Positions 1 through 58,877 of a stretch of DNA of 58,877 nucleotides are shown in pieces (within the stretch, counting starts at the first letter, position 1; every line of letters starts with the position of its first letter). The stretch covers positions 78,443-137,319 of the forward strand of contig JASKKH010000001.1 in the NCBI GenBank assembly GCA_030154265.1, written 5' to 3'. The position numbers and the translations under genes are program-made. Source of the stretch: Clostridia bacterium. Its GTDB lineage: Bacteria > Bacillota > DSM-521 > Neomoorellales > Neomoorellaceae. The notes under the pieces were generated by a model. It made no database searches. It was not told the origin of the DNA and saw nothing but the letters and a program-made list of their open reading frames with translations.

Positions 1-108
1 AAGTAGAAACCCATGCTTATCTTTGTGCCATAACCATGATTGCTGCAGTATTACCATTAGCTGAGCTTGTTGTCCTGTTCTAATTTTGGAATTATGTAAA
101 ACCCTCAA
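1..108. other. Left edge downstream of aroC, unresolved
   Basis: These 108 bases follow the aroC stop on the minus strand. An open minus-strand frame of 19 codons starts with ATG at position 57 and runs off the left edge. It has no convincing ribosome site and I do not recognise it. It could be the start of the next gene or plain intergenic DNA. Confidence 0.2.
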
Positions 109-1269
109 TTAACTATTAATGCCCAATTTAAGATACTTTCTATATACCTCAAATCGCTCTTTAATTTCTGAGAGGTGATCGCCGCCAAATTTCTCTAAAG
201 CTGCCACGGCAAGCACCCAAGCTACTACTGACTCAGCCACTACTGCCACTGCCGGAACTGCACAAACATCAGAACGTTCAATGCTGGCTTCTACCGGTTC
301 CTTCGTTAAGAAATCAACACTGGGTAATGGATGCATCAAAGTAGGTATTGGCTTCATGGCTGCACGCAAAATGATAGTTTCACCATTAGTCATCCCACCT
401 TCGATACCCCCAGCCCGGTTGGTGGGATGATAAAAACCATGTCCTTCTTTATAATCAATGGCATCATGAGCCTGGCTTCCTGGTAACCCCGCAAGTTCAA
501 AACCTTTACCTATTTCTACTCCTTTGATGGCAGGTATACTCATTAAAGCCTGAGCTAATTGGCCATCAAGGCGTCTATCCCAATGGACATGGGCGCCTAA
601 CCCGGCAGGTGCCCCAGCTACCTGAACTTCCACAACACCCCCAAGGGTATCTCCTTTTTTCCGTGCTTCTTCAATAGATGCTATCATAGCCTCGCTTGTT
701 TCCGGTTCAGCACAATAAACAGGTGAGTCTTTAGCCGTACAGGCAGTCGCGAAATCAATCTCACCTTGAACTTTTACCGGACCAATCTGGACTACATGAC
801 TTACCAGTTCAATTCCAAGCTCTTTTAGAAAAAGTGAAGCTACCGCTCCTACAGCAACCCGAGCAGCAGTTTCCCGGGCACTGGCCCGTTCCAAAATGTT
901 TCGTAAATCAGATTGATTATATTTCAGCCCTCCAGGTAAATCTGCATGTCCCGGTCGTGGCCGCGTAACTACTCGTTCAGCTTTAGCCTCCGGGCTTGGA
1001 TCCATAATATTTTGCCAATTTTCCCAATCACGATTTTTTATAAAAAGGGATATGGGACTGCCTAGAGTATACCCTCCCCTTACTCCAGCCATAATTTCGA
1101 CCTGATCCTTTTCAATGGCCATACGACCACCACGGCCATAGCCTCCCTGACGACGAGCTAAGTATGTATTAATCTTATGGGCTTCTAAAGGTACTTTTGC
1201 CGGCATACCTTCAATTATGACAGTTAAACCTCGGCCATGGGATTCCCCTGCAGTTAGATAACGCAACAA
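109..1269 (-). CDS. aroC: Chorismate synthase
   Basis: This enzyme converts 5-enolpyruvylshikimate-3-phosphate to chorismate with reduced FMN, the last common step of aromatic amino acid synthesis in the cytoplasm. The 386-residue length fits the family. The GESHG signature is at residues 8-12, the FMN-binding region with RASARETAARVAVG lies near residues 127-141, and the C-terminal RSDVCAVPA motif is present. The start is a TTG at 1269 preceded by GGGAGGAAG, and a second TTG directly follows. It is the last recognisable gene of a minus-strand run that includes aroE 44 bases upstream. Product assignment is secure; the exact TTG is less so. Confidence 0.97.
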   Translation of the reverse strand: MLRYLTAGESHGRGLTVIIEGMPAKVPLEAHKINTYLARRQGGYGRGGRMAIEKDQVEIMAGVRGGYTLGSPISLFIKNRDWENWQNIMDPSPEAKAERVVTRPRPGHADLPGGLKYNQSDLRNILERASARETAARVAVGAVASLFLKELGIELVSHVVQIGPVKVQGEIDFATACTAKDSPVYCAEPETSEAMIASIEEARKKGDTLGGVVEVQVAGAPAGLGAHVHWDRRLDGQLAQALMSIPAIKGVEIGKGFELAGLPGSQAHDAIDYKEGHGFYHPTNRAGGIEGGMTNGETIILRAAMKPIPTLMHPLPSVDFLTKEPVEASIERSDVCAVPAVAVVAESVVAWVLAVAALEKFGGDHLSEIKERFEVYRKYLKLGINS

Positions 1270-1313
1270 ATTAACTTCCTCCCGCTTCTATAAATAAAGA
1301 CTAATTTAAAAGA

Positions 1314-2180
1314 CTAATTTTTCTTATTAACTGCTCCATACAAAACTTTTTCCATTACTTCTACAGGAGCATCTTGTCCAGTCCATAATGTAAAAGCCTC
1401 TGCTCCTTGATAAAGAAGCATACTTAAGCCACTTATAACATAGCATCCTCTTTCACGCGCCTGTTTTAAAAACTTGGTTTCAATCGGGTTATAAACCAAG
1501 TCATAAACCCATTGACCTTTCTTGAACCCCCCACCAGGTAAAGGTGTATCCTCTACCTTGGGCCACATACCTAAACTGGTAGTATTAATAACTAAATCAG
1601 CCTCAGATAATACCAGATGTAATTCTTTCTCATCCATACTGTAAACTTCAGGTATAAGACCGCATTTATCTGTTAATGAATCCGCCAACTTCATAGCATT
1701 GGCCAAGGTTCTATTGGCAATGCTTAATTTAGTACATTTAGCATCAACTAAAGCAAAAGCAACAGCCCGGGCAGCTCCACCTGCTCCCAAAATAAGAACA
1801 TTTTTACCCGAGGGATTAAAGCCTGCTTCGTTTAATGAACGTATAAACCCTGTTCCATCAGTGTTGTAACCTACTAATTCATTACCGTTATTTACAATAG
1901 TATTTACAGCCCCGATACGAGCTGCAATAGGTTCTACCCTATCTAAATACTTAATAATTTTTTCTTTATGAGGTACTGTAACATTAGCTCCTTTAAAACC
2001 TAAAGCTTTAAGACCAGCAACAGCTGTTGATAATTCACCAGGTCTGACAGGAAATGCCAAGTATAATAAGTTTTCCCCAGTAGCACCGAAAGCCGCATTA
2101 TGTATTAATGGAGATAAAGAATGTTCAACTGGATATCCCAAAAGCGCAACGAGCCTGGTAGAAGCCTTTATTTGTACCAA
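1314..2180 (-). CDS. aroE: Shikimate dehydrogenase
   Basis: This is the NADPH-dependent 3-dehydroshikimate to shikimate reductase of the aromatic pathway. The substrate-binding motif SLSPLIHN is at residues 21-28, the catalytic lysine in NVTVPHKE is about residue 73, the paired aspartate in NTDGTGF is about residue 108, and the glycine-rich NADP loop GAGGAARAV is near residues 132-140. The 288-residue length is normal. The start appears to be TTG at 2180 after GGGGTGTAAGG. It lies between yqeG and aroC on the same strand, as in other Firmicutes, and is probably co-transcribed with both. Confidence 0.97.
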   Translation of the reverse strand: MVQIKASTRLVALLGYPVEHSLSPLIHNAAFGATGENLLYLAFPVRPGELSTAVAGLKALGFKGANVTVPHKEKIIKYLDRVEPIAARIGAVNTIVNNGNELVGYNTDGTGFIRSLNEAGFNPSGKNVLILGAGGAARAVAFALVDAKCTKLSIANRTLANAMKLADSLTDKCGLIPEVYSMDEKELHLVLSEADLVINTTSLGMWPKVEDTPLPGGGFKKGQWVYDLVYNPIETKFLKQARERGCYVISGLSMLLYQGAEAFTLWTGQDAPVEVMEKVLYGAVNKKN

Positions 2181-2209
2181 CCTTACACCCCACTATCTAA
2201 GTTAAAAGT

Positions 2210-2722
2210 TCATTCACCTTCGTTTGAATCACTTAAAACTAAACGTCTGGTAACTAACCTCTCAAATTTACGTACTAACTTTGTGCCGAAAAATTCACGA
2301 CTATTAATCGGCATTACTAATATTGTTAGGAGGCCTAAGCGGTTCCCCCCCAATACATCAGTAAATACCTGATCACCAATTACAGCAGTATTATTTAATC
2401 CCGTCCCAAGAACAGCTGTCGCCTGGTAAAAAGCCCGCTTTCTTGGCTTTCCAGCTCTAGATATCCAGGGAATACCTAAAAAATCTGCTACTTTTTGTAC
2501 ACGTTTTCCGCTATTATTAGAAACTAAACAAGCTTTAAACCCATAATCTTTAAGTTTTTTAAACCATAGGTAAATTTTGTTGTCTATTGTGGCGCGACCC
2601 CATTCAGTAACTGTATTATCAAGATCAATTATTAAACCGCGGATACCCCGGGCCTTTAAATCAGCCAGGGGTATCTCGGTCAGTGAACGTACATAAAGGT
2701 CAGGATTTAGAAGTTTAAACAT
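2210..2722 (-). CDS. yqeG: YqeG-family HAD phosphatase
   Basis: This is a HAD subclass IIIA phosphatase of the YqeG family. The catalytic DxDxT motif is DLDNT at residues 33-37, counted from the chosen start. VSNNSG (motif II), the GKPRK lysine region and VIGDQVFTDV (motif III acidic pair) follow in order. I place the start at ATG 2722 (MFKLLNPDLY), because a longer frame to 2785 adds 21 residues that do not look like the family. That gives about 170 residues, a typical size. In Firmicutes yqeG often sits beside aroE, as here. The substrate is not established from sequence. Confidence 0.9.
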   Translation of the reverse strand: MFKLLNPDLYVRSLTEIPLADLKARGIRGLIIDLDNTVTEWGRATIDNKIYLWFKKLKDYGFKACLVSNNSGKRVQKVADFLGIPWISRAGKPRKRAFYQATAVLGTGLNNTAVIGDQVFTDVLGGNRLGLLTILVMPINSREFFGTKLVRKFERLVTRRLVLSDSNEGE

Positions 2723-2799
2723 TTTACACCCCAACTTCAGGAACTTAAAACTTATTATACCATAAAAGGAAGCCCGACAATCCATAACTATTACCTAAG

Positions 2800-3456
2800 T
2801 TAGCAGTTCCTTAAATTATGGCCTGCTAAAATTACAATATCCTCTAAACGTACATGTAAACCGCATTCTTTTTCTAGTACCATATTCACCAAACCGGTAT
2901 GATTAAGAGACATCATACAAAAACCCGGCATGAAAGATACTCTATAACCAAATTTAGGCTCTCTTCTAACTTTCTCGGCAATGCCCTCAAAGCCAATCAT
3001 GTGATAAGCAATTACATCCTTTACCATTTCATTACGGGAATATTGGGGGCCTACCACCCAGGTGTATAGTAAACCCGTAACTTCCTCAGCTTCAATCACC
3101 TGTAAAACATGAGGAATGGGACACCCAGCCCCCATGGGACGCCCTAAAACATAATCCCCTTTTTTGATATCCATCTTATCTACCATGTCTGGCCTAAAGG
3201 GAAGAACAATCTTCCGAGCTGAAGGCTCCCCTGGCAGAGGACTTAGAATAAAATCATAAGGATTACCCAAAACATCATGGTCAGGATAAATAGCTTCTTC
3301 TGGACAATTATCACATTTTGCTTTTTCTTTACTATAGTATGGGCAGTCTGATATACTTTTTTGACCAATGTTAACTACCCGAAGAAAACTTTTACAACTG
3401 TCCTCACCGCACATACCGCAATTTTTACCGGGTGGAAGCCAATGTACCGACTGCAT
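2800..3456 (-). CDS. Fe-S domain protein (RnfB/AcsC-type cluster) of unknown function
   Basis: I do not recognise a named function. Residues 8-40 carry the pattern LPPGKNCGMCGEDSCKSF followed by DCPYY, with cysteines 13, 16, 21 and 38. This is the four-cysteine [4Fe-4S] module found in RnfB and in the corrinoid Fe-S protein AcsC. Cysteines 48 and 51 form another CxxC. The remaining 160 residues form a soluble domain with no recognised motif that contains further cysteines, including GAGCPIPH and PGFCMM. It starts at ATG 3456 after AGGTGA, four bases past the stop of the GTPase gene. Together with the GTPase and ABC ATPase upstream it forms a tight three-gene cassette, which suggests a joint role in metal or Fe-S cofactor handling. 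That role is inference. Confidence 0.7.
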   Translation of the reverse strand: MQSVHWLPPGKNCGMCGEDSCKSFLRVVNIGQKSISDCPYYSKEKAKCDNCPEEAIYPDHDVLGNPYDFILSPLPGEPSARKIVLPFRPDMVDKMDIKKGDYVLGRPMGAGCPIPHVLQVIEAEEVTGLLYTWVVGPQYSRNEMVKDVIAYHMIGFEGIAEKVRREPKFGYRVSFMPGFCMMSLNHTGLVNMVLEKECGLHVRLEDIVILAGHNLRNC

Positions 3457-3459
3457 ATC

Positions 3460-4170
3460 TTATTCACCTCGATACAAGTATTCAGAGGCCTGAGAATCCA
3501 GTTTTCTGATTACGCCAAAGTGATGCTTCCACCCAATTTCCTTTTTGCCTACACAAATGGTACAGGTACCAAGGGGAGGATTTCCTTTAAGAAATAAGTT
3601 ATTTTTATCAATTTCCTCGGAATTCTCTATTAATGAGTATAAACGTTGTAATGATGTTCCTTGTAAAGCATTTGTTTCCATAATAACAATTTTACGATGG
3701 GTTTCTTTGATTTTTTGAATAAGGACTTCACGCTCAGCCTGACTTACTAAATCTATCTTTGTAACAACTGCTATATCAGCCAAGCTCACCATTGCCCCCA
3801 TCTTCTCAGGAGCATGAATGCCTGAAATTGAACTTAAAACAACAATACCAAGTCCTTGATTTAAATACGGAGAGCATCTTAAGCATAGACCAGCACTTTC
3901 AACAATAAATAAATCAGTATTGTTCTTATTCGCCCAATCTATAGCCTCACCTAAAACCATAACCCCTGCATGGTCTGGACAAAGATCGCCAGAATATACT
4001 TTTTTGGTCAAGATGTTGAATTCTTCACTAATTTCAATATCTTCATAGGCCTTTACCACATCAATTTTTAAAAAGGCTATTTTCATCTCATCTTTAAATC
4101 TTCTTATAATCTGTTTTATAAGAGCAGTTTTCCCAGCCGACGGAGGACCTGCAACAACTAGTAATTTCAT
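3460..4170 (-). CDS. P-loop GTPase with CxxC motifs (CobW/HypB/UreG-like)
   Basis: The Walker A motif is GPPSAGKT at residues 8-15 and a guanine-specificity TKID motif is at about residues 137-140, so this is a GTPase-like P-loop protein. Two CxxC pairs, LCLRC near residues 96-99 and CTIC near residues 203-206, suggest metal or Fe-S binding, as in nickel and cobalt insertion GTPases. I choose ATG 4170 over the upstream ATG at 4188 because GAGGTGG precedes only the former at a usable distance. It is nine bases downstream of the ABC ATPase stop region and four bases upstream of the Fe-S protein start. A maturation or metallochaperone role is likely, but the client is unknown. Confidence 0.7.
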   Translation of the reverse strand: MKLLVVAGPPSAGKTALIKQIIRRFKDEMKIAFLKIDVVKAYEDIEISEEFNILTKKVYSGDLCPDHAGVMVLGEAIDWANKNNTDLFIVESAGLCLRCSPYLNQGLGIVVLSSISGIHAPEKMGAMVSLADIAVVTKIDLVSQAEREVLIQKIKETHRKIVIMETNALQGTSLQRLYSLIENSEEIDKNNLFLKGNPPLGTCTICVGKKEIGWKHHFGVIRKLDSQASEYLYRGE

Positions 4171-4197
4171 AGGTTCAAACCACCTCATCGATAATCT

Positions 4198-4974
4198 TTA
4201 AGCAAAATTGACTAACTCGTTAGTTATCAAATAACCGGCTCTTAAGTTTTCTCTGATTACACCCATTTTTTTATCTATTTCTATAAGGTTCTGGGCTACT
4301 TTTAGTTCCATCTCATCCTGATTAAGAACTTTTTTAACAGCACCGTTTTCCATAATAATTCTCTTTTGTGTAAGCAAAGCTATGGTCGGATCATGAGTAA
4401 CAAAAATAACAATCTTGCCGGTACTCTCAATAATTTCAATTACCTCCTGTTTAAAAATTCCGGCATTTTCGATTTCATCTAGTAGAATTATTGGCGAAGC
4501 TCCTATAAGAATCGCATCAGCAATCAATAACGACCTCGTCTGTCCCCCGGATAAGACAGTAACTCGCATATCCTTTTTAATTTTTTCCCCTGTGAAGTTG
4601 TTGGCCAAATCAATAGTATCGTCAATAATGTTTTTATCTACAATTTTACGGGCTCTAGCGTGTAATTTTAAAAATTCTTCCGCACTTAAATCAGCAAAGC
4701 ACTTTGTATTTTGGGTTATCATAGCAATAGGTTTTAAAGCAGGATCATACCTTATTTCATCACTAGGAACTTTACCATTAATGAGTACCTGACGTTTACT
4801 GGTTGTATCTCTCTGAGCCAACAGTTCAATGTCTGTTATAAAAGCTGTTTTACCACTTCCTGTAGGCCCAACAATGGAAAGCGTTTCTCCTGCTTTTAGA
4901 CTAATAACATCAAAGTTCTCTTTGACTCCTAATTTATCTCTACCTGGAAGAATAGTTATCTCATTAATCATCAT
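4198..4974 (-). CDS. Orphan ABC-type ATPase without membrane partner
   Basis: This is a single complete ABC nucleotide-binding domain. It has Walker A GPTGSGKT (36-43), a Q-loop glutamine near 88, the signature LSGGQ (141-145), Walker B PIILLDE (161-167) and an H-loop histidine near 194. A 60-residue charged C-terminal tail follows. No permease or binding protein is nearby, and the next two genes encode a GTPase and an Fe-S protein. It may therefore power a protein conformational step rather than transport, as the ABC proteins of the methyl-coenzyme M reductase activation system do. ATG 4974 has AAGGAG seven bases upstream. Function is inferred only. Confidence 0.75.
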   Translation of the reverse strand: MMINEITILPGRDKLGVKENFDVISLKAGETLSIVGPTGSGKTAFITDIELLAQRDTTSKRQVLINGKVPSDEIRYDPALKPIAMITQNTKCFADLSAEEFLKLHARARKIVDKNIIDDTIDLANNFTGEKIKKDMRVTVLSGGQTRSLLIADAILIGASPIILLDEIENAGIFKQEVIEIIESTGKIVIFVTHDPTIALLTQKRIIMENGAVKKVLNQDEMELKVAQNLIEIDKKMGVIRENLRAGYLITNELVNFA

Positions 4975-5085
4975 AATTGGCTCCTTTCACTAAGCTTTCT
5001 TTTATGGGTAACTATTTAATTGGGGAGCTGAACCATTTCGACTAATAATCTATTTCAAACCTCCTTTTGTTTTGGGGTCTGTTTA

Positions 5086-5114
5086 TCTTTATGCTAACAG
5101 TCAACTAGTTGCAA
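5086..5114 (-). promoter_or_regulatory. Possible sigma-A promoter with palindrome for the ABC/GTPase/Fe-S operon
   Basis: Reading the minus strand, TTGCAA (5114-5109) and TAAAGA (5091-5086) are separated by exactly 17 bases, which fits a modest sigma-A promoter. A perfect 10-bp palindrome CAACTAGTTG (5102-5111) overlaps the -35 end of the spacer and could bind a repressor. The ABC ATPase start is about 110 bases downstream, so the leader is long. This is inferred from pattern only. Confidence 0.35.
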
Positions 5115-5184
5115 CAATATCGAAAACGGTACTTTTTCACAGGTATGAGGACTGCTACCCAACCAATAAAAAAAGACCCCATGA

Positions 5185-5670
5185 TGAACTGAACCCTGTT
5201 TAGTAGACACACGAATAAAAACCTATGCTGATTTCAGGAAATGGTTTCTGTATTCAGCAGGAGCCATTTCTTTCAATTTGGATTGGAAACGCTCATTATT
5301 GTTACTTCATTGTTAAACAAGTCCAGTATTACCGATAGATACATTCTTCGACCATTGAAGATAAGATATGTTATGTCTGTTACCCATTTTTGATCTGGCC
5401 TGTCGGCTTTAAAGTTTCTATTCATAATATTGGGTAATGTCTCTTGCCTCTTACCTTGATACTGTAAATGCAGCCTTCTTCTGCGTATTACAGCCTGGAG
5501 CTTCATTTGCTTCATCAAACGATAGACTTTTCATAATACATTCTAACAGCCTCTAATTTGAATTCCTTACTGTAACTTTGAAACTTTTGCCCTTTTTTGG
5601 CCATAAAAATCACCCCTTAAAGTAGATTATTGGATTTTTTATCCGTGTCTACTTTAAGGGGTTCGGTTCA
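5185..5670 (-). mobile_element. Internally deleted IS3-family (IS150-like) element
   Basis: Both termini are preserved as imperfect inverted repeats about 35 bp long. One end reads TGAACTGAACCC... with AGTAGACAC and the other, read inward on the opposite strand, reads TGAACCGAACCCC... with AGTAGACAC. Between them, on the minus strand, are three pieces. There is an orfA start at 5604 (MAKKGQKFQSYSKEFK, ending early), a 70-residue piece of the orfB integrase core, and an orfB C-terminus (NNERFQSKLKEMAPAEYR). Pieces are missing between them, so no active transposase is made. No clear target duplication is visible. It is now a 486-bp non-autonomous relic. Confidence 0.85.
5273..5518 (-). pseudogene. 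IS3-family transposase orfB fragment
   Basis: This frame encodes an 81-residue piece of the DDE integrase core. The segment RPDQKWVTDITYL carries the first catalytic aspartate and is followed by GRRMYLSVILDLF, both typical of IS150-type OrfB. The N-terminal helix-turn-helix region and the second aspartate and glutamate of the triad are absent. The last residues come from a frameshifted junction to the orfB C-terminal piece, which is in another frame at about 5227-5300. It cannot be a working transposase. Confidence 0.85.
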
Positions 5671-5701
5671 TGGAAGGTTTCTTATTTTTAAATAGCTACC
5701 A

Positions 5702-6325
5702 TTATTTTTTGAAAATCCCGAAGGGTTTTCCTATAGGTAGAAATTCTCTACCAAAATGCGTATTTAAAACCACAGCTCCTGACCCATAAAAGGAAAACAG
5801 TGATATTAATAGTTCAGACCAGGCTGCTAGTTTATGAGAAGAATGAGGAGCAATACCAAAAGTACTTAAAGCAAGTCCTATAAACAACAGGTCAATGAGT
5901 ACAAATATGATAAATAAAACCTTATTTGTTTCCATTGAACCAATAGTCATAAATACTGAAAAAATAAGATATCCGATAAAAGCAAAACCTAATTGTTTTG
6001 GATCAGCTGTTTTTGCAGCAGCTTCCCCAAAAATCCCTAAATTCATCATCCAACCAACAGCTACAGCTAACCAAAAAAGACCATACCCTCCAAACGCAGT
6101 AGCACCAAAAATGTTGTCTTTTTTAAAGTCGATAACACTAGCAAATAACTGCCCCAATCCTCCAAGTAAGATAGCCCATGGAAGTATAAAGGATACTCCA
6201 CTTGTCCAACCCAACTTGCTTGATGAGGCCACAATTGTTACCAAAGCTAAACCGAGCAATCCTAATGCCGATGGGTCAGCTGTAACATTTTTAACTGTTG
6301 TTACATTATTTTTTACCGCTGCCAT
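5702..6325 (-). CDS. Acetate/succinate transporter of the GPR1/FUN34/YaaH (SatP) family
   Basis: This is a 207-residue integral membrane protein with six hydrophobic segments. Near residue 16 it has the family motif region ADPSALGLLGLA, corresponding to NPAPLGL in SatP. The family moves acetate or succinate, usually with protons or by channel-like transport. It starts at ATG 6325 behind a strong GGAGGAGGTAGG site. It is a single gene between the IS relic and sigK. The closest substrate cannot be decided from sequence. Confidence 0.88.
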   Translation of the reverse strand: MAAVKNNVTTVKNVTADPSALGLLGLALVTIVASSSKLGWTSGVSFILPWAILLGGLGQLFASVIDFKKDNIFGATAFGGYGLFWLAVAVGWMMNLGIFGEAAAKTADPKQLGFAFIGYLIFSVFMTIGSMETNKVLFIIFVLIDLLFIGLALSTFGIAPHSSHKLAAWSELLISLFSFYGSGAVVLNTHFGREFLPIGKPFGIFKK

Positions 6326-6493
6326 CTACCTACCTCCTCCAAAATAATTACTGGCCAGAATATTCAACTTTATGTATCTATCTGTTAAATATTCTGACAA
6401 TAGAATGTATAAAAATATTTTTAAAATATTAAAAGGATATATTCGACGAATATATCCTTTTTCCTGCTATTAGAAAATAAAAATCTATAAAAT

Positions 6494-7201
6494 TTATTTC
6501 CTACAACCCTCCGCTGTCAACTCCTTTAAAAGTTTCTGGATGGCCTTTTTCTCTATTCTTGATACATACGAACGTGAAATGCCCATTTTCCGTGCTATAT
6601 CACGCTGTGTCCTACGTAAACCATGCAGTAAACCATAACGCATCTCTATGACCTTTTTTTCTCGAGAATTAAGGATATTAATCTTTTCTCTTATTCGCTG
6701 TCTGTCAAAAGAATTTTCAACAGCCTCTGCTACATCATGATCTGACCCTAAAATATCTATTAGAGTGATTTCATTGCCCTCTCTATCAACCCCAATTGGA
6801 TCATAAAGGAATACCTCTCCCCGATTTTTTTTCATAGCTCGTAGATGCATAAGTATTTCATTTTCAATGCAGCGGGCGGCATAAGTTGCTAATTTAGTCT
6901 TTTTATCACTATTATAAGTATTGATGGCTTTAATAAGTCCAACAGTACCGATACTAATTAGATCTTCATTATCCTCTCCTGTATTTTCAAATTTCTTTGT
7001 AATATGAGCTACCAAACGCAAGTTATGTTCTATTAGAATATCACGAGCCTTAGGATCTCCCTTTTGTAATAGTTTTAAATACTTTTTCTCTTCTTTTTCA
7101 CTTAGGGGCTGAGGAAAAGCATTATTGGTGATGTAAGACAAAAGAAGACTAATACCTTTTAAAACCGACAAGGCAACTACAGTAAATAATCCTGCTCCCA
7201 T
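6494..7201 (-). CDS. sigK: Sporulation sigma factor sigma-K
   Basis: This is the late mother-cell sigma factor that directs coat and spore maturation genes. Region 2 contains [12 protein letters not shown] and [14 protein letters not shown], and region 4 contains [14 protein letters not shown] followed by a helix-turn-helix. A hydrophobic N-terminal pro-segment (about 20 residues, ending before [13 protein letters not shown]) suggests it is made as pro-sigma-K and cleaved at a membrane. The 235-residue frame is continuous, so there is no skin-type interrupting element. ATG 7201 follows GGGAGGTATAGG. It is strong evidence that the organism forms spores. Confidence 0.95.
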
Positions 7202-7537
7202 ATTATCCTATACCTCCCAGGTAGGATGTTACCCTTTATATATATGGATATAATGCTAACCTGGTGCTTGTCTGTTTAATGGAAGTTTCTTAAATATAAA
7301 CCAAATAAAAGCTCCTGCTAGCTTGCAGGAGCTTAGTTCCAAGTGCTAATCATCTTAAACCTAATAAAATTATAATAACCTTAATATTATTTATATTTTG
7401 TAGGCCAAAATAGTGTTTTTTCAACTATAAATGTTACAAAATAGTTTGAATTAATCATTAATTATTCTGTATATTATGTTTCTTAAATGTAAAAAATACA
7501 TCTATCCCAAAATCAGGATGATTATCGAGGTGATTTT
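7202..7537. other. AT-rich intergenic region between sigK and the divergent small gene
   Basis: This stretch holds the sigK leader, with an inverted CCAGGT/ACCTGG pair (7217-7222 and 7259-7264) that overlaps the region just before the sigK ribosome site. It also holds an orphan hairpin terminator at 7309-7334. The rest (7340-7520) is very AT-rich and shows no open frame, tRNA or known RNA motif that I can identify. Confidence 0.5.
7309..7334 (-). terminator. Orphan intrinsic terminator upstream of sigK
   Basis: A perfect 10-bp stem AAGCTCCTGC / GCAGGAGCTT with a 6-base loop is followed, on the minus strand, by TTTATTTGG. On the plus strand the following sequence lacks a T run. It would end minus-strand transcripts coming from 7340-7540, where no minus-strand gene is visible. 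Confidence 0.7.
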
Positions 7538-8005
7538 TTGGGTGTTCCTGACTTCTCAACTATTTGTACATTAATGACAATATTGGTTTCCTCTTTACTG
7601 GCCTTTGCTTCGTTTAAATCAGCAAATGCAGCCAATAGAGCAACAAAAGTTACTCTAGATATGGCTATTTTTGAAAAACAAAAATATATTAAAGAAAGAG
7701 CAGTTGATTCTAAAGAAAACACTGGTTTAGCATTGATAAGCTTAGTTGATGGTAATACTTATAAAGCTTTTGTTGAATTAGATAATCAACGAAATATATT
7801 TTGTATAAATCTTAATGAATATCCATTAGCAAAATACCCAAAAAAGAACAATGATACAGAAACTGTTTTTGCTTTCCCTTTAAAACTTTATTCTATGGAA
7901 AATCAAAAGTTAACAGGTGGCAAGATTTGGATAAATCAAAATTTAGTAGAAACAATTATATTTTTACCAAAAGAATTAAATTTAGAAAAGGATTTAGACC
8001 TGTAA
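7538..8005 (+). CDS. Hypothetical membrane-anchored protein
   Basis: I do not recognise this protein. The 155 residues begin with an N-terminal transmembrane segment (about residues 6-24). A helical stretch rich in alanine and charged residues follows (ANRATKVTLDMAIFEKQ), then a predicted beta-rich soluble domain. The start is TTG 7538 with GAGGTG six bases upstream; no ATG fits. The coding DNA is clearly more AT-rich than its neighbours, which suggests horizontal acquisition or relaxed selection. It stands alone between sigK and the patatin gene and reads in the patatin direction. Confidence 0.6.
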   Translation: MGVPDFSTICTLMTILVSSLLAFASFKSANAANRATKVTLDMAIFEKQKYIKERAVDSKENTGLALISLVDGNTYKAFVELDNQRNIFCINLNEYPLAKYPKKNNDTETVFAFPLKLYSMENQKLTGGKIWINQNLVETIIFLPKELNLEKDLDL

Positions 8006-8171
8006 CAATTAAATATTTTTTTGCTAAGTTCGACCAGAAAATTAAAACTTTATTAATGTTTCAGAATTATAATATATATCCATCTAATTCCAACATAAAC
8101 TTAGAAACTTAAAAAAGACTCAAACATATAATAATTTGCAACGTTTTATTTTCAAAAGGAGGTTTACCTAA

Positions 8172-8993
8172 ATGCGTCTTGGTCTAGCCCTGGGAGGTGG
8201 AGGACTTAAGGGAGCAGCCCATATTGGAGTATTAAGGGTCCTAGAGGATAACGGGATAAAACCAGACATAATAGTTGGAACCAGTGCAGGTTCAATAGCA
8301 GCTGTCCTTTATGGAATAGGACTAATACCTGACGACAACCCCCTTTCAATCATGCCGCTTTCTGCTTTAAATTTACAAAATCGCCGTTCCGTGAGAGGGC
8401 TACCCCTCGGGTTATTAAATGGTAATGCTGTTGAAATGATGTTAAAAAAGGTATTAAAAAATCGCAAATTTTCTGATTTAAGCCCTCAAATAGCAACAGT
8501 AGCCTGTGATTTAACAACTGGAGAAACAATCATCTATACAGACGGTAAACCAACCCAAGATTTACCAGCTTACATGGTTATGGGAGGTGATGTGCCTGTT
8601 TGTGAAGCAGTTCGAGCTAGTATTTCAGTTCCTGGCCTTTTTAGCCCCTATACTATAGGTTCTAGACTTCTTGTAGATGGTGGTTTAACAGATAATGTCC
8701 CTGCTGATGTTTGCCGTTTCCTGGGAGCTGATGTTGTTATTGCTGTTGACCTTGGTTACGGCATCCCTAACCGAAACTTCGATCATGTAGGAGAAGTTAT
8801 AATCCAAAGTATAGAAATTATCAGTCAAAGAAATATTGCTCTAACTTTAAACTTATATGCTAATTTAATATTAAGACCTATCAAAAAACCTGTAAGTTCT
8901 TGGGATCCAACCAAGTTCACGGAATTAATAGCTTGGGGCAAGGAAGAAACACAACATAATATGGACCAAATACATCGTCTGTTGGGAAAATGA
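8172..8993 (+). CDS. Patatin-like phospholipase (RssA/NTE type)
   Basis: This is a serine lipid acyl hydrolase with a Ser-Asp dyad. The oxyanion glycine loop LGGGGLKGAAH is at residues 7-17, the nucleophile serine in GTSAG is residue 38, and the catalytic aspartate in the DGG motif is residue 169. The 273-residue length matches the bacterial single-domain family (RssA, YchK). ATG 8172 follows AAAAGGAGG. A membrane phospholipid substrate is likely but unproved. A shared hairpin terminator at 9210-9252 follows it. Confidence 0.9.
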   Translation: MRLGLALGGGGLKGAAHIGVLRVLEDNGIKPDIIVGTSAGSIAAVLYGIGLIPDDNPLSIMPLSALNLQNRRSVRGLPLGLLNGNAVEMMLKKVLKNRKFSDLSPQIATVACDLTTGETIIYTDGKPTQDLPAYMVMGGDVPVCEAVRASISVPGLFSPYTIGSRLLVDGGLTDNVPADVCRFLGADVVIAVDLGYGIPNRNFDHVGEVIIQSIEIISQRNIALTLNLYANLILRPIKKPVSSWDPTKFTELIAWGKEETQHNMDQIHRLLGK

Positions 8994-9305
8994 TAAATTA
9001 TCCCGAGCTCATTAAAGCCCCAACCTTAATTTAAGTTGGGGCTGACTTCAGATTAATTGTTCGGAAAACGACTGAGGAAAGACTGCAAACGGGGGCTTTG
9101 TGGATTCTCGAATATCTATGACGGTGAACCTTGCTCCTCAATTTGACCGTCATGAAGAAAAACTATACAGTCTGATACATCCCGGGTATTTTAGAACCTA
9201 TAAAAAAAGAAGGTAAGTAACATATCAGGTACGACTAATATATACTTACCTTTTATTTTAGGAGTTTTATATTTTAGGTCTTGATTGTTAAAACACCGGC
9301 TTTTC
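8994..9305. other. Intergenic region between convergent patatin and GntR genes
   Basis: It contains two inverted repeats. The first is AGCCCCAAC / GTTGGGGCT at 9016-9042, without a T run. The second is the terminator at 9210-9252. Between them (9055-9180) the sequence is less AT-rich but shows no frame or RNA that I can name. Confidence 0.5.
9210..9252. terminator. Bidirectional terminator between patatin and gntR
   Basis: The 10-bp arms AAGGTAAGTA (9210-9219) and TACTTACCTT (9243-9252) form a long-loop hairpin. T-rich runs follow on the plus strand (TTTATTTTA) and on the minus strand (CTTTTTTTATAG). It is placed to end both convergent genes. Confidence 0.65.
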
Positions 9306-9980
9306 TTATTTATTTTTTAAACCTTCAAAGTAAGCATTAGAAGCATTTTCGATATGTTTCCTGGCCATTTTCTCGGCTTTATCTATATCTCTATTTACTA
9401 TCGCTTCTGCTAATTCCCGGTGTTCCTTAATGTCTTCCTCAACCCGACCAGGGACATTATAACTAACCTTGGTAAAACCAACTATATAATCAACCAAATT
9501 ATTAATTAAATGGTGTAGTCGTGAACTATTAGCAGCCTCATAAATAATTTCATTAAACTTTATATGAAGTCTCTGTAACTGACAACTATCGTTTTCTTTA
9601 TAAGCCTCTTCCATATCATTTACTAAGTCCATTAATTTTACTTGTTGTGTCGGTTTAATATTTTTAGCAGCCAAACGGGCGGCCAGACCTTCCAAAACAG
9701 CCCGGATATTATAAACTTCTCCAGCTTCTTTATCCGACATCCAGGAAACCACCACACCTCTTTTCGGTAGGTGTTCTACTAACCCTTCTATTTCCAGTCT
9801 GCGGATGGCTTCCCGTACAGGAGTACGACTAACTCCAAGCTGTTTAGCTACTTTACGTTCAACTAACCTGGTACCTGGTTCAAGGGCACCAGTAAGGATA
9901 GCTTCACGTAAAGCATAGTAAGCCTCTTCTCGAACAGGCTGGTATTTTTCTGGATTGATAGGTTGAAGAAGGCTTTCCAT
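9306..9980 (-). CDS. GntR family regulator, FCD (FadR-like) subfamily
   Basis: The N-terminal winged helix-turn-helix (about residues 15-80) contains ILTGALEPGTRLVERKVA and LGVSRTPVREAIRRLE, typical of GntR. The C-terminal half (about 95-220) is the all-helical FCD domain that usually binds a metal ion and an organic acid. The conserved FCD histidines are visible in LQRLHIKFNE, EHRELAEAI and ARKHIENA. I choose ATG 9980, since GGGAGGGG lies just upstream, over an in-frame TTG at 9995. A TGGTATACCA palindrome just upstream suggests autoregulation. The effector is unknown. The neighbouring selD gene is on the same strand and upstream. Confidence 0.9.
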   Translation of the reverse strand: MESLLQPINPEKYQPVREEAYYALREAILTGALEPGTRLVERKVAKQLGVSRTPVREAIRRLEIEGLVEHLPKRGVVVSWMSDKEAGEVYNIRAVLEGLAARLAAKNIKPTQQVKLMDLVNDMEEAYKENDSCQLQRLHIKFNEIIYEAANSSRLHHLINNLVDYIVGFTKVSYNVPGRVEEDIKEHRELAEAIVNRDIDKAEKMARKHIENASNAYFEGLKNK

Positions 9981-10019
9981 TAAGTCCCCTCCCAATAAAT
10001 CTGAAGAACACTTTAATTT

Positions 10020-10066
10020 TGGTATACCATTAAATTTAAGTTAGCAGATTATGTTGATAATTACAA
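10020..10066 (-). promoter_or_regulatory. Predicted gntR promoter with TGGTATACCA operator
   Basis: On the minus strand, TTGTAA (10066-10061) and TAACTT (10043-10038) are 17 bases apart. The perfect palindrome TGGTATACCA (10020-10029) follows at about the transcription start. FCD-type GntR proteins commonly bind palindromes of the form TGGTNNNACCA, so the GntR protein 40 bases downstream is the obvious candidate to bind here. Confidence 0.5.
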
Positions 10067-10154
10067 GTTATATTTAAAAAAAATACCTGCCATATCCTTC
10101 CTTAATCGAGTTTGAGAGTATACTATAATAAAATAGCAGTGACATCAGTCACCG

Positions 10155-11207
10155 CTATTTCACTTCTATTTTTCCAGTACCCTCTATAACTTCACCAATA
10201 ACACTAGCTTCTGTAACTCCCCGTTTCTCTAAAGTCAGCATAAGTTTTTCGGTTTTGGCCTCTTCAACAGCTATTAATAATCCCCCTGAAGTTTGTGGAT
10301 CATAGAAAACACTTGTCAGGGACTTATCTATACCTGTATTTACATTTACTTCTCCTTCAGTATAAGACTGATTTCTATAGGCTCCTCCAGGTATTAATCC
10401 CATAGATGCAAATTCCAAAGAATAAGGTAAAACAGGAACATCTTTAGCATAGATAATCAAATTAACATGACTCCCCTGAGCCATCTCCAGGCCATGGCCT
10501 AAGAGGCCAAAACCCGTTATATCTGTACAACTATGTACGCCAATCTCAATCATAGCTGCAGCTGCTTCCTTATTTAGAGTTGCCATTAATCGGCTAACCT
10601 CTACCTCTATATCATGAGTTGCCATCTCAGCTTTTATGGCAGTACATATAATTCCTGTACCCAGAGGTTTAGTTAAAATTAACTTATCTCCAGGCTTAGC
10701 TCCGGAATTAGTGATTACTTTTTTAGGGTTAACCGTACCAGTTACTGCTAATCCATATTTAGGCTCATTATCTTCAATGCTATGTCCACCAACAAGAACA
10801 GCACCTGCCTCTAAAACCTTATCGGCCCCACCACGTAAAATATCACTAAGAATAGTAATATCAAGTTTTTTACTTGGAAAAGCAACTATATTCATAGCTG
10901 TTACCGGATGCCCACCCATAGCATAGACATCACTTAAAGCATTTGCTGCTGCAATTTGGCCAAAAAGATAAGGATTATCAACAATAGGGGTAAAAAAGTC
11001 AACTGTTTGGATAATTGCCATATTTTCTGAAAGTTGATAAACACCAGCATCATCAACAGTATTCATGCCAACCAGTAAATTATCATCTTGTATTCTTGGT
11101 AAGCAATGTAGAACTTGATTAAGGATCCCCGGACCCATTTTTGCTGCTCATCCTGATGCGCTTGACATTTGAGTTAGTCGGCAAACCTTTTCTTTAAAAT
11201 CTGACAT
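10155..11207 (-). CDS. selD: Selenide, water dikinase, selenocysteine-containing
   Basis: SelD makes selenophosphate from selenide and ATP, the selenium donor for selenocysteine and selenouridine. The gene must be read through an in-frame TGA at 11148-11150. The true start is ATG 11207, after GGGGGGAGGG, and gives MSDFKEKVCRLTQ..., then SASG-Sec-AAKMGPG. Selenocysteine is residue 20, at the position where the E. coli enzyme has catalytic Cys17, and the essential lysine follows as residue 23. The ATP-binding DDAGVYQL and GGHSIEDNEPKYGLAVTG motifs are present. The total of 350 residues fits the family. Reading only from the ATG after the TGA would lose the active site. Confidence 0.95.
11115..11150 (-). 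promoter_or_regulatory. Selenocysteine UGA codon with candidate bacterial SECIS
   Basis: The in-frame TGA (11148-11150) is followed within 12 bases by a GC-rich segment, GGGTCCGGGGATCC, that can form a short stem (GGGTC/GATCC) with a small G-containing loop. Bacterial SECIS elements lie in this position, just 3' of the UGA. The exact fold needs prediction. Confidence 0.55.
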
Positions 11208-11305
11208 TTTTTCCCTCCCCCCATTAATTATATTTTCAATACCTATATTAAGATTTCCTTGTATTATTATCTTATCTCAAACATATTAGTTTAATAATAA
11301 AAAAT

Positions 11306-11355
11306 AAAAGCCAGACACTCCCGTAATAAGTCAACTAAAGGGCCCTGGCTTTTTT
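11306..11355. terminator. Terminator after mltG
   Basis: The arms AAAAGCCAG and CTGGCTTTT enclose a 32-base loop. T-rich sequence follows on the minus strand (CTTTTATTTTTTA), ending mltG, and also on the plus strand (CTTTTTTC). Confidence 0.65.
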
Positions 11356-11369
11356 CAATCTAATCTAAT

Positions 11370-12413
11370 TCAATTTTGATAACGTGCAGTAGCCTGATTA
11401 TGTTCACTCAAGGTACGACTAAAATAATGGGTACCGTCTGGTTTGGCAGTAAAGTAAAGATAATCAGTTTCTTCAGGTTCTAAAGCAGCCATTAAAGAAG
11501 CTCGTCCAGGATTAGAAATCGGTCCAGGCGGTAGGCCATAGACCTTATAAGTATTATATGGTGATTCAATCTCTAAATCATCATATGTTAATACAGGCTT
11601 CGTTTCCGGTAATAAATATTCTACTGTAGCACAAGATCTTAATTTCATACCTCTTTTAAGACGATTGACAAAAACACCGGCAATTTTGGCACGCTCAGCA
11701 TCGACCTTGGCCTCTCTTTCAACTATAGAAGCTAAAATTACTATTTCTCTAATGCTATAATTTGCGACTGGATTTTTCCCCTTACTAATTTCCTCATACA
11801 CTTGTTCAAAACGTCCTAGCATCATTTCAATAATCTTTTCAGGAGTAGTATCTTTAGCTACTATATATGTATCAGGAAATAAAAATCCCTCAAGATAGTT
11901 AGGCCCCTGAGGTATGCCTTGTAAAAAATCAAATGAGTATTCTTTTGAGGTAGCTTCTAAAAAAGCCTCTTTTTTAACAATATCTTTCTTTTCTAAAAGC
12001 TCAGCAATTTGTTTAATAGTATAACCCTCAGGCACAGTAAATTTTATCTGTTCAATATTACCTTTAGCAAGCAAATTAACTATTTCTGGAAGTGTTAAAT
12101 CAGGAGTTATTATATAGTTACCTGGTTTTAACTCTTTATCCTTACCCATAGCTACCGTCAGTAGTCGAAATATAAGAGGATTTCGTACTATCCCTTTTTG
12201 AGTTAGATAGTCAGCTATATATGCAGTACTAGCGCCTGGAGGTATAGTTATCTCTACTGTTGAATTCTTGGAAATCGAAGGATAATACACAAGGTTTTTA
12301 AGAAATATTGTAGATATAAATAAAAATATTAAGACTACTAATGTTAAACTCCTAAAATATGAACGTCTCCCCTTACTTTTTAACTCACGCGTTTTTCCGA
12401 TTATTTCCCCCAT
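11370..12413 (-). CDS. mltG: Endolytic murein transglycosylase
   Basis: MltG (YceG-like) cuts nascent glycan strands at the membrane and so sets peptidoglycan chain length. One transmembrane segment is near residues 22-42, a LysM-like subdomain is around residues 50-110, and the catalytic domain contains YLEGFLFPDTY and ASIVEREA (catalytic glutamate region). SNPGRASLMAALEP and YLYFTAKPDGTHYFS are typical C-terminal motifs. The length of 347 residues fits. In Bacillus it also follows the alaS-yrzL-ruvX-yrzB cluster, as here, with a VanW gene between. Confidence 0.95.
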   Translation of the reverse strand: MGEIIGKTRELKSKGRRSYFRSLTLVVLIFLFISTIFLKNLVYYPSISKNSTVEITIPPGASTAYIADYLTQKGIVRNPLIFRLLTVAMGKDKELKPGNYIITPDLTLPEIVNLLAKGNIEQIKFTVPEGYTIKQIAELLEKKDIVKKEAFLEATSKEYSFDFLQGIPQGPNYLEGFLFPDTYIVAKDTTPEKIIEMMLGRFEQVYEEISKGKNPVANYSIREIVILASIVEREAKVDAERAKIAGVFVNRLKRGMKLRSCATVEYLLPETKPVLTYDDLEIESPYNTYKVYGLPPGPISNPGRASLMAALEPEETDYLYFTAKPDGTHYFSRTLSEHNQATARYQN

Positions 12414-12488
12414 TTTTCTCTCCCAATGCGTTTTTTACATTATATCAATTGGATAGCTTATTGAGCAACAATTAGTACCTGTAAGTAT

Positions 12489-13796
12489 TTAAATATTGCT
12501 CTTACGTCCACGAAAAATGGTACTCGGTATTGGTGGGTAAAAATCTTTTGAAACAAATTCCTTATACTCTTCATTGTTTTTATGAATAATTCTTACAACT
12601 TCAGTACGATAGCCATTTTGTCCTCTACTTTTAATTTCGACACGTTCAGGATCCCAGTCAGGTTTCCATACAATTTTTTCTGGGGGCGGTACTTTTTCAA
12701 TTATTCTGCTAATTACCTCAGCATAAGGTGCTTCTTCTGAAGAATAGAAACTTACAGTTAATTTATTATTTTCAATACTTGTTTTAATCCAATACCAATA
12801 CGGATTATCATTTCTAATTTTAAGGTCAATAAGACCATAAGCTACTGTGGCATCCCTTCCCAGAGGTACATAACTTATTGCCAATCCATGGGGCTGGCGT
12901 TCAACAATAGTCAGACCAGCAATAAGAGCAGCGTTATAAAAAGTTGAAGCTAACTGGCAAACCCCTCCACCGACTCCGGACACAAACCTTTGATTTTCAA
13001 TTACTATAGCTTCACGATAACCTGTTTCAAGGCTCCGGGGCCCTACCCTTTCATTAAAAGAAAGTACTTCCCCAGGCTTTAACCAAATTCCATCGAGAGC
13101 AGAAGCTGCCAAACGAATATTATGAGTTCGATTTTTATTGGCTGAATTAAAAAACGTTGTATATTTCCCTGTTAATTTTGTAATTTTACGGGCTTTAATT
13201 TCTTCAGTTGTTATCTTTGGCTTAATTCTGTTTAGAGGAACATCTATTATCTTAACATTGATATCATTTTTTAAGTTTGATATCAAGGTATTAGTATCCA
13301 CCTGCCATCCATCCTGCCCGGGTTTTATATGGGGTTTACCTTCACTATCTAACTCCATTTGAGCGTTTATTGGCTTCTTATATACCCTACCTAATTTTTG
13401 TAATTCTTTTTTGAGTTTTTCCTGTTGCAAATTCCATGAAAAATTTAATTCATGCGTACCAGAAAAAAACTGATGTAGACGTTCTAAAATATCACCTTTA
13501 CGGCCCACTGCATAAGCTTTATCCAATGTTTTTTCATAATCTATTGTTAATCCTAAGTCCTTAAAGGTTGTAGATATCATATTTTTTCCCAAACGCAAGC
13601 TAAATTGTCTATCTTCTATTTCCCTACTTAGACGGGATAATACTTCTCTCGCTTCATTTACTTCCAAACCACTTAATGAGTGATTGTAAACAGTTACCCC
13701 CGGTAAAATGCGGTTGGTATAATAAGTTCCTGCCAATGCCAGACTAACCAAAAATAGTAGGAATGTTAAAACTGCAACCATTTTCCATCTCACCAT
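12489..13796 (-). CDS. VanW family protein with peptidoglycan-binding-like and G5-like parts
   Basis: A membrane anchor at the N-terminus precedes a putative peptidoglycan-binding_4 type region (about residues 40-220) and a VanW domain. The VanW domain includes LSFNERVGPRSLETGYREA, VGGGVCQLASTFYNAALIAG and ERQPHGLAISYVPLGRDATV. The C-terminal 60 residues resemble a G5 domain. Function in the cell envelope is likely, but the molecular activity of VanW is unknown. I prefer ATG 13796 (MVRWKMVAV), which has GGGAGTGAG upstream and begins right at the signal anchor. An in-frame TTG at 13847 lacks a ribosome site. Confidence 0.88.
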   Translation of the reverse strand: MVRWKMVAVLTFLLFLVSLALAGTYYTNRILPGVTVYNHSLSGLEVNEAREVLSRLSREIEDRQFSLRLGKNMISTTFKDLGLTIDYEKTLDKAYAVGRKGDILERLHQFFSGTHELNFSWNLQQEKLKKELQKLGRVYKKPINAQMELDSEGKPHIKPGQDGWQVDTNTLISNLKNDINVKIIDVPLNRIKPKITTEEIKARKITKLTGKYTTFFNSANKNRTHNIRLAASALDGIWLKPGEVLSFNERVGPRSLETGYREAIVIENQRFVSGVGGGVCQLASTFYNAALIAGLTIVERQPHGLAISYVPLGRDATVAYGLIDLKIRNDNPYWYWIKTSIENNKLTVSFYSSEEAPYAEVISRIIEKVPPPEKIVWKPDWDPERVEIKSRGQNGYRTEVVRIIHKNNEEYKEFVSKDFYPPIPSTIFRGRKSNI

Positions 13797-13875
13797 GAGA
13801 GGTAACTCACTCCCAAAAAATCTTTTGAGATATAAATATGCCCTCAAATGGTCAGTTAATACAAGGTAAGCATAG

Positions 13876-13907
13876 GAAAGCCTGTCAGTTTCAAACTGAC
13901 AGGCTTC
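13876..13907. terminator. Terminator after the DUF1292 gene
   Basis: A near-perfect 14-bp stem, AAGCCTGTCAGTTT / AAACTGACAGGCTT, with almost no loop, lies just past the yrzB-like stop. The T-rich tail on either side is short, so efficiency is uncertain. Confidence 0.6.
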
Positions 13908-13933
13908 CTGTTTAATTCCATATTCAGTTCTTC

Positions 13934-14212
13934 CTACTCTTCCTCATCTTCAAGTTCTTCGTCTATTGCCTCTTCCCAAGCCTTAACTACCCGTTGCCAT
14001 TCTTCTTCGTCTTCAATCTCAGCAAGTACTTCTTGACGATTTTCATCCAATTCAACCCTTAAAACAATGGCTTCGCCATTAAATTTTTCTTCTTCGGCTG
14101 GAATTAAAATCGCATAATCGTTTTCTTCCAAACTTAGAACATCAACAACAGTAAACTCGTGTTCATGACCTTCCTCATCTGTTAGAACAATATTCATCTC
14201 TTGATCGGCCAT
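13934..14212 (-). CDS. yrzB: DUF1292 (YrzB-like) acidic protein
   Basis: This 92-residue, very acidic protein carries the DUF1292 pattern IVLTDEEGHEHEFTVVDVL followed by YAILIPAEEE. No biochemical role is known. I place the start at ATG 14212, behind AGAGGTGA; a longer frame to 14272 overlaps ruvX and lacks a site. Its place after ruvX matches the alaS-ireB-ruvX-yrzB order of Firmicutes, which supports the family call. Confidence 0.88.
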   Translation of the reverse strand: MADQEMNIVLTDEEGHEHEFTVVDVLSLEENDYAILIPAEEEKFNGEAIVLRVELDENRQEVLAEIEDEEEWQRVVKAWEEAIDEELEDEEE

Positions 14213-14255
14213 GAATGTCACCTCTTTTCCAAAGATATAGTTATCATACCCTATT

Positions 14256-14666
14256 TCACCTGTTTCGGTCAAGGAAACCTTGTAATATATAGGTTGCTGC
14301 GACCTGATCGATAACCTTTTTACGGCGTTTACGGGATAAGTCTCCTTCTAAAAGTAATTTATTAGCAGCCACAGTAGTTAATCTTTCATCATAAAAATGT
14401 ATTGGTAATCCCAGTTCGTCTTTTATTAGAGCCGAAAAGTTTTGAACCATATCAGCCGTTGGCCCCATGGTACCATTCATATTACGCGGCAACCCTATTA
14501 CTACTTGTTCTACCTCATATTGTTCTACATAATTTTTAAGAGCAGTCAAATCAGCTTTTTTATTGCGGCGTTTTATAGTTGTTATCCCCTGCGCCGTTAA
14601 CCCCAAAGGGTCACTAATTGCTACCCCGATAGTTTTAGTCCCTACATCCAAACCCATAATTCTCAT
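14256..14666 (-). CDS. ruvX: RuvX/YqgF Holliday junction resolvase-like protein
   Basis: This is an RNase H-fold nuclease. The first acidic motif is [17 protein letters not shown] near the N-terminus, GLPRNMNG marks the middle, and [12 protein letters not shown] carries the second acidic residues. The 136-residue length is normal. ATG 14666 follows AAAGGTGATCTA. It shares its first base with the stop of the aldo/keto reductase gene (TAATG), so the two are translationally coupled. The family is linked to 16S rRNA 5' processing and to junction resolution; which applies here is not clear from sequence. Confidence 0.93.
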
Positions 14667-15613
14667 TAGATCACCTTTATACAAAAATCACGGCAAACCC
14701 CAGCACAATAACCACATAATATACATGTCTCAGGATCTACTATTGCTCTATTTTCTATTAATCGTAATGCACCTTGAGGACAACGACGAACACAATTTCC
14801 GCAGCCTGTACACCATTCTTCAATTATTAATCTTCTCTTTTTTCTTTTTACTTGATTTAGTTTTTCTTGAGCAGGTTGTCTACCTGAAAACCATGCAACA
14901 TTAACTTCTACTTCGGTTAGAGTCTGCATTCCTACAGCTACAGCATCAATTACCGGTGTAGCCATAACAAATTGCAAGGCTTTTTTCGCTTCCGAGACCA
15001 AATGGCCACCACCTAAGGCTTTCATTGCATAAATACCCTTACCATTATTATGAGCAATCTTAATAGCTGCTAACATATCTTCCCGACTGCCATCTAAAAT
15101 CCCTATTCCGCCCTGGTTATAAATAGGGTGAATAATATCTATTTCAGGCATGGTTCCGGCAACCCGTACAGCTTCTACAGCATGAGTTGAAATTCCTACC
15201 GCCCGAACCGAACCTCGTTGTTTAGCCTCAAGTAGATAATCCAAAGCAGGTCTATGACCGGCTAAGGTTAAAGCCGTTTCTTGTTCATGAAGTAAAAAAA
15301 TATCTATAACATCACGATCCAGTTCCCGACGAGCTTCCTCTAAGCTCAAGGCCATGCCTTCCGCTGTATAATCATAAGATTTGGTAGTAACTACTACCTC
15401 TTTGGCCCATCCTTTTAAAGCTTCCCGAATATATGGGTAGTTATTATAAGCCTTAGCAGTATCAATAAAATTTACGCCTAATTCTAAGGCATGACGAATA
15501 AGAGCTGCTCCTTTTGATATACTAAGACCCGCTTGAAGCGGGCCTATAGTTAGCGATCCGAAACATAAGCGGGATACAGTTATCCCGCTCCTTCCCAATT
15601 TTCTATATTGCAA
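14666..15613 (-). CDS. Aldo/keto reductase with C-terminal two-cluster ferredoxin domain
   Basis: The N-terminal 260 residues form an aldo/keto reductase barrel ([18 protein letters not shown], then [11 protein letters not shown] with catalytic Asp and Tyr, and TKSYDY in place of the usual lysine motif). The C-terminal 50 residues carry two [4Fe-4S] motifs, [12 protein letters not shown] and [11 protein letters not shown]. Such fusions occur in anaerobes and may couple NAD(P)H or ferredoxin to substrate reduction. The substrate is unknown. It is inserted in the conserved alaS-ireB-ruvX cluster and overlaps ruvX by one base. Confidence 0.85.
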
Positions 15614-15631
15614 TTAATAATTTAACCTCCG

Positions 15632-15925
15632 CTACCTAAGTTCTTGCAGCTTATTTTCCCAGTATTCCAGTTTTGCTGCCTTATGATTTAAGATTTTTTG
15701 ATCCATATCTGTAAAGAACCCCCCTTCGGCCCTTTTACGTGCTTCCTCTAATTGAACCTTCATAATTTCCAAGCTGCGCTGGTACAACTGTAAGGCATAA
15801 TTAGCTCTCTCCTGTTCATGCCGCCAACCGTTTCTCCAATCACGTATAGCCGCCTTCAATAAGTCAAAAAACTTATCACACTCACTATGAAGGTCAATCT
15901 TTAGGTCCACATCACTCAGGGCCAT
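15632..15925 (-). CDS. Hypothetical 97-residue helical protein
   Basis: I do not recognise this protein. It is soluble and strongly charged, and it reads as mostly helix, possibly coiled coil (residues 40-95). It has no cysteine motif beyond a single C and no signal peptide. ATG 15925 follows AAGGAGGAA, a strong site, so it is probably expressed. It lies 18 bases from the aldo/keto reductase start and 25 bases after ireB, within one apparent operon from alaS to yrzB. Confidence 0.65.
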   Translation of the reverse strand: MALSDVDLKIDLHSECDKFFDLLKAAIRDWRNGWRHEQERANYALQLYQRSLEIMKVQLEEARKRAEGGFFTDMDQKILNHKAAKLEYWENKLQELR

Positions 15926-15950
15926 GGGAAATTCCTCCTTTATTAAATTT

Positions 15951-16202
15951 TTATGTTAAATAACTATTCAGTAACTCTTCAAGAATTTCATCCCTTTCAA
16001 CCTTTCTAATTAAGTTACGAGCACCCTTATAACTTGTAATATATGCTGGATCTCCTGATAAAAGATAGCCTATTAGCTGGTTAGTACAATCATATCCCTT
16101 TTCTGTTAAAGCCGCTTTAACTTCAGTTAGTACTTCCCTTACCCGTAGCTTTTCCTCCTTTTCAACTTTAAACATCATTGTTTCCTGCAAGTCCCCTGAC
16201 AT
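15951..16202 (-). CDS. ireB: IreB family regulatory phosphoprotein (YrzL, DUF965)
   Basis: The 83 residues match the DUF965/IreB family, with TMMFKVEKEEKLRVREVL, LTEKGYDCTNQLIGYLLSGDPAYIT and GARNLIRKVERDEILEELL. In enterococci IreB is a substrate of the Ser/Thr kinase IreK and affects cephalosporin resistance; the role here is not known. The N-terminal threonine pair region (ETMMF) is shorter than in Enterococcus. Its position directly after alaS is conserved across Firmicutes. Confidence 0.92.
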   Translation of the reverse strand: MSGDLQETMMFKVEKEEKLRVREVLTEVKAALTEKGYDCTNQLIGYLLSGDPAYITSYKGARNLIRKVERDEILEELLNSYLT

Positions 16203-16226
16203 TTTCCTATCCCCCCTTGCAGTTAT

Positions 16227-18875
16227 TTAATTCTCGACCTGTTCTGCCACTACCTTAAGGCTATAATCCAATGCCTGTTGTAATTTACTTGGATCCTTAC
16301 CACCAGCCTGGGCCATATCTGCCCGGCCGCCGCCACCACCAGCAGCTATCCGAGCTATCTCTTTTAACAATTTACCAGCATGAACTCCTTTCTTTACTAC
16401 ATCTTTACTCACCATAGCAACAAAATTTGCTTTTTCATTGTTATTTGAACCTAAAATTACTATCCCAGAACCTAATTTATTGCGTAATCTTTCTGCCAAT
16501 TCCCTTAAAGCATCAGTATCATTTATACTTACCTGTGCTGCTAAAACTGGAACATCGTTAACTTTTTGAACCTTCTCTAACAATTCATCTGCGGTATAGG
16601 CAGCAAGTTTATTATTTAAGCGAGCTATTTCCTTTTCGGCTTCTTTATTATGCTGAAGAAGATGTTGTACTCTTTGGACAACTTGTGAAGGAGGAACCTT
16701 AAGTATAGAAGCCACCTCATTAAGCTGCCGATGCTCGTCCATTACTATGGACACAGCTTCAGCTCCAGTAACCGCTTCCAACCTACGAATACCTGCACCA
16801 ATACCGCTTTCACTTAATAACCTAAAAAGTCCTGCCTCGCTTGTGTTTTTTAAATGAGTACCTCCACAGAGCTCCATACTGTAGTTACCCATTTTTATAA
16901 CCCTAACGTTATCTCCATATTTTTCACCAAAAAGAGCAGTAGCTCCCATTTTCTTTGCTTCTTTTAATGTGGTCTCTATTGCTTCAATTGGTAGCCCAGC
17001 TAAAATTTGTTTATTTACCTCATCCTCTATTTGCCTTAATTCCTCATCGCTTAAAGCATTAAAGTGGGTAAAATCAAACCTTAAACGTTCCGGAGTTACC
17101 AAAGAACCGGCCTGATTAGCATGCTCACCTAATACATTTTTTAAAGCTTTGTGTAACAAGTGAGTTGCTGTATGGTTTCTAGCTGTCGCCTGACGCCTTT
17201 CTCTATTTACCGTTACTTTAACTTTCTCATTATCTGTTAAAATTCCTTCAATAATTTTTACTTGATGGATAATTTTACCGTCAGGTAAACGACGAGTATC
17301 CAGAACTTCAGCTTTACCGTTAGACCACTCTAAAGTACCTTGATCTCCTACCTGGCCACCGCCTTCAGCATAACAAGGTGTCCGATCCAGGGCTACATAT
17401 CCTTCTTCGCCCTCTCCAAGGGAAGAAGTCTTCCTGCCTTCTCTGACTAGAGCCAGGACAGTGGCCTCTCCCTCTAGCTTACTATATCCTACAAATTCTG
17501 TTGCACTTATATCACCCAAAACTTCTGCAAAGGCGAGGGCAAATTCAAAAGCTTTAGTATCTTCCCTCGCTGACCGAGCCCGTTCCCGTTGAGAAGCCAT
17601 AGCTTCTTCAAAACCATCCCGGTCAACTTTAAAGCCCTTTTCCAATGCTATTTCTTCTGTTAAATCTACAGGAAAACCATAAGTATCATAAAGAGTAAAG
17701 ATCTCCTGTCCACTTATTGTATCCTTGCCTTCCCCTTCGATTCGCTCAAGGATACTATTTAAGACCTTGAGACCATCATGTAGTGTCTCATGGAACCGTT
17801 CTTCTTCCTGCCTAATAACTTTAGAAATATAATCTTTCTTTTCAACTATTTCTGGATAAGCCTCTCCCATAATCTCTACTACTTTATCAACCATTCTATA
17901 TAGGAAAGGTTTGTCCACACCAATAGCTTTACCAAATCGGGCTGCCCGACGTAAAATCCTACGTAGAACATAGCTACGACCTTCATTTCCCGGTAAAACC
18001 CCATCAGCAATCAAGAAAGTACAAGACCGGGCATGGTCGGCTATAACCCTGAATGGGAAACCTTCTTCGCCCCGGTCATAATTTTTAGCACTAATATCCT
18101 CAACATTTTTAATTAAGGGATATAAAAGGTCTGTATCAAAATTACTGTCAACACCTTGTAAAATCGACGCAACCCTTTCTAAACCCAAACCGGTATCGAT
18201 ACTTGGTCTTGGTAATGGTGTTAAGTTACCTTCTTCATCTCTTTCATACTGCATAAAAACAAGATTCCATATTTCCAACCAACGATCACATTCGCAAAAC
18301 CCTAAGCCGCAGGGTTCATTCTCACACGAATATTCTTCGCCACGATCGTAAATAATTTCACTGCAAGGCCCACAAGGTCCAGTATCACCCATAGCCCAAA
18401 AATTGTCCTTTTCTCCCATACGAACTATACGTTCGGCTGGTATTCCTGCTACCTTCTGCCATAATTCAAAAGCCTCATCATCATCTTGATAAACAGTAAT
18501 CCAAAGACGTTCCGGCGGTAATTCAATAACCCTGGTTAAAAATTCCCAGGCATAAGATATGGCTTCTTTTTTGAAGTAGTCTCCAAAAGAAAAATTGCCC
18601 ATCATCTCAAAGAAAGTATGGTGACGAGCAGTCCTCCCAACAGTATCTAAATCATTATGTTTACCCCCAGCACGAACACATTTTTGGGCAGTAGTGGCAC
18701 GACTATATGGTCTTTTGTCCAAACCTAAAAATATATCTTTAAACTGCACCATACCGGCATTTGTAAAAAGAAGGGTTGGATCATTAGCCGGCAGTAGGGG
18801 TGAACTATGAACAATTTCATGTCCTTTACTAGCAAAAAAATTTAAAAATCTTTTTCGTAACTCATTACTCGTCAA
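16227..18875 (-). CDS. alaS: Alanine-tRNA ligase
   Basis: The enzyme charges tRNA-Ala and edits mischarged serine and glycine. The class II catalytic core is at the N-terminus (FTNAGMVQFKDIFLG, ARHHTFFEMMGNFSFGDYF). The editing domain has HTATHLLHKAL and CGGTH zinc-site motifs at about residues 570-675, and the C-terminal DHHA1/glycine-rich part reads AGGGGGRADMAQAGG. The 882-residue length is full. ATG 18875 follows a weak GGAGGAGTG site. A strong GC hairpin lies in the short leader. It begins the alaS-ireB operon. Confidence 0.98.
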   Translation of the reverse strand: MTSNELRKRFLNFFASKGHEIVHSSPLLPANDPTLLFTNAGMVQFKDIFLGLDKRPYSRATTAQKCVRAGGKHNDLDTVGRTARHHTFFEMMGNFSFGDYFKKEAISYAWEFLTRVIELPPERLWITVYQDDDEAFELWQKVAGIPAERIVRMGEKDNFWAMGDTGPCGPCSEIIYDRGEEYSCENEPCGLGFCECDRWLEIWNLVFMQYERDEEGNLTPLPRPSIDTGLGLERVASILQGVDSNFDTDLLYPLIKNVEDISAKNYDRGEEGFPFRVIADHARSCTFLIADGVLPGNEGRSYVLRRILRRAARFGKAIGVDKPFLYRMVDKVVEIMGEAYPEIVEKKDYISKVIRQEEERFHETLHDGLKVLNSILERIEGEGKDTISGQEIFTLYDTYGFPVDLTEEIALEKGFKVDRDGFEEAMASQRERARSAREDTKAFEFALAFAEVLGDISATEFVGYSKLEGEATVLALVREGRKTSSLGEGEEGYVALDRTPCYAEGGGQVGDQGTLEWSNGKAEVLDTRRLPDGKIIHQVKIIEGILTDNEKVKVTVNRERRQATARNHTATHLLHKALKNVLGEHANQAGSLVTPERLRFDFTHFNALSDEELRQIEDEVNKQILAGLPIEAIETTLKEAKKMGATALFGEKYGDNVRVIKMGNYSMELCGGTHLKNTSEAGLFRLLSESGIGAGIRRLEAVTGAEAVSIVMDEHRQLNEVASILKVPPSQVVQRVQHLLQHNKEAEKEIARLNNKLAAYTADELLEKVQKVNDVPVLAAQVSINDTDALRELAERLRNKLGSGIVILGSNNNEKANFVAMVSKDVVKKGVHAGKLLKEIARIAAGGGGGRADMAQAGGKDPSKLQQALDYSLKVVAEQVEN

Positions 18876-18900
18876 AAATTTTCACTCCTCCAAAACTAAA

Positions 18901-18930
18901 CCTCGCCCCCGCCGGGGGCGGTGAACGAGG
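18901..18930 (-). promoter_or_regulatory. GC-rich leader hairpin upstream of alaS
   Basis: A stem made of CCTCG/CGAGG encloses a nearly perfect palindrome, CGCCCCCG-C-CGGGGGCG. It lies just upstream of the alaS ribosome site and is followed on the minus strand by TTTAGTTTT. It could act as an attenuator or as an mRNA-stabilising hairpin. The T-box signature (a TGGNACCGCG-like bulge) is not present. Confidence 0.45.
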
Positions 18931-19006
18931 CCCTAACTTCCTATATTTGCTATATTATATCTTAAAACTGCAATCATTGTCAATCAATTAAGTTTTTACA
19001 AAAATA

Positions 19007-20044
19007 TTAACTGCTTACTAAACGAGCCCAGATAAATTTTATTATAATTCGTCCAATAGCGATTATAGGTACTCCTAAAAGCAATCCTAATACTCCCCAT
19101 AATTCTCCTCCAGCTAAAATAGCAAAAACAACCATAAGAGGATGAAGCCCAACTCTCTCTGACATTATAAACGGTGATAAGAAAAAACTCTCTATTTGCT
19201 GGACAATCACCATAACAATTATTGAATATATAGCTAATTGTTTGGATTCAAGCAAAGATAAAGCCACAACCGGAACAGCCCCAATTATTGGGCCAAAATA
19301 CGGTATTAAATCAGCTAAACCGACTATTACCCCCAAGATAACAGCATAACTGGAACCAACTATAGCTAAACCCACTCCACTAAAAAAACCAACAATTATG
19401 GATACTAATACATGCCCACGGATAAAGTTTGTAAAAACTTCATCAATTTCTTTCCAAATTCCTAAGACATCCTCTTTGATTTGGATTGGTAATAGATTAC
19501 TTGCCGTTCTGCCAATATGTTCGCTATCACGTAAAAAGTAATAAGCAAGTATAGGAGCTAATAAAAAACTAGCAATCCCGGTAACAAGATTAATCATTGT
19601 TTCAACTGCGTTACGAGCTAACTGTTGAAAAGTAGTACTGACATTTTTAATTGTTTCATCTAACAAACTTCGTATGCCAGGTGGTATTACTACCTGATTA
19701 TAGCGCTTATAAAAATCATGAACTAAATTTTCAATTTCAGTTGTAAAAACAGGAAGTTTATCTATAAATTTATTTAGTTCCCTTAGCAATTGCGGTAATA
19801 TAAAGAAAAACAGTAAAGAAACTATTCCTAATAGTAATAGATAAAGGTACAAAATGGCTAATGACCTTTTAATCTTTTTTTTCTCTAGTTCAAGCATCAT
19901 AGGTTTAAGTAAATAAGCAATTAATGCCGCTAAAAAAAAGGGGGTAAGAATCTCACGAACTTCATATAGAAAGAACAAGGCCCCAGCCAACAAAATTATG
20001 GCTACGGCCACTCTCCACTTTTTGAATAGTTGAGCAGATTCCAT
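19007..20044 (-). CDS. AI-2E family transporter (YrrI-like permease)
   Basis: This is an integral membrane protein of 345 residues with about seven to eight hydrophobic segments. Family motifs include PFFLAALIAYLLKP near residue 35 and LADLIPYFGPIIGAVP near residue 250. Members move small solutes or ions, and the family name reflects one studied protein. In Firmicutes it sits upstream of alaS, as here. Substrate is unknown. Confidence 0.88.
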   Translation of the reverse strand: MESAQLFKKWRVAVAIILLAGALFFLYEVREILTPFFLAALIAYLLKPMMLELEKKKIKRSLAILYLYLLLLGIVSLLFFFILPQLLRELNKFIDKLPVFTTEIENLVHDFYKRYNQVVIPPGIRSLLDETIKNVSTTFQQLARNAVETMINLVTGIASFLLAPILAYYFLRDSEHIGRTASNLLPIQIKEDVLGIWKEIDEVFTNFIRGHVLVSIIVGFFSGVGLAIVGSSYAVILGVIVGLADLIPYFGPIIGAVPVVALSLLESKQLAIYSIIVMVIVQQIESFFLSPFIMSERVGLHPLMVVFAILAGGELWGVLGLLLGVPIIAIGRIIIKFIWARLVSS

Positions 20045-20047
20045 AAT

Positions 20048-20203
20048 TTAGCGCCGCCTGACAATTCCTTTTAGTCGAGCTGAAAAGTTCTTAGACTCTG
20101 GTGAAGGAGATGAAGGTTTGAGAATTTCTGGTTTAGATAAGGTACCAAGTATTATTCCTAAAAGACCTCCGGCAAGAAAGCCATGCCAATAATTATTCGC
20201 CAT
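20048..20203 (-). CDS. Hypothetical 51-residue protein
   Basis: This short gene has a GGGAGAG ribosome site before ATG 20203 and overlaps no neighbour. It encodes 51 residues beginning MANNYWHGFLAGGLLGIILG, so its N-terminus is a glycine-rich hydrophobic helix, and it ends in a basic tail (GIVRRR). It may be a small membrane-associated protein. It is four bases upstream of the AI-2E transporter start, in an apparent operon with the zinc ribbon gene. Confidence 0.55.
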   Translation of the reverse strand: MANNYWHGFLAGGLLGIILGTLSKPEILKPSSPSPESKNFSARLKGIVRRR

Positions 20204-20204
20204 G

Positions 20205-20363
20205 CTACTCTCCCTGCCTTTCACAAGCGGTTAAGGTACCGTCTTCAGCTATATTAAAAATTTGTTCGTTATCATTAAATTCAACAAAACAATCCCAACA
20301 GTAATATTGTTCGGCACCTATTCTACCAACAGACCTGCTCCCACAATGAGGACAATTAAACAT
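20205..20363 (-). CDS. Small zinc-ribbon-like protein
   Basis: The 52 residues carry two CxxC pairs, MFNCPHCGS near the N-terminus and YYCWDC near residues 20-25. This is a classical zinc ribbon or rubredoxin-like knuckle. The remaining sequence is acidic. A GGGAGTG site precedes ATG 20363. Its stop codon is one base from the start of the next small gene. Many clostridial genomes hold similar zinc ribbon peptides; function is unknown. Confidence 0.6.
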   Translation of the reverse strand: MFNCPHCGSRSVGRIGAEQYYCWDCFVEFNDNEQIFNIAEDGTLTACERQGE

Positions 20364-20383
20364 ATAAGTTCACTCCCTGATTA

Positions 20384-20833
20384 TTAAACAATAAATGAGT
20401 CTTTACCCCAGTTCATTTCCCCTGTTAAGGAAATTTCTTTGCGACCATCAATTAAGTCGTTAATTAAACCGGTTGAAATTTCTAAAGCTATTATTTCACC
20501 AGAAGGAAGTTCAACGATTAAATCCTCTAATAGTCCTAAATCCTGACCGGCTGTATTATAAATGCGAAAACCTTTTATTTCTTGCCATCGTTTCATCCCT
20601 TCCGGTATTTCCTGCTTTAAAACATTTTTATTAACTATTGTAAAGGTTTTAGGTCCTTTATCTTTTAAGTCATGAAAATAAACCAAACGAGGATGTCTTA
20701 ACCAATTACCATTATCAAGGATAAAGGCTTTTATTTGATTTTCTTCAAAAAGAATATCCCTAACTCGCCCTATTTCGTCCCCTTCATCCTCATTAATAAC
20801 CGGTAATCCTACCAACTCCCTCCCCTTGGGCAT
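20384..20833 (-). CDS. PRC-barrel domain protein
   Basis: Two PRC-barrel-like halves are visible. The first begins at the N-terminus (LVGLPVINEDEGDEIGRVRDI) and the second at about residue 88 (KGFRIYNTAGQDLGLLEDLIVE). Such proteins occur in RNA processing and in photosynthetic and sporulation contexts (YlmC/YmxH type). It is 149 residues, soluble, and starts at ATG 20833. It lies between mnmA and the small zinc ribbon gene; no specific role is shown. Confidence 0.8.
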   Translation of the reverse strand: MPKGRELVGLPVINEDEGDEIGRVRDILFEENQIKAFILDNGNWLRHPRLVYFHDLKDKGPKTFTIVNKNVLKQEIPEGMKRWQEIKGFRIYNTAGQDLGLLEDLIVELPSGEIIALEISTGLINDLIDGRKEISLTGEMNWGKDSFIV

Positions 20834-20904
20834 ATTAAAACCTCCACAATAATATACTTTTTTATATAGTTTAACCAGGGAGTTTAAATAACATGCGTCT
20901 TATT

Positions 20905-22005
20905 CTAATCACCTGCTGATTCAATTATACCCCCACCAACTACCATATCATCTTGATAATAAACAACAGACTGCCCAGGAGTAATAGCACTTTGCGGTTC
21001 ATCAAATTCCAGTCTTGAACGACCCTCATCAAGAAAATACAAAACAGCAGGTACCTCGGGAGCATTGTAACGAATTTTAGCTTTTACCCTTGCTTTATCT
21101 GGCAATTTATCCCAAAAAATATAATTGTTATTTCGAGCATAAAGTACCTTCCGATAAAGATCTTCTTTTAGACCAACAATAACAGCATTCCGCTGCGGAT
21201 CTAAGGCTACTACAAAGTACGGTTTGCCAAGAGCTAAACCTAAGCCCCTGCGCTGTCCTATGGTATAAAAAGGAAGACCCTGATGTTCTCCTAGTTTATT
21301 TCCATTAATATCTAAAATTGGGCCAGGCTTAATTAAGTCTCCTGCTTTATTTTTAAGATAATCCCGATAATCGCCTTTAGTGATAAAACAAATTTCTTGT
21401 GAATCAGCCTTTTTCGCTACTGGTAAGCCATTTTCTTCAGCAATCTTACGAATTTCTTTTTTTGTATATTCTCCTAAAGGTAATAGGGTATGAGCTAGTT
21501 GGTCTTGAGTAAAGTTATAAAGTGCATAACTCTGATCTTTACTTGGGTCGACCCCTTTAGCTAATAGATACCTATCTCGTTCAGCATCATATAACCGCCG
21601 GGCATAATGACCAGTGGCAATATAGTCCATACCTAAAGCCCTTGCTTTTTTTAATAATGAACCAAATTTAATCTTATCGTTACAAACAATACAAGGATTA
21701 GGAGTTTCCCCTTTTAGGTATGAGTTAACAAAATAGTCAATTACCTCAAGTTCAAATAGTTCACGATAATTTAAAACATAGTAAGGAATATCTAGAATAC
21801 CAGCAACCCGTCGAGCATCGTCTACGGCACTTAGACTACAACAACCTGTTTCACCAGGTGGAGGTGGCGTATCCTTAGGCCATAAAGCCATGGTAACGCC
21901 AGTCACCTCGTAGCCAGCCTCTTTTAACAAAATGGCGGCTGTGGAACTGTCCACGCCGCCACTCATAGCTAACATTACTTTTTTTGGGCGAACCGATGTA
22001 GCCAC
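20905..22005 (-). CDS. mnmA: tRNA-specific 2-thiouridylase
   Basis: MnmA thiolates U34 of Lys, Glu and Gln tRNAs. The PP-loop AMSGGVDSSTAA is at residues 13-24. The catalytic cysteine pair is in TPNPCIVCNDKIKFG and in SQEICFITKGDY, and FYTIGQRRGLGLALGKPYFV is typical. The 366-residue length is normal. The start at GTG 22005 sits close to a GGGGG run, and the in-frame ATG (MLAMSGG) is an alternative. It is the last gene of an iscR-iscS-iscU-mnmA operon, which supplies its sulfur through the cysteine desulfurase. Confidence 0.96.
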   Translation of the reverse strand: MATSVRPKKVMLAMSGGVDSSTAAILLKEAGYEVTGVTMALWPKDTPPPPGETGCCSLSAVDDARRVAGILDIPYYVLNYRELFELEVIDYFVNSYLKGETPNPCIVCNDKIKFGSLLKKARALGMDYIATGHYARRLYDAERDRYLLAKGVDPSKDQSYALYNFTQDQLAHTLLPLGEYTKKEIRKIAEENGLPVAKKADSQEICFITKGDYRDYLKNKAGDLIKPGPILDINGNKLGEHQGLPFYTIGQRRGLGLALGKPYFVVALDPQRNAVIVGLKEDLYRKVLYARNNNYIFWDKLPDKARVKAKIRYNAPEVPAVLYFLDEGRSRLEFDEPQSAITPGQSVVYYQDDMVVGGGIIESAGD

Positions 22006-22008
22006 CCC

Positions 22009-22386
22009 CTAAGAAGCCTTTCTATTTTTATTCTGGTAATCTTCAATTGCTTTATGCAAAGCACTAGCAGCCATGTTGGAACAATGCAGTTTTTGCGGCG
22101 GTAATCCGTCTAAGGCTTCAGCCACAGCCTCATCAGTAACTTCTAAAGCCTCTTCCAATGTTTTTCCCTTTACCATTTCTGTTAGCATACTGCTGGAAGC
22201 AATGGCAGCACTACAACCATATGTTTTAAATTTAATATCTTCGATAATATTATCTTTCACCTTAATATATACACGAGTAGTATCTCCACAAACAGGACTT
22301 CCTATTTCACCAACACCATTAGCATCTTTCATTTCGCCAACGTTACGGGGATTAGTAAAGTGATCCATTACCTTTTCTGAGTACAC
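22009..22386 (-). CDS. iscU: Fe-S cluster scaffold protein (IscU/NifU N-terminal type)
   Basis: This scaffold assembles Fe-S clusters from sulfur delivered by IscS. The three conserved cysteines are in GSPVCGDTT (near residue 33), YGCSAAIASSSM (near 58) and LHCSNMAASAL (near 101). The 125-residue length is typical of the stand-alone scaffold. It is 34 bases after iscS and 4 bases before mnmA. The anaerobe-type set lacks a SufBCD system within this window. Confidence 0.94.
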   Translation of the reverse strand: MYSEKVMDHFTNPRNVGEMKDANGVGEIGSPVCGDTTRVYIKVKDNIIEDIKFKTYGCSAAIASSSMLTEMVKGKTLEEALEVTDEAVAEALDGLPPQKLHCSNMAASALHKAIEDYQNKNRKAS

Positions 22387-22419
22387 CCCTGCTCACTCCT
22401 TCCTCTCCATTTACCATTA

Positions 22420-23574
22420 TTAAAAAGCTGAGATAGATCGTAAATGTTCAACAATTTGGGGTAGGTTCTCTAATACATAGTCAATATCTTCTTCTGTATT
22501 ATCACGGCCTAAAGTAAAACGAACCGAGCCTTCAGCTAATTTAGGAGGTATTCCCATAGCCAAAAGAACATGGGAGGGGTTAACCGAACCTGAAGAACAA
22601 GCTGATCCGCTTGAAGCACAAATCCCTTTCATGTCCATACTTAAAAGTAAAGACTCACCTTCAACATTACTAAAGGCAAAGTTAGCATTAATTGCCACAC
22701 GATTATTTAAATCACCATTCAACTGAACATCAGGGATACGTTCCTTAATACCTTCAATGAGTTTGTCCCGTAAACTCTTGATACGTTCCATTTCGCTGTC
22801 TAACTCCTTAGCAGCCAGCTCAGCCGCACGACCGAAACCAACAATTCCAGGCATATTCTCTGTGCCCGGTCGATATGTCCTCTCCTGAGCACCTCCAAAA
22901 AGTATTGGATTAATTTTTGTACCTTTACGGATATAAATACACCCTATACCCTTAGGCCCATAAATCTTATGCCCGGAGATAGATAATAAATCTGCATTAA
23001 GATCATCAACATTTACGGGGATTTTACCGACACTCTGAACAGCATCAGTATGGAATGTAATACCGTGTTCTTTGGCTAATGCTCCTATTTCTTTAATAGG
23101 TTGAATTGTACCAACCTCATTATTTACATGCATAACACTAATAAGTACAGTTTCGTCAGTAATAGCCTTCTTAATATCTTCTACCTGAACAAGACCTTCC
23201 TTAGTTACTGGTAAGAAGGTAACTTTAAAGCCTTTCTTTTTTAGATACTGAGCTGTATTCAAGATCGCATGGTGCTCAATACTACTCGTGATAATATGGC
23301 GTCCCTTTTTCTCATTGGCAGCAACAGTACCCATTAGTGCCATATTATCAGCTTCAGTTCCACCACTGGTAAAGAAAATCTCTTCCGGCTCAGCACCAAT
23401 CAGGTTAGCTACTTTTTCCCGGGCCTCCTCCATAGCCTTTTTTGCTTCTCGCCCATAACTATAAATTGAGGAAGGATTGCCAAAAGCATCTTCTTTTAAA
23501 AAAGGCAGCATAGCATCTAAAACTTCTGATCTTACTGGTGTAGTTGCACTGTGATCAAGGTATACCCTGCGCAT
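22420..23574 (-). CDS. iscS: Cysteine desulfurase
   Basis: This pyridoxal phosphate enzyme releases sulfur from cysteine. The substrate motif YLDHSATTPV is at the N-terminus and the lysine that binds PLP is in SISGHKIYGPKG. The catalytic cysteine loop is GICASSGSACSSGSV, and PLP contacts are SVMHVNNEVGTIQP. I choose ATG 23574 over GTG 23583 because GAAGGGTGG is better spaced to the former. It precedes iscU and mnmA, which use its sulfur. Confidence 0.96.
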   Translation of the reverse strand: MRRVYLDHSATTPVRSEVLDAMLPFLKEDAFGNPSSIYSYGREAKKAMEEAREKVANLIGAEPEEIFFTSGGTEADNMALMGTVAANEKKGRHIITSSIEHHAILNTAQYLKKKGFKVTFLPVTKEGLVQVEDIKKAITDETVLISVMHVNNEVGTIQPIKEIGALAKEHGITFHTDAVQSVGKIPVNVDDLNADLLSISGHKIYGPKGIGCIYIRKGTKINPILFGGAQERTYRPGTENMPGIVGFGRAAELAAKELDSEMERIKSLRDKLIEGIKERIPDVQLNGDLNNRVAINANFAFSNVEGESLLLSMDMKGICASSGSACSSGSVNPSHVLLAMGIPPKLAEGSVRFTLGRDNTEEDIDYVLENLPQIVEHLRSISAF

Positions 23575-23592
23575 TATGCCCACCCTTCTTCT

Positions 23593-24051
23593 TTAAATAT
23601 AGTACATATAGTTTTTATTTTTTTGTTTCATCTTATTTGATCTCTCAAGCATATCTCCCAGGGTGAAGCTATCTAATACATCGCTAATACTATCTCTCAC
23701 CTTTTCCCAAATATCTTTGGTAACGCAAGTATCCTCATGCTTGCAGTTTTCACTACCATCATCATTAAGACATTCCACAGGTGCTATGGGCCCTTCTAAA
23801 ACGCGAATGATATCCCCTACAGTTATTTCATGGGGTTCCTGGCTCAGAGTATAACCTCCCTGAGCACCCCGAACACTCTTTACCAAACCCGCTTTACGCA
23901 AAATTGCAATGAGCTGTTCCAGGTAATGCTCTGAAATATCCTGCCTTTCGGCAATACTTTTTAGGGGAATAGGACCTTCGCCATAACGTTGGGCTAAGTC
24001 AAACATTGCCCTAAGACCATATTCACCTCTTGTAGACAGTTTCACCCACAT
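23593..24051 (-). CDS. iscR: Rrf2 family regulator, IscR-like with Fe-S cysteines
   Basis: The N-terminal winged helix reads LSTRGEYGLRAMFDLAQRYG and HYLEQLIAILRKAGLVKS. Three cysteines in ECLNDDGSENCKHEDTC match the cluster-ligand region of IscR, which CymR-type cysteine regulators lack, so an Fe-S-sensing role is likely. It is the first gene of the isc operon. Two near-identical 19-bp boxes in its promoter suggest autorepression. ATG 24051 is only about 26 bases from the predicted transcript start. Confidence 0.9.
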   Translation of the reverse strand: MWVKLSTRGEYGLRAMFDLAQRYGEGPIPLKSIAERQDISEHYLEQLIAILRKAGLVKSVRGAQGGYTLSQEPHEITVGDIIRVLEGPIAPVECLNDDGSENCKHEDTCVTKDIWEKVRDSISDVLDSFTLGDMLERSNKMKQKNKNYMYYI

Positions 24052-24083
24052 ATTAAATCCCTACCTAGTTAGTTGGTAATTAT

Positions 24084-24112
24084 ATCATAGTATTTTACTC
24101 GGTTTTTGTCAA
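24084..24112 (-). promoter_or_regulatory. isc operon sigma-A promoter
   Basis: On the minus strand TTGACA (24112-24107) and TATGAT (24089-24084) are separated by exactly 17 bases, a near-consensus promoter. The spacer is almost wholly filled by the second copy of an operator-like repeat. It drives iscR-iscS-iscU-mnmA. Confidence 0.8.
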
Positions 24113-24141
24113 TTATAAACTCTACTATTTTACTTGGTTTT
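24088..24141 (-). repeat. Direct repeat, candidate IscR operators
   Basis: Two 19-bp boxes, 24123-24141 and 24088-24106, share AAAACC[AG]AGTAAAATA[GC]TA and start exactly 35 bases apart. The downstream copy fills the promoter spacer. The upstream copy lies one or two helical turns behind the -35 element. Both are likely binding sites of the Rrf2 protein encoded next to them. Confidence 0.65.
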
Positions 24142-24255
24142 ATTATTATACCAATAAGGTCAGATAACATACTTGTCTAAAAGTTGGTTATTTTAAAGGA
24201 AGTTTTTCCATGATAAAATTTATTATAAATTTTTAATGTTTAACTGAGGTGTATT

Positions 24256-25584
24256 ATGGATTTATTCGAACAAGCTAACATAGAACAACAAAAAGATAAA
24301 TTACCATTAGCGGTACGCATGCGTCCGCAAACTTTAGATGAGTTCCTGGGACAGAATAAAATAGTTGGCCCGGGAACATTATTAAGAAGAGCTATCGAAA
24401 ATGATACTCTGACTTCGATTATTCTTTGGGGACCACCTGGAAGCGGTAAAACCACCCTGGCACGAATTATTACTAAAATGACAAAAGCCCATTTTGAATC
24501 ACTTAATGCTGTCTTAGATGGACTTAAGGATATTCGTCGAGTTATAGATGCTGCCAAAGAAAGACAAAAATATTATCAGCAAAAAACTGTTATTTTCGTT
24601 GACGAAATACACCGCTGGTCTAAAAATATCCAGGATGCTCTTCTACCTTGTGTAGAAGAAGGTCTATTAACATTAATAGGTGCTACTGTAGAAAATCCCA
24701 TGTTTACAGTCAATGCTGCCATTCGTTCTCGATCTCGTATTTTCCAATTGGAAGCTTTAAGCACCAGGGATATTATTACTATCTTAAAGAGAGCTTTAAA
24801 AGATGAAGATCGAGGACTGGGGAAACTAGACGTTGAGGTTGAACCTCAAGCACTTAAGCATATAGCTCAAGTGGCAAATGGCGATGCCCGGGTTGCCCTA
24901 AACGCTCTTGAGTTTGCTGTTCTAACAACCCCTAAAAATTCAAATGGTAAAAGGTACATAACCCTTAACATCGCTGAAGAAGCTATTCAAAAACGAGCGG
25001 TTCTTTATGACCGCGACGGTAACCAACACTATGATTGTGTTTCCGCATGGATTAAAAGTATGCGCGGTTCAGATCCTGATGCCGCCCTTTATTGGCTGGC
25101 TCGGATGATTTACAGTGGTGAAGATCCGGCTTTTTTGGCTCGTCGCTTAATGGTTCATGCTGCTGAAGATGTAGGATTAGCCGATCCTCAAGCCTTAGTT
25201 ATTGCTAGTTCAGCTGCCCAAGCTGTAGAACGTATTGGTTTACCTGAAGGACGAATTATTTTAGCTGAGGCTACTTTATATATTACCTTGGCACCAAAAA
25301 GTAATTCAGTTAAAACAGCTATAGATGCTGCTTTGGAAACAGTTGCCAAAGAACCCTGTGGCCCTGTACCTCTTCACTTGCGAGACAGCCACTATCAGGG
25401 CGCTTCTGATTTGAAACATGGAGTTGGTTATAAATACCCTCATAATTATCCTGGTGGATGGGTAAAACAACAATACCTACCGGACAACCTTAATAATAAA
25501 GTGTTCTACCATCCAAGTGATTACGGTAAAGAGGGTAAAATAAAAACTGCCTGGCAAAATCGTACCAAACAGTCTGGTAAATAA
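24256..25584 (+). CDS. rarA: Replication-associated recombination protein A (RarA/MgsA-type AAA ATPase)
   Basis: RarA acts at stalled replication forks. The AAA Walker A motif is GPPGSGKTT near residue 55 and Walker B is VIFVDEIHRWSK near residue 113. Sensor and tetramerisation regions follow, with the family motif AEDVGLADPQAL near residue 300 and PLHLRDSHYQGASDLKHGVGYKYPHNYPGG split across the C-terminus. The length of 442 is normal. ATG 24256 follows GAGGTG. It reads divergently from iscR, next to tcdA as in Bacillus (yrvN-yrvM). Confidence 0.95.
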   Translation: MDLFEQANIEQQKDKLPLAVRMRPQTLDEFLGQNKIVGPGTLLRRAIENDTLTSIILWGPPGSGKTTLARIITKMTKAHFESLNAVLDGLKDIRRVIDAAKERQKYYQQKTVIFVDEIHRWSKNIQDALLPCVEEGLLTLIGATVENPMFTVNAAIRSRSRIFQLEALSTRDIITILKRALKDEDRGLGKLDVEVEPQALKHIAQVANGDARVALNALEFAVLTTPKNSNGKRYITLNIAEEAIQKRAVLYDRDGNQHYDCVSAWIKSMRGSDPDAALYWLARMIYSGEDPAFLARRLMVHAAEDVGLADPQALVIASSAAQAVERIGLPEGRIILAEATLYITLAPKSNSVKTAIDAALETVAKEPCGPVPLHLRDSHYQGASDLKHGVGYKYPHNYPGGWVKQQYLPDNLNNKVFYHPSDYGKEGKIKTAWQNRTKQSGK

Positions 25585-25597
25585 GTATATATCTAAA

Positions 25598-25927
25598 CTA
25601 AATATTTTCTTCTATCATACTAATCAATTTTTCCTTGGTTTGATAACCTATTAAACGGGTTACAACTTCGCCATCTTTATAAAGCATGAGAGTAGGAATA
25701 CTCATAATGCCATTACTTGAAGTAATCTTAGGATATTTATCTACATCCAGCTTAGCTATTTTAACTTTTGTACCATATTCTTTGGCAAGTTCGTCTACTA
25801 CAGGAGCAATCATCCGGCAAGGAATACACCATTCAGCCCAAAAATCAACTAAGACCGGCTTTTCCGAAGAAAGTACTTCTTCTTCAAAATTAGAATCAGT
25901 TAATTCAATGATATTTTTTCCTGCCAT
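25598..25927 (-). CDS. trxA: Thioredoxin
   Basis: This is a 109-residue thioredoxin fold. The redox site is WCIPC, in WAEWCIPCRMI near residue 33, rather than the usual WCGPC, and the cis-proline is in SIPTLMLYKDGE. The isoleucine in the active site is a known variant among anaerobes and may shift the redox potential. ATG 25927 follows a GGGAGTGGAA site. It stands alone, convergent with rarA. Confidence 0.94.
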   Translation of the reverse strand: MAGKNIIELTDSNFEEEVLSSEKPVLVDFWAEWCIPCRMIAPVVDELAKEYGTKVKIAKLDVDKYPKITSSNGIMSIPTLMLYKDGEVVTRLIGYQTKEKLISMIEENI

Positions 25928-25959
25928 GGCAATTCCACTCCCTCTCCCTAATTTTTTTA

Positions 25960-26682
25960 TTAATATATATGTTTTTTGCCTTCCAATAAGTCCCTAACAA
26001 CAAGGCTAGCCAACGTTAACCCGGCTACAGCCGGAACAAAGATCATACTGCCTATCGGCCTTTTTGGGCCGTCATGAGTGGCTTGCCTTTTTTTTATTGG
26101 TGGCTCTTCTGTATATACTACCTTTAACCCTCTTGTGATACCTTGAGCTTTAAGTCCTCGTCTGACAACCCGGGCCAAAGGACATCCTCGCGTCTCACTA
26201 ATATCAGCAACCTTTAGGAGAGTAGGATCCAATCTCTTACCAGTACCCATACTACTTACTATAGATTGCTTTAATTTTATAGATTGAACTAAAAGGTCAA
26301 TTTTAGCAGAAACATCATCAATAGCATCAACAATGTAGTTAATATCTTCACGAATAAATCGACTGCTTTTTTCGGGGCTATAAGCTTCCTGTCGAGGTAT
26401 TATGGTAGCAGATGGGTTAATATCACGACAGCGCCTGGCTAAGACCTCAACCTTAGGTTCTCCCAAGGTTGAACTTAAGGCTGGTAACTGACGATTTACA
26501 TTACTGGGTTTAACTATATCCGGGTCTATTAGTTCCAGGTATCCAACACCTGCCCTTGCCAAACCCTCAACCACAAAGGATCCAACTCCACCGGTACCAA
26601 TTATTACTACTCTCGCCTCGGCCAAGCGTTCTAGCCCTTTAGAACCAATTAATTCTATACTTCTAGACCAAAAGTTTACCAC
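25960..26682 (-). CDS. tcdA: tRNA threonylcarbamoyladenosine dehydratase
   Basis: TcdA (ThiF/E1 superfamily) cyclises t6A to ct6A at tRNA position 37, using ATP. The adenylation loop GTGGVGSFVVEGLARAGVG is near residue 30 and DPDIVKPSNVNRQ follows. VDAIDDVSAKIDL and ETRGCPLARVVRRGLK complete the family pattern. I choose GTG 26682 (MVNFWSRS), which has GGGGGTG just upstream, rather than a longer frame to 26712 that runs into the 6S RNA 3' end. It directly follows the 6S RNA gene, as in B. subtilis. Confidence 0.93.
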   Translation of the reverse strand: MVNFWSRSIELIGSKGLERLAEARVVIIGTGGVGSFVVEGLARAGVGYLELIDPDIVKPSNVNRQLPALSSTLGEPKVEVLARRCRDINPSATIIPRQEAYSPEKSSRFIREDINYIVDAIDDVSAKIDLLVQSIKLKQSIVSSMGTGKRLDPTLLKVADISETRGCPLARVVRRGLKAQGITRGLKVVYTEEPPIKKRQATHDGPKRPIGSMIFVPAVAGLTLASLVVRDLLEGKKHIY

Positions 26683-26702
26683 TTGGCACCCCCAAAAAAG
26701 TA

Positions 26703-26887
26703 AAAACCCCACAAATGCCGTGCTCGCCGTGTGTTTTAAGAACCTGCTCTCTGCAGGTGGGTACCTCCCCGAACATCTTTTACTTCCCCTGCACTAACCA
26801 AAGCCAGTTATATTGGGGCCTGTAAGCAATGCACGGAGGTCAGGTTCCCAAAGTGTTGGTGTTGGCTCAAAACTCCACGGCTATACA
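26703..26887 (-). ncRNA. ssrS: 6S RNA (BsrA type)
   Basis: The gap between aspS and tcdA holds a non-coding segment that folds as a long rod. Complementary pairs are GCCGTG/CACGGC at the base, then GGGAACC/GGTACCC, then ACCTCC/GGAGGT, closed by a TGCA-containing apex. It ends in GGGGTTTTTACTTTTTT. The same location, between aspS and yrvM/tcdA, holds bsrA in B. subtilis. 6S RNA mimics an open promoter and binds sigma-A RNA polymerase. A TACAAT -10 lies just upstream (26898-26893). End points are estimates of about ten bases. Confidence 0.8.
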
Positions 26888-26965
26888 CAAACATTGTAGG
26901 GTAAGCTTCAAACACTAACCTCTGTCAAGGATGATATTATCATATAGTTTCTGGTTTTTCAAGTC

Positions 26966-28780
26966 CTAGGATTTTCCATTGGTGTTTATATTTGGTTCTT
27001 TTCTTATTGTTCTTAGGTGTAATTCTTGTAATTGCTCTGCTGCCACTTTCGATGGTGCCTCTGTCATCAAACAGGTACCACTCTGGGTTTTAGGGAAAGG
27101 AATACAATCGCGAATAGTTTCCCTCCCAGACATTAGCATTATCATACGGTCTATACCAAAGGCTATTCCCCCATGGGGAGGTGTACCATATTCAAAAGCC
27201 TCTAGCAAAAAGCCAAATTTCGAGCGGGCACTTTCCGGAGAAAACCCAAGTAAATCGAACATTTTCTCCTGAATATCCCGGCGATGAATTCTAATACTAC
27301 CCCCACCCAGTTCAACACCGTTTAAAACAAGGTCATAGGCCAGGGCTCTAACTTTTTGAGGTTCTTTATCTAAAAGCTCCCAATCCTCTTCCATAGGCAT
27401 GGTAAAAGGATGGTGTACTGCTACATAACGTTTTTCTTCTGGACTATATTCTAACAAAGGAAAGTCTGTAACCCAGGTAAAGGCAAACTCCTCAGGATCA
27501 TAAAGCTTTAACCGTTTGCCCATTTCCAGGCGTAATACTCCAAGAGCAGTAGCAGCTACTTCTTCTTTGTCAGCTACAAAGAGAAGGAGATCTCCACTTT
27601 TACCTCCCAATTGATTTACTAAGCTATCAAGTTCTTCTGAGGTAAAGAACTTAGCAATGGGAGAACGGATACCATCTTCGTTAATTGCCATCCAGGCTAA
27701 ACCTTTGGCTCCGTAGACAGCAGCCAGCTTGGTTAATTCATCTATTTCCCGACGTGAAAAATTACCACATCCAGGCACACAAATACCGCGTACTACTCCA
27801 CCTTCAGCTACTGCATTTGCAAAGACTTTAAACCCTGAGTTTGCTACCACTTCAGAAACATCTGTTATTTCCATACCAAAACGGATATCGGGTTTATCTG
27901 TACCATAGCGTTCCATAGCTTCTTTATATGTTAATCGCTGAATAGGTAAAGATATTTTTTTACCTAAAACTTCTTGGAAAATATAAGCCATCATCTCTTC
28001 TACTAAGCTCAAGACATCTTCTCTCTGAACAAATGACATTTCCATATCAAGCTGGGTGAATTCGGGTTGCCGATCAGCCCGTAAATCTTCATCACGGAAA
28101 CAACGAACAATCTGATAATACCGTTCCGTCCCAGCAACCATTAAAATCTGTTTAAACAGTTGCGGAGACTGGGGTAAAGCAAAAAATTCCCCTGGACGAA
28201 GCCGACTTGGAACGAGGAAGTCCCTTGCCCCTTCTGGTGTACTACGGGTAAGCATAGGTGTTTCCATTTCCCAAAAGCCATGCTTATCCAGGAAATCCCT
28301 GATAGCTTTTGTTGTCCGGTAACGTAAGTATAAAATGTGCTGCATTTCCGGACGGCGTAAATCTAAATAGCGGTGACGTAAACGTAATGCTTCATCAACA
28401 TCAATATCATCTTCAATATAAAAAGGCGGTGTTTTTGCTTTATTAAGTATTCGTAATTCATGGACGATAATTTCGATGGATCCGGTAGACAATTTAGGGT
28501 TTGCTGTCCCCTCCGGTCGTAACCTTACCTTACCGCTAACTGCTAATACGTATTCATTACGGACTTCTTCAGCTTTTTTAAAAGTTGAACCAGATTCCGG
28601 ATCACAGACAACTTGAATTAAACCTGAACGATCACGTAAATCAATAAAAATTAAGCCACCATGATCCCGGCGCCTATGCACCCAACCCATAATGGTTACT
28701 TCCTGACCAACCTCATTAGCTGTTAATTCACCGCAGCCATGGCTGCGGCTTAGGCCAGCTATACTCTCAACCACTACCAT
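26966..28780 (-). CDS. aspS: Aspartate-tRNA ligase (bacterial type, possibly non-discriminating)
   Basis: The N-terminal OB domain (GWVHRRRDHGGLIFIDLRDRSG in two parts) binds the tRNA anticodon. The class II core has FRDEDLRADRQPEFTQLD (motif 2), and GGIAFGIDRMIML is motif 3. A GAD insertion is present. The total is 604 residues from ATG 28780. I chose that ATG because AAAAGGAG is five bases upstream and it overlaps the hisS stop by seven bases, so the two are coupled. Whether it also charges tRNA-Asn cannot be told from sequence. Confidence 0.96.
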   Translation of the reverse strand: MVVVESIAGLSRSHGCGELTANEVGQEVTIMGWVHRRRDHGGLIFIDLRDRSGLIQVVCDPESGSTFKKAEEVRNEYVLAVSGKVRLRPEGTANPKLSTGSIEIIVHELRILNKAKTPPFYIEDDIDVDEALRLRHRYLDLRRPEMQHILYLRYRTTKAIRDFLDKHGFWEMETPMLTRSTPEGARDFLVPSRLRPGEFFALPQSPQLFKQILMVAGTERYYQIVRCFRDEDLRADRQPEFTQLDMEMSFVQREDVLSLVEEMMAYIFQEVLGKKISLPIQRLTYKEAMERYGTDKPDIRFGMEITDVSEVVANSGFKVFANAVAEGGVVRGICVPGCGNFSRREIDELTKLAAVYGAKGLAWMAINEDGIRSPIAKFFTSEELDSLVNQLGGKSGDLLLFVADKEEVAATALGVLRLEMGKRLKLYDPEEFAFTWVTDFPLLEYSPEEKRYVAVHHPFTMPMEEDWELLDKEPQKVRALAYDLVLNGVELGGGSIRIHRRDIQEKMFDLLGFSPESARSKFGFLLEAFEYGTPPHGGIAFGIDRMIMLMSGRETIRDCIPFPKTQSGTCLMTEAPSKVAAEQLQELHLRTIRKEPNINTNGKS

Positions 28781-30045
28781 CCACTCTCCTTTTTCTGCCG
28801 ACAAAAGTCAACTACTTCTTCCAGGGGTACTTCCTCTTGACTACCAGTTTCTAAATCTCGTACTAAAACTTTACCCCTTTTGAACTCTTCCTCACCAAGA
28901 ATTAACGCTATCCTAGCCTTACAGCGGTTAGCGTATTTCATTTGCGCTTTTAGACTGCGTTCAAGATAATCTTTATCAGCCTTAAAACCTGCTGCCCTAA
29001 GATTGGCAAGTAACCGCACAGCTTCCTTATTTAAGTCTGCTCCAACAGTTACGACCATAACTTCAATTTTATTAATTTGTGGTAAATCCTTACCTTGGGC
29101 TTGAAGGGTTAAAAGTACACGTTCTAATCCCAGCCCAAAACCGATCCCCGGTACAGATTTACCACCCAAATTCTCTACTAATCCATCATAACGGCCACCA
29201 CCGCCAATGGAACTCTGGGCACCTATTCCCTTAACCATAATCTCAAAAGCCGTTTTAGTATAATAATCTAAACCCCGAACCAAATGCTCGTCCAATATAA
29301 AATCAATACCTAAGGTTTCTAAATAACCCTGAACCCGTTTAAAATGATCCGAGCAGTCCTCACAAAGGCTTAAAACTACCGTTGGTGCCTTAGCTACAAT
29401 CTCCTGACAGACTGAACTTTTACAATCAAAAATCCTTAAAGGATTACGTTCAAACCGACCTTGGCATGTGTTACATAATTCCTTAAGATACGGTTCTAAA
29501 TAACCCTTTAGCTCTTCTCGATACTTAGCCCGACATTCAGGACAACCAACACTGTTTAAATGCAATTCTAAATCTTCAAGTCCCAGGGCTCTATAAAAAT
29601 TCATAGCCAGAGCAATAACCTCTGCATCAAGACCCGGATCCATAGAACCAAAGGCTTCAACCCCAAACTGGTGAAACTGCCTTAAACGGCCAGCCTGGGG
29701 TCGTCCATAACGAAACATAGGGCCTAAGTAAAAAAGCTTTACCGGTAAACCCTGAGCATCCATTCTGTGTTCCAAAAAAGCCCGTACCACTGAAGCCGTT
29801 CCCTCTGGCCTCAATGTGAGTTCACGACCACCCCGATCTTTAAATGTATACATCTCTTTCTCGACGATATCGGTTGTATCCCCAACACCACGATTAAAAA
29901 TTTCCGTGTGTTCAAAAATCGGGGTGCGAATTTCACGGTATCCGTAAAGGTAACTTAATTCTCTTGCAGTAGCTTCTAAAAGATACCAACCACTAATATT
30001 TTCTGGCAAAATATCTTCTGTACCACGTGGGCGAGTTATCAACAT
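28774..30045 (-). CDS. hisS: Histidine-tRNA ligase
   Basis: The class II core has RPRGTEDILPE at the N-terminus, LRPEGTASVVRAFLEH (motif 2 region) and FGVEAFGS. LVRGLDYYTKTAFEI is the histidine-specific motif, and SIGGGGRYDGLVE and GIGFGLGLERVLL complete motif 3. A cysteine-rich part, CPECRAKYRE and CNTCQGRF, is typical of the clostridial form. I choose ATG 30045, after GGAGG, over an ATG twelve bases upstream. It is coupled to aspS by an overlap and follows the hydrolase gene. Confidence 0.97.
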   Translation of the reverse strand: MLITRPRGTEDILPENISGWYLLEATARELSYLYGYREIRTPIFEHTEIFNRGVGDTTDIVEKEMYTFKDRGGRELTLRPEGTASVVRAFLEHRMDAQGLPVKLFYLGPMFRYGRPQAGRLRQFHQFGVEAFGSMDPGLDAEVIALAMNFYRALGLEDLELHLNSVGCPECRAKYREELKGYLEPYLKELCNTCQGRFERNPLRIFDCKSSVCQEIVAKAPTVVLSLCEDCSDHFKRVQGYLETLGIDFILDEHLVRGLDYYTKTAFEIMVKGIGAQSSIGGGGRYDGLVENLGGKSVPGIGFGLGLERVLLTLQAQGKDLPQINKIEVMVVTVGADLNKEAVRLLANLRAAGFKADKDYLERSLKAQMKYANRCKARIALILGEEEFKRGKVLVRDLETGSQEEVPLEEVVDFCRQKKESGW

Positions 30046-30056
30046 AAAATCCTCCA

Positions 30057-30680
30057 TTAGCTAAAAAAAGGGTTTTCGGCCTTCTCTGTCCCAATTGTAG
30101 AAGATGGACCATGGCCTGGATATACTTTAAGGCTTTCATCTAAAGTAAATAGTTTTTTTCTAACAGCATCAATTAAATCCCTATAGGAACCTCCCGGAAA
30201 ATCCGTACGTCCTATAGAACCGGCAAAAAGAGTATCCCCTGTGAAAACTTCATTTTCCCCTTTAAGGCAGATGCCACCGAGAGTATGTCCGGGGGTATGA
30301 ATAACTTCAAGGGTAATAGTTTTACCAATTTTAATAATTGAGCCTTCTTCCAAAAGACGATCCGCTGCCGGGCTAGTTATACTGGCTCCCGCCATAACGG
30401 AAAGATTTCGCTTTGGATCAGTGAGACAAGAGGCATCTGCACTGTGAATTAAAACTTCGGCCCCTGTAGCCTTCTTTATCGTACCGTTGGCACTTATATG
30501 GTCGAGGTGTCCATGGGTATTAATTATATATTTTATTTTAAGGTCAGCCTCCCGAGCAGCCGCAAGGATTTTCTCCCCTTCAGCCCCTGGGTCAATAACT
30601 GCCCCCTCTTTAGTTTCCGGACAGCCTATAAGGTAACAATTGGCTGCAAGTGGCCCTACAACCAAGGTTTTTAAAAACAC
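30057..30680 (-). CDS. Metallo-beta-lactamase fold hydrolase (glyoxalase II-like, YqgX family)
   Basis: The 207-residue protein has the metal motif THGHLDH (HxHxDH) near residues 54-60, HTPGHTLGG with a further histidine, FTGDTLFAGSIGRTDF with the bridging aspartate, and YPGHGPSS. The family hydrolyses thioesters such as S-lactoylglutathione, but glutathione is rare in these bacteria, so the true substrate is unknown. It lies between dtd and hisS, a common order in clostridia. Confidence 0.88.
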   Translation of the reverse strand: MFLKTLVVGPLAANCYLIGCPETKEGAVIDPGAEGEKILAAAREADLKIKYIINTHGHLDHISANGTIKKATGAEVLIHSADASCLTDPKRNLSVMAGASITSPAADRLLEEGSIIKIGKTITLEVIHTPGHTLGGICLKGENEVFTGDTLFAGSIGRTDFPGGSYRDLIDAVRKKLFTLDESLKVYPGHGPSSTIGTEKAENPFFS

Positions 30681-30730
30681 AAAACTACCTCCCTAATAAG
30701 AAAATTATATCATATTAGTTAAAATTTTAA

Positions 30731-31180
30731 CTAAAAAAGTCTTTTGCTATCTAAAAGCATCGTCACTGGGCCATCATTGTCTAATGACACTAGCATATCT
30801 GCCTGGAATCGCCCGGTAGCCACTCGGAGACCCTCTGATGCTAACCTCTCAACAAACTGATTATATAACTTCAGAGCCTTATCAGGTGGCGCCGCCGAAC
30901 TAAAACTTGGGCGTCTCCCTTTTCGACAGTCTCCATAAAGGGTAAACTGGGAAACAGCCAGAATTTCCCCTTTAACATCCCTTACTGATAAATTCATCTT
31001 ACCTTCACTATCACTAAAAATTCGTAAATTAGAAACTTTATCTACTATATATTTAACATCAGCCTCCCCATCGTCATCAGCTATACCCAAAAAAACCACT
31101 AAGCCTTTTTCAATTACTCCAATTTTCCTGTCGTCTACCGTCACGGAGGCTTTTTTTACACGTTGTACTACTGCCCTCAT
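30731..31180 (-). CDS. dtd: D-aminoacyl-tRNA deacylase
   Basis: Dtd releases D-amino acids and glycine wrongly attached to tRNA. It has [16 protein letters not shown] at the start, [17 protein letters not shown], which includes the SQFTL motif, and a C-terminal [11 protein letters not shown] with the Gly-cisPro part. The 149-residue length is exact for the family. It follows relA, the same order as in B. subtilis (relA-dtd). Confidence 0.97.
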
Positions 31181-31253
31181 AACTTATCACATACTTTGCA
31201 GTTTAGCATAAAATACCACTCCACTCTACTACTAAGAACTATAATTACTATAA

Positions 31254-33410
31254 TTAACCGTACACTACCCTCTTAACGTCTGTTACAAGACGAATACGTC
31301 GAATTTTGTCCATTATATATTGTAAATGCTCTGGACTTCTGATCTCCAGTTTTAAATCTACTAATGCCTGATTATTTTTAACCGCTCTTGCATGGATAGA
31401 ATTTATTATCGTTTTTGTATCATTTATCGCAGTTATTATATCCATAGCAAGATTAGGTCGATCTACAGCGAAAACCTCTAAGTGTACCTGATAGGTACCT
31501 TCGACATCTGTATCCCAGGCAACTTCAATAAATCGTTCTTTTTCCGTTTTTAAGTGATACTTTACATTTAAACAATCAACACGGTGAACACTAATGCCCC
31601 GGCCTCTGGTAATATATCCTATTATTTCATCACCGGGTAAAGGCTTACAGCACTGTGCCAAACGAATTTGAAGGTTATCCAGCCCTTTAACTCTAATACC
31701 ACGAGAAGGTTTGCCATACTCTTGCCAAGGTTTAATTGTCTTAAATACATCTGAATCGGAAGATCTTTTTTGCTCTTTTTGCTCCTTAATGCGTACTATT
31801 ACCTGCTGAGGATTAATAATCCCCTCACTTACCATTACGTAAAGATCCTCAACCGTAGCAACATTTACTTTTGGTAAGACTTCTTGAAGAATAGAAACTT
31901 TTAGATCCTCTTCTGGGTCTAAACCCTGCTTTTGACATTCTTTTTCTAGAAGATCCCGTCCTTTATTTAAATTCTGTTCTCGGCTTTTTTTTCTAAACCA
32001 CTGACGAATTTTATTTTTAGCCTGGGTACTTTGAACTATATGAAGCCAGTCACGACTTGGCTGACTACCTTTAGTAGTTATAATTTCCGTAATGTCACCT
32101 GTTTTTAGCTTATAATCTAATGGCACAATCCGACCGTTAACCCTGGCCCCCGTACAGGTATGACCGACATCGGTATGCACTTTATAGGCAAAATCAATAG
32201 GCACTGAACCAGCTGGTAATTCTACAACATCACCTTTAGGAGTAAAAACATAAACACGATCAGAAAAAAGATCTATTTTAAGAGTTTCCATAAATTCGCG
32301 GGGATCACGCATTTCCCTTTGCCAATCAAGCAATTGCCTAAGCCAAGTTAATTTCTGTTCAAAATCCCGGTCACTAGCACTACCCTCTTTGTATCTCCAG
32401 TGGGCAGCAATTCCGTATTCCGCTGTACGGTGCATCTCCCAGGAACGGATTTGAATCTCAAAAGGATCTCCATTGGGTCCAATAACAGTAGTATGCAAAG
32501 ACTGGTACATATTTGGTTTAGGCATAGCCACATAGTCTTTAAACCGCCCAGGAATAGGCTTCCATAAAGCATGAACCTGACCAAGGGCGGCATAACAGTC
32601 TTTAATGGAATTTACAATTATTCGAACCGCTATAAGGTCATATATTTCATTTAATTCCTTATTCTGCTTGACCATTTTATTGTATATACTGTAAAAGTGT
32701 TTCGGTCTTCCCTGAATATCTGCCTTTATTCCTGCTTCTTCCATTTTCTCCTTAAGAAGCTTTACAACTTCTTCGATATACGCCTCACGTTCCTGTCGCT
32801 TCATATTTATACTTTTAACTAATTCATAGTAACGCTCCGGCTCAAGGTAACGTAAAGATTGATCCTCAAGCTCCCATTTAAGGCGGAAAATTCCCAGACG
32901 GTGAGCCAGTGGGGCGTAAATTTCCAAGGTTTCACGGGCAATATCCTTTTGCTTTTCTACCGGGAGATACTTTAAGGTTCGCATATTATGCAAACGATCA
33001 GCCAGTTTAATAAGAATGACCCGAATATCATGAGCCATTGCCAAAAACATTTTACGTAGAGTTTCTGCCTGCTGTTCTTCTTTGGTTTTGTATTCAAGAC
33101 GGCTCAACTTAGTAACTCCATCAACCAAACGAGCTACTTCTTCCCCAAAAAGCTCCTTTATTGTATCCAGGCTAATAGGGGTGTCCTCTACCACATCATG
33201 AAGTAAAGCAGCTGCAATGGTGACAACATCAAGCTGTAATTCTGTTAAAATACCTGCAACATTTAAAGGGTGAGTTATATAATCTTCTCCTGAACACCGT
33301 TTTTGGTCCTTGTGAGCACTGGCTGCCAAGCTATAAGCATCATCCACCAGTTTCAAATTTGCATCGGGTCTATATTTTTTAATAGCTTCTTTTAGTTCTT
33401 TTAAATCCAC
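31254..33410 (-). CDS. relA: Bifunctional (p)ppGpp synthetase/hydrolase
   Basis: This is the stringent response enzyme, Rel type. The HD hydrolase domain at residues 25-180 has YITHPLNVA and LLHDVVEDT, and RLHNMRTLKYL lies within it. The synthetase domain is around residues 230-340 (GRPKHFYSIYNKM, DLIAVRIIV). A TGS domain starts at about 385 (RVYVFTPKGDVVELPAGS), and a C-terminal ACT domain is near 645. Both catalytic motifs look intact. The length of 718 is normal. GTG 33410 starts six bases from the recJ stop. The apt gene usually found between recJ and relA is absent. Confidence 0.97.
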   Translation of the reverse strand: MDLKELKEAIKKYRPDANLKLVDDAYSLAASAHKDQKRCSGEDYITHPLNVAGILTELQLDVVTIAAALLHDVVEDTPISLDTIKELFGEEVARLVDGVTKLSRLEYKTKEEQQAETLRKMFLAMAHDIRVILIKLADRLHNMRTLKYLPVEKQKDIARETLEIYAPLAHRLGIFRLKWELEDQSLRYLEPERYYELVKSINMKRQEREAYIEEVVKLLKEKMEEAGIKADIQGRPKHFYSIYNKMVKQNKELNEIYDLIAVRIIVNSIKDCYAALGQVHALWKPIPGRFKDYVAMPKPNMYQSLHTTVIGPNGDPFEIQIRSWEMHRTAEYGIAAHWRYKEGSASDRDFEQKLTWLRQLLDWQREMRDPREFMETLKIDLFSDRVYVFTPKGDVVELPAGSVPIDFAYKVHTDVGHTCTGARVNGRIVPLDYKLKTGDITEIITTKGSQPSRDWLHIVQSTQAKNKIRQWFRKKSREQNLNKGRDLLEKECQKQGLDPEEDLKVSILQEVLPKVNVATVEDLYVMVSEGIINPQQVIVRIKEQKEQKRSSDSDVFKTIKPWQEYGKPSRGIRVKGLDNLQIRLAQCCKPLPGDEIIGYITRGRGISVHRVDCLNVKYHLKTEKERFIEVAWDTDVEGTYQVHLEVFAVDRPNLAMDIITAINDTKTIINSIHARAVKNNQALVDLKLEIRSPEHLQYIMDKIRRIRLVTDVKRVVYG

Positions 33411-33416
33411 TGGAAC

Positions 33417-36185
33417 TCACCTCCCACCTTTAAGCTGCTGCCATAAATCCCTGGCTAATTGTTCTTCAGTTAAAAGCTGTCGGTAACGTCTAGAATCATA
33501 TAAATTCTGCTTGCTGGTTACCTTCACAGGATGAACAAATAAACCTTTATCTCTTTTTAGTACCTTTACTAATCCCAGTTCTTCTAAAATAGCCAGGTAA
33601 CATCGTTGATGATAACTTTTCTTATTAAATATGTAAAGTCCACCGTTAACGTTAACTTTTTGGCATAGTTCACGATAAAAAGCTGCTATTTTCCGGCGTA
33701 AATCTTGTTCCGACTTTTTCTTATTTTCATGTTTTATGTAAACCTCAGGCAATCTGTCTGTTAGGGGTAGTGCCAATTCTACCTCCTCTTGGCTCCCAGG
33801 TAGATAATTAAAAATAACTACATCAGCAGGAAAAAACCAAGGTGGTAGTTCCCTCCTGGCTATCATTACCTGAAGATGACCGGATAAAGCACTTTCCCGT
33901 ACTAAAAGAAAATGAAGATAATCCACATATGTATCTACTGTTATACTTACCCCAGGTAACTTTTCCCTTAACAAAGAAGCTATTTGCCTCGCCTTAAAAC
34001 CGTCAGCTTCATATAAAAGAATTCGTTTTCCTTGAGATGCGAGTTCAGTCAATAAAGGCATCATCTCAGTAAATGATTGCCACATATGAGTATTATTGAC
34101 AGTTTGTAATAGTTCTCCTTCATCTTTTTTTGAGTTCTTGTCTATAGTCACTAGCGGTGAGTATACATAAGGACTGCCTTCACCTTCTTGTTCTAAATAA
34201 AAGGGACTGCAACTAATTAGGCCTGTCTTTTTGCTTAAAATCCTTTTTTCTCTACTAGCTCCCACCCAAGGACCTAAAGGTGTAAGGGATATTGCTTCTT
34301 TAAAATTTCGTTTTATACCGTAATAAAGCTGACGTACAGCCGTGCTTGTGGCTAATATAAAATTACAAGGTGAATTTTTCCCTAGAAGTTTTTCTTGCAG
34401 TTGTCGAGACCAAGTATAAGCTAATTCAGTTTCCCCGGTCGCTGCCACTAACTGTTCTCCATGCATGTTAGATATTTCAATTTCATTAGAGGAAGGTCTT
34501 ATATCAGTTAATAAGAGCTGAAGCTCTTCATTGCCATTATAAATGTTTTTATCTAGATAAAAAACAACATCAACCGGTTTGTTAACTGTTAAGCCTGGAG
34601 GCAAATGCTGGTTAAAACCAATGCCCACCAATTCCCTTCCTTGCCCTTCCAAGCTCAACTTTAAATGATTATGGTCTTTACCGACCTGAGTAGCTTTTTT
34701 TATGTAAACACGCCTGGATATCAAAAGGGGGCGAGGGTTTCCTTCACCAAAGGGAGTTAGTTGTTCTAACTCCCTAAATAAAGGCCAATCCAACTGGCTG
34801 AATAAAACTTCTGCTTCGGGCATGAGTTTTTGGGGAATGGGTTCTTTACCTAGAACCTCCTCTATAGCTTTATTAAAAGCAACTTGAAAATGGGGTATTT
34901 CACTTGCCGAAATTTCCAACCCAGCTGCTTGGGCATGTCCACCGAATCCTAACAGATGGTCTTTGCACCTAGTTAATACCTCATGTAGATTGACCTCTGG
35001 AATACTCCGCCCTGATCCGCGCCCTGCATCCCCTTCCAGGGCAATTACAATAACGGGACAATTATATTTTTCCATCAGACGTGTAGCAACAATACCGATA
35101 ACTCCTGGGTGCCACCCTTGAGCTGCTAACACTAAACCCCGATTACCTTGGGCAATTGCTGCAGATGCCATTGCTTCCGCTTCGGATATAATATTATCCT
35201 GTAGAAGTTTGCGGGTAGTATTTTCTTTCTGTAAATGTTGGGCTAATTCAAGAGCTTGTTGAGGAGAATCAGTAATTAAAAGCTCTAAAGCAGTACTAGC
35301 CTCACCCAAACGTCCGGCAGCATTTAAACGGGGGATAATGGTAAAAGAAATATCCTTGACATCCCATTCCTCAGACTTTAATCCAGCAATTTCAGCCAAA
35401 GCTTTTATCCCCGGTCTGTTCCCTGAAGTCAAAATTGGTAACCCCAATTGAACTAGTAACCGATTTTCACCTAGAAGGGGAACGGAATCTGCAATAGTAG
35501 CCAACGCAACTAAATCAAGGAGCCAATCAGCTTCTATCCCATTTTTAGAAGATAATCCATAAAGACTTGCAAGGGCCTGGGCCAGTTTAAAAGCAACCCC
35601 TGCCCCACACAGTGGTGGTAGAGATGAGCCTAGTAAAGGATTAATAATTGCCGTTGCTTCTGGTAATGCCTCCCCTGGACGGTGGTGATCTGTGATTATT
35701 AAATCTAGCCCCTTTTGTTTAGCATAGATAGCCTCTTCTATGGAAGTAATTCCACAATCGACTGTTACTACCAAGGAACAGCCTTTTTCTTTAGCTATAT
35801 TTAAGCCTGCCTTGTTCAGCCCGTACCCCTCTGTCAAGCGATTGGGCAGGTAAAATTCAGTCTTAACCCCCAAACGACTAAAAATCTCTATCATAATTGC
35901 AGTAGCTGTTAAACCATCAACATCATAATCACCATAAATTAAAACTTTCTCCTGGGTCTCCACTGCTTTAATTAGTCGTTCAAGTGCTTCTTTTAACCCT
36001 GCAAATTCTTCAGGTTGTATAAGCTTTGCTGAATCAGGTGATAAAAAAGCCCTGGCTGCTGCCGCCGTTTTTATACCACGATTTATCAGCACCTGAGCTG
36101 TTATAGGTGAGATATTTAATTCTCTGGCTAGATTGAGCCTTTCCGTCATGGAAACCGGGGGTAACTCCCAAACAACCGACGTCAA
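33417..36185 (-). CDS. recJ: Single-strand DNA exonuclease RecJ
   Basis: RecJ degrades single-stranded DNA 5' to 3' in repair. The DHH motifs YGDYDVDGLTA (near residue 82), VDCGITS and ITDHHRPGE are present, and FGGHAQAAGLEIS marks the DHHA1 part near residue 395. After the OB region (to about 570) a long C-terminal extension of about 350 residues follows, as in other Gram-positive members (922 total). The start is TTG 36185, sharing bases with the lapA stop (TTGA). It lies directly upstream of relA. Confidence 0.95.
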   Translation of the reverse strand: MTSVVWELPPVSMTERLNLARELNISPITAQVLINRGIKTAAAARAFLSPDSAKLIQPEEFAGLKEALERLIKAVETQEKVLIYGDYDVDGLTATAIMIEIFSRLGVKTEFYLPNRLTEGYGLNKAGLNIAKEKGCSLVVTVDCGITSIEEAIYAKQKGLDLIITDHHRPGEALPEATAIINPLLGSSLPPLCGAGVAFKLAQALASLYGLSSKNGIEADWLLDLVALATIADSVPLLGENRLLVQLGLPILTSGNRPGIKALAEIAGLKSEEWDVKDISFTIIPRLNAAGRLGEASTALELLITDSPQQALELAQHLQKENTTRKLLQDNIISEAEAMASAAIAQGNRGLVLAAQGWHPGVIGIVATRLMEKYNCPVIVIALEGDAGRGSGRSIPEVNLHEVLTRCKDHLLGFGGHAQAAGLEISASEIPHFQVAFNKAIEEVLGKEPIPQKLMPEAEVLFSQLDWPLFRELEQLTPFGEGNPRPLLISRRVYIKKATQVGKDHNHLKLSLEGQGRELVGIGFNQHLPPGLTVNKPVDVVFYLDKNIYNGNEELQLLLTDIRPSSNEIEISNMHGEQLVAATGETELAYTWSRQLQEKLLGKNSPCNFILATSTAVRQLYYGIKRNFKEAISLTPLGPWVGASREKRILSKKTGLISCSPFYLEQEGEGSPYVYSPLVTIDKNSKKDEGELLQTVNNTHMWQSFTEMMPLLTELASQGKRILLYEADGFKARQIASLLREKLPGVSITVDTYVDYLHFLLVRESALSGHLQVMIARRELPPWFFPADVVIFNYLPGSQEEVELALPLTDRLPEVYIKHENKKKSEQDLRRKIAAFYRELCQKVNVNGGLYIFNKKSYHQRCYLAILEELGLVKVLKRDKGLFVHPVKVTSKQNLYDSRRYRQLLTEEQLARDLWQQLKGGR

Positions 36186-36487
36186 ACTTCTTGCTTCCCT
36201 TCGTTTTCTAATTCCTCAGATTGCTTAAGCTCATTTATGGTATCCTGTAATCTTTTATTTTCACTTTTAAGTTGCCAGATTTCCCGACCCAATCGTATTT
36301 GACTAACCAGTCCCAATAAAAAAACAAAAAGCGCCCCAAAGGCTGCTGAACCCAAGATAACTAATACCAGAGAGATATGTCTAAATTTCCAGATTATAAA
36401 GTTTATTTCAACCAAACTGGTATTTTGTACAGCAAATATTGCTACCAATAAAGCAAAAATAAACCCCAGTAGGGAATATAATTGCAT
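36182..36487 (-). CDS. LapA family membrane protein
   Basis: Two transmembrane helices (about residues 1-20 and 38-60) flank a short loop with the family motif AVQNTSLVEINFIIWKF. A charged coiled-coil tail (KSENKRLQDTINELKQSEE) follows. Members are linked to lipopolysaccharide assembly in Gram-negatives; in Firmicutes the role is unknown. ATG 36487 is chosen because GGGAGGACGGAG precedes it. Its stop overlaps the recJ start. Confidence 0.8.
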   Translation of the reverse strand: MQLYSLLGFIFALLVAIFAVQNTSLVEINFIIWKFRHISLVLVILGSAAFGALFVFLLGLVSQIRLGREIWQLKSENKRLQDTINELKQSEELENEGKQEV

Positions 36488-36537
36488 AGTTCTCCGTCCT
36501 CCCCTCAACATTTTTATAAATTAGATAACTTCTCCCT

Positions 36538-37452
36538 TTATGAATGCTTTTCCTTCTCTGGGCAATTTTCACATAGATAACAACCCTTTGCTGATTCACA
36601 TGGCTCAGCATGGATTAATACATCTGCATATGGTAAAGCTGACTCTATTTCATGCCCTATATGATCACACAGCTGGTGTACGTGGTCGATATTATTATGT
36701 CGTGGTACAACCAAATGTAAATCAATTAACCGTTCACGACCGGCCTTTCTGGTACGTAACTTATGAAATTCTACATATTGATCATTATGATTGGCGATTA
36801 TATCCTTAATAATTTGTTCCTCTTTTTCCGGTAAACGAACATCTATTAAAGGTAAGAATGCCTCCTTGGTCAAATCATAGGCTGCCTTTATAATCATAAC
36901 CGCCACCACCAAGGCTACCGCAGGGTCAAGCCAATCCAGACCAGTTAAATGCATGATAAGAAGCCCCAACATTACGCCAACAGAAGTGTATACATCAGTC
37001 CGTAAATGCCAGGCATCTGCTTCTAAGGCTAATGACTCTGTAGCGGCTGCTACTCTAAAAAGATAAAAGGACACTAAGTAATTAACAAGACTAGATCCAG
37101 CCATAACAGCCATACCAAGTAAAGCCCCATGCACTTGGTGACCACCTGTAATTAATTTTTGAACAGCTTCATAAACTATCCAGATTGCTGCTAGAAAAAT
37201 AAGCATTGCCTCTATTACTGCAGAAATATTTTCAATTTTTCCATGACCGTAAGAATGAACTGCATCGGGAGGCTTACTTGCCATCCTTACAGAAAAAAAT
37301 GCAATGATAGCTGCTAATAAATCCAAGCCAGAATGGATAGCTTCCGAAATAATACTCACCGATTGGGTTGTATAACCAATCCCCAATTTACCTAAAACTA
37401 GAACTATATTGGAAAGTATTGAAACTCTAGCAGCACGAATCCTGGTATCCAA
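36538..37452 (-). CDS. Cation diffusion facilitator transporter with Cys-rich tail
   Basis: This is a CDF metal exporter of the FieF/MntE/ZitB type. It has about six transmembrane helices, metal-site motifs SEAIHSGLDLLAA (TM2) and LEADAWHLRTDVYTS (TM5), and a cytoplasmic C-terminal domain with VEFHKLRTRKAG and DLHLVVPRHN. The last 20 residues, CESAKGCYLCENCP, form an unusual cysteine-rich tail that could bind metal. The start is TTG 37452 behind GGGGGATG. The metal (Zn, Fe, Mn or Co) cannot be told. Confidence 0.9.
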   Translation of the reverse strand: MDTRIRAARVSILSNIVLVLGKLGIGYTTQSVSIISEAIHSGLDLLAAIIAFFSVRMASKPPDAVHSYGHGKIENISAVIEAMLIFLAAIWIVYEAVQKLITGGHQVHGALLGMAVMAGSSLVNYLVSFYLFRVAAATESLALEADAWHLRTDVYTSVGVMLGLLIMHLTGLDWLDPAVALVVAVMIIKAAYDLTKEAFLPLIDVRLPEKEEQIIKDIIANHNDQYVEFHKLRTRKAGRERLIDLHLVVPRHNNIDHVHQLCDHIGHEIESALPYADVLIHAEPCESAKGCYLCENCPEKEKHS

Positions 37453-37579
37453 TGGCCTACATCCCCCTCTGGATCAAAGTAAAAAATTACACTTTTTCCC
37501 AACAAGATAAAGTCCTAAAATTTGACTTAAACCATTTTACAACTGTATATAAGAATAGGCAAGGATTATATTAGATACC

Positions 37580-37909
37580 TTGGAGGTGATAATATTTTAT
37601 GCTGCTATGGTCGTAGTTTTAACAGTTTCCGCAATGGCAGCTCTGGCTATGGACGATATAGGTGTTCCGTTATTAAACAGTATTGTTCCTATTATTACCA
37701 TTATGGTGCTCCAAGTTGCCTTATCTTTAATTAACCTCAAATGGGAAAAAGCAAGAGGAATAATCTGTGGTAAGCCAACTATTGTCGTAAAAAACGGAAA
37801 GATAGTTGAAGAGGAACTACAACGCTTGAGGATTAATGTTAATGACCTTTTGGAGCTACTTAGAAACAAAGACTATTTTAATGTAGTACGCCGAGCAATT
37901 ATGGAATGA
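37580..37909 (+). pseudogene. Truncated DUF421 (YetF-like) protein gene
   Basis: The readable part matches the middle of DUF421 membrane proteins: MDDIGVPLLNSIVPIITI, then LQVALSLINL, GKPTIVVKNGKIVEEEL and RINVNDLLELLRNKDYF. The usual N-terminal half (first membrane helix and GKRELGQLTPFDL part) and the C-terminal strand after the AILE-like motif are absent. The GGAGGTG site at 37582 leads to an out-of-frame ATG that stops after five codons. It is therefore a decayed gene. A companion DUF4363 remnant follows it. Confidence 0.75.
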
Positions 37910-37919
37910 ACGTAATAGC

Positions 37920-38099
37920 TTGTTGAGCTTAATTATTGATCATCGAGAAATTAATAAGATTAATACATCATTTATTAAAGTACAGGAGTATATAAAATAC
38001 CATAACCAAGCCCTGGCTTCTGGCGAACTTTTGGTTTTAGAAAAATCCCTGAAGCATTTTTCCGAAAAGGGAGCAGTCAGTTTGAAAAATATATTATAA
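37920..38099 (+). pseudogene. C-terminal remnant of a DUF4363 protein gene
   Basis: An open 59-codon stretch starting at TTG reads LLSLIIDHREINKI..., then VQEYIKYHNQALASGEL and ends GAVSLKNIL. This looks like the C-terminal end of DUF4363 proteins (IDHQEID..., LxLKNIL), which usually follow DUF421 genes in sporeformers. The N-terminal membrane anchor is missing, and no ribosome site is seen. It appears fused by a deletion to the DUF421 remnant. Confidence 0.6.
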
Positions 38100-38100
38100 C

Positions 38101-38580
38101 TTAAAAAAAGCCAAATAATCGGCTACCAAGTATAATACCAGGTAAGAGGAGAGCAATTTCTTTTAAAATAAATATTATTAATAACCTGGGAATTGCTGAC
38201 CAAAGATTACGATCATTTAATAAGCAACTTCCCAATCCACCAATTCCAGCACCAATAATAAGTCCCCATAATGGAGCTATTAAAACACCAAACAAGATTA
38301 TAAAAGCTAAACTTCCTAAAAGTAGCTGTTTTCCATTACTAACTGACTGTTGGTATATTGTATTCCAATATTTATCTATTCGTTCCACTAAAGCCAAAAA
38401 AACAGCGCCAATAGCTAAAGTTACCACCATATGAAATACTTCAATTCCTGAAGTACGTTCAGTAATAACCCAAGCTATTGCTACTATAAAACCAAGGATA
38501 AATAAGCCACGCCAAGGTCGTACTATAGAAACTGCTAATATTAAAACAATAGCTAAACCACTAATAAATGAAATAATCAT
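38101..38580 (-). CDS. Hypothetical multi-pass membrane protein
   Basis: I do not recognise this protein. The 159 residues hold about five hydrophobic helices, starting with an N-terminal one, and a short loop VERIDKYWNTIYQQS. No transport motif stands out. ATG 38580 lies 58 bases past the secF stop, behind a terminator, and the gene reads away from it on the same strand. It converges with the DUF4363 remnant. Confidence 0.55.
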   Translation of the reverse strand: MIISFISGLAIVLILAVSIVRPWRGLFILGFIVAIAWVITERTSGIEVFHMVVTLAIGAVFLALVERIDKYWNTIYQQSVSNGKQLLLGSLAFIILFGVLIAPLWGLIIGAGIGGLGSCLLNDRNLWSAIPRLLIIFILKEIALLLPGIILGSRLFGFF

Positions 38581-38595
38581 ATAGTTAGTATAAAC

Positions 38596-38627
38596 AAAAG
38601 CTTCCGGCTCAATTACCGGAAGCTTTT
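38596..38627. terminator. Terminator after secF
   Basis: The perfect 12-bp stem AAAAGCTTCCGG / CCGGAAGCTTTT has an eight-base loop. T-rich tails follow on both strands (TTTGTTTAT on the minus strand). It lies just past the secF stop. Confidence 0.8.
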
Positions 38628-38638
38628 ATATATTTAAG

Positions 38639-39553
38639 TTAATGAGCATTACGTACTCTAGATTTGCCGGATACACTCTGACGTCGTCTATTCCTGGCCA
38701 TATTTCGAAAATCAACCCAGAGAGGGCTGGCTATAAAAATAGAGGAATAAGTACCGCTAATTACACCAATTAGCATAGCCAAAGCAAAAATCCTCGTAGT
38801 TTCCCCACCTAAAAGCATTAAAGCTAATAATGCTGCTGCGGTAGTTAAACTTGTATTAAGTGACCTGACTAATGTCTGATTAATACTGCGATTAACCGTT
38901 TCTTCAACTGTTTCTTTATTACGCTGTTTAAAATTCTCACGAATACGGTCAAAAATAACAATTGTATCATTAATTGAGTAACCGATGATTGTCAAAAGAG
39001 CTGCTACAAAGGTGGAGTCAATTTCCCAGCGGAATATAGCAAAAAAGCCTAAAGTTATAAGAATATCATGGATTAAAGCTATAATAGCTGCTATACCAGA
39101 TAAAAATTCAAAGCGGATTGTTATATAAATAACCATCAATACCCAGGCAATAAGCATGGCCTTAATACCCTTAACGGTCAATTCGTGTCCAATAGTTGCT
39201 CCTACTTTATCATTTCTTTCTACGTCAAGGTCACCTAATTTACTTCTTAGATTACTGATTACATTATTAACCTGGTTCTCATCTAATTCAACGGTTCTGA
39301 TTATAAACTGGTTATTGTCCGATTCCTGGATAGAACTATTACCCATCTTAATATCCTCTAAAACTCCACGTACCTGCTCAGTGTTGACCTCTTGATGGAA
39401 CTTAACCTGAAGGATATTGCCCCCGGTAAAATCAATACCAAAATTAAGGGGAGGATGTTGGATAGTCATGGCAATAAGCCCAACAATAATTACAAGCAGC
39501 GAAAGGGCATACCACCATTTACGTTTACTTACAAAGTCAATATTAAATCTCAT
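38639..39553 (-). CDS. secF: Protein translocase subunit SecF
   Basis: SecF works with SecD as a proton-motive auxiliary of the Sec translocon. It has six membrane helices, a large first loop with LNFGIDFTGGNILQVKF, and the family motif GYSINDTIVIFDRIREN near residue 190. The 304-residue length is normal. ATG 39553 starts two bases after the secD stop, so it is expressed with secD. Confidence 0.97.
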   Translation of the reverse strand: MRFNIDFVSKRKWWYALSLLVIIVGLIAMTIQHPPLNFGIDFTGGNILQVKFHQEVNTEQVRGVLEDIKMGNSSIQESDNNQFIIRTVELDENQVNNVISNLRSKLGDLDVERNDKVGATIGHELTVKGIKAMLIAWVLMVIYITIRFEFLSGIAAIIALIHDILITLGFFAIFRWEIDSTFVAALLTIIGYSINDTIVIFDRIRENFKQRNKETVEETVNRSINQTLVRSLNTSLTTAAALLALMLLGGETTRIFALAMLIGVISGTYSSIFIASPLWVDFRNMARNRRRQSVSGKSRVRNAH

Positions 39554-39555
39554 TT

Positions 39556-40839
39556 TTAAGCCTCACCCCTTGCTGCTGCAATTTGCCTTTCACTAACTCC
39601 AAAGAGCCACAACTTATTAAACCCTGGAATTTCAACAATTAAACGTAAAAGGAGTTTGGTTAATGTAATTGCTGTAAACATACTCGTCAAGATACCTAAT
39701 GATAAAGTAACAGCAAAACCACGTACCATTCCACTACCCAGGTAATAGAGAACTATAGCGCCAATAATTGTGGTGGTATTACCATCGAAAATCGTTACAA
39801 AGGCCCTTTTAAAACCAGAGTCAATTGCCGCCCTTAAGCTCTTACCATTTCGCAATTCTTCTTTTATGCGCTCATAAATAATGATATTAGCATCTACTGC
39901 CATACCTACTGACAACAATAAACCTGCTATACCGGGCAGCGTAAGAGTAGCTTTTAAAGCCCATAGGGCTGCCAAAACAATAATACTATAAGCAATTAAT
40001 GATATATTAGCAATTAGTCCTGGTAAACGATAGAAAATGAGCATATACAAAGCTATTAAAGCTAAACCGACAATTATAGCAACCTTACTTTTTTCCAGAG
40101 AGTCAGCACCAAGAGTTGGCCCTACCGCTCTGTGTTCGATGATCTCTACGGGTACCGGCAAAGCACCACCACGTAACAGTGCAGCCAGGTTGGCAGCTTC
40201 CTCATAAGTAGCAAAACCGCCTGAAATTACACCTTCGCCTGCGGTAATAGGTTCCTTAACATATGGATTAGTAAGTAACTGCTTGTCCAAAATGATAGCT
40301 ATAGATCTCTTAGGATCATTCTCACCATACATATTTACTAACTTAGTAGTTGCATCAGCAAACTTTTTAGTACCTTCTTTATTCAATTCAAAAGCGATCT
40401 GAGGTTCTTGATTAGCCTGATTAATTATAGCCTTAGCATCTTTTAGGTCTTTACCTGTTAATACTAATTCTCCATCAGCAGTTATAAACTCCAGTTGAGC
40501 AGTTTTACCGATTATTGAGATAGCTTCCTCAGGATTATTAACACCAGCTAACTCAATAATCAAGCGGTCTTCGCCTTCTCGTTGGATTACGGGCTCACTA
40601 AGACCTATCTCGTCAACCCTACTGCGCATAACCCTTTCCAAAGCTATCATATCTTCATTAGTAACTGCATGTTCAGGAGTACTTTGGGCTTGCATAAGTA
40701 CATGGACACCACCACGTAAATCAAGGCCCAAGTTCATGCCATTTATTAAGGGCCTAAAGGCCCCGATTCCTATCGCTAAAATAGCAATAAAAACGATAGC
40801 GAACTTTAAAAAGCCGCCTGATCTTCTTCCCCCTGCCAA
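39556..40839 (-). CDS. secD: Protein translocase subunit SecD
   Basis: SecD has the NLGLDLRGGVHVLMQAQ motif in its first periplasmic-type domain and a P1 domain to about residue 260. GMAVDANIIIYERIKEEL lies in the conserved TM4-TM5 region. I prefer a TTG at 40839 (MAGGRRSGG), eight bases after GGGAGG, though an ATG at 40857 is possible. The order yajC-secD-secF, reading on the minus strand, is the standard one. Confidence 0.96.
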   Translation of the reverse strand: MAGGRRSGGFLKFAIVFIAILAIGIGAFRPLINGMNLGLDLRGGVHVLMQAQSTPEHAVTNEDMIALERVMRSRVDEIGLSEPVIQREGEDRLIIELAGVNNPEEAISIIGKTAQLEFITADGELVLTGKDLKDAKAIINQANQEPQIAFELNKEGTKKFADATTKLVNMYGENDPKRSIAIILDKQLLTNPYVKEPITAGEGVISGGFATYEEAANLAALLRGGALPVPVEIIEHRAVGPTLGADSLEKSKVAIIVGLALIALYMLIFYRLPGLIANISLIAYSIIVLAALWALKATLTLPGIAGLLLSVGMAVDANIIIYERIKEELRNGKSLRAAIDSGFKRAFVTIFDGNTTTIIGAIVLYYLGSGMVRGFAVTLSLGILTSMFTAITLTKLLLRLIVEIPGFNKLWLFGVSERQIAAARGEA

Positions 40840-40958
40840 AACTCTAGCCTCCCTCATGAAACTATGAAACTAATCAATGCAACCATTATACCCCTGGCGA
40901 AAGTTAACCGTCAATCGCTGTAAATACCACCCCATCCATATATATCCAGTAAATTTAC

Positions 40959-41228
40959 TTATTCCTCCTGACCTGGTACATAAGCTACTGCAGCTTTATC
41001 AACCTCAATAACTACTTTATCGGCAATCCTGACCATTAAAGTATCATCTTTTACCTTCGTTATTCTGCCATGTATGCCACCAGATATAACCACGCGATTA
41101 TCAACCTTTAAGCTAGATAGCATTTCCTGGCGTTTCTTTTGTTCCTTTTTCTGAGGCCTGATAATAATAAAATAGACAATAACAAAAAAGAACGCCATGT
41201 AAAGTAAAGAGCCCATAAACTGATCCAT
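40959..41228 (-). CDS. yajC: Preprotein translocase subunit YajC
   Basis: The 89-residue protein has one N-terminal transmembrane helix and the YFIIIRPQKKEQKKRQEML motif, followed by a small beta domain (VVISGGIHGRITKV). YajC associates with SecDF. ATG 41228 follows GGAGGTTG. It lies between tgt and secD, the usual order. Confidence 0.95.
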   Translation of the reverse strand: MDQFMGSLLYMAFFFVIVYFIIIRPQKKEQKKRQEMLSSLKVDNRVVISGGIHGRITKVKDDTLMVRIADKVVIEVDKAAVAYVPGQEE

Positions 41229-41309
41229 GAAACAACCTCCACTCTTTCTAAATTTTGGTGTAAGTTATATCTCTAGACTTCGACAATAGGTAAATAATAC
41301 CTTCCCCTT

Positions 41310-42431
<1,122 letters not shown>

Positions 42432-42452
42432 TTAACTGCTTCCTCCTGACAA

Positions 42453-43481
42453 CTATAAAATCAACATAGCGTCACCAAAACTAAAAAAGCGGTATTTTTC
42501 ATTGACCGCCACTCTGTAAGCAGCCAGTGTTTTCTCAAGCCCGGCAAAAGCACTAATAAGCATAAGTAATGTTGACTTAGGTAAATGAAAGTTTGTAACC
42601 AGACAATCAACGGCTTTAAACCGATAGCCGGGATAAATAAAAATATCTGACCAACCACTATCAGGTCGAACTATACCATCATCAGCAGTCACCGTCTCTA
42701 ATGTCCGGACTACCGTCGTCCCAACGGCTATAATCCGCCCACCATTGGCCCGAGCCTTGTTTATGGTATCTGCTGCCTCTTTAGTAACCTCGTAATACTC
42801 AGCATGCATTCGATGTTCTTCAATATTTTCTACTTTAACAGGTCTAAAGGTACCCAGACCCACATGAAGGAGTAAGTAAACAACCTTTATCCCTTTATCT
42901 TCGATTTTTTTCAGAAGTCTTGGGGTAAAATGCAGCCCGGCTGTAGGTGCCGCTGCCGACCCTTCTTTACGGGCAAAAACTGTCTGATAACGCTCAGGGT
43001 TAGAAGTTTTTTCTTTAATGTAAGGTGGAAGAGGCATCTCACCCAAACGGTCCAATAATTCCTCAAAGGAATTTTCCTTATAGAAAAACTGTAAAACCCT
43101 GCCCCCGGAACTAGTGGTTGCTATTGCCCGGGCAGTTAATTCACCTTCACCAAAAACTATTTCCGTACCAACAGGGACCCGTCGACCTGGGCGGACTAAG
43201 GCTTCCCAAGTGTCTTTATCTTTTCGAGTCAGTAACAACACTTCAATTCGTGCCCCTGTTGCTGCTCGACGCCCCCAAAGGCGAGCAGGTATTACTCTCG
43301 TTTCATTTAATACCAAAACATCCCCGAATTTTAGATAGTCAGGTAAATCATAAAAATGGCGGTGGTCTAATTTATTTTTTTGACGGTGCAGCACAAGGAG
43401 CCGCGAGGCATCCCGCGGCTCCACTGGTTTCTGAGCAATTAATTCCGGAGGCAACTCATAATCAAAATCTTCAGTACGCAA
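42453..43481 (-). CDS. queA: S-adenosylmethionine:tRNA ribosyltransferase-isomerase
   Basis: QueA adds the epoxycyclopentane precursor to preQ1 in tRNA, making epoxyqueuosine. Motifs are [20 protein letters not shown] at the start, [37 protein letters not shown], and [19 protein letters not shown]. The 342-residue length is normal. The start is TTG 43481 after AGGTGATAAATAG. It precedes tgt, with the same order as in most Firmicutes. Confidence 0.97.
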
Positions 43482-43683
43482 AACTATTTATCACCTACTA
43501 AAAAATATTTAAAACAGTTAAATCTAAAGTAAAATATTTCCTTAAATATTGTGCGATGTTTAATTTAAATGTATACTTTTTCTATTTTTCTTCCAAAATA
43601 TTTCTTCACTATCCCCTTTATTTCCTTTTTCTTAGACATCTTTATTTATGATAAATCTTAGCTTTTCTTAAAATTATTTAAAG

Positions 43684-44760
43684 CTAAGGATTAGTACAAG
43701 TAGATACCAATGATAAATTATATATATTATTTCGCCTTACCTCTAATAAATCAGTTACACCTCTCGCAACCGTATAACCTCTGCGATGATTAAAAGCAGG
43801 ATCTGCTCCATGACCGTGACCTGGCTTTTTATCTTCCTTTTGCTCTTTATTTCCTGGTTTTTTAACAAGATCCTGTTCTCCTTTAATATTTCCACCACTA
43901 ACAGCTACTTTAAGAATAGGCCCTAACTGTTTTTCTTTTTTCAAAAGGTCTTTTTCTTCTTTTAATTGATTAAGCACCTGTTTCCAATCGCAATCAGCAT
44001 TTTTTAATGCTTTAACAATGCTTTTTTCCTTTAAATCATCTACCGTTAATGGAACTCCTTCTGCCAAAGCTTCCAACATAACACTATATTTACCGGCTGA
44101 AAGGCCTAATTCTGTTGCATGCTGGCGTATGTCAGGGGGTACAGTAGCTACTACCACTTCCGCTTTAATCCGGTTTTTATCTAAAACACCCTGAGCCTCT
44201 CTTATTAATTTTTTGCCTAAATCATCAACATCAATATCAGCCAAATTCTTATTTGTATCATCAGCAACTGGAATAACAGTGACCATCATGGCACCTTGGT
44301 CATCCTGTTCGTCAGGCTGGTAATAACCCTGACGCACTGATTCTTGAGCAATAATTTTCACTGCCTTTAGAACCCTCTCATTACATAAGTCCAAGCCTGA
44401 CAATAACTTTTCTCCGTCTTTATTCAAACCTTGGGCACTTATTACCCTATTCCTCTCATCTACAGCAAGCTCAACACTTGGATTAATATCTACATTAACA
44501 TAATAAGCTAGTTGGCCAGGTGCTGTTGAATTGAAGATATGATTAGCCAAGGGTATAGTCAAACACAATAATAAAATGGCGGCTACTGTTACAACCTGCC
44601 AAGTTAGTAACCCTCTTTTTTCTACGGGTAACATAATTTCTTCACCCATTTCAGGCATAACCCCGGCTGGTTTTACAGTACGCCATTCCCCCTCTGGTGT
44701 TAAAACTATAACCCTATCTCCCTCTCTATCCATAACTAATCCTCGTTCAGCTTTAAGCAT
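43684..44760 (-). CDS. rsgI: RsgI-like anti-sigma-I factor
   Basis: The N-terminal 50 residues match the RsgI sigma-binding domain (GLVMDREGDRVIVLTPEGEW). One membrane helix follows near residue 55-75. The external domain starts AYYVNVDINPSVELAVDERNRVISAQGLN, a pattern common in RsgI ectodomains. The C-terminus is basic and glycine-histidine rich (GHGHGAD), without any recognisable carbohydrate-binding module. The start overlaps the sigI stop by eight bases, typical of the pair. The inducing signal is unknown. Confidence 0.88.
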   Translation of the reverse strand: MLKAERGLVMDREGDRVIVLTPEGEWRTVKPAGVMPEMGEEIMLPVEKRGLLTWQVVTVAAILLLCLTIPLANHIFNSTAPGQLAYYVNVDINPSVELAVDERNRVISAQGLNKDGEKLLSGLDLCNERVLKAVKIIAQESVRQGYYQPDEQDDQGAMMVTVIPVADDTNKNLADIDVDDLGKKLIREAQGVLDKNRIKAEVVVATVPPDIRQHATELGLSAGKYSVMLEALAEGVPLTVDDLKEKSIVKALKNADCDWKQVLNQLKEEKDLLKKEKQLGPILKVAVSGGNIKGEQDLVKKPGNKEQKEDKKPGHGHGADPAFNHRRGYTVARGVTDLLEVRRNNIYNLSLVSTCTNP

Positions 44761-45475
44761 CCTGACCCCCCCACTTATACTGTCCTATGTAATCTGTTAA
44801 GTATTCGTAATTACCCATGAGCATAACTGCTATGGCAATGATATATTTACGGTGACGCTCAAGGGTTTTTCGACTAACATCCACTTCTTTTTGTAAGGCT
44901 TTTAAGGGTAAAGCTTTACGTTCTTTAAGAAACTTCTTTAAAAGTGGATTTGCTACTATCACCCTTGCAACTGCTGTGGCTCGGTCACGAGCATCTTGAT
45001 GTTGGGGACTAGCTTTTACTAAGTCTTTCAAAGTTATACCATAAGCTACTAAGTCTTCCTTATACCGCTTAATCTCCTGACTCCGATCCGCAATTTCATC
45101 AACCAAATTGATTTTTTCTTCACCCAATGGATCGGCAGTAACAGCTGTTTCACCTGTTATAGCATCTAACGATAGCGACCCCCTGTGTCGCTTTTCACGA
45201 CGAAAGTAATCAACTAAGCGGCGACGAATAATGGTTTCAGCTAAGGATAAAAAAGTGGCTCCCCCATTGGGCCGGTAACTATCTATGGCCTCATTAAAAG
45301 CCATTAAGCCAACACTGGCTTCGTCATCTTCACCCAAGCGAATAAAATGACCTGTCACCTTAGAAACAACAGATAATATAAAAGGGGTAAAGCGACGAAT
45401 TAATTCCTCCCTAGCCGCGGCATCCCCGCTTTTGGCCTTTTCTAACAGGCGATTGGGGTCTGCTTCAGATCGCAA
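44753..45475 (-). CDS. sigI: RNA polymerase sigma-I factor
   Basis: SigI is a sigma-70 class factor of Firmicutes used in heat shock and, in some Clostridia, in polysaccharide sensing. Region 2 is present (ELIRRFTPFILSVVSKVTG, VGLMAFNEAIDSY), and a C-terminal helix-turn-helix lies in QKEVDVSRKTLERHRKYI. The typical region-3 linker is short. The start is TTG 45475, behind GAGAGGTGAGGG. Its paired anti-sigma gene rsgI follows with overlap, so a membrane signal likely controls it. Confidence 0.9.
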   Translation of the reverse strand: MRSEADPNRLLEKAKSGDAAAREELIRRFTPFILSVVSKVTGHFIRLGEDDEASVGLMAFNEAIDSYRPNGGATFLSLAETIIRRRLVDYFRREKRHRGSLSLDAITGETAVTADPLGEEKINLVDEIADRSQEIKRYKEDLVAYGITLKDLVKASPQHQDARDRATAVARVIVANPLLKKFLKERKALPLKALQKEVDVSRKTLERHRKYIIAIAVMLMGNYEYLTDYIGQYKWGGQDA

Positions 45476-45532
45476 TGACCCTCACCTCTCTGGTATATAT
45501 TTCGTTGGTTTGTAAACATTTTTGACTGGATG

Positions 45533-45757
45533 CTAGCGGCGAAAAAGTAAGTTCAAAATAATGGTAAGAACAATACTAAGTAATATGCTACTGAATATAG
45601 GAAAATAAAAAGTAAAATTTCCTTTTTGAATAAAAATATCCCCTGGTAAACGTCCAAAGGAAAAAAACTTTCCTGCAACTTGTATTAATAAGCCTAGAAT
45701 AACAAGTAGAAGGCCAATTCTCAAAATTATTTTGCCTAAAAAACTCCAGTCACCCAT
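45533..45757 (-). CDS. DUF2905 family small membrane protein
   Basis: The 74 residues hold two transmembrane helices and the family motif FFSFGRLPGDIFIQKGNFTFYFPI. The function is unknown. ATG 45757 follows TAAGGAGGA. It starts ten bases after the ruvB stop, so it is probably co-transcribed with ruvCAB, an arrangement seen in other Firmicutes. Confidence 0.85.
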   Translation of the reverse strand: MGDWSFLGKIILRIGLLLVILGLLIQVAGKFFSFGRLPGDIFIQKGNFTFYFPIFSSILLSIVLTIILNLLFRR

Positions 45758-45767
45758 TTTATCCTCC

Positions 45768-46778
45768 TTAAAATAGTGTTCCTGTCCGTTCTATCTTTAA
45801 ATGTTCGTAGGCACCGGAGGTTGCCACCCGACCCCGAGGTGTACGTTGAATAAAGCCGAGCTGGAGCAAATATGGCTCGTAAACATCCTCAATTGTACCG
45901 GGTTCTTCACTGATAGCCGCTGCCAAAGTATCTAAACCAACTGGGCCGCCATTAAACTTTTTAATAAGTGTTAAAAGCAAGCGCCGATCAGCACTATCTA
46001 ACCCAACCGAGTCAACCTTTAGTAACTCCAATGCTTCTCGAGCCACCTCTTTTGTAATAACACCTTGAGCTCGAACAGCGGCATAATCTCGAACCCTTTT
46101 TAACAATCGATTAGCCACCCGTGGTGTTCCCCGAGACCGGCAGGCTATCTCCTGTGCCCCTTCAGGTTCTATAGATACCTTTAATATAGCTGCTGCCCGT
46201 GAAATAATTCTCTCCAATTCAGCTGTCTTATAAAACTCCATACGCGAATTAATACCAAAGCGATCTCTAAGGGGAGAAGAAACTAGACCTGCCCTGGTAG
46301 TAGCACCAACCAAAGTAAACGGTGGTAAGTCCAAACGAATAGAACGAGCACTGGGGCCCTTACCCAAAATAATATCCAGAGCAAAATCCTCCATTGCCGG
46401 ATATAGAATTTCCTCTACTTGACGGGATAACCTATGTATTTCATCAATAAATAATACATCTCTATGCTGCAAATTAGTCAAAATAGCAGCTAAATCGCCT
46501 GGGCGCTCTAAAGCTGGCCCTGAAGTAATCCTTAACTTGGCTCCTAACTCATTTGCAATAACTCCAGCCATGGTAGTCTTCCCCAAACCAGGTGGACCAT
46601 ATAAGAGAACATGATCTAAAGCCTCTCCTCTTGCACAGGCAGCTTGAATAAAAATGCTTAATGTTTCCTTTACATGTTCTTGCCCAATGTATTCACTTAA
46701 GCGTTGGGGTCTTAAACTGCCCTCAATTTCGTTATCTTCTCTTTTTAAGTCTCCTTCAATCAACCTGTCTTTCGTCAA
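45768..46778 (-). CDS. ruvB: Holliday junction branch migration helicase RuvB
   Basis: RuvB is the AAA motor for Holliday junction migration. Walker A is GPPGLGKTT near residue 62 and Walker B is [10 protein letters not shown] near residue 111. [18 protein letters not shown] is the sensor region, and [19 protein letters not shown] with RTPRGRVAT lies in the winged helix. The length of 336 is normal. The start is TTG, overlapping the ruvA TGA (TTGA), so translation is coupled. Confidence 0.98.
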
Positions 46779-47392
46779 TTAATACCCTCCCCCTGGCCTA
46801 AAACCTTAAGAACTGCCTGGAGGACATTTTCTGTTGTAGCCCCGGGCCCTAGTTCACTTCTAACCGTATAAACCACAGGTCCTATTTCTTCTTTACTGTA
46901 ACCCAAAGATAAAAGAGCTAAGAGGACTTCATCATTGCCACTTTCTTCAGACCCTGTTGTTCCTGCATTTGCTACAGACTTAACCGGGAGTCCCGACTTG
47001 GCTAAAGTATCCTTAAGTTCCAACAATAGCCTTTTGGCCTTCTTGACCCCTATACCAGGTAAAGCAGTAAGAAAACTAACATCTTCATTGGTAATAGCCT
47101 GGCATAATTGCTGAGGATCAGCTGAAGATAAAATTTGTATGGCACCCCTGGGACCAACACCACTTACTCCTAATAAAAGAGTGAAAAGCTTTAAACTGTC
47201 TTGTTGCAAAAAACCATATAGTTCCAGGGCGTCTTCTTTTACAACAAGATGAGTATAAATGGTAATTTCTGTCCCTGGGTCAGGCCAGGCGTAATTTGAT
47301 GGTGTACGTATTAACCAACCAATACCACCGGTTTCTAATAAAACCCCTTCGGGAACAACTTGACAGAGCTTGCCACGTAAAAAGCCAATCAC
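46775..47392 (-). CDS. ruvA: Holliday junction branch migration protein RuvA
   Basis: RuvA binds the four-way junction and loads RuvB. The OB domain starts [12 protein letters not shown], two helix-hairpin-helix motifs are near residues 70-130 ([36 protein letters not shown]), and the flexible third domain ends with [11 protein letters not shown]. The best start is GTG 47392, whose GTGA overlaps the ruvC stop. That leaves 205 residues, the normal size, and a longer frame to 47446 is not used. Confidence 0.95.
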
Positions 47393-47892
47393 CAGTTTTT
47401 CGCCTCCTGTTCCTTCTCTTTCCAGGAAGCAAAAGACGCATGGCAAAGGCCTATTGCCAAAGCGTCAGCAACATCATCCGGTTTAGGTATAGTTTCCAGG
47501 TTTAACAATACCTTAACCATACGTTGGATTTGGTCTTTAGGAGCTCGACCAAACCCGGTAACAGCCTGTTTTACTTCCAAAGGTGTATACTCTGCTATTG
47601 GAAGACCGCTATGAGCCGCTGCCAGGAGAATAACTCCCCTTGCTTGCCCTACTGATAATGCTGTACGAGTATTTTTATTAAAGAAAAGCTCTTCAACAGC
47701 TATAGTATCAGGTTGATGTTTCTTAATTAAATCCTTTATTTTATCATAAATAGTCACCAAGCGTAGACTAGCTTTATCTTTTGCTTTAGTACGAATACAA
47801 CCATAATCTATCGCTTGAGGGCGACCGGAAGTTACCTGCACCAAACCATAACCAACAATGGCTGTGCCAGGATCAATACCCAAAATTAACAT
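47389..47892 (-). CDS. ruvC: Holliday junction endonuclease RuvC
   Basis: RuvC cuts Holliday junctions at symmetrical sites. The first catalytic aspartate is in MLILGIDPGTAIVGYGL, the second acidic residue is in TIAVEELFFNKN, and the C-terminal acids are in KPDDVADALAIGLCH. The start at ATG 47892 with TCAGGAGGG gives 167 residues, the normal size. A longer frame adds an unrelated 24-residue piece. It is the first of ruvC-ruvA-ruvB. Confidence 0.96.
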   Translation of the reverse strand: MLILGIDPGTAIVGYGLVQVTSGRPQAIDYGCIRTKAKDKASLRLVTIYDKIKDLIKKHQPDTIAVEELFFNKNTRTALSVGQARGVILLAAAHSGLPIAEYTPLEVKQAVTGFGRAPKDQIQRMVKVLLNLETIPKPDDVADALAIGLCHASFASWKEKEQEAKNW

Positions 47893-48043
47893 TCCTTTCC
47901 CTCCTGAACACATATTTCGACGTATGGAATAACAGTTCCTTTTTTTGACCAAAAAAGAAGACATGCAGCTTGCAATTCTTTATGGATTAAGTTTTTGGGG
48001 AAACAAAAAATCAGATGTTTAGTAACAAAAATTTCTACAAAAA

Positions 48044-48071
48044 AGGGGCTATCCCAAATGGGACAGCCCCT
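48044..48071. terminator. Terminator after bofC
   Basis: AGGGGCTATCCC and GGGACAGCCCCT form a 12-bp stem with one mismatch and a four-base AAAT loop. The minus-strand side is followed by TTTTTTGTAG, so it ends bofC. A similar partial GGGGCTATCCC appears near 57259. Confidence 0.75.
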
Positions 48072-48103
48072 CAGCCTAGCTTAGAAAAAATCAAGGCTCT
48101 TTT

Positions 48104-48598
48104 CTACTTATATTCATCTAAACTATCTAGTGCTTCTAACAATTCATTTTCAGAATTAAATTCAGCTTGACCATTCTTTATTCTATTTTGCCAGTCAACA
48201 GGTAGAGAATCTATTTTATAATCAGTTACTGTTAAAAGTTTCCCTTGACTACCATTTGGACCCTCATAAATAACTATATATCCATCCTTTACAGCTAAGT
48301 GTCTTTTGGAAGTATTCTCTTGACTTTTACTTTTTTCGACTTCGTCTTGATTTATGGTTTTATCATTATGTTCCTTTTTTAGTTCTTTTTTAGCCGGTAC
48401 AGGCAAAGCCTCATCTTTACCAAATAAACTTTCTAGTTGATTTTCTATATAAGACTTAGAGGGCCATAAATGTAAATCTCTAAGAATAGTTTTTTCCTCA
48501 TATAACATTAATTTTGAACCATGGTAGGCTAATAAACTCGCTGCAATAAAAATAAATAATCCTATTATAGTTAATATTTTTCGGCCAACAATGTTCAA
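48104..48598 (-). CDS. bofC: BofC C-terminal domain protein
   Basis: In B. subtilis BofC restrains SpoIVB protease in the forespore during sigma-K activation. This 164-residue protein has an N-terminal membrane anchor (about residues 8-25) and a central acidic, lysine-rich linker. Its C-terminal domain reads HLAVKDGYIVIYEGPNGSQG, then SLPVDWQNRIKNG and SENELLEALDSL, matching the BofC C-terminal fold. The location next to ruvC/yebC is also that of bofC in Bacillus. The identification rests on both pattern and synteny. Confidence 0.75.
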   Translation of the reverse strand: MNIVGRKILTIIGLFIFIAASLLAYHGSKLMLYEEKTILRDLHLWPSKSYIENQLESLFGKDEALPVPAKKELKKEHNDKTINQDEVEKSKSQENTSKRHLAVKDGYIVIYEGPNGSQGKLLTVTDYKIDSLPVDWQNRIKNGQAEFNSENELLEALDSLDEYK

Positions 48599-48673
48599 AA
48601 GGTGGCACCTCCTTATAATGCTTAGGATTTACCACCTTCTATTATTTACCAATAAAAAATTAAATATACTTTT

Positions 48674-49432
48674 TTATATCTCAACTTGTTCCATTATTTC
48701 CGAAGGAATATCAACATTTGTATATACTGCCTGAACATCATCATTATCTTCTAATTTATCAATTAAACGTAAAACCTTGGCAGCTGTTTCCGGGTCTTCA
48801 ATTTTTACTTTGGTTTGAGGCACCATTTCAACCTCAGCACTTGCAATTTCTACACCACTTTCCTGTAGTGCATTTTTAACTTGTTCCAACTTATCTGGTG
48901 CTGTGTTAATCTGTAAGACCTCAGAATCGCTGTCATCAATGTCTTCAGCACCAGCCTCAATTGCCTGAAGGGTAATTTCTTCTCGAGCCTCACCCTCAGG
49001 AACTTCAACTATAATTACCCCTTTAGGGTCAAACATCCAGGCTACACAACCACTTTCACCCAAATTGCCACCACCGCGAGAAAAAATGTACCTAATTTCA
49101 GATGCTGTGCGGTTACGGTTATCAGTCGCAATATTTAATAGCATGGCTACCCCTTCAGGACCATACCCCTCATAGGTCATTTCTTCATAAGATGCACCTT
49201 CTAATTCTCCAGTACCACGCATTATAGCTCTTTTAATATTTTCATTGGGCATATTGGCATCCTTGGCCTTAGCTATAGCAGCCTTTAAACGCATATTACT
49301 CTCAGGATCACCACCACCCATACGAGCAGCAATGATAATCTCTTTAGCAATTTTGGTAAAAAGACGACCGCGTTTTTCATCAACTTTTGCTTTACGATGT
49401 TTTATATTTGCCCACTTAGAATGTCCGGCCAT
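48674..49432 (-). CDS. yebC: YebC/PmpR family translation or transcription regulator
   Basis: The 252-residue protein begins with AGHSKWANIKHRKAKVDEKR, the invariant start of the family, and has YEGYGPEGVAMLLNIATDNRNRT and GGNLGESGCVAWMFD. Family members bind DNA or help ribosomes at polyproline stretches. ATG 49432 has GAGAGGGGC upstream. It lies upstream of the bofC-ruvCAB set, the conserved Firmicutes order. Confidence 0.96.
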   Translation of the reverse strand: MAGHSKWANIKHRKAKVDEKRGRLFTKIAKEIIIAARMGGGDPESNMRLKAAIAKAKDANMPNENIKRAIMRGTGELEGASYEEMTYEGYGPEGVAMLLNIATDNRNRTASEIRYIFSRGGGNLGESGCVAWMFDPKGVIIVEVPEGEAREEITLQAIEAGAEDIDDSDSEVLQINTAPDKLEQVKNALQESGVEIASAEVEMVPQTKVKIEDPETAAKVLRLIDKLEDNDDVQAVYTNVDIPSEIMEQVEI

Positions 49433-49814
49433 CGTTTTGCCCCTCTCTCTTAATTCTTTTTATATGACTAAGAGATTCTACCATATATAAATATCTTTTA
49501 TCAACAATTTCCCAACTCTCAACTAAAACCCACCTACCCTTTTGGGGATTTAACAACTTTTTCAGGTTGATTGCAAATTTTACCTTGGAACATAACCCGC
49601 ACATTATGTTAACCTGGAACGAAATATATAATAGATTTGTCATAAACATATCCTGAAATTAATGTATTTATCGGAAATTCCTGCATTTTTCGCTTGATAT
49701 AGGTAGGTTTAAAAATTCCATATTTAAATATTTTAATACTTGTTTAAAGGAGGTGACCTTTCTCAATAGGGTCAATTAAACATTAATGATTTAATATAAA
49801 GGAGGATTATTATA
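49433..49814. other. Intergenic region between yebC and the CAP-domain gene
   Basis: The region has divergent promoters for yebC and the CAP gene. At 49747-49762 it holds AAAGGAGGTGACCTTT, a perfect ribosome-site complement that folds on itself (AAAGG/CCTTT) and is followed by no start codon. No other RNA, repeat or gene is visible. Confidence 0.45.
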
Positions 49815-50504
49815 TTGAAGAAAAAATGGTTTAATATACTAGCAGCAACAATAATAGCTGCTTCTTCCCTTACCTTTATACCAACTAAACAAGCATCTGC
49901 TTATACTTATACTTACATTTATAAATACCAGCAAAATACTCAAAATCAATATTTCTCACCTTTTTACAGATGGTGGCAATTACGTTTCATAACATCACCC
50001 GAACCGAAACTAACACCAACACCTGAAAAAACAAAACCGACTCCAGAACCTGCTCCACAACCGGAACCAAAACCAACCCCTGAACCTGCGCCACCAGCTG
50101 ATAATAATGTTTATCAGCTAAGCAAATTTGAACAAAGGGTTGTTGACTTGGTCAACGATAAACGTTCCGAGGCCGGGCTCAAACCTTTAAAAGTAGACTT
50201 GGAACTGGCCAAAGTAGCTAGAATCAAAGCTGAAGATATGCGTGATAATAATTACTTTAGCCATACTTCACCTAACTATGGTTCTTTTGCTCAGATGTTG
50301 TCCAAATTCGGCATCCAGTACCGTACTGCCGGCGAGAATATAGCCGCCGGACAAAGAACTCCTGAAGCCGTAGTAGCTGCTTGGATGGGTAGTGAGGGCC
50401 ATCGTAAAAATATTTTAAACCCTAACTTTAATTTTATAGGTGTAGGCTATGCTAAAGGTGGTAGTTACCAAAACTACTGGGTTCAAGAATTTGTAGGAAG
50501 GTAA
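49815..50504 (+). CDS. Secreted CAP (SCP/YkwD-type) domain protein
   Basis: The first 29 residues form a signal peptide (KKKWFNILAATIIAASS, cleaved near QASA). A proline-rich linker with repeated TPEPAP units spans about residues 60-97. The CAP domain at about residues 105-229 has FEQRVVDLVNDKRSEAGL, HTSPNYGSFAQML, AGENIAAG and WMGSEGHRKNIL. YkwD-type proteins of sporeformers are often spore-associated. Start TTG 49815 has AAAGGAGG nine bases upstream. The activity is unknown. Confidence 0.88.
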   Translation: MKKKWFNILAATIIAASSLTFIPTKQASAYTYTYIYKYQQNTQNQYFSPFYRWWQLRFITSPEPKLTPTPEKTKPTPEPAPQPEPKPTPEPAPPADNNVYQLSKFEQRVVDLVNDKRSEAGLKPLKVDLELAKVARIKAEDMRDNNYFSHTSPNYGSFAQMLSKFGIQYRTAGENIAAGQRTPEAVVAAWMGSEGHRKNILNPNFNFIGVGYAKGGSYQNYWVQEFVGR

Positions 50505-50673
50505 GCAACTTTAAATTAAGGAAGAACTTGATGATTCTCCCTTCTCCCTTTAAACTATAAAATAACGGGCTATACGCCCGTTTTAAAATTTGGTTCCTAT
50601 TCTACGAGATAACTCATATCTTTTTAGTAAATAATTCGAATATTTTCCCTTAATTTAAGGTAATGCCTTTTTG

Positions 50674-51105
50674 TTAATAATTTTTGTTTGAAAGAGGTTC
50701 TCTTCTTTTTTCTGCTCTTTTGATAATTGTTTCTTGTTTCACAATATAACGTTCATGATGTCCCTTACTAATTTGTCCAATTTCATCATATGCAGTAATC
50801 TCGAATACTAAACGATTTTCATCCACTTCCACCAAATCTGCTTTTACTGTTACGCTCATTCCCTGATATGTGGGTTCTTGATGAGTGACTTTTAATGTTT
50901 TACCAATAGTTATAAAACCTTCAGGCAAAATAGGATCAACTGCTTTAACAGCAGCTTCAATCATCAAAGCTGCTAAAGATGGAGTAGCGAGGAGTGTTTT
51001 CAAAGCACCACTTCCATAATTTAAAGCAGTATCCTCACGAGATATAGTTTTTTGAACAGATCCTGACAGGCCTACCTTTAATTTTGGTATCAACAAGGCA
51101 CTCAC
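50674..51105 (-). CDS. Thioesterase family protein (FlK-like hot-dog fold)
   Basis: This 143-residue protein matches the fluoroacetyl-CoA thioesterase-like subgroup of hot-dog enzymes, with TPSLAALMIEAAVKAV, EGFITIGKTLKVTHQEPT and GMSVTVKADLVEVDENRLVFEI. The actual acyl-CoA substrate is unknown; small acyl-CoAs are typical. It stands alone, between the CAP gene and bioB, with a GGGTGAG site before ATG 51105. Confidence 0.82.
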   Translation of the reverse strand: MSALLIPKLKVGLSGSVQKTISREDTALNYGSGALKTLLATPSLAALMIEAAVKAVDPILPEGFITIGKTLKVTHQEPTYQGMSVTVKADLVEVDENRLVFEITAYDEIGQISKGHHERYIVKQETIIKRAEKRREPLSNKNY

Positions 51106-51487
51106 CCCTTAAGTTAAATTTAAATATCTACATTTTTATATTATCATATATTTTTCTGTATTTAAAGAAAAATATATATTATAAAACTATACTAAACATA
51201 ATTAAATTACAGGAAATTTAATCCGCTTATAATTCACTAAAGCATATATGGGAGACTGGCTCTAATACATTTTTTTATTGTATACATCTGTTCTTAGTAC
51301 AAATGTGAAGTTCCCCCTGGGGCTTTTCCGAGGCATTGAAAGGAGAACAGTATAACAGAATAAAAGAAATTTAAAGTGTGGGGTAGATAAGTTGAGGGAC
51401 AGCGGTTATTGAGGGAATAAATGTAAACCCCCTCCCACTATTTTAAAGTAGTGAGGGGGTATTTTTAATTTAAGGAAGTGAAGATAT
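51106..51487. other. Intergenic region between the thioesterase and bioB
   Basis: It holds the thioesterase upstream region and, at its right end, the bioB terminator hairpin (51427-51466). An inverted CCCC/GGGG pair near 51315 is weak. I see no gene, tRNA or known riboswitch. Confidence 0.45.
51427..51466. terminator. Terminator after bioB
   Basis: The arms ACCCCCTCCCACTA and TAGTGAGGGGGT give a stem of about 12 bp around an eight-base AT-rich loop. TATTTTT follows on the plus strand and GTTTACATTTATT follows on the minus strand. It ends the bio operon on the minus strand. Confidence 0.75.
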
Positions 51488-52450
51488 CTAAACTTCTAAA
51501 CCCTCTTCTTTAATCATTTGAATATCTTCAGAAATTTTATTTCCTACCGTAGTTAAGTAATTACCTACTAAAGCCGCATTAACACCTGCTTTAAGACCTT
51601 GTCTTTGCAACTCTCCCAAAGCACTACGTCCCCCAGCATAGCGAATAAAGCTATCTGGGATGATAAAGCGGAAAACAGCCATGGTTTTAAGTATTTCTTG
51701 GGGTTCAAGGGGTTTTAAGTTCTCCAATGGAGTACCTTTAATGGGATTAAGAATATTAATGGGGATAGATTTTACCCCTAGCTCTTTTATTTCAAAAGCC
51801 ATATTAATCCTATCTTCAAAACTTTCACCCATACCTATAATTCCACCACAGCATATGTCAAGACCTGCTCTAAGAACATTCTTTATAGTATCTATCCGTT
51901 CCTGATAAGTGTGGGTAGTACATATCTTTGGGAAATAATCCCGACTTGTTTCTACATTGTGATGGTACATAGTTACGCCTACTTCTTTAAGCTGTAAAGC
52001 CTGCTCATAACTGATAATCCCCAACGAAGCACATAACTTAAGATTTGTTTCCTTCCTTAAAACTTTATAAATAGTTAATACTTTTTCCCAGTCTTTTTGT
52101 AATATACCTTTACCACTAGTAACCAGAGAAAAACGATGGGCTCCACTAGCCTCGTTTTCTTTAGCTAATTTCAATGCTTTTTCTACATCTACCAAAGGGT
52201 ATACTTCTACACCCGTTGAATAGTGGGCAGACTGAGCACAAAACTTACAGTTTTCAGAACATTTACCTGATTTGGCATTCATAATAGTACATAAATCAAC
52301 TTTATTACCTGTAAACTTCTCACGAATTCTATTAGCTGCCCCAAAGAGTTCTTCCAGGTCCTCGGTTTGATATAATTCTATTGCTTCTGAAAAAGTTATC
52401 TCTTTTCCAGCCATTACTTTGTCTTCTAATTTTTTTATGAGATGGGACAC
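51488..52450 (-). CDS. bioB: Biotin synthase
   Basis: BioB inserts sulfur into dethiobiotin using radical SAM chemistry. The radical SAM cysteine motif is in GKCSENCKFCAQSAHYS near residues 63-75, and YHHNVETSRDYF and GGIIGMGES follow as usual. RYAGGRSALG holds the arginine that supports the second, [2Fe-2S], cluster. The length of 320 is normal. ATG 52450 follows AAAGGAGC. It is the last gene of the minus-strand bio operon. Confidence 0.98.
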   Translation of the reverse strand: MSHLIKKLEDKVMAGKEITFSEAIELYQTEDLEELFGAANRIREKFTGNKVDLCTIMNAKSGKCSENCKFCAQSAHYSTGVEVYPLVDVEKALKLAKENEASGAHRFSLVTSGKGILQKDWEKVLTIYKVLRKETNLKLCASLGIISYEQALQLKEVGVTMYHHNVETSRDYFPKICTTHTYQERIDTIKNVLRAGLDICCGGIIGMGESFEDRINMAFEIKELGVKSIPINILNPIKGTPLENLKPLEPQEILKTMAVFRFIIPDSFIRYAGGRSALGELQRQGLKAGVNAALVGNYLTTVGNKISEDIQMIKEEGLEV

Positions 52451-52472
52451 AAAAAGCAGCTCCTTTCCCGAA

Positions 52473-53636
52473 TTATATTATGTTTAATCTCTTCCCTATT
52501 TGGACTATTTTTGTTAAGGCATAGTTCAAATCATCTTGACTATGGGTTGCCATTAAACTAAGCCTTAGTCGGCTCGTCCCCGGGGGTACTGTGGGCGGCC
52601 TGATGGCTGGGATATAAATACCCTCTTCCAGTAGCTGGTTACTGAATTGTAAAGCTTTTTCAGAGTCACCAACTACAATAGGTATGATAGGAGTTTGACT
52701 GTCTAAAGTTTTAAACCCCGCATCGTGAAGTTTATTCTGGAGCCAATTAGCATTGTTGAGCAATACTCGTCTGGCTTCAGGTTCTCTCTCTACGATTTCT
52801 ATAGCCTTTATGGCTACAGCAATAGTGGCAGGTGCTAAAGCCGTAGTAAAGATAAAACTTCTAGCCTTGTTTCTTAAGTAGTCAATAAGATATTGTTTAC
52901 CCGCAATAAAACCGCCTTCACTGGCTAAAGCTTTGCTCAAAGTTCCCATTTGTAAATCTATTTTGTCTTTTAACCCAAAGTAATCACCTGTACCTGCTCC
53001 CTTAGGACCTAAAACCCCGGTAGCATGGGCATCATCTACCATGGTTAGAGCAGAAAATTCCTCGGCGATTTTTACAATATCATCTAAAGGAGCAATATCT
53101 CCATCCATACTAAAGACACCATCGGTAACAATCAAAATGGGGTTGCCTTGAAATTCTTTTACCTTCTTGTATAGGTCGTCCATGTCACAGTGCTTATAAA
53201 CAACTATTTTGGCACCGCTTAGTCTACAGCCATCAATAATGCTGGCATGATTCAATTCATCACTGAAAACCACCCAGGATTTATCTGCTATACCGGCAAT
53301 GGCCCCAACGTTTGTCATATATCCTGTATTGAAAACTATTGAAGCTTCAGTACCTTTAAAACGGGCTATTTTTTGTTCTAATTCTTTATGTAATTGATAG
53401 CTTCCGGTTGTGAGCCTTGAGCCTCCTGACCCCACCCCATATTTTTCAATAGCTCTGATAGCAGCTGCCTTAAGACGATTATCATCACAAAGACCCAAGT
53501 AGCTATTAGAGGCCATTAACAAAACTTTACGACCATCAATGACTGTATGGGGCTTCTGGGGAGCACTTAAATACCTCATTTCTCTGTATAAACCTTGTTT
53601 TTTTATTTCTTCTAAATAAGCAATAATTTTTTCCAT
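52473..53636 (-). CDS. bioF: 8-amino-7-oxononanoate synthase
   Basis: BioF condenses pimeloyl-CoA with alanine, using pyridoxal phosphate. Motifs are SNSYLGLCDD, GSGGSRLTTGSYQLH, MVDDAHATGVLG, the PLP lysine in QMGTLSKALASEGGF and RLRLSLMATHSQDDL. I choose ATG 53636, behind GGAGATTGAG, rather than an in-frame start at 53660. It follows bioW by four bases and precedes bioB by 22 bases. It takes the pimeloyl-CoA made by bioW. Confidence 0.95.
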   Translation of the reverse strand: MEKIIAYLEEIKKQGLYREMRYLSAPQKPHTVIDGRKVLLMASNSYLGLCDDNRLKAAAIRAIEKYGVGSGGSRLTTGSYQLHKELEQKIARFKGTEASIVFNTGYMTNVGAIAGIADKSWVVFSDELNHASIIDGCRLSGAKIVVYKHCDMDDLYKKVKEFQGNPILIVTDGVFSMDGDIAPLDDIVKIAEEFSALTMVDDAHATGVLGPKGAGTGDYFGLKDKIDLQMGTLSKALASEGGFIAGKQYLIDYLRNKARSFIFTTALAPATIAVAIKAIEIVEREPEARRVLLNNANWLQNKLHDAGFKTLDSQTPIIPIVVGDSEKALQFSNQLLEEGIYIPAIRPPTVPPGTSRLRLSLMATHSQDDLNYALTKIVQIGKRLNII

Positions 53637-53640
53637 AATC

Positions 53641-54456
53641 TCAATCTCCAAAATAATCACTTAATGTGAAATTTCCCTGGTAGGGTTTGATTTCATTAAT
53701 GATAGTTATTTGGTTTTCCAGCCAGTTTAGACAATCTTCCACTGTGGCCTTAGTTGAATCAAAGCAAAAAATCCGACCGCCTTTATCCACACCAAACGGT
53801 TTTAAATGAGTAAACCTGATATAACCTAATTTTTCGGAAGCCATATATCCTGCAGTATAATCAGGATCATCAGACCAGCATATCTCTGCAATAATCCCTG
53901 GTGCTCTAGCCACTTTACTGGCTAAAGCCACCGCCTCCTTTACATGATTATTGTTAATCCCTTCTTTCTCCAACATGGAATTTAACCGGGGGTATAAATC
54001 GTAAGCCCAGTCCATACCAGTTGCCCTAACCCCCCGATTAAGGTCAGGTTCTAAACGCTTTAACGTATGTATATCAACTAACATAGCTCCTCGAAGAGGG
54101 GGAGCCTCCATAAGAAGATTTAAAAGAGCCTCTGCTTTTTGAGAAGACAGGCCTATTAACTTCAGGCATTGTATCACGCCTTTTCGTCCCTCTAGATAGT
54201 CCTTTACTTCCAAAGTTGTTATAGGTAAAGAGGAAATGTATTTAACCTCTGAAGTCCTCACTTCTTCCAATGAGATATTAATAAAATCAGCCTTCCCCTT
54301 ACTATGATTTAAGGAACGGTCCAAAAGCTTGGCAATTGACCAAAGAATATCTCCTTCCGGAATAATCCTCTCAGCTCCGGAGATGTGTTTCCCGCCTTTT
54401 TTGTGGCTACCGCCCTGGGCAGCCCTCATCTTAACGTTATATAATCTTTCTTTCAT
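53641..54456 (-). CDS. bioW: 6-carboxyhexanoate-CoA ligase (pimeloyl-CoA synthetase)
   Basis: BioW activates free pimelate to pimeloyl-CoA with ATP. The N-terminus, KERLYNVKMRAAQGG, and GKHISGAERII match the family. The central RGVRATGMDWAYDLYPRL and VARAPGIIAEICWSDDPDYTAGYMA motifs and the C-terminal LGYIRFTHLKPFG and RIFCFDS motifs agree. ATG 54456 is chosen because GGGGAG precedes it and the family begins so. It overlaps the membrane protein gene, so the two are coupled. It commits the pathway to pimelate as precursor. Confidence 0.95.
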   Translation of the reverse strand: MKERLYNVKMRAAQGGSHKKGGKHISGAERIIPEGDILWSIAKLLDRSLNHSKGKADFINISLEEVRTSEVKYISSLPITTLEVKDYLEGRKGVIQCLKLIGLSSQKAEALLNLLMEAPPLRGAMLVDIHTLKRLEPDLNRGVRATGMDWAYDLYPRLNSMLEKEGINNNHVKEAVALASKVARAPGIIAEICWSDDPDYTAGYMASEKLGYIRFTHLKPFGVDKGGRIFCFDSTKATVEDCLNWLENQITIINEIKPYQGNFTLSDYFGD

Positions 54457-54937
54457 AGCTAAAAATCTCCCCAAGATACTGTTGTGATGCCCTTTTCAGC
54501 TTTTTAGTCAAAGGCCAGGCAGCCAAAGCTGTAAAAATCATTCCCGGCAGGCTGGCCAGAAGTAAAGGGATTAAACCTTTACCAATTAAAAACCATACCA
54601 CTAACCGGGCAGCTGCCGAGCCTAAGGGCCCGGCAATAGAGACTACCCAAAACCTTGGCCCAAAAAGAGCGATAACTCCACCTGCTACGATCCTAAAAGT
54701 CATGGCAATAAGTACCCCAATAATGGTTTGGGTCCCTAAAAGAAGACCAAGAATACTAGCCACTATTCCTGCACATATGTATCTAGTAAAACCAAATACA
54801 GCCGCAATAGCCACAGCTAGAGGGGCAGATAGCTGAAACTCTGTGCCAGGAAAAGGGCTGGGAATTTTAAAAGCACCAGAGACAACTAAGATTACAGCCA
54901 ACAGGCTAGTTAGGGAAAGTTCATTAACTTTTTTCAA
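54437..54937 (-). CDS. Membrane protein of the bio operon, ECF S-component-like
   Basis: I do not recognise a named family with certainty. The 166 residues form about five membrane helices. The N-terminal region, LAVILVVSGAFKIPSPFPG followed by EFQLSAPLAVAIA, resembles the start of ECF transporter S components such as BioY. It overlaps bioW by about 20 bases and is the first gene after the operator, so it may import pimelate or another biotin precursor. No energising ECF ATPase is present in the window, which such components may share. Confidence 0.6.
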   Translation of the reverse strand: MKKVNELSLTSLLAVILVVSGAFKIPSPFPGTEFQLSAPLAVAIAAVFGFTRYICAGIVASILGLLLGTQTIIGVLIAMTFRIVAGGVIALFGPRFWVVSIAGPLGSAAARLVVWFLIGKGLIPLLLASLPGMIFTALAAWPLTKKLKRASQQYLGEIFSYERKII

Positions 54938-54951
54938 TGTCTTTGCTCCTA

Positions 54952-54984
54952 TTGTTTACTTACTAGTAATGTCACAATTAACAA
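54952..54984. promoter_or_regulatory. BirA operator for the bioW operon
   Basis: Half-sites TTGTTTACT and AATTAACAA are separated by exactly 15 bases, giving the 9-N15-9 architecture of BirA sites. Seven of nine base pairs are complementary between the arms. It lies at the start of the minus-strand operon, about 15 bases from the first gene. BirA itself is not in the window. Confidence 0.75.
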
Positions 54985-55013
54985 TTGCCAATAAAAAGTA
55001 TATTGTTTATACT
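54985..55013 (+). promoter_or_regulatory. bioD promoter
   Basis: TTGCCA (54985-54990) and TATACT (55008-55013) are 17 bases apart, a good sigma-A promoter for bioD-bioA. The predicted transcript start is near 55020, at the left edge of the BirA site that follows, so BirA binding would block it. Confidence 0.65.
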
Positions 55014-55018
55014 TATAT

Positions 55019-55051
55019 TAGTCAACACATAAATTACAGATAGGTTGACAA
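55019..55051. promoter_or_regulatory. BirA operator for the bioD operon
   Basis: Half-sites TAGTCAACA and GGTTGACAA are separated by exactly 15 bases, again 9-N15-9. Seven of nine pairs are complementary. It begins at the predicted bioD transcript start. Confidence 0.75.
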
Positions 55052-55073
55052 TAAGTTTGTGGGGAGGCACTTT

Positions 55074-55784
55074 ATGGCTAAGGGTTACTTTGTCGTAGGA
55101 ACAGATACAGGCGTTGGCAAAACTGTGGTTACAGCAGGTTTAGTCGGCGCATTGAGGGCTAAAGGAATTAATGCTGCCCCTTTTAAACCGGTACAAAGTG
55201 GGGCAATGCGAACCCAAGAGGGTTTAAAGGCTTTAGACGTAGAGTTTTATAAAAAAGTAGCAGATTTGCCTGAAGATAAATTTAATACCTATACTTTGGA
55301 ACCTGCTTTATCCCCCAGTTTAGCAGCAGAAATCTCCAAAGTAACTATTGAACCTGAACCCATATTAGAAGATTTCAACACCTTGAGTAAAAATTACGAA
55401 CTAATACTGGTGGAAGGTGCCGGAGGCCTATATGTTCCCCTCCAAGGAACAACTTATTTGTTACCGGATTTAATCAAAACCCTTAATCTACCTCTGATTA
55501 TAGTTTCCAGACCCAATTTAGGCACAATCAATCATACTGTAATGACCATTAAATGTGCAGAGCACCTGGAAATTGCAGTTAAAGGTGTAATTTATAACGG
55601 TTATGACGAAAAAACTGCTACTCCGTCTGAAAAGACAAATCCAGAAATCATTGAAAAAATTACTGGTGTACCTTGTCTAGGTGTTATTCCTAAAGGACGG
55701 GACATTGATGTTGATGCCGGAAAGACAAGCAACTGTTTAGAGTTAATCCAAGAACATGTTAATTTTGACTTGTTATTAAGTTAA
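55074..55784 (+). CDS. bioD: Dethiobiotin synthetase
   Basis: BioD closes the ureido ring of dethiobiotin from DAPA, bicarbonate and ATP. The Walker A motif is GTDTGVGKTVVTAGLVGAL at the N-terminus; the substrate lysine is in PFKPVQSGA and the VEGAGGLYVPL motif follows. ATG 55074 has GGGGAGG just upstream, so a longer frame from 55059 is not used. bioA follows 36 bases downstream. Confidence 0.97.
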   Translation: MAKGYFVVGTDTGVGKTVVTAGLVGALRAKGINAAPFKPVQSGAMRTQEGLKALDVEFYKKVADLPEDKFNTYTLEPALSPSLAAEISKVTIEPEPILEDFNTLSKNYELILVEGAGGLYVPLQGTTYLLPDLIKTLNLPLIIVSRPNLGTINHTVMTIKCAEHLEIAVKGVIYNGYDEKTATPSEKTNPEIIEKITGVPCLGVIPKGRDIDVDAGKTSNCLELIQEHVNFDLLLS

Positions 55785-55820
55785 TATCCATAAAACATAA
55801 TCTTAAAAGGTGGGATAAAG

Positions 55821-57170
55821 GTGAATATATGGCAAGAAAAAGATTTACAGTACATTTGGCACCCCTGCTCTCAGATGAAGGACTATGAAGATTTTCCACC
55901 CATTGTAATAGAAAGAGGAGAAGGCCCCTATTTATATGATATTGAAGGAAATTCATACTTGGATGCCGTCTCTTCCTGGTGGGTAAATCTCTTTGGACAT
56001 AGTAACAAAAGAATTAATGAGGCCATTAGAAAACAATGTGAGCAATTAGAACATGTTATTTTCGCCAATTTCTCCCATAAACCTGCTATAGAATTGGCGG
56101 AAAGAATTGTAAATATTACTCCAGAAGGATTAAACAAAGTCTTTTTCTCCGATAACGGCTCTTCGGCCGTAGAGGTAGCTCTTAAGCTAAGCTATCAATA
56201 TCATCAACAGCTTGGCCATGAGAAAAAGACTAAATTCGTTTCCATAACTGATGCCTATCACGGCGAAACTCTGGGAGCCCTGGCTGTAGGTGATCTTGAC
56301 TTATACAGCCTAATATTCGAAAAATTGATGATGAGTACATATAGGACAAAAGGTCCCGATTGTTACCGCTGTCCTTATGGGCAAACTAGAGAAAACTGCT
56401 CTGCCGAATGTTTTGAGGGTATGGAAAAGCTCTTTGAAGAACACCATGAAGAAATTTGTGGAGTCATTATTGAGCCCCTAATCCAATGTGCAGCCGGTAT
56501 GAAAATTTACCCACCTATCTACTTAAAAAAATTAAGGGATTTATGTACCGAATACAAGGTTCATTTTATTGCTGACGAAATCGCTGTAGGTTTTGGACGA
56601 ACAGGGAAAATGTTTGCCTGTGAACATGCAGGCATCAGTCCAGATATCATGTGTGTATCTAAAGGACTAACAGCCGGGTACTTGCCCTTAGCCTTAACCT
56701 TGGTAACTGATGAAATTTATGAAGCCTTTTATGATGATTATACGAAATTGAAGGCCTTCATGCACAGTCACAGCTATACCGGTAACCCCATTACCTGTTC
56801 CGTTGCCAATGAAACCTTGAATATTTTCCGGGATGAAAACGTATTGGAAAAAAATCAAGAAAAATCTCGCTTTATTAATCAATTGGTAAGAGAAAAAGCT
56901 AAAAACCACCCATATATTGGTGAATTCCGACAGCTAGGAATGGTTGGAGCTCTGGAATTGGTAGAAGATAAGAAAACAAAAAAAGGCTTTGATTGGAAAA
57001 AACGAGTGGGATACAACATTTATAGAAAAGCTGTACCCAAAGGCGTACTTCTTCGTCCCCTGGGCAACGTCATTTATTTCATGCCACCTTATGTTGTAGA
57101 AGAAAAAGACATTGAACTAATGGTAAATACGGCTTTTGACTGCATCAATGAATATTTCGGCATAAACTAA
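55821..57170 (+). CDS. bioA: Adenosylmethionine-8-amino-7-oxononanoate aminotransferase
   Basis: BioA makes 7,8-diaminopelargonate from KAPA with SAM as amino donor. The protein has IWHPCSQMKDYEDFPPI at the N-terminus, SSWWVNLFGH, and the phosphate loop SDNGSSAVEVALKL. The PLP aspartate is in FIADEIAVGFGRTGKMF, the lysine is in CVSKGLTAGYLPLA, and HSHSYTGNPITCSVA follows. The 449-residue length is normal. GTG 55821 follows AAAGGTGGG. It completes the pathway with bioW, bioF, bioD and bioB. Confidence 0.97.
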   Translation: MNIWQEKDLQYIWHPCSQMKDYEDFPPIVIERGEGPYLYDIEGNSYLDAVSSWWVNLFGHSNKRINEAIRKQCEQLEHVIFANFSHKPAIELAERIVNITPEGLNKVFFSDNGSSAVEVALKLSYQYHQQLGHEKKTKFVSITDAYHGETLGALAVGDLDLYSLIFEKLMMSTYRTKGPDCYRCPYGQTRENCSAECFEGMEKLFEEHHEEICGVIIEPLIQCAAGMKIYPPIYLKKLRDLCTEYKVHFIADEIAVGFGRTGKMFACEHAGISPDIMCVSKGLTAGYLPLALTLVTDEIYEAFYDDYTKLKAFMHSHSYTGNPITCSVANETLNIFRDENVLEKNQEKSRFINQLVREKAKNHPYIGEFRQLGMVGALELVEDKKTKKGFDWKKRVGYNIYRKAVPKGVLLRPLGNVIYFMPPYVVEEKDIELMVNTAFDCINEYFGIN

Positions 57171-57739
57171 ATACCTTAAAAAGTCTTCGGACTTAATAAA
57201 CCTAAAAATTTATTTAAACTTTAAAAAGTAGATAGTTATCCTTTAATAGGTAATTTTAGGGGCTATCCCAAAAAGTATCCCGTATCACTACAAAAGTGGT
57301 ACGGGATTAATTATTTATAACGCAATTTCAATGTAAAAGTGGGGGTAAAAAATGATTGTAGGATATGTTCAGTAGAGGTCATGTATAAGTGCGGCAGTTT
57401 ACCGTCATGCCAGGACTAAATTCAGCAACCTTCTTTGCAGTGGGCAACTGCCCTTAACATCCACCGTTTCCTAAGCACCTTAATCCCTCCTTATCCCTTA
57501 CTTCACAACTATACTATGCTAGAAACTTTTCTATCATGTCTACTGGCAAAAAAGATATATAACCCCATCCAGTAGTAATAAGTTCAGAAATTAACAATGT
57601 CGTAGATATTCTCATAAACTATATTAAAAGTTTTTTAACTATACATAGACTTAAAAAACAGTTTGAACCTTAGCCTTAGTTCCTTAGAACCTAAGGACAG
57701 TAAAAAATAAGCCCTACTCCCCAAAAGAGGTGTCCATAT
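57171..57739. other. Intergenic region after bioA
   Basis: Near its left end is AAGTCTTCGGACTT (57181-57194), a stem with a TTCG tetraloop, and then the bioA terminator at 57277-57307. A seven-codon frame with a GGGGG site, MIVGYVQ, starts at 57352 and stops at once; it recalls the start of serine recombinases (MIVGY), but nothing more matches. At 57681-57697 is the perfect palindrome TCCTTAG-AAC-CTAAGGA, next to the small membrane protein gene. No other gene is visible. Confidence 0.45.
57277..57307 (+). terminator. Terminator after bioA
   Basis: ATCCCGTATCAC and GTGGTACGGGAT form a 12-bp stem with one mismatch and a seven-base loop. TAATTATTTAT follows. It closes the bioD-bioA operon. Confidence 0.75.
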
Positions 57740-58018
57740 ATGGATAGGATAATCCGTATAGTAGCCTTAATCTCTTACCTGTTAGGTACAATAGTGGTAA
57801 TAGAAGGCATAAAAAAATACTTTAAAAGCGACTCAAATATCCCAATCTACCTGGTTATGGCAATTATAATAGTTGGTCCTGTAGAAGACTTACTGAATGA
57901 TATTATCAATAACAAAGAAATGACCCCTCAAGAGCAAGAGTTTTATATACAATTGATAAATCAAATTACCAGTATTGCCTTCTTAATTCTCTTGTGGCTT
58001 TCAATATATGAGTCTTAG
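57740..58018 (+). CDS. Hypothetical small membrane protein
   Basis: I do not recognise this protein. The 92 residues hold an N-terminal helix (about 5-24), a second helix (about 36-52), and a third near the C-terminus (76-90), with an acidic connecting loop (NNKEMTPQEQEFYIQ). ATG 57740 follows AGAGGTG, seven bases away, so it is probably expressed. A palindrome TCCTTAG-AAC-CTAAGGA lies 43 bases upstream. It stands alone between bioA and the CRISPR array. Confidence 0.6.
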   Translation: MDRIIRIVALISYLLGTIVVIEGIKKYFKSDSNIPIYLVMAIIIVGPVEDLLNDIINNKEMTPQEQEFYIQLINQITSIAFLILLWLSIYES

Positions 58019-58464
58019 GAGTATATAGTTGTCATATTGTTTAAGCCCCATAGTCAGGCCCCAAGCCAGTAAGTCACATAATGATCTCATCCAGTTTAAT
58101 AATTAAACTTTTCTTCTTGAAAATTTGATGAAAATATATACATTTTTTGTTATGCAGAGCCTTTTCGTTTAAAGGGTGACAAATAATTAGTTCTTGGTTA
58201 TTAACTCAATAAATTCTATATATGCTCTTAATGGAGACGATGTTTTAGTTAATTTTAACGTTGATGCAAAGTGTATCATAGATTTTCTTATCTTTTTTAT
58301 CTTTAAAGCTGACTACTATTGCATGGGTGAAACAGGACAAAGAAGAATTAGTATTATGGGAAGCCATCACCGGTCTGCAGGTACACCCAGCGAATGCCGT
58401 TATCCGTGGTAACGAGAACAACCTGCCCACCACATCCCTGTTAAGCTATTTGTGGCAGTCCTAT
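58019..58464. other. Region between the small membrane gene and the CRISPR array
   Basis: From 58019 to about 58310 the DNA is AT-rich with no gene or RNA that I can name. From about 58318 it becomes GC-richer and one plus-strand frame reads AWVKQDKEELVLWEAITGLQ and VHPANAVIRGNENNLPTTSL, up to the first repeat. It looks like a protein fragment without a start, but I do not recognise it. No degenerate repeat copy is visible here. Confidence 0.4.
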
Positions 58465-58877
58465 CTTTCAGTCCCCTTGTTACCGGGTCAATAGGTGCAA
58501 CTTCGTATATTTTTGGCACCGCGCGGCCGTCGCCGTGTTCTTTCAGTCCCCTTGTTACCGGGTCAATAGGTGCAACTTATGCCGTAGCCAGCTTAACCCT
58601 TACGAATGCTTCTTCTCTTTCAGTCCCCTTGTTACCGGGTCAATAGGTGCAACGACTACCACAAGCCAATACTGGGCGCCGGCCGTAAGCCCTTTCAGTC
58701 CCCTTGTTACCGGGTCAATAGGTGCAACAAATTTAATATCTCAGCCTCCTCCAAAACATCCCCAACTTTCAGTCCCCTTGTTACCGGGTCAATAGGTGCA
58801 ACGGGGTAGCAACTGTAGACAAGACCACCATTGCCGCCGACTTTCAGTCCCCTTGTTACCGGGTCAATAGGTGCAAC
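58465..58877. CRISPR. CRISPR array, 6 repeats, extends beyond the window
   Basis: Six identical 37-bp repeats begin at 58465, 58540, 58617, 58692, 58766 and 58841. They start CTTTCAGTCCCC and end AATAGGTGCAAC. The five spacers are 38, 40, 38, 37 and 38 bases and are all different. The last repeat ends exactly at the window edge, so the array continues. Read on the minus strand, the repeat begins GTTGCACC and ends GGACTGAAAG, which resembles the 5' handle of Type I or III crRNAs, so the array is probably transcribed on the minus strand with the leader to the right. No cas gene is in the window. Confidence 0.98.

Follow-up and report, generated by a model that had tools for sequence, protein, structure and literature searches.

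A Neomoorellaceae selD gene with an in-frame UGA at the catalytic position, very probably encoding a selenocysteine-containing selenophosphate synthetase

In prokaryotes, SelD containing selenocysteine (Sec) has been described as the second most widespread selenoprotein. Such Sec-SelDs are listed for Moorella thermoacetica, Carboxydothermus, Desulfotomaculum and others (PMC1794560; PMC13188914), and HdrA, FrhD and glutaredoxin are further selenoproteins listed for Moorella. In the published model of the bacterial SECIS element (bSECIS), a stem of 4–16 bp carries a loop of 3–9 nt with a G within its first two positions, at a distance of 16–37 nt from the UGA and with a minimum free energy of -7.5 or lower (PMC13188914). 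The selD gene analysed here, from a Clostridia bacterium of the Neomoorellaceae, resembles the known bacterial Sec-SelDs (PMC1794560; PMC13188914) in its protein family, in the UGA at the catalytic Cys position, in a SECIS (here putative) directly downstream and in the presence of the Sec machinery and a Sec-containing FdhA in the same genome; sequence divergence is the only difference found. The arrangement is genuine but long known and ordinary, being common to nearly all selenium-using relatives. Cys-SelD is represented by the solved chain 3u0o, which we take to be E. coli SelD. It belongs to the same family and likewise has the conserved Lys three positions further on, whereas its active site carries Cys in place of the Sec of the present protein and it is thus made without the Sec machinery.

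The window, i.e., the whole stretch of 58,877 nucleotides that was analysed, carries selD (selenide water dikinase / selenophosphate synthetase) at 10155..11207 on the minus strand, which codes for 350 aa with UGA as Sec. The frame runs from the ATG at 11207 to a TAG ending at 10155, and translation with TGA as U leaves codon 20 (TGA, 11148..11150, minus strand) as its sole interruption. The N-terminus of the read-through protein is MSDFKEKVCRLTQMSSASG-U-AAKMGPG..., with MSSASG directly before U; translation of 11207..10155 on the minus strand thus reproduces what the preliminary description had reported, namely an ATG at 11207, 19 codons, TGA and AAKMGPG. The read-through SelD matches TIGR00476 (selD) over its full length with 395.3 bits (cut-off 125), residues 10–318 corresponding to profile positions 1–310 of 311. 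In an alignment with the solved SelD chains 3u0o and 2yye, U20 falls on their active-site Cys, presumably the catalytic Cys in both, as expected from the earlier placement of the TGA at the Cys or Sec active site. In the motif U20-A-A-K23, aligned to the solved chains, Sec is followed by Lys three residues on. The strong ribosome site noted earlier corresponds to the purine-rich stretch GGGGGGAGGG (11213..11222, minus strand), 5 nt upstream of the ATG; a promoter scan gave a result no better than chance. Among frames across the window that are bridged over one TGA, selD is the only plausible selenoprotein.

SelD and selA were surveyed in 101 genomes, comprising the host's own and others from its family, order and phylum. 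Within the family, 17 selD genes were found, each with a single in-frame TGA that is the same in all, the other SelDs of the family being 61–72 % identical to that of the window. Beyond the family, the TGA is found in nearly all full-length SelDs of the 101-genome set. The match in G022 starts past the TGA, which is present when the sequence is read further upstream. The exceptions, read by hand, are the Cys-SelD of G088 (C13, L138) and, in G024, which has several SelD copies, one of these (C13, L140). Both adjoin yedF-like genes and belong to the SelD family, but carry Cys at the site, unlike the SelD of the window. Since Cys homologs exist at the UGA position, the in-frame UGA sits at a Cys position. 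In G024, the Cys-SelD occurs alongside two Sec-SelD copies, as if the two forms served different selenium uses. Two strong Sec-SelD matches per genome are found in G018, G019, G021, G023, G024, G032, G066, G067 and G099.

The host genome is a draft in 70 contigs that is 99.9 % complete. The preliminary description had supposed that the organism probably makes selenoproteins and had pointed to selA, selB, selC and other UGA-containing genes as the place to look; all are present, a gene for formate dehydrogenase being the second UGA gene. selB (402.7 bits) and selA (618.5 bits) lie side by side on contig C59, and a single tRNA-Sec gene (selC) with the loop CUUCAAA, i.e., anticodon UCA, is found on contig C42 by the Rfam model (73.2 bits); ARAGORN missed it. 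A second RF01852 match over the gathering score, at C59:45816, is an ordinary tRNA-Ser(tga). The formate dehydrogenase alpha subunit FdhA on contig C39 (889 bits) has one in-frame TGA in the context CART-U-HAPTVAG, the known Sec site of this enzyme. Downstream of this TGA lies a hairpin whose GGUCU loop we take to resemble the SECIS loop of E. coli fdhF. As for other uses of selenium, ybbB (selenouridine) and yqeB (selenium cofactor) gave no match over the cut-off in the genome, and genes of the HesB type and for NiFeSe hydrogenase were not found in it with controls that worked. Glycine reductase GrdB had no match in the genome, but none in any control genome either, so that this negative does not speak for its absence.

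Directly past the UGA of selD, a putative bSECIS apical hairpin, GGGUC-CGGG-GAUCC, can be drawn at 11123..11136 on the minus strand. It consists of a 5-bp stem with one G-U pair and a CGGG loop that lies 16 nt after the UGA and has G at its second position. With a fold of -7.6 kcal/mol over 44 nt, it falls within the published bSECIS constraints (PMC13188914), the energy limit being met only just. In the 17 family orthologs, only 3 of 75 conserved fourfold-degenerate columns are codon-invariant and all three are inside the hairpin: the consecutive codons GGT, CCG and GGG, which form its 5' arm and loop. In the 3' arm, the selD of the window has ATC instead of ACC, so that a G-U pair takes the place of a G-C pair and the stem is preserved. 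The hairpin thus appears to be under selection beyond the protein sequence, a conclusion that draws on codon conservation and not on folding energy. Indeed, the energy is not exceptional against shuffles (z -0.13), and comparison with synonymous recoding across the family gives no clear signal (mean z -0.43). The SECIS fold that the preliminary description had proposed to test therefore stands with respect to the bSECIS constraints and the codons locked in 17 of 17 orthologs, but not as an unusually stable structure. Beyond the family, pairing counts at fixed columns are mixed, probably owing to a shift in the hairpin register. An Rfam search of the window and the TGA region returned no SECIS family, a negative of little weight given the diversity of bSECIS elements.

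Could the UGA be something other than a Sec codon? The draft state of the genome (70 contigs), together with the fact that this site otherwise usually carries Cys (e.g., G024 C13, G088), might suggest that a Cys codon (TGT or TGC) was misread in sequencing or assembly, an explanation that would have undone the earlier reading. However, the TGA is missing from only a few full-length SelDs of the 101 genomes, the synonymous codons right after it are invariant and the Sec machinery is complete; because all 17 SelDs of the family keep the TGA, an error can be considered excluded, its probability being vanishingly small. That UGA is decoded as a different residue (Trp or Cys), through a reassigned code or suppression, has nothing specific in its favour and is very improbable in view of the complete SelA/SelB/tRNA-Sec set and of other genes that end normally at TGA, e.g., recJ (33417-33419), just before relA.

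A different view would place the start of translation downstream of the UGA. With the standard code, the longest ORF in selD that begins with ATG comprises 327 aa (10155-11138) and lacks the U/K active site, so that gene callers stopping at TGA would indeed lose the active site, as the preliminary description had warned. This is the ORF that a caller would report, and its ATG (11136..11138, minus strand) could in principle yield a SelD-like protein without active site, the upstream part being a relict. However, this codon is TTA in the relative L030 and thus does not serve as a start throughout the relatives, so that ATG 11138 is probably no real start. Moreover, both the TGA and the residues upstream of it are conserved and the strong ribosome site precedes ATG 11207, which leaves an internal start with only a very slight chance of being correct.

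The UGA at the catalytic position of SelD is thus almost certainly read as selenocysteine in this host. We hold it to be very likely that selD encodes a Sec-containing selenophosphate synthetase in which Sec is put at residue 20 via SelB and the downstream hairpin, both the insertion and the catalysis being deduced from sequence. SelB carrying Sec-tRNA(Sec) would bind the putative hairpin just past the UGA (11150-11148) and thereby direct Sec to position 20. Together with Lys23 close by, Sec20 would then help to convert selenide into selenophosphate at the expense of ATP, and SelA would use the selenophosphate to form Sec-tRNA(Sec). The latter would serve formate dehydrogenase and SelD itself, such that production of SelD would depend on its own product. 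For annotation, this means that standard gene callers would report an enzyme of 327 aa from which the SelD active site has been cut away.

The SelD cut-off is passed by only one gene in the host genome, that of the window. The next match to the profile, on contig C56 (82 bits), is a protein of the AIR-synthase type (536 aa), and its match does not include the N-terminal Sec/Cys region. Since the sole SelD of a 99.9 % complete genome contains Sec, the claim that SelD needs selenium for its own synthesis holds at the level of the gene inventory: SelD would need Sec, and Sec SelD. We infer that this self-dependence may also act as a regulatory feedback. This is a further clear example in which the activation of selenium would hinge on what it produces. 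The genome holds no SelD of the Cys type to fall back on and would suit a laboratory study of the way in which the loop restarts after selenium starvation. Given that SelD occurs here only as a selenoprotein and that genes for selenouridine or a selenium cofactor do not reach their cut-offs, Sec decoding might even be a bistable, self-sustaining switch, an idea we consider unlikely; if it were true, long selenium loss could lead to loss of SelD, with no restart without leaky UGA decoding.

Across the survey, Sec-SelD is present in 76 of the 101 genomes, and selA in all 76. Two genomes needed hand reading for this count. In G004, selA is present only as a fragment at a contig end, the same contig carrying selB; G087 (94 % complete) has a full selA (6e-180; contig C74, L139) and no SelD was found in it, possibly because SelD is missing from the assembly or selA is used otherwise. 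The remaining 24 genomes have neither Sec-SelD nor selA over the cut-off. They include G088, which presumably uses selenium otherwise since it has a Cys-SelD without selA. A Fisher test of Sec-SelD against selA, run on the counts as they stood prior to the two corrections by hand, yields p ~8e-20, a value that is indicative only since the genomes are related.

Other features were observed in the window. The gene for the sporulation sigma factor SigK (6494-7201, minus strand) is uninterrupted, which suggests a spore former. A 6S RNA (83.5 bits) lies at 26702-26905 on the minus strand, near aspS (26966-28804, same strand), and the biotin genes bioB, bioF-like and bioA are found together in one region at 51488-57170.
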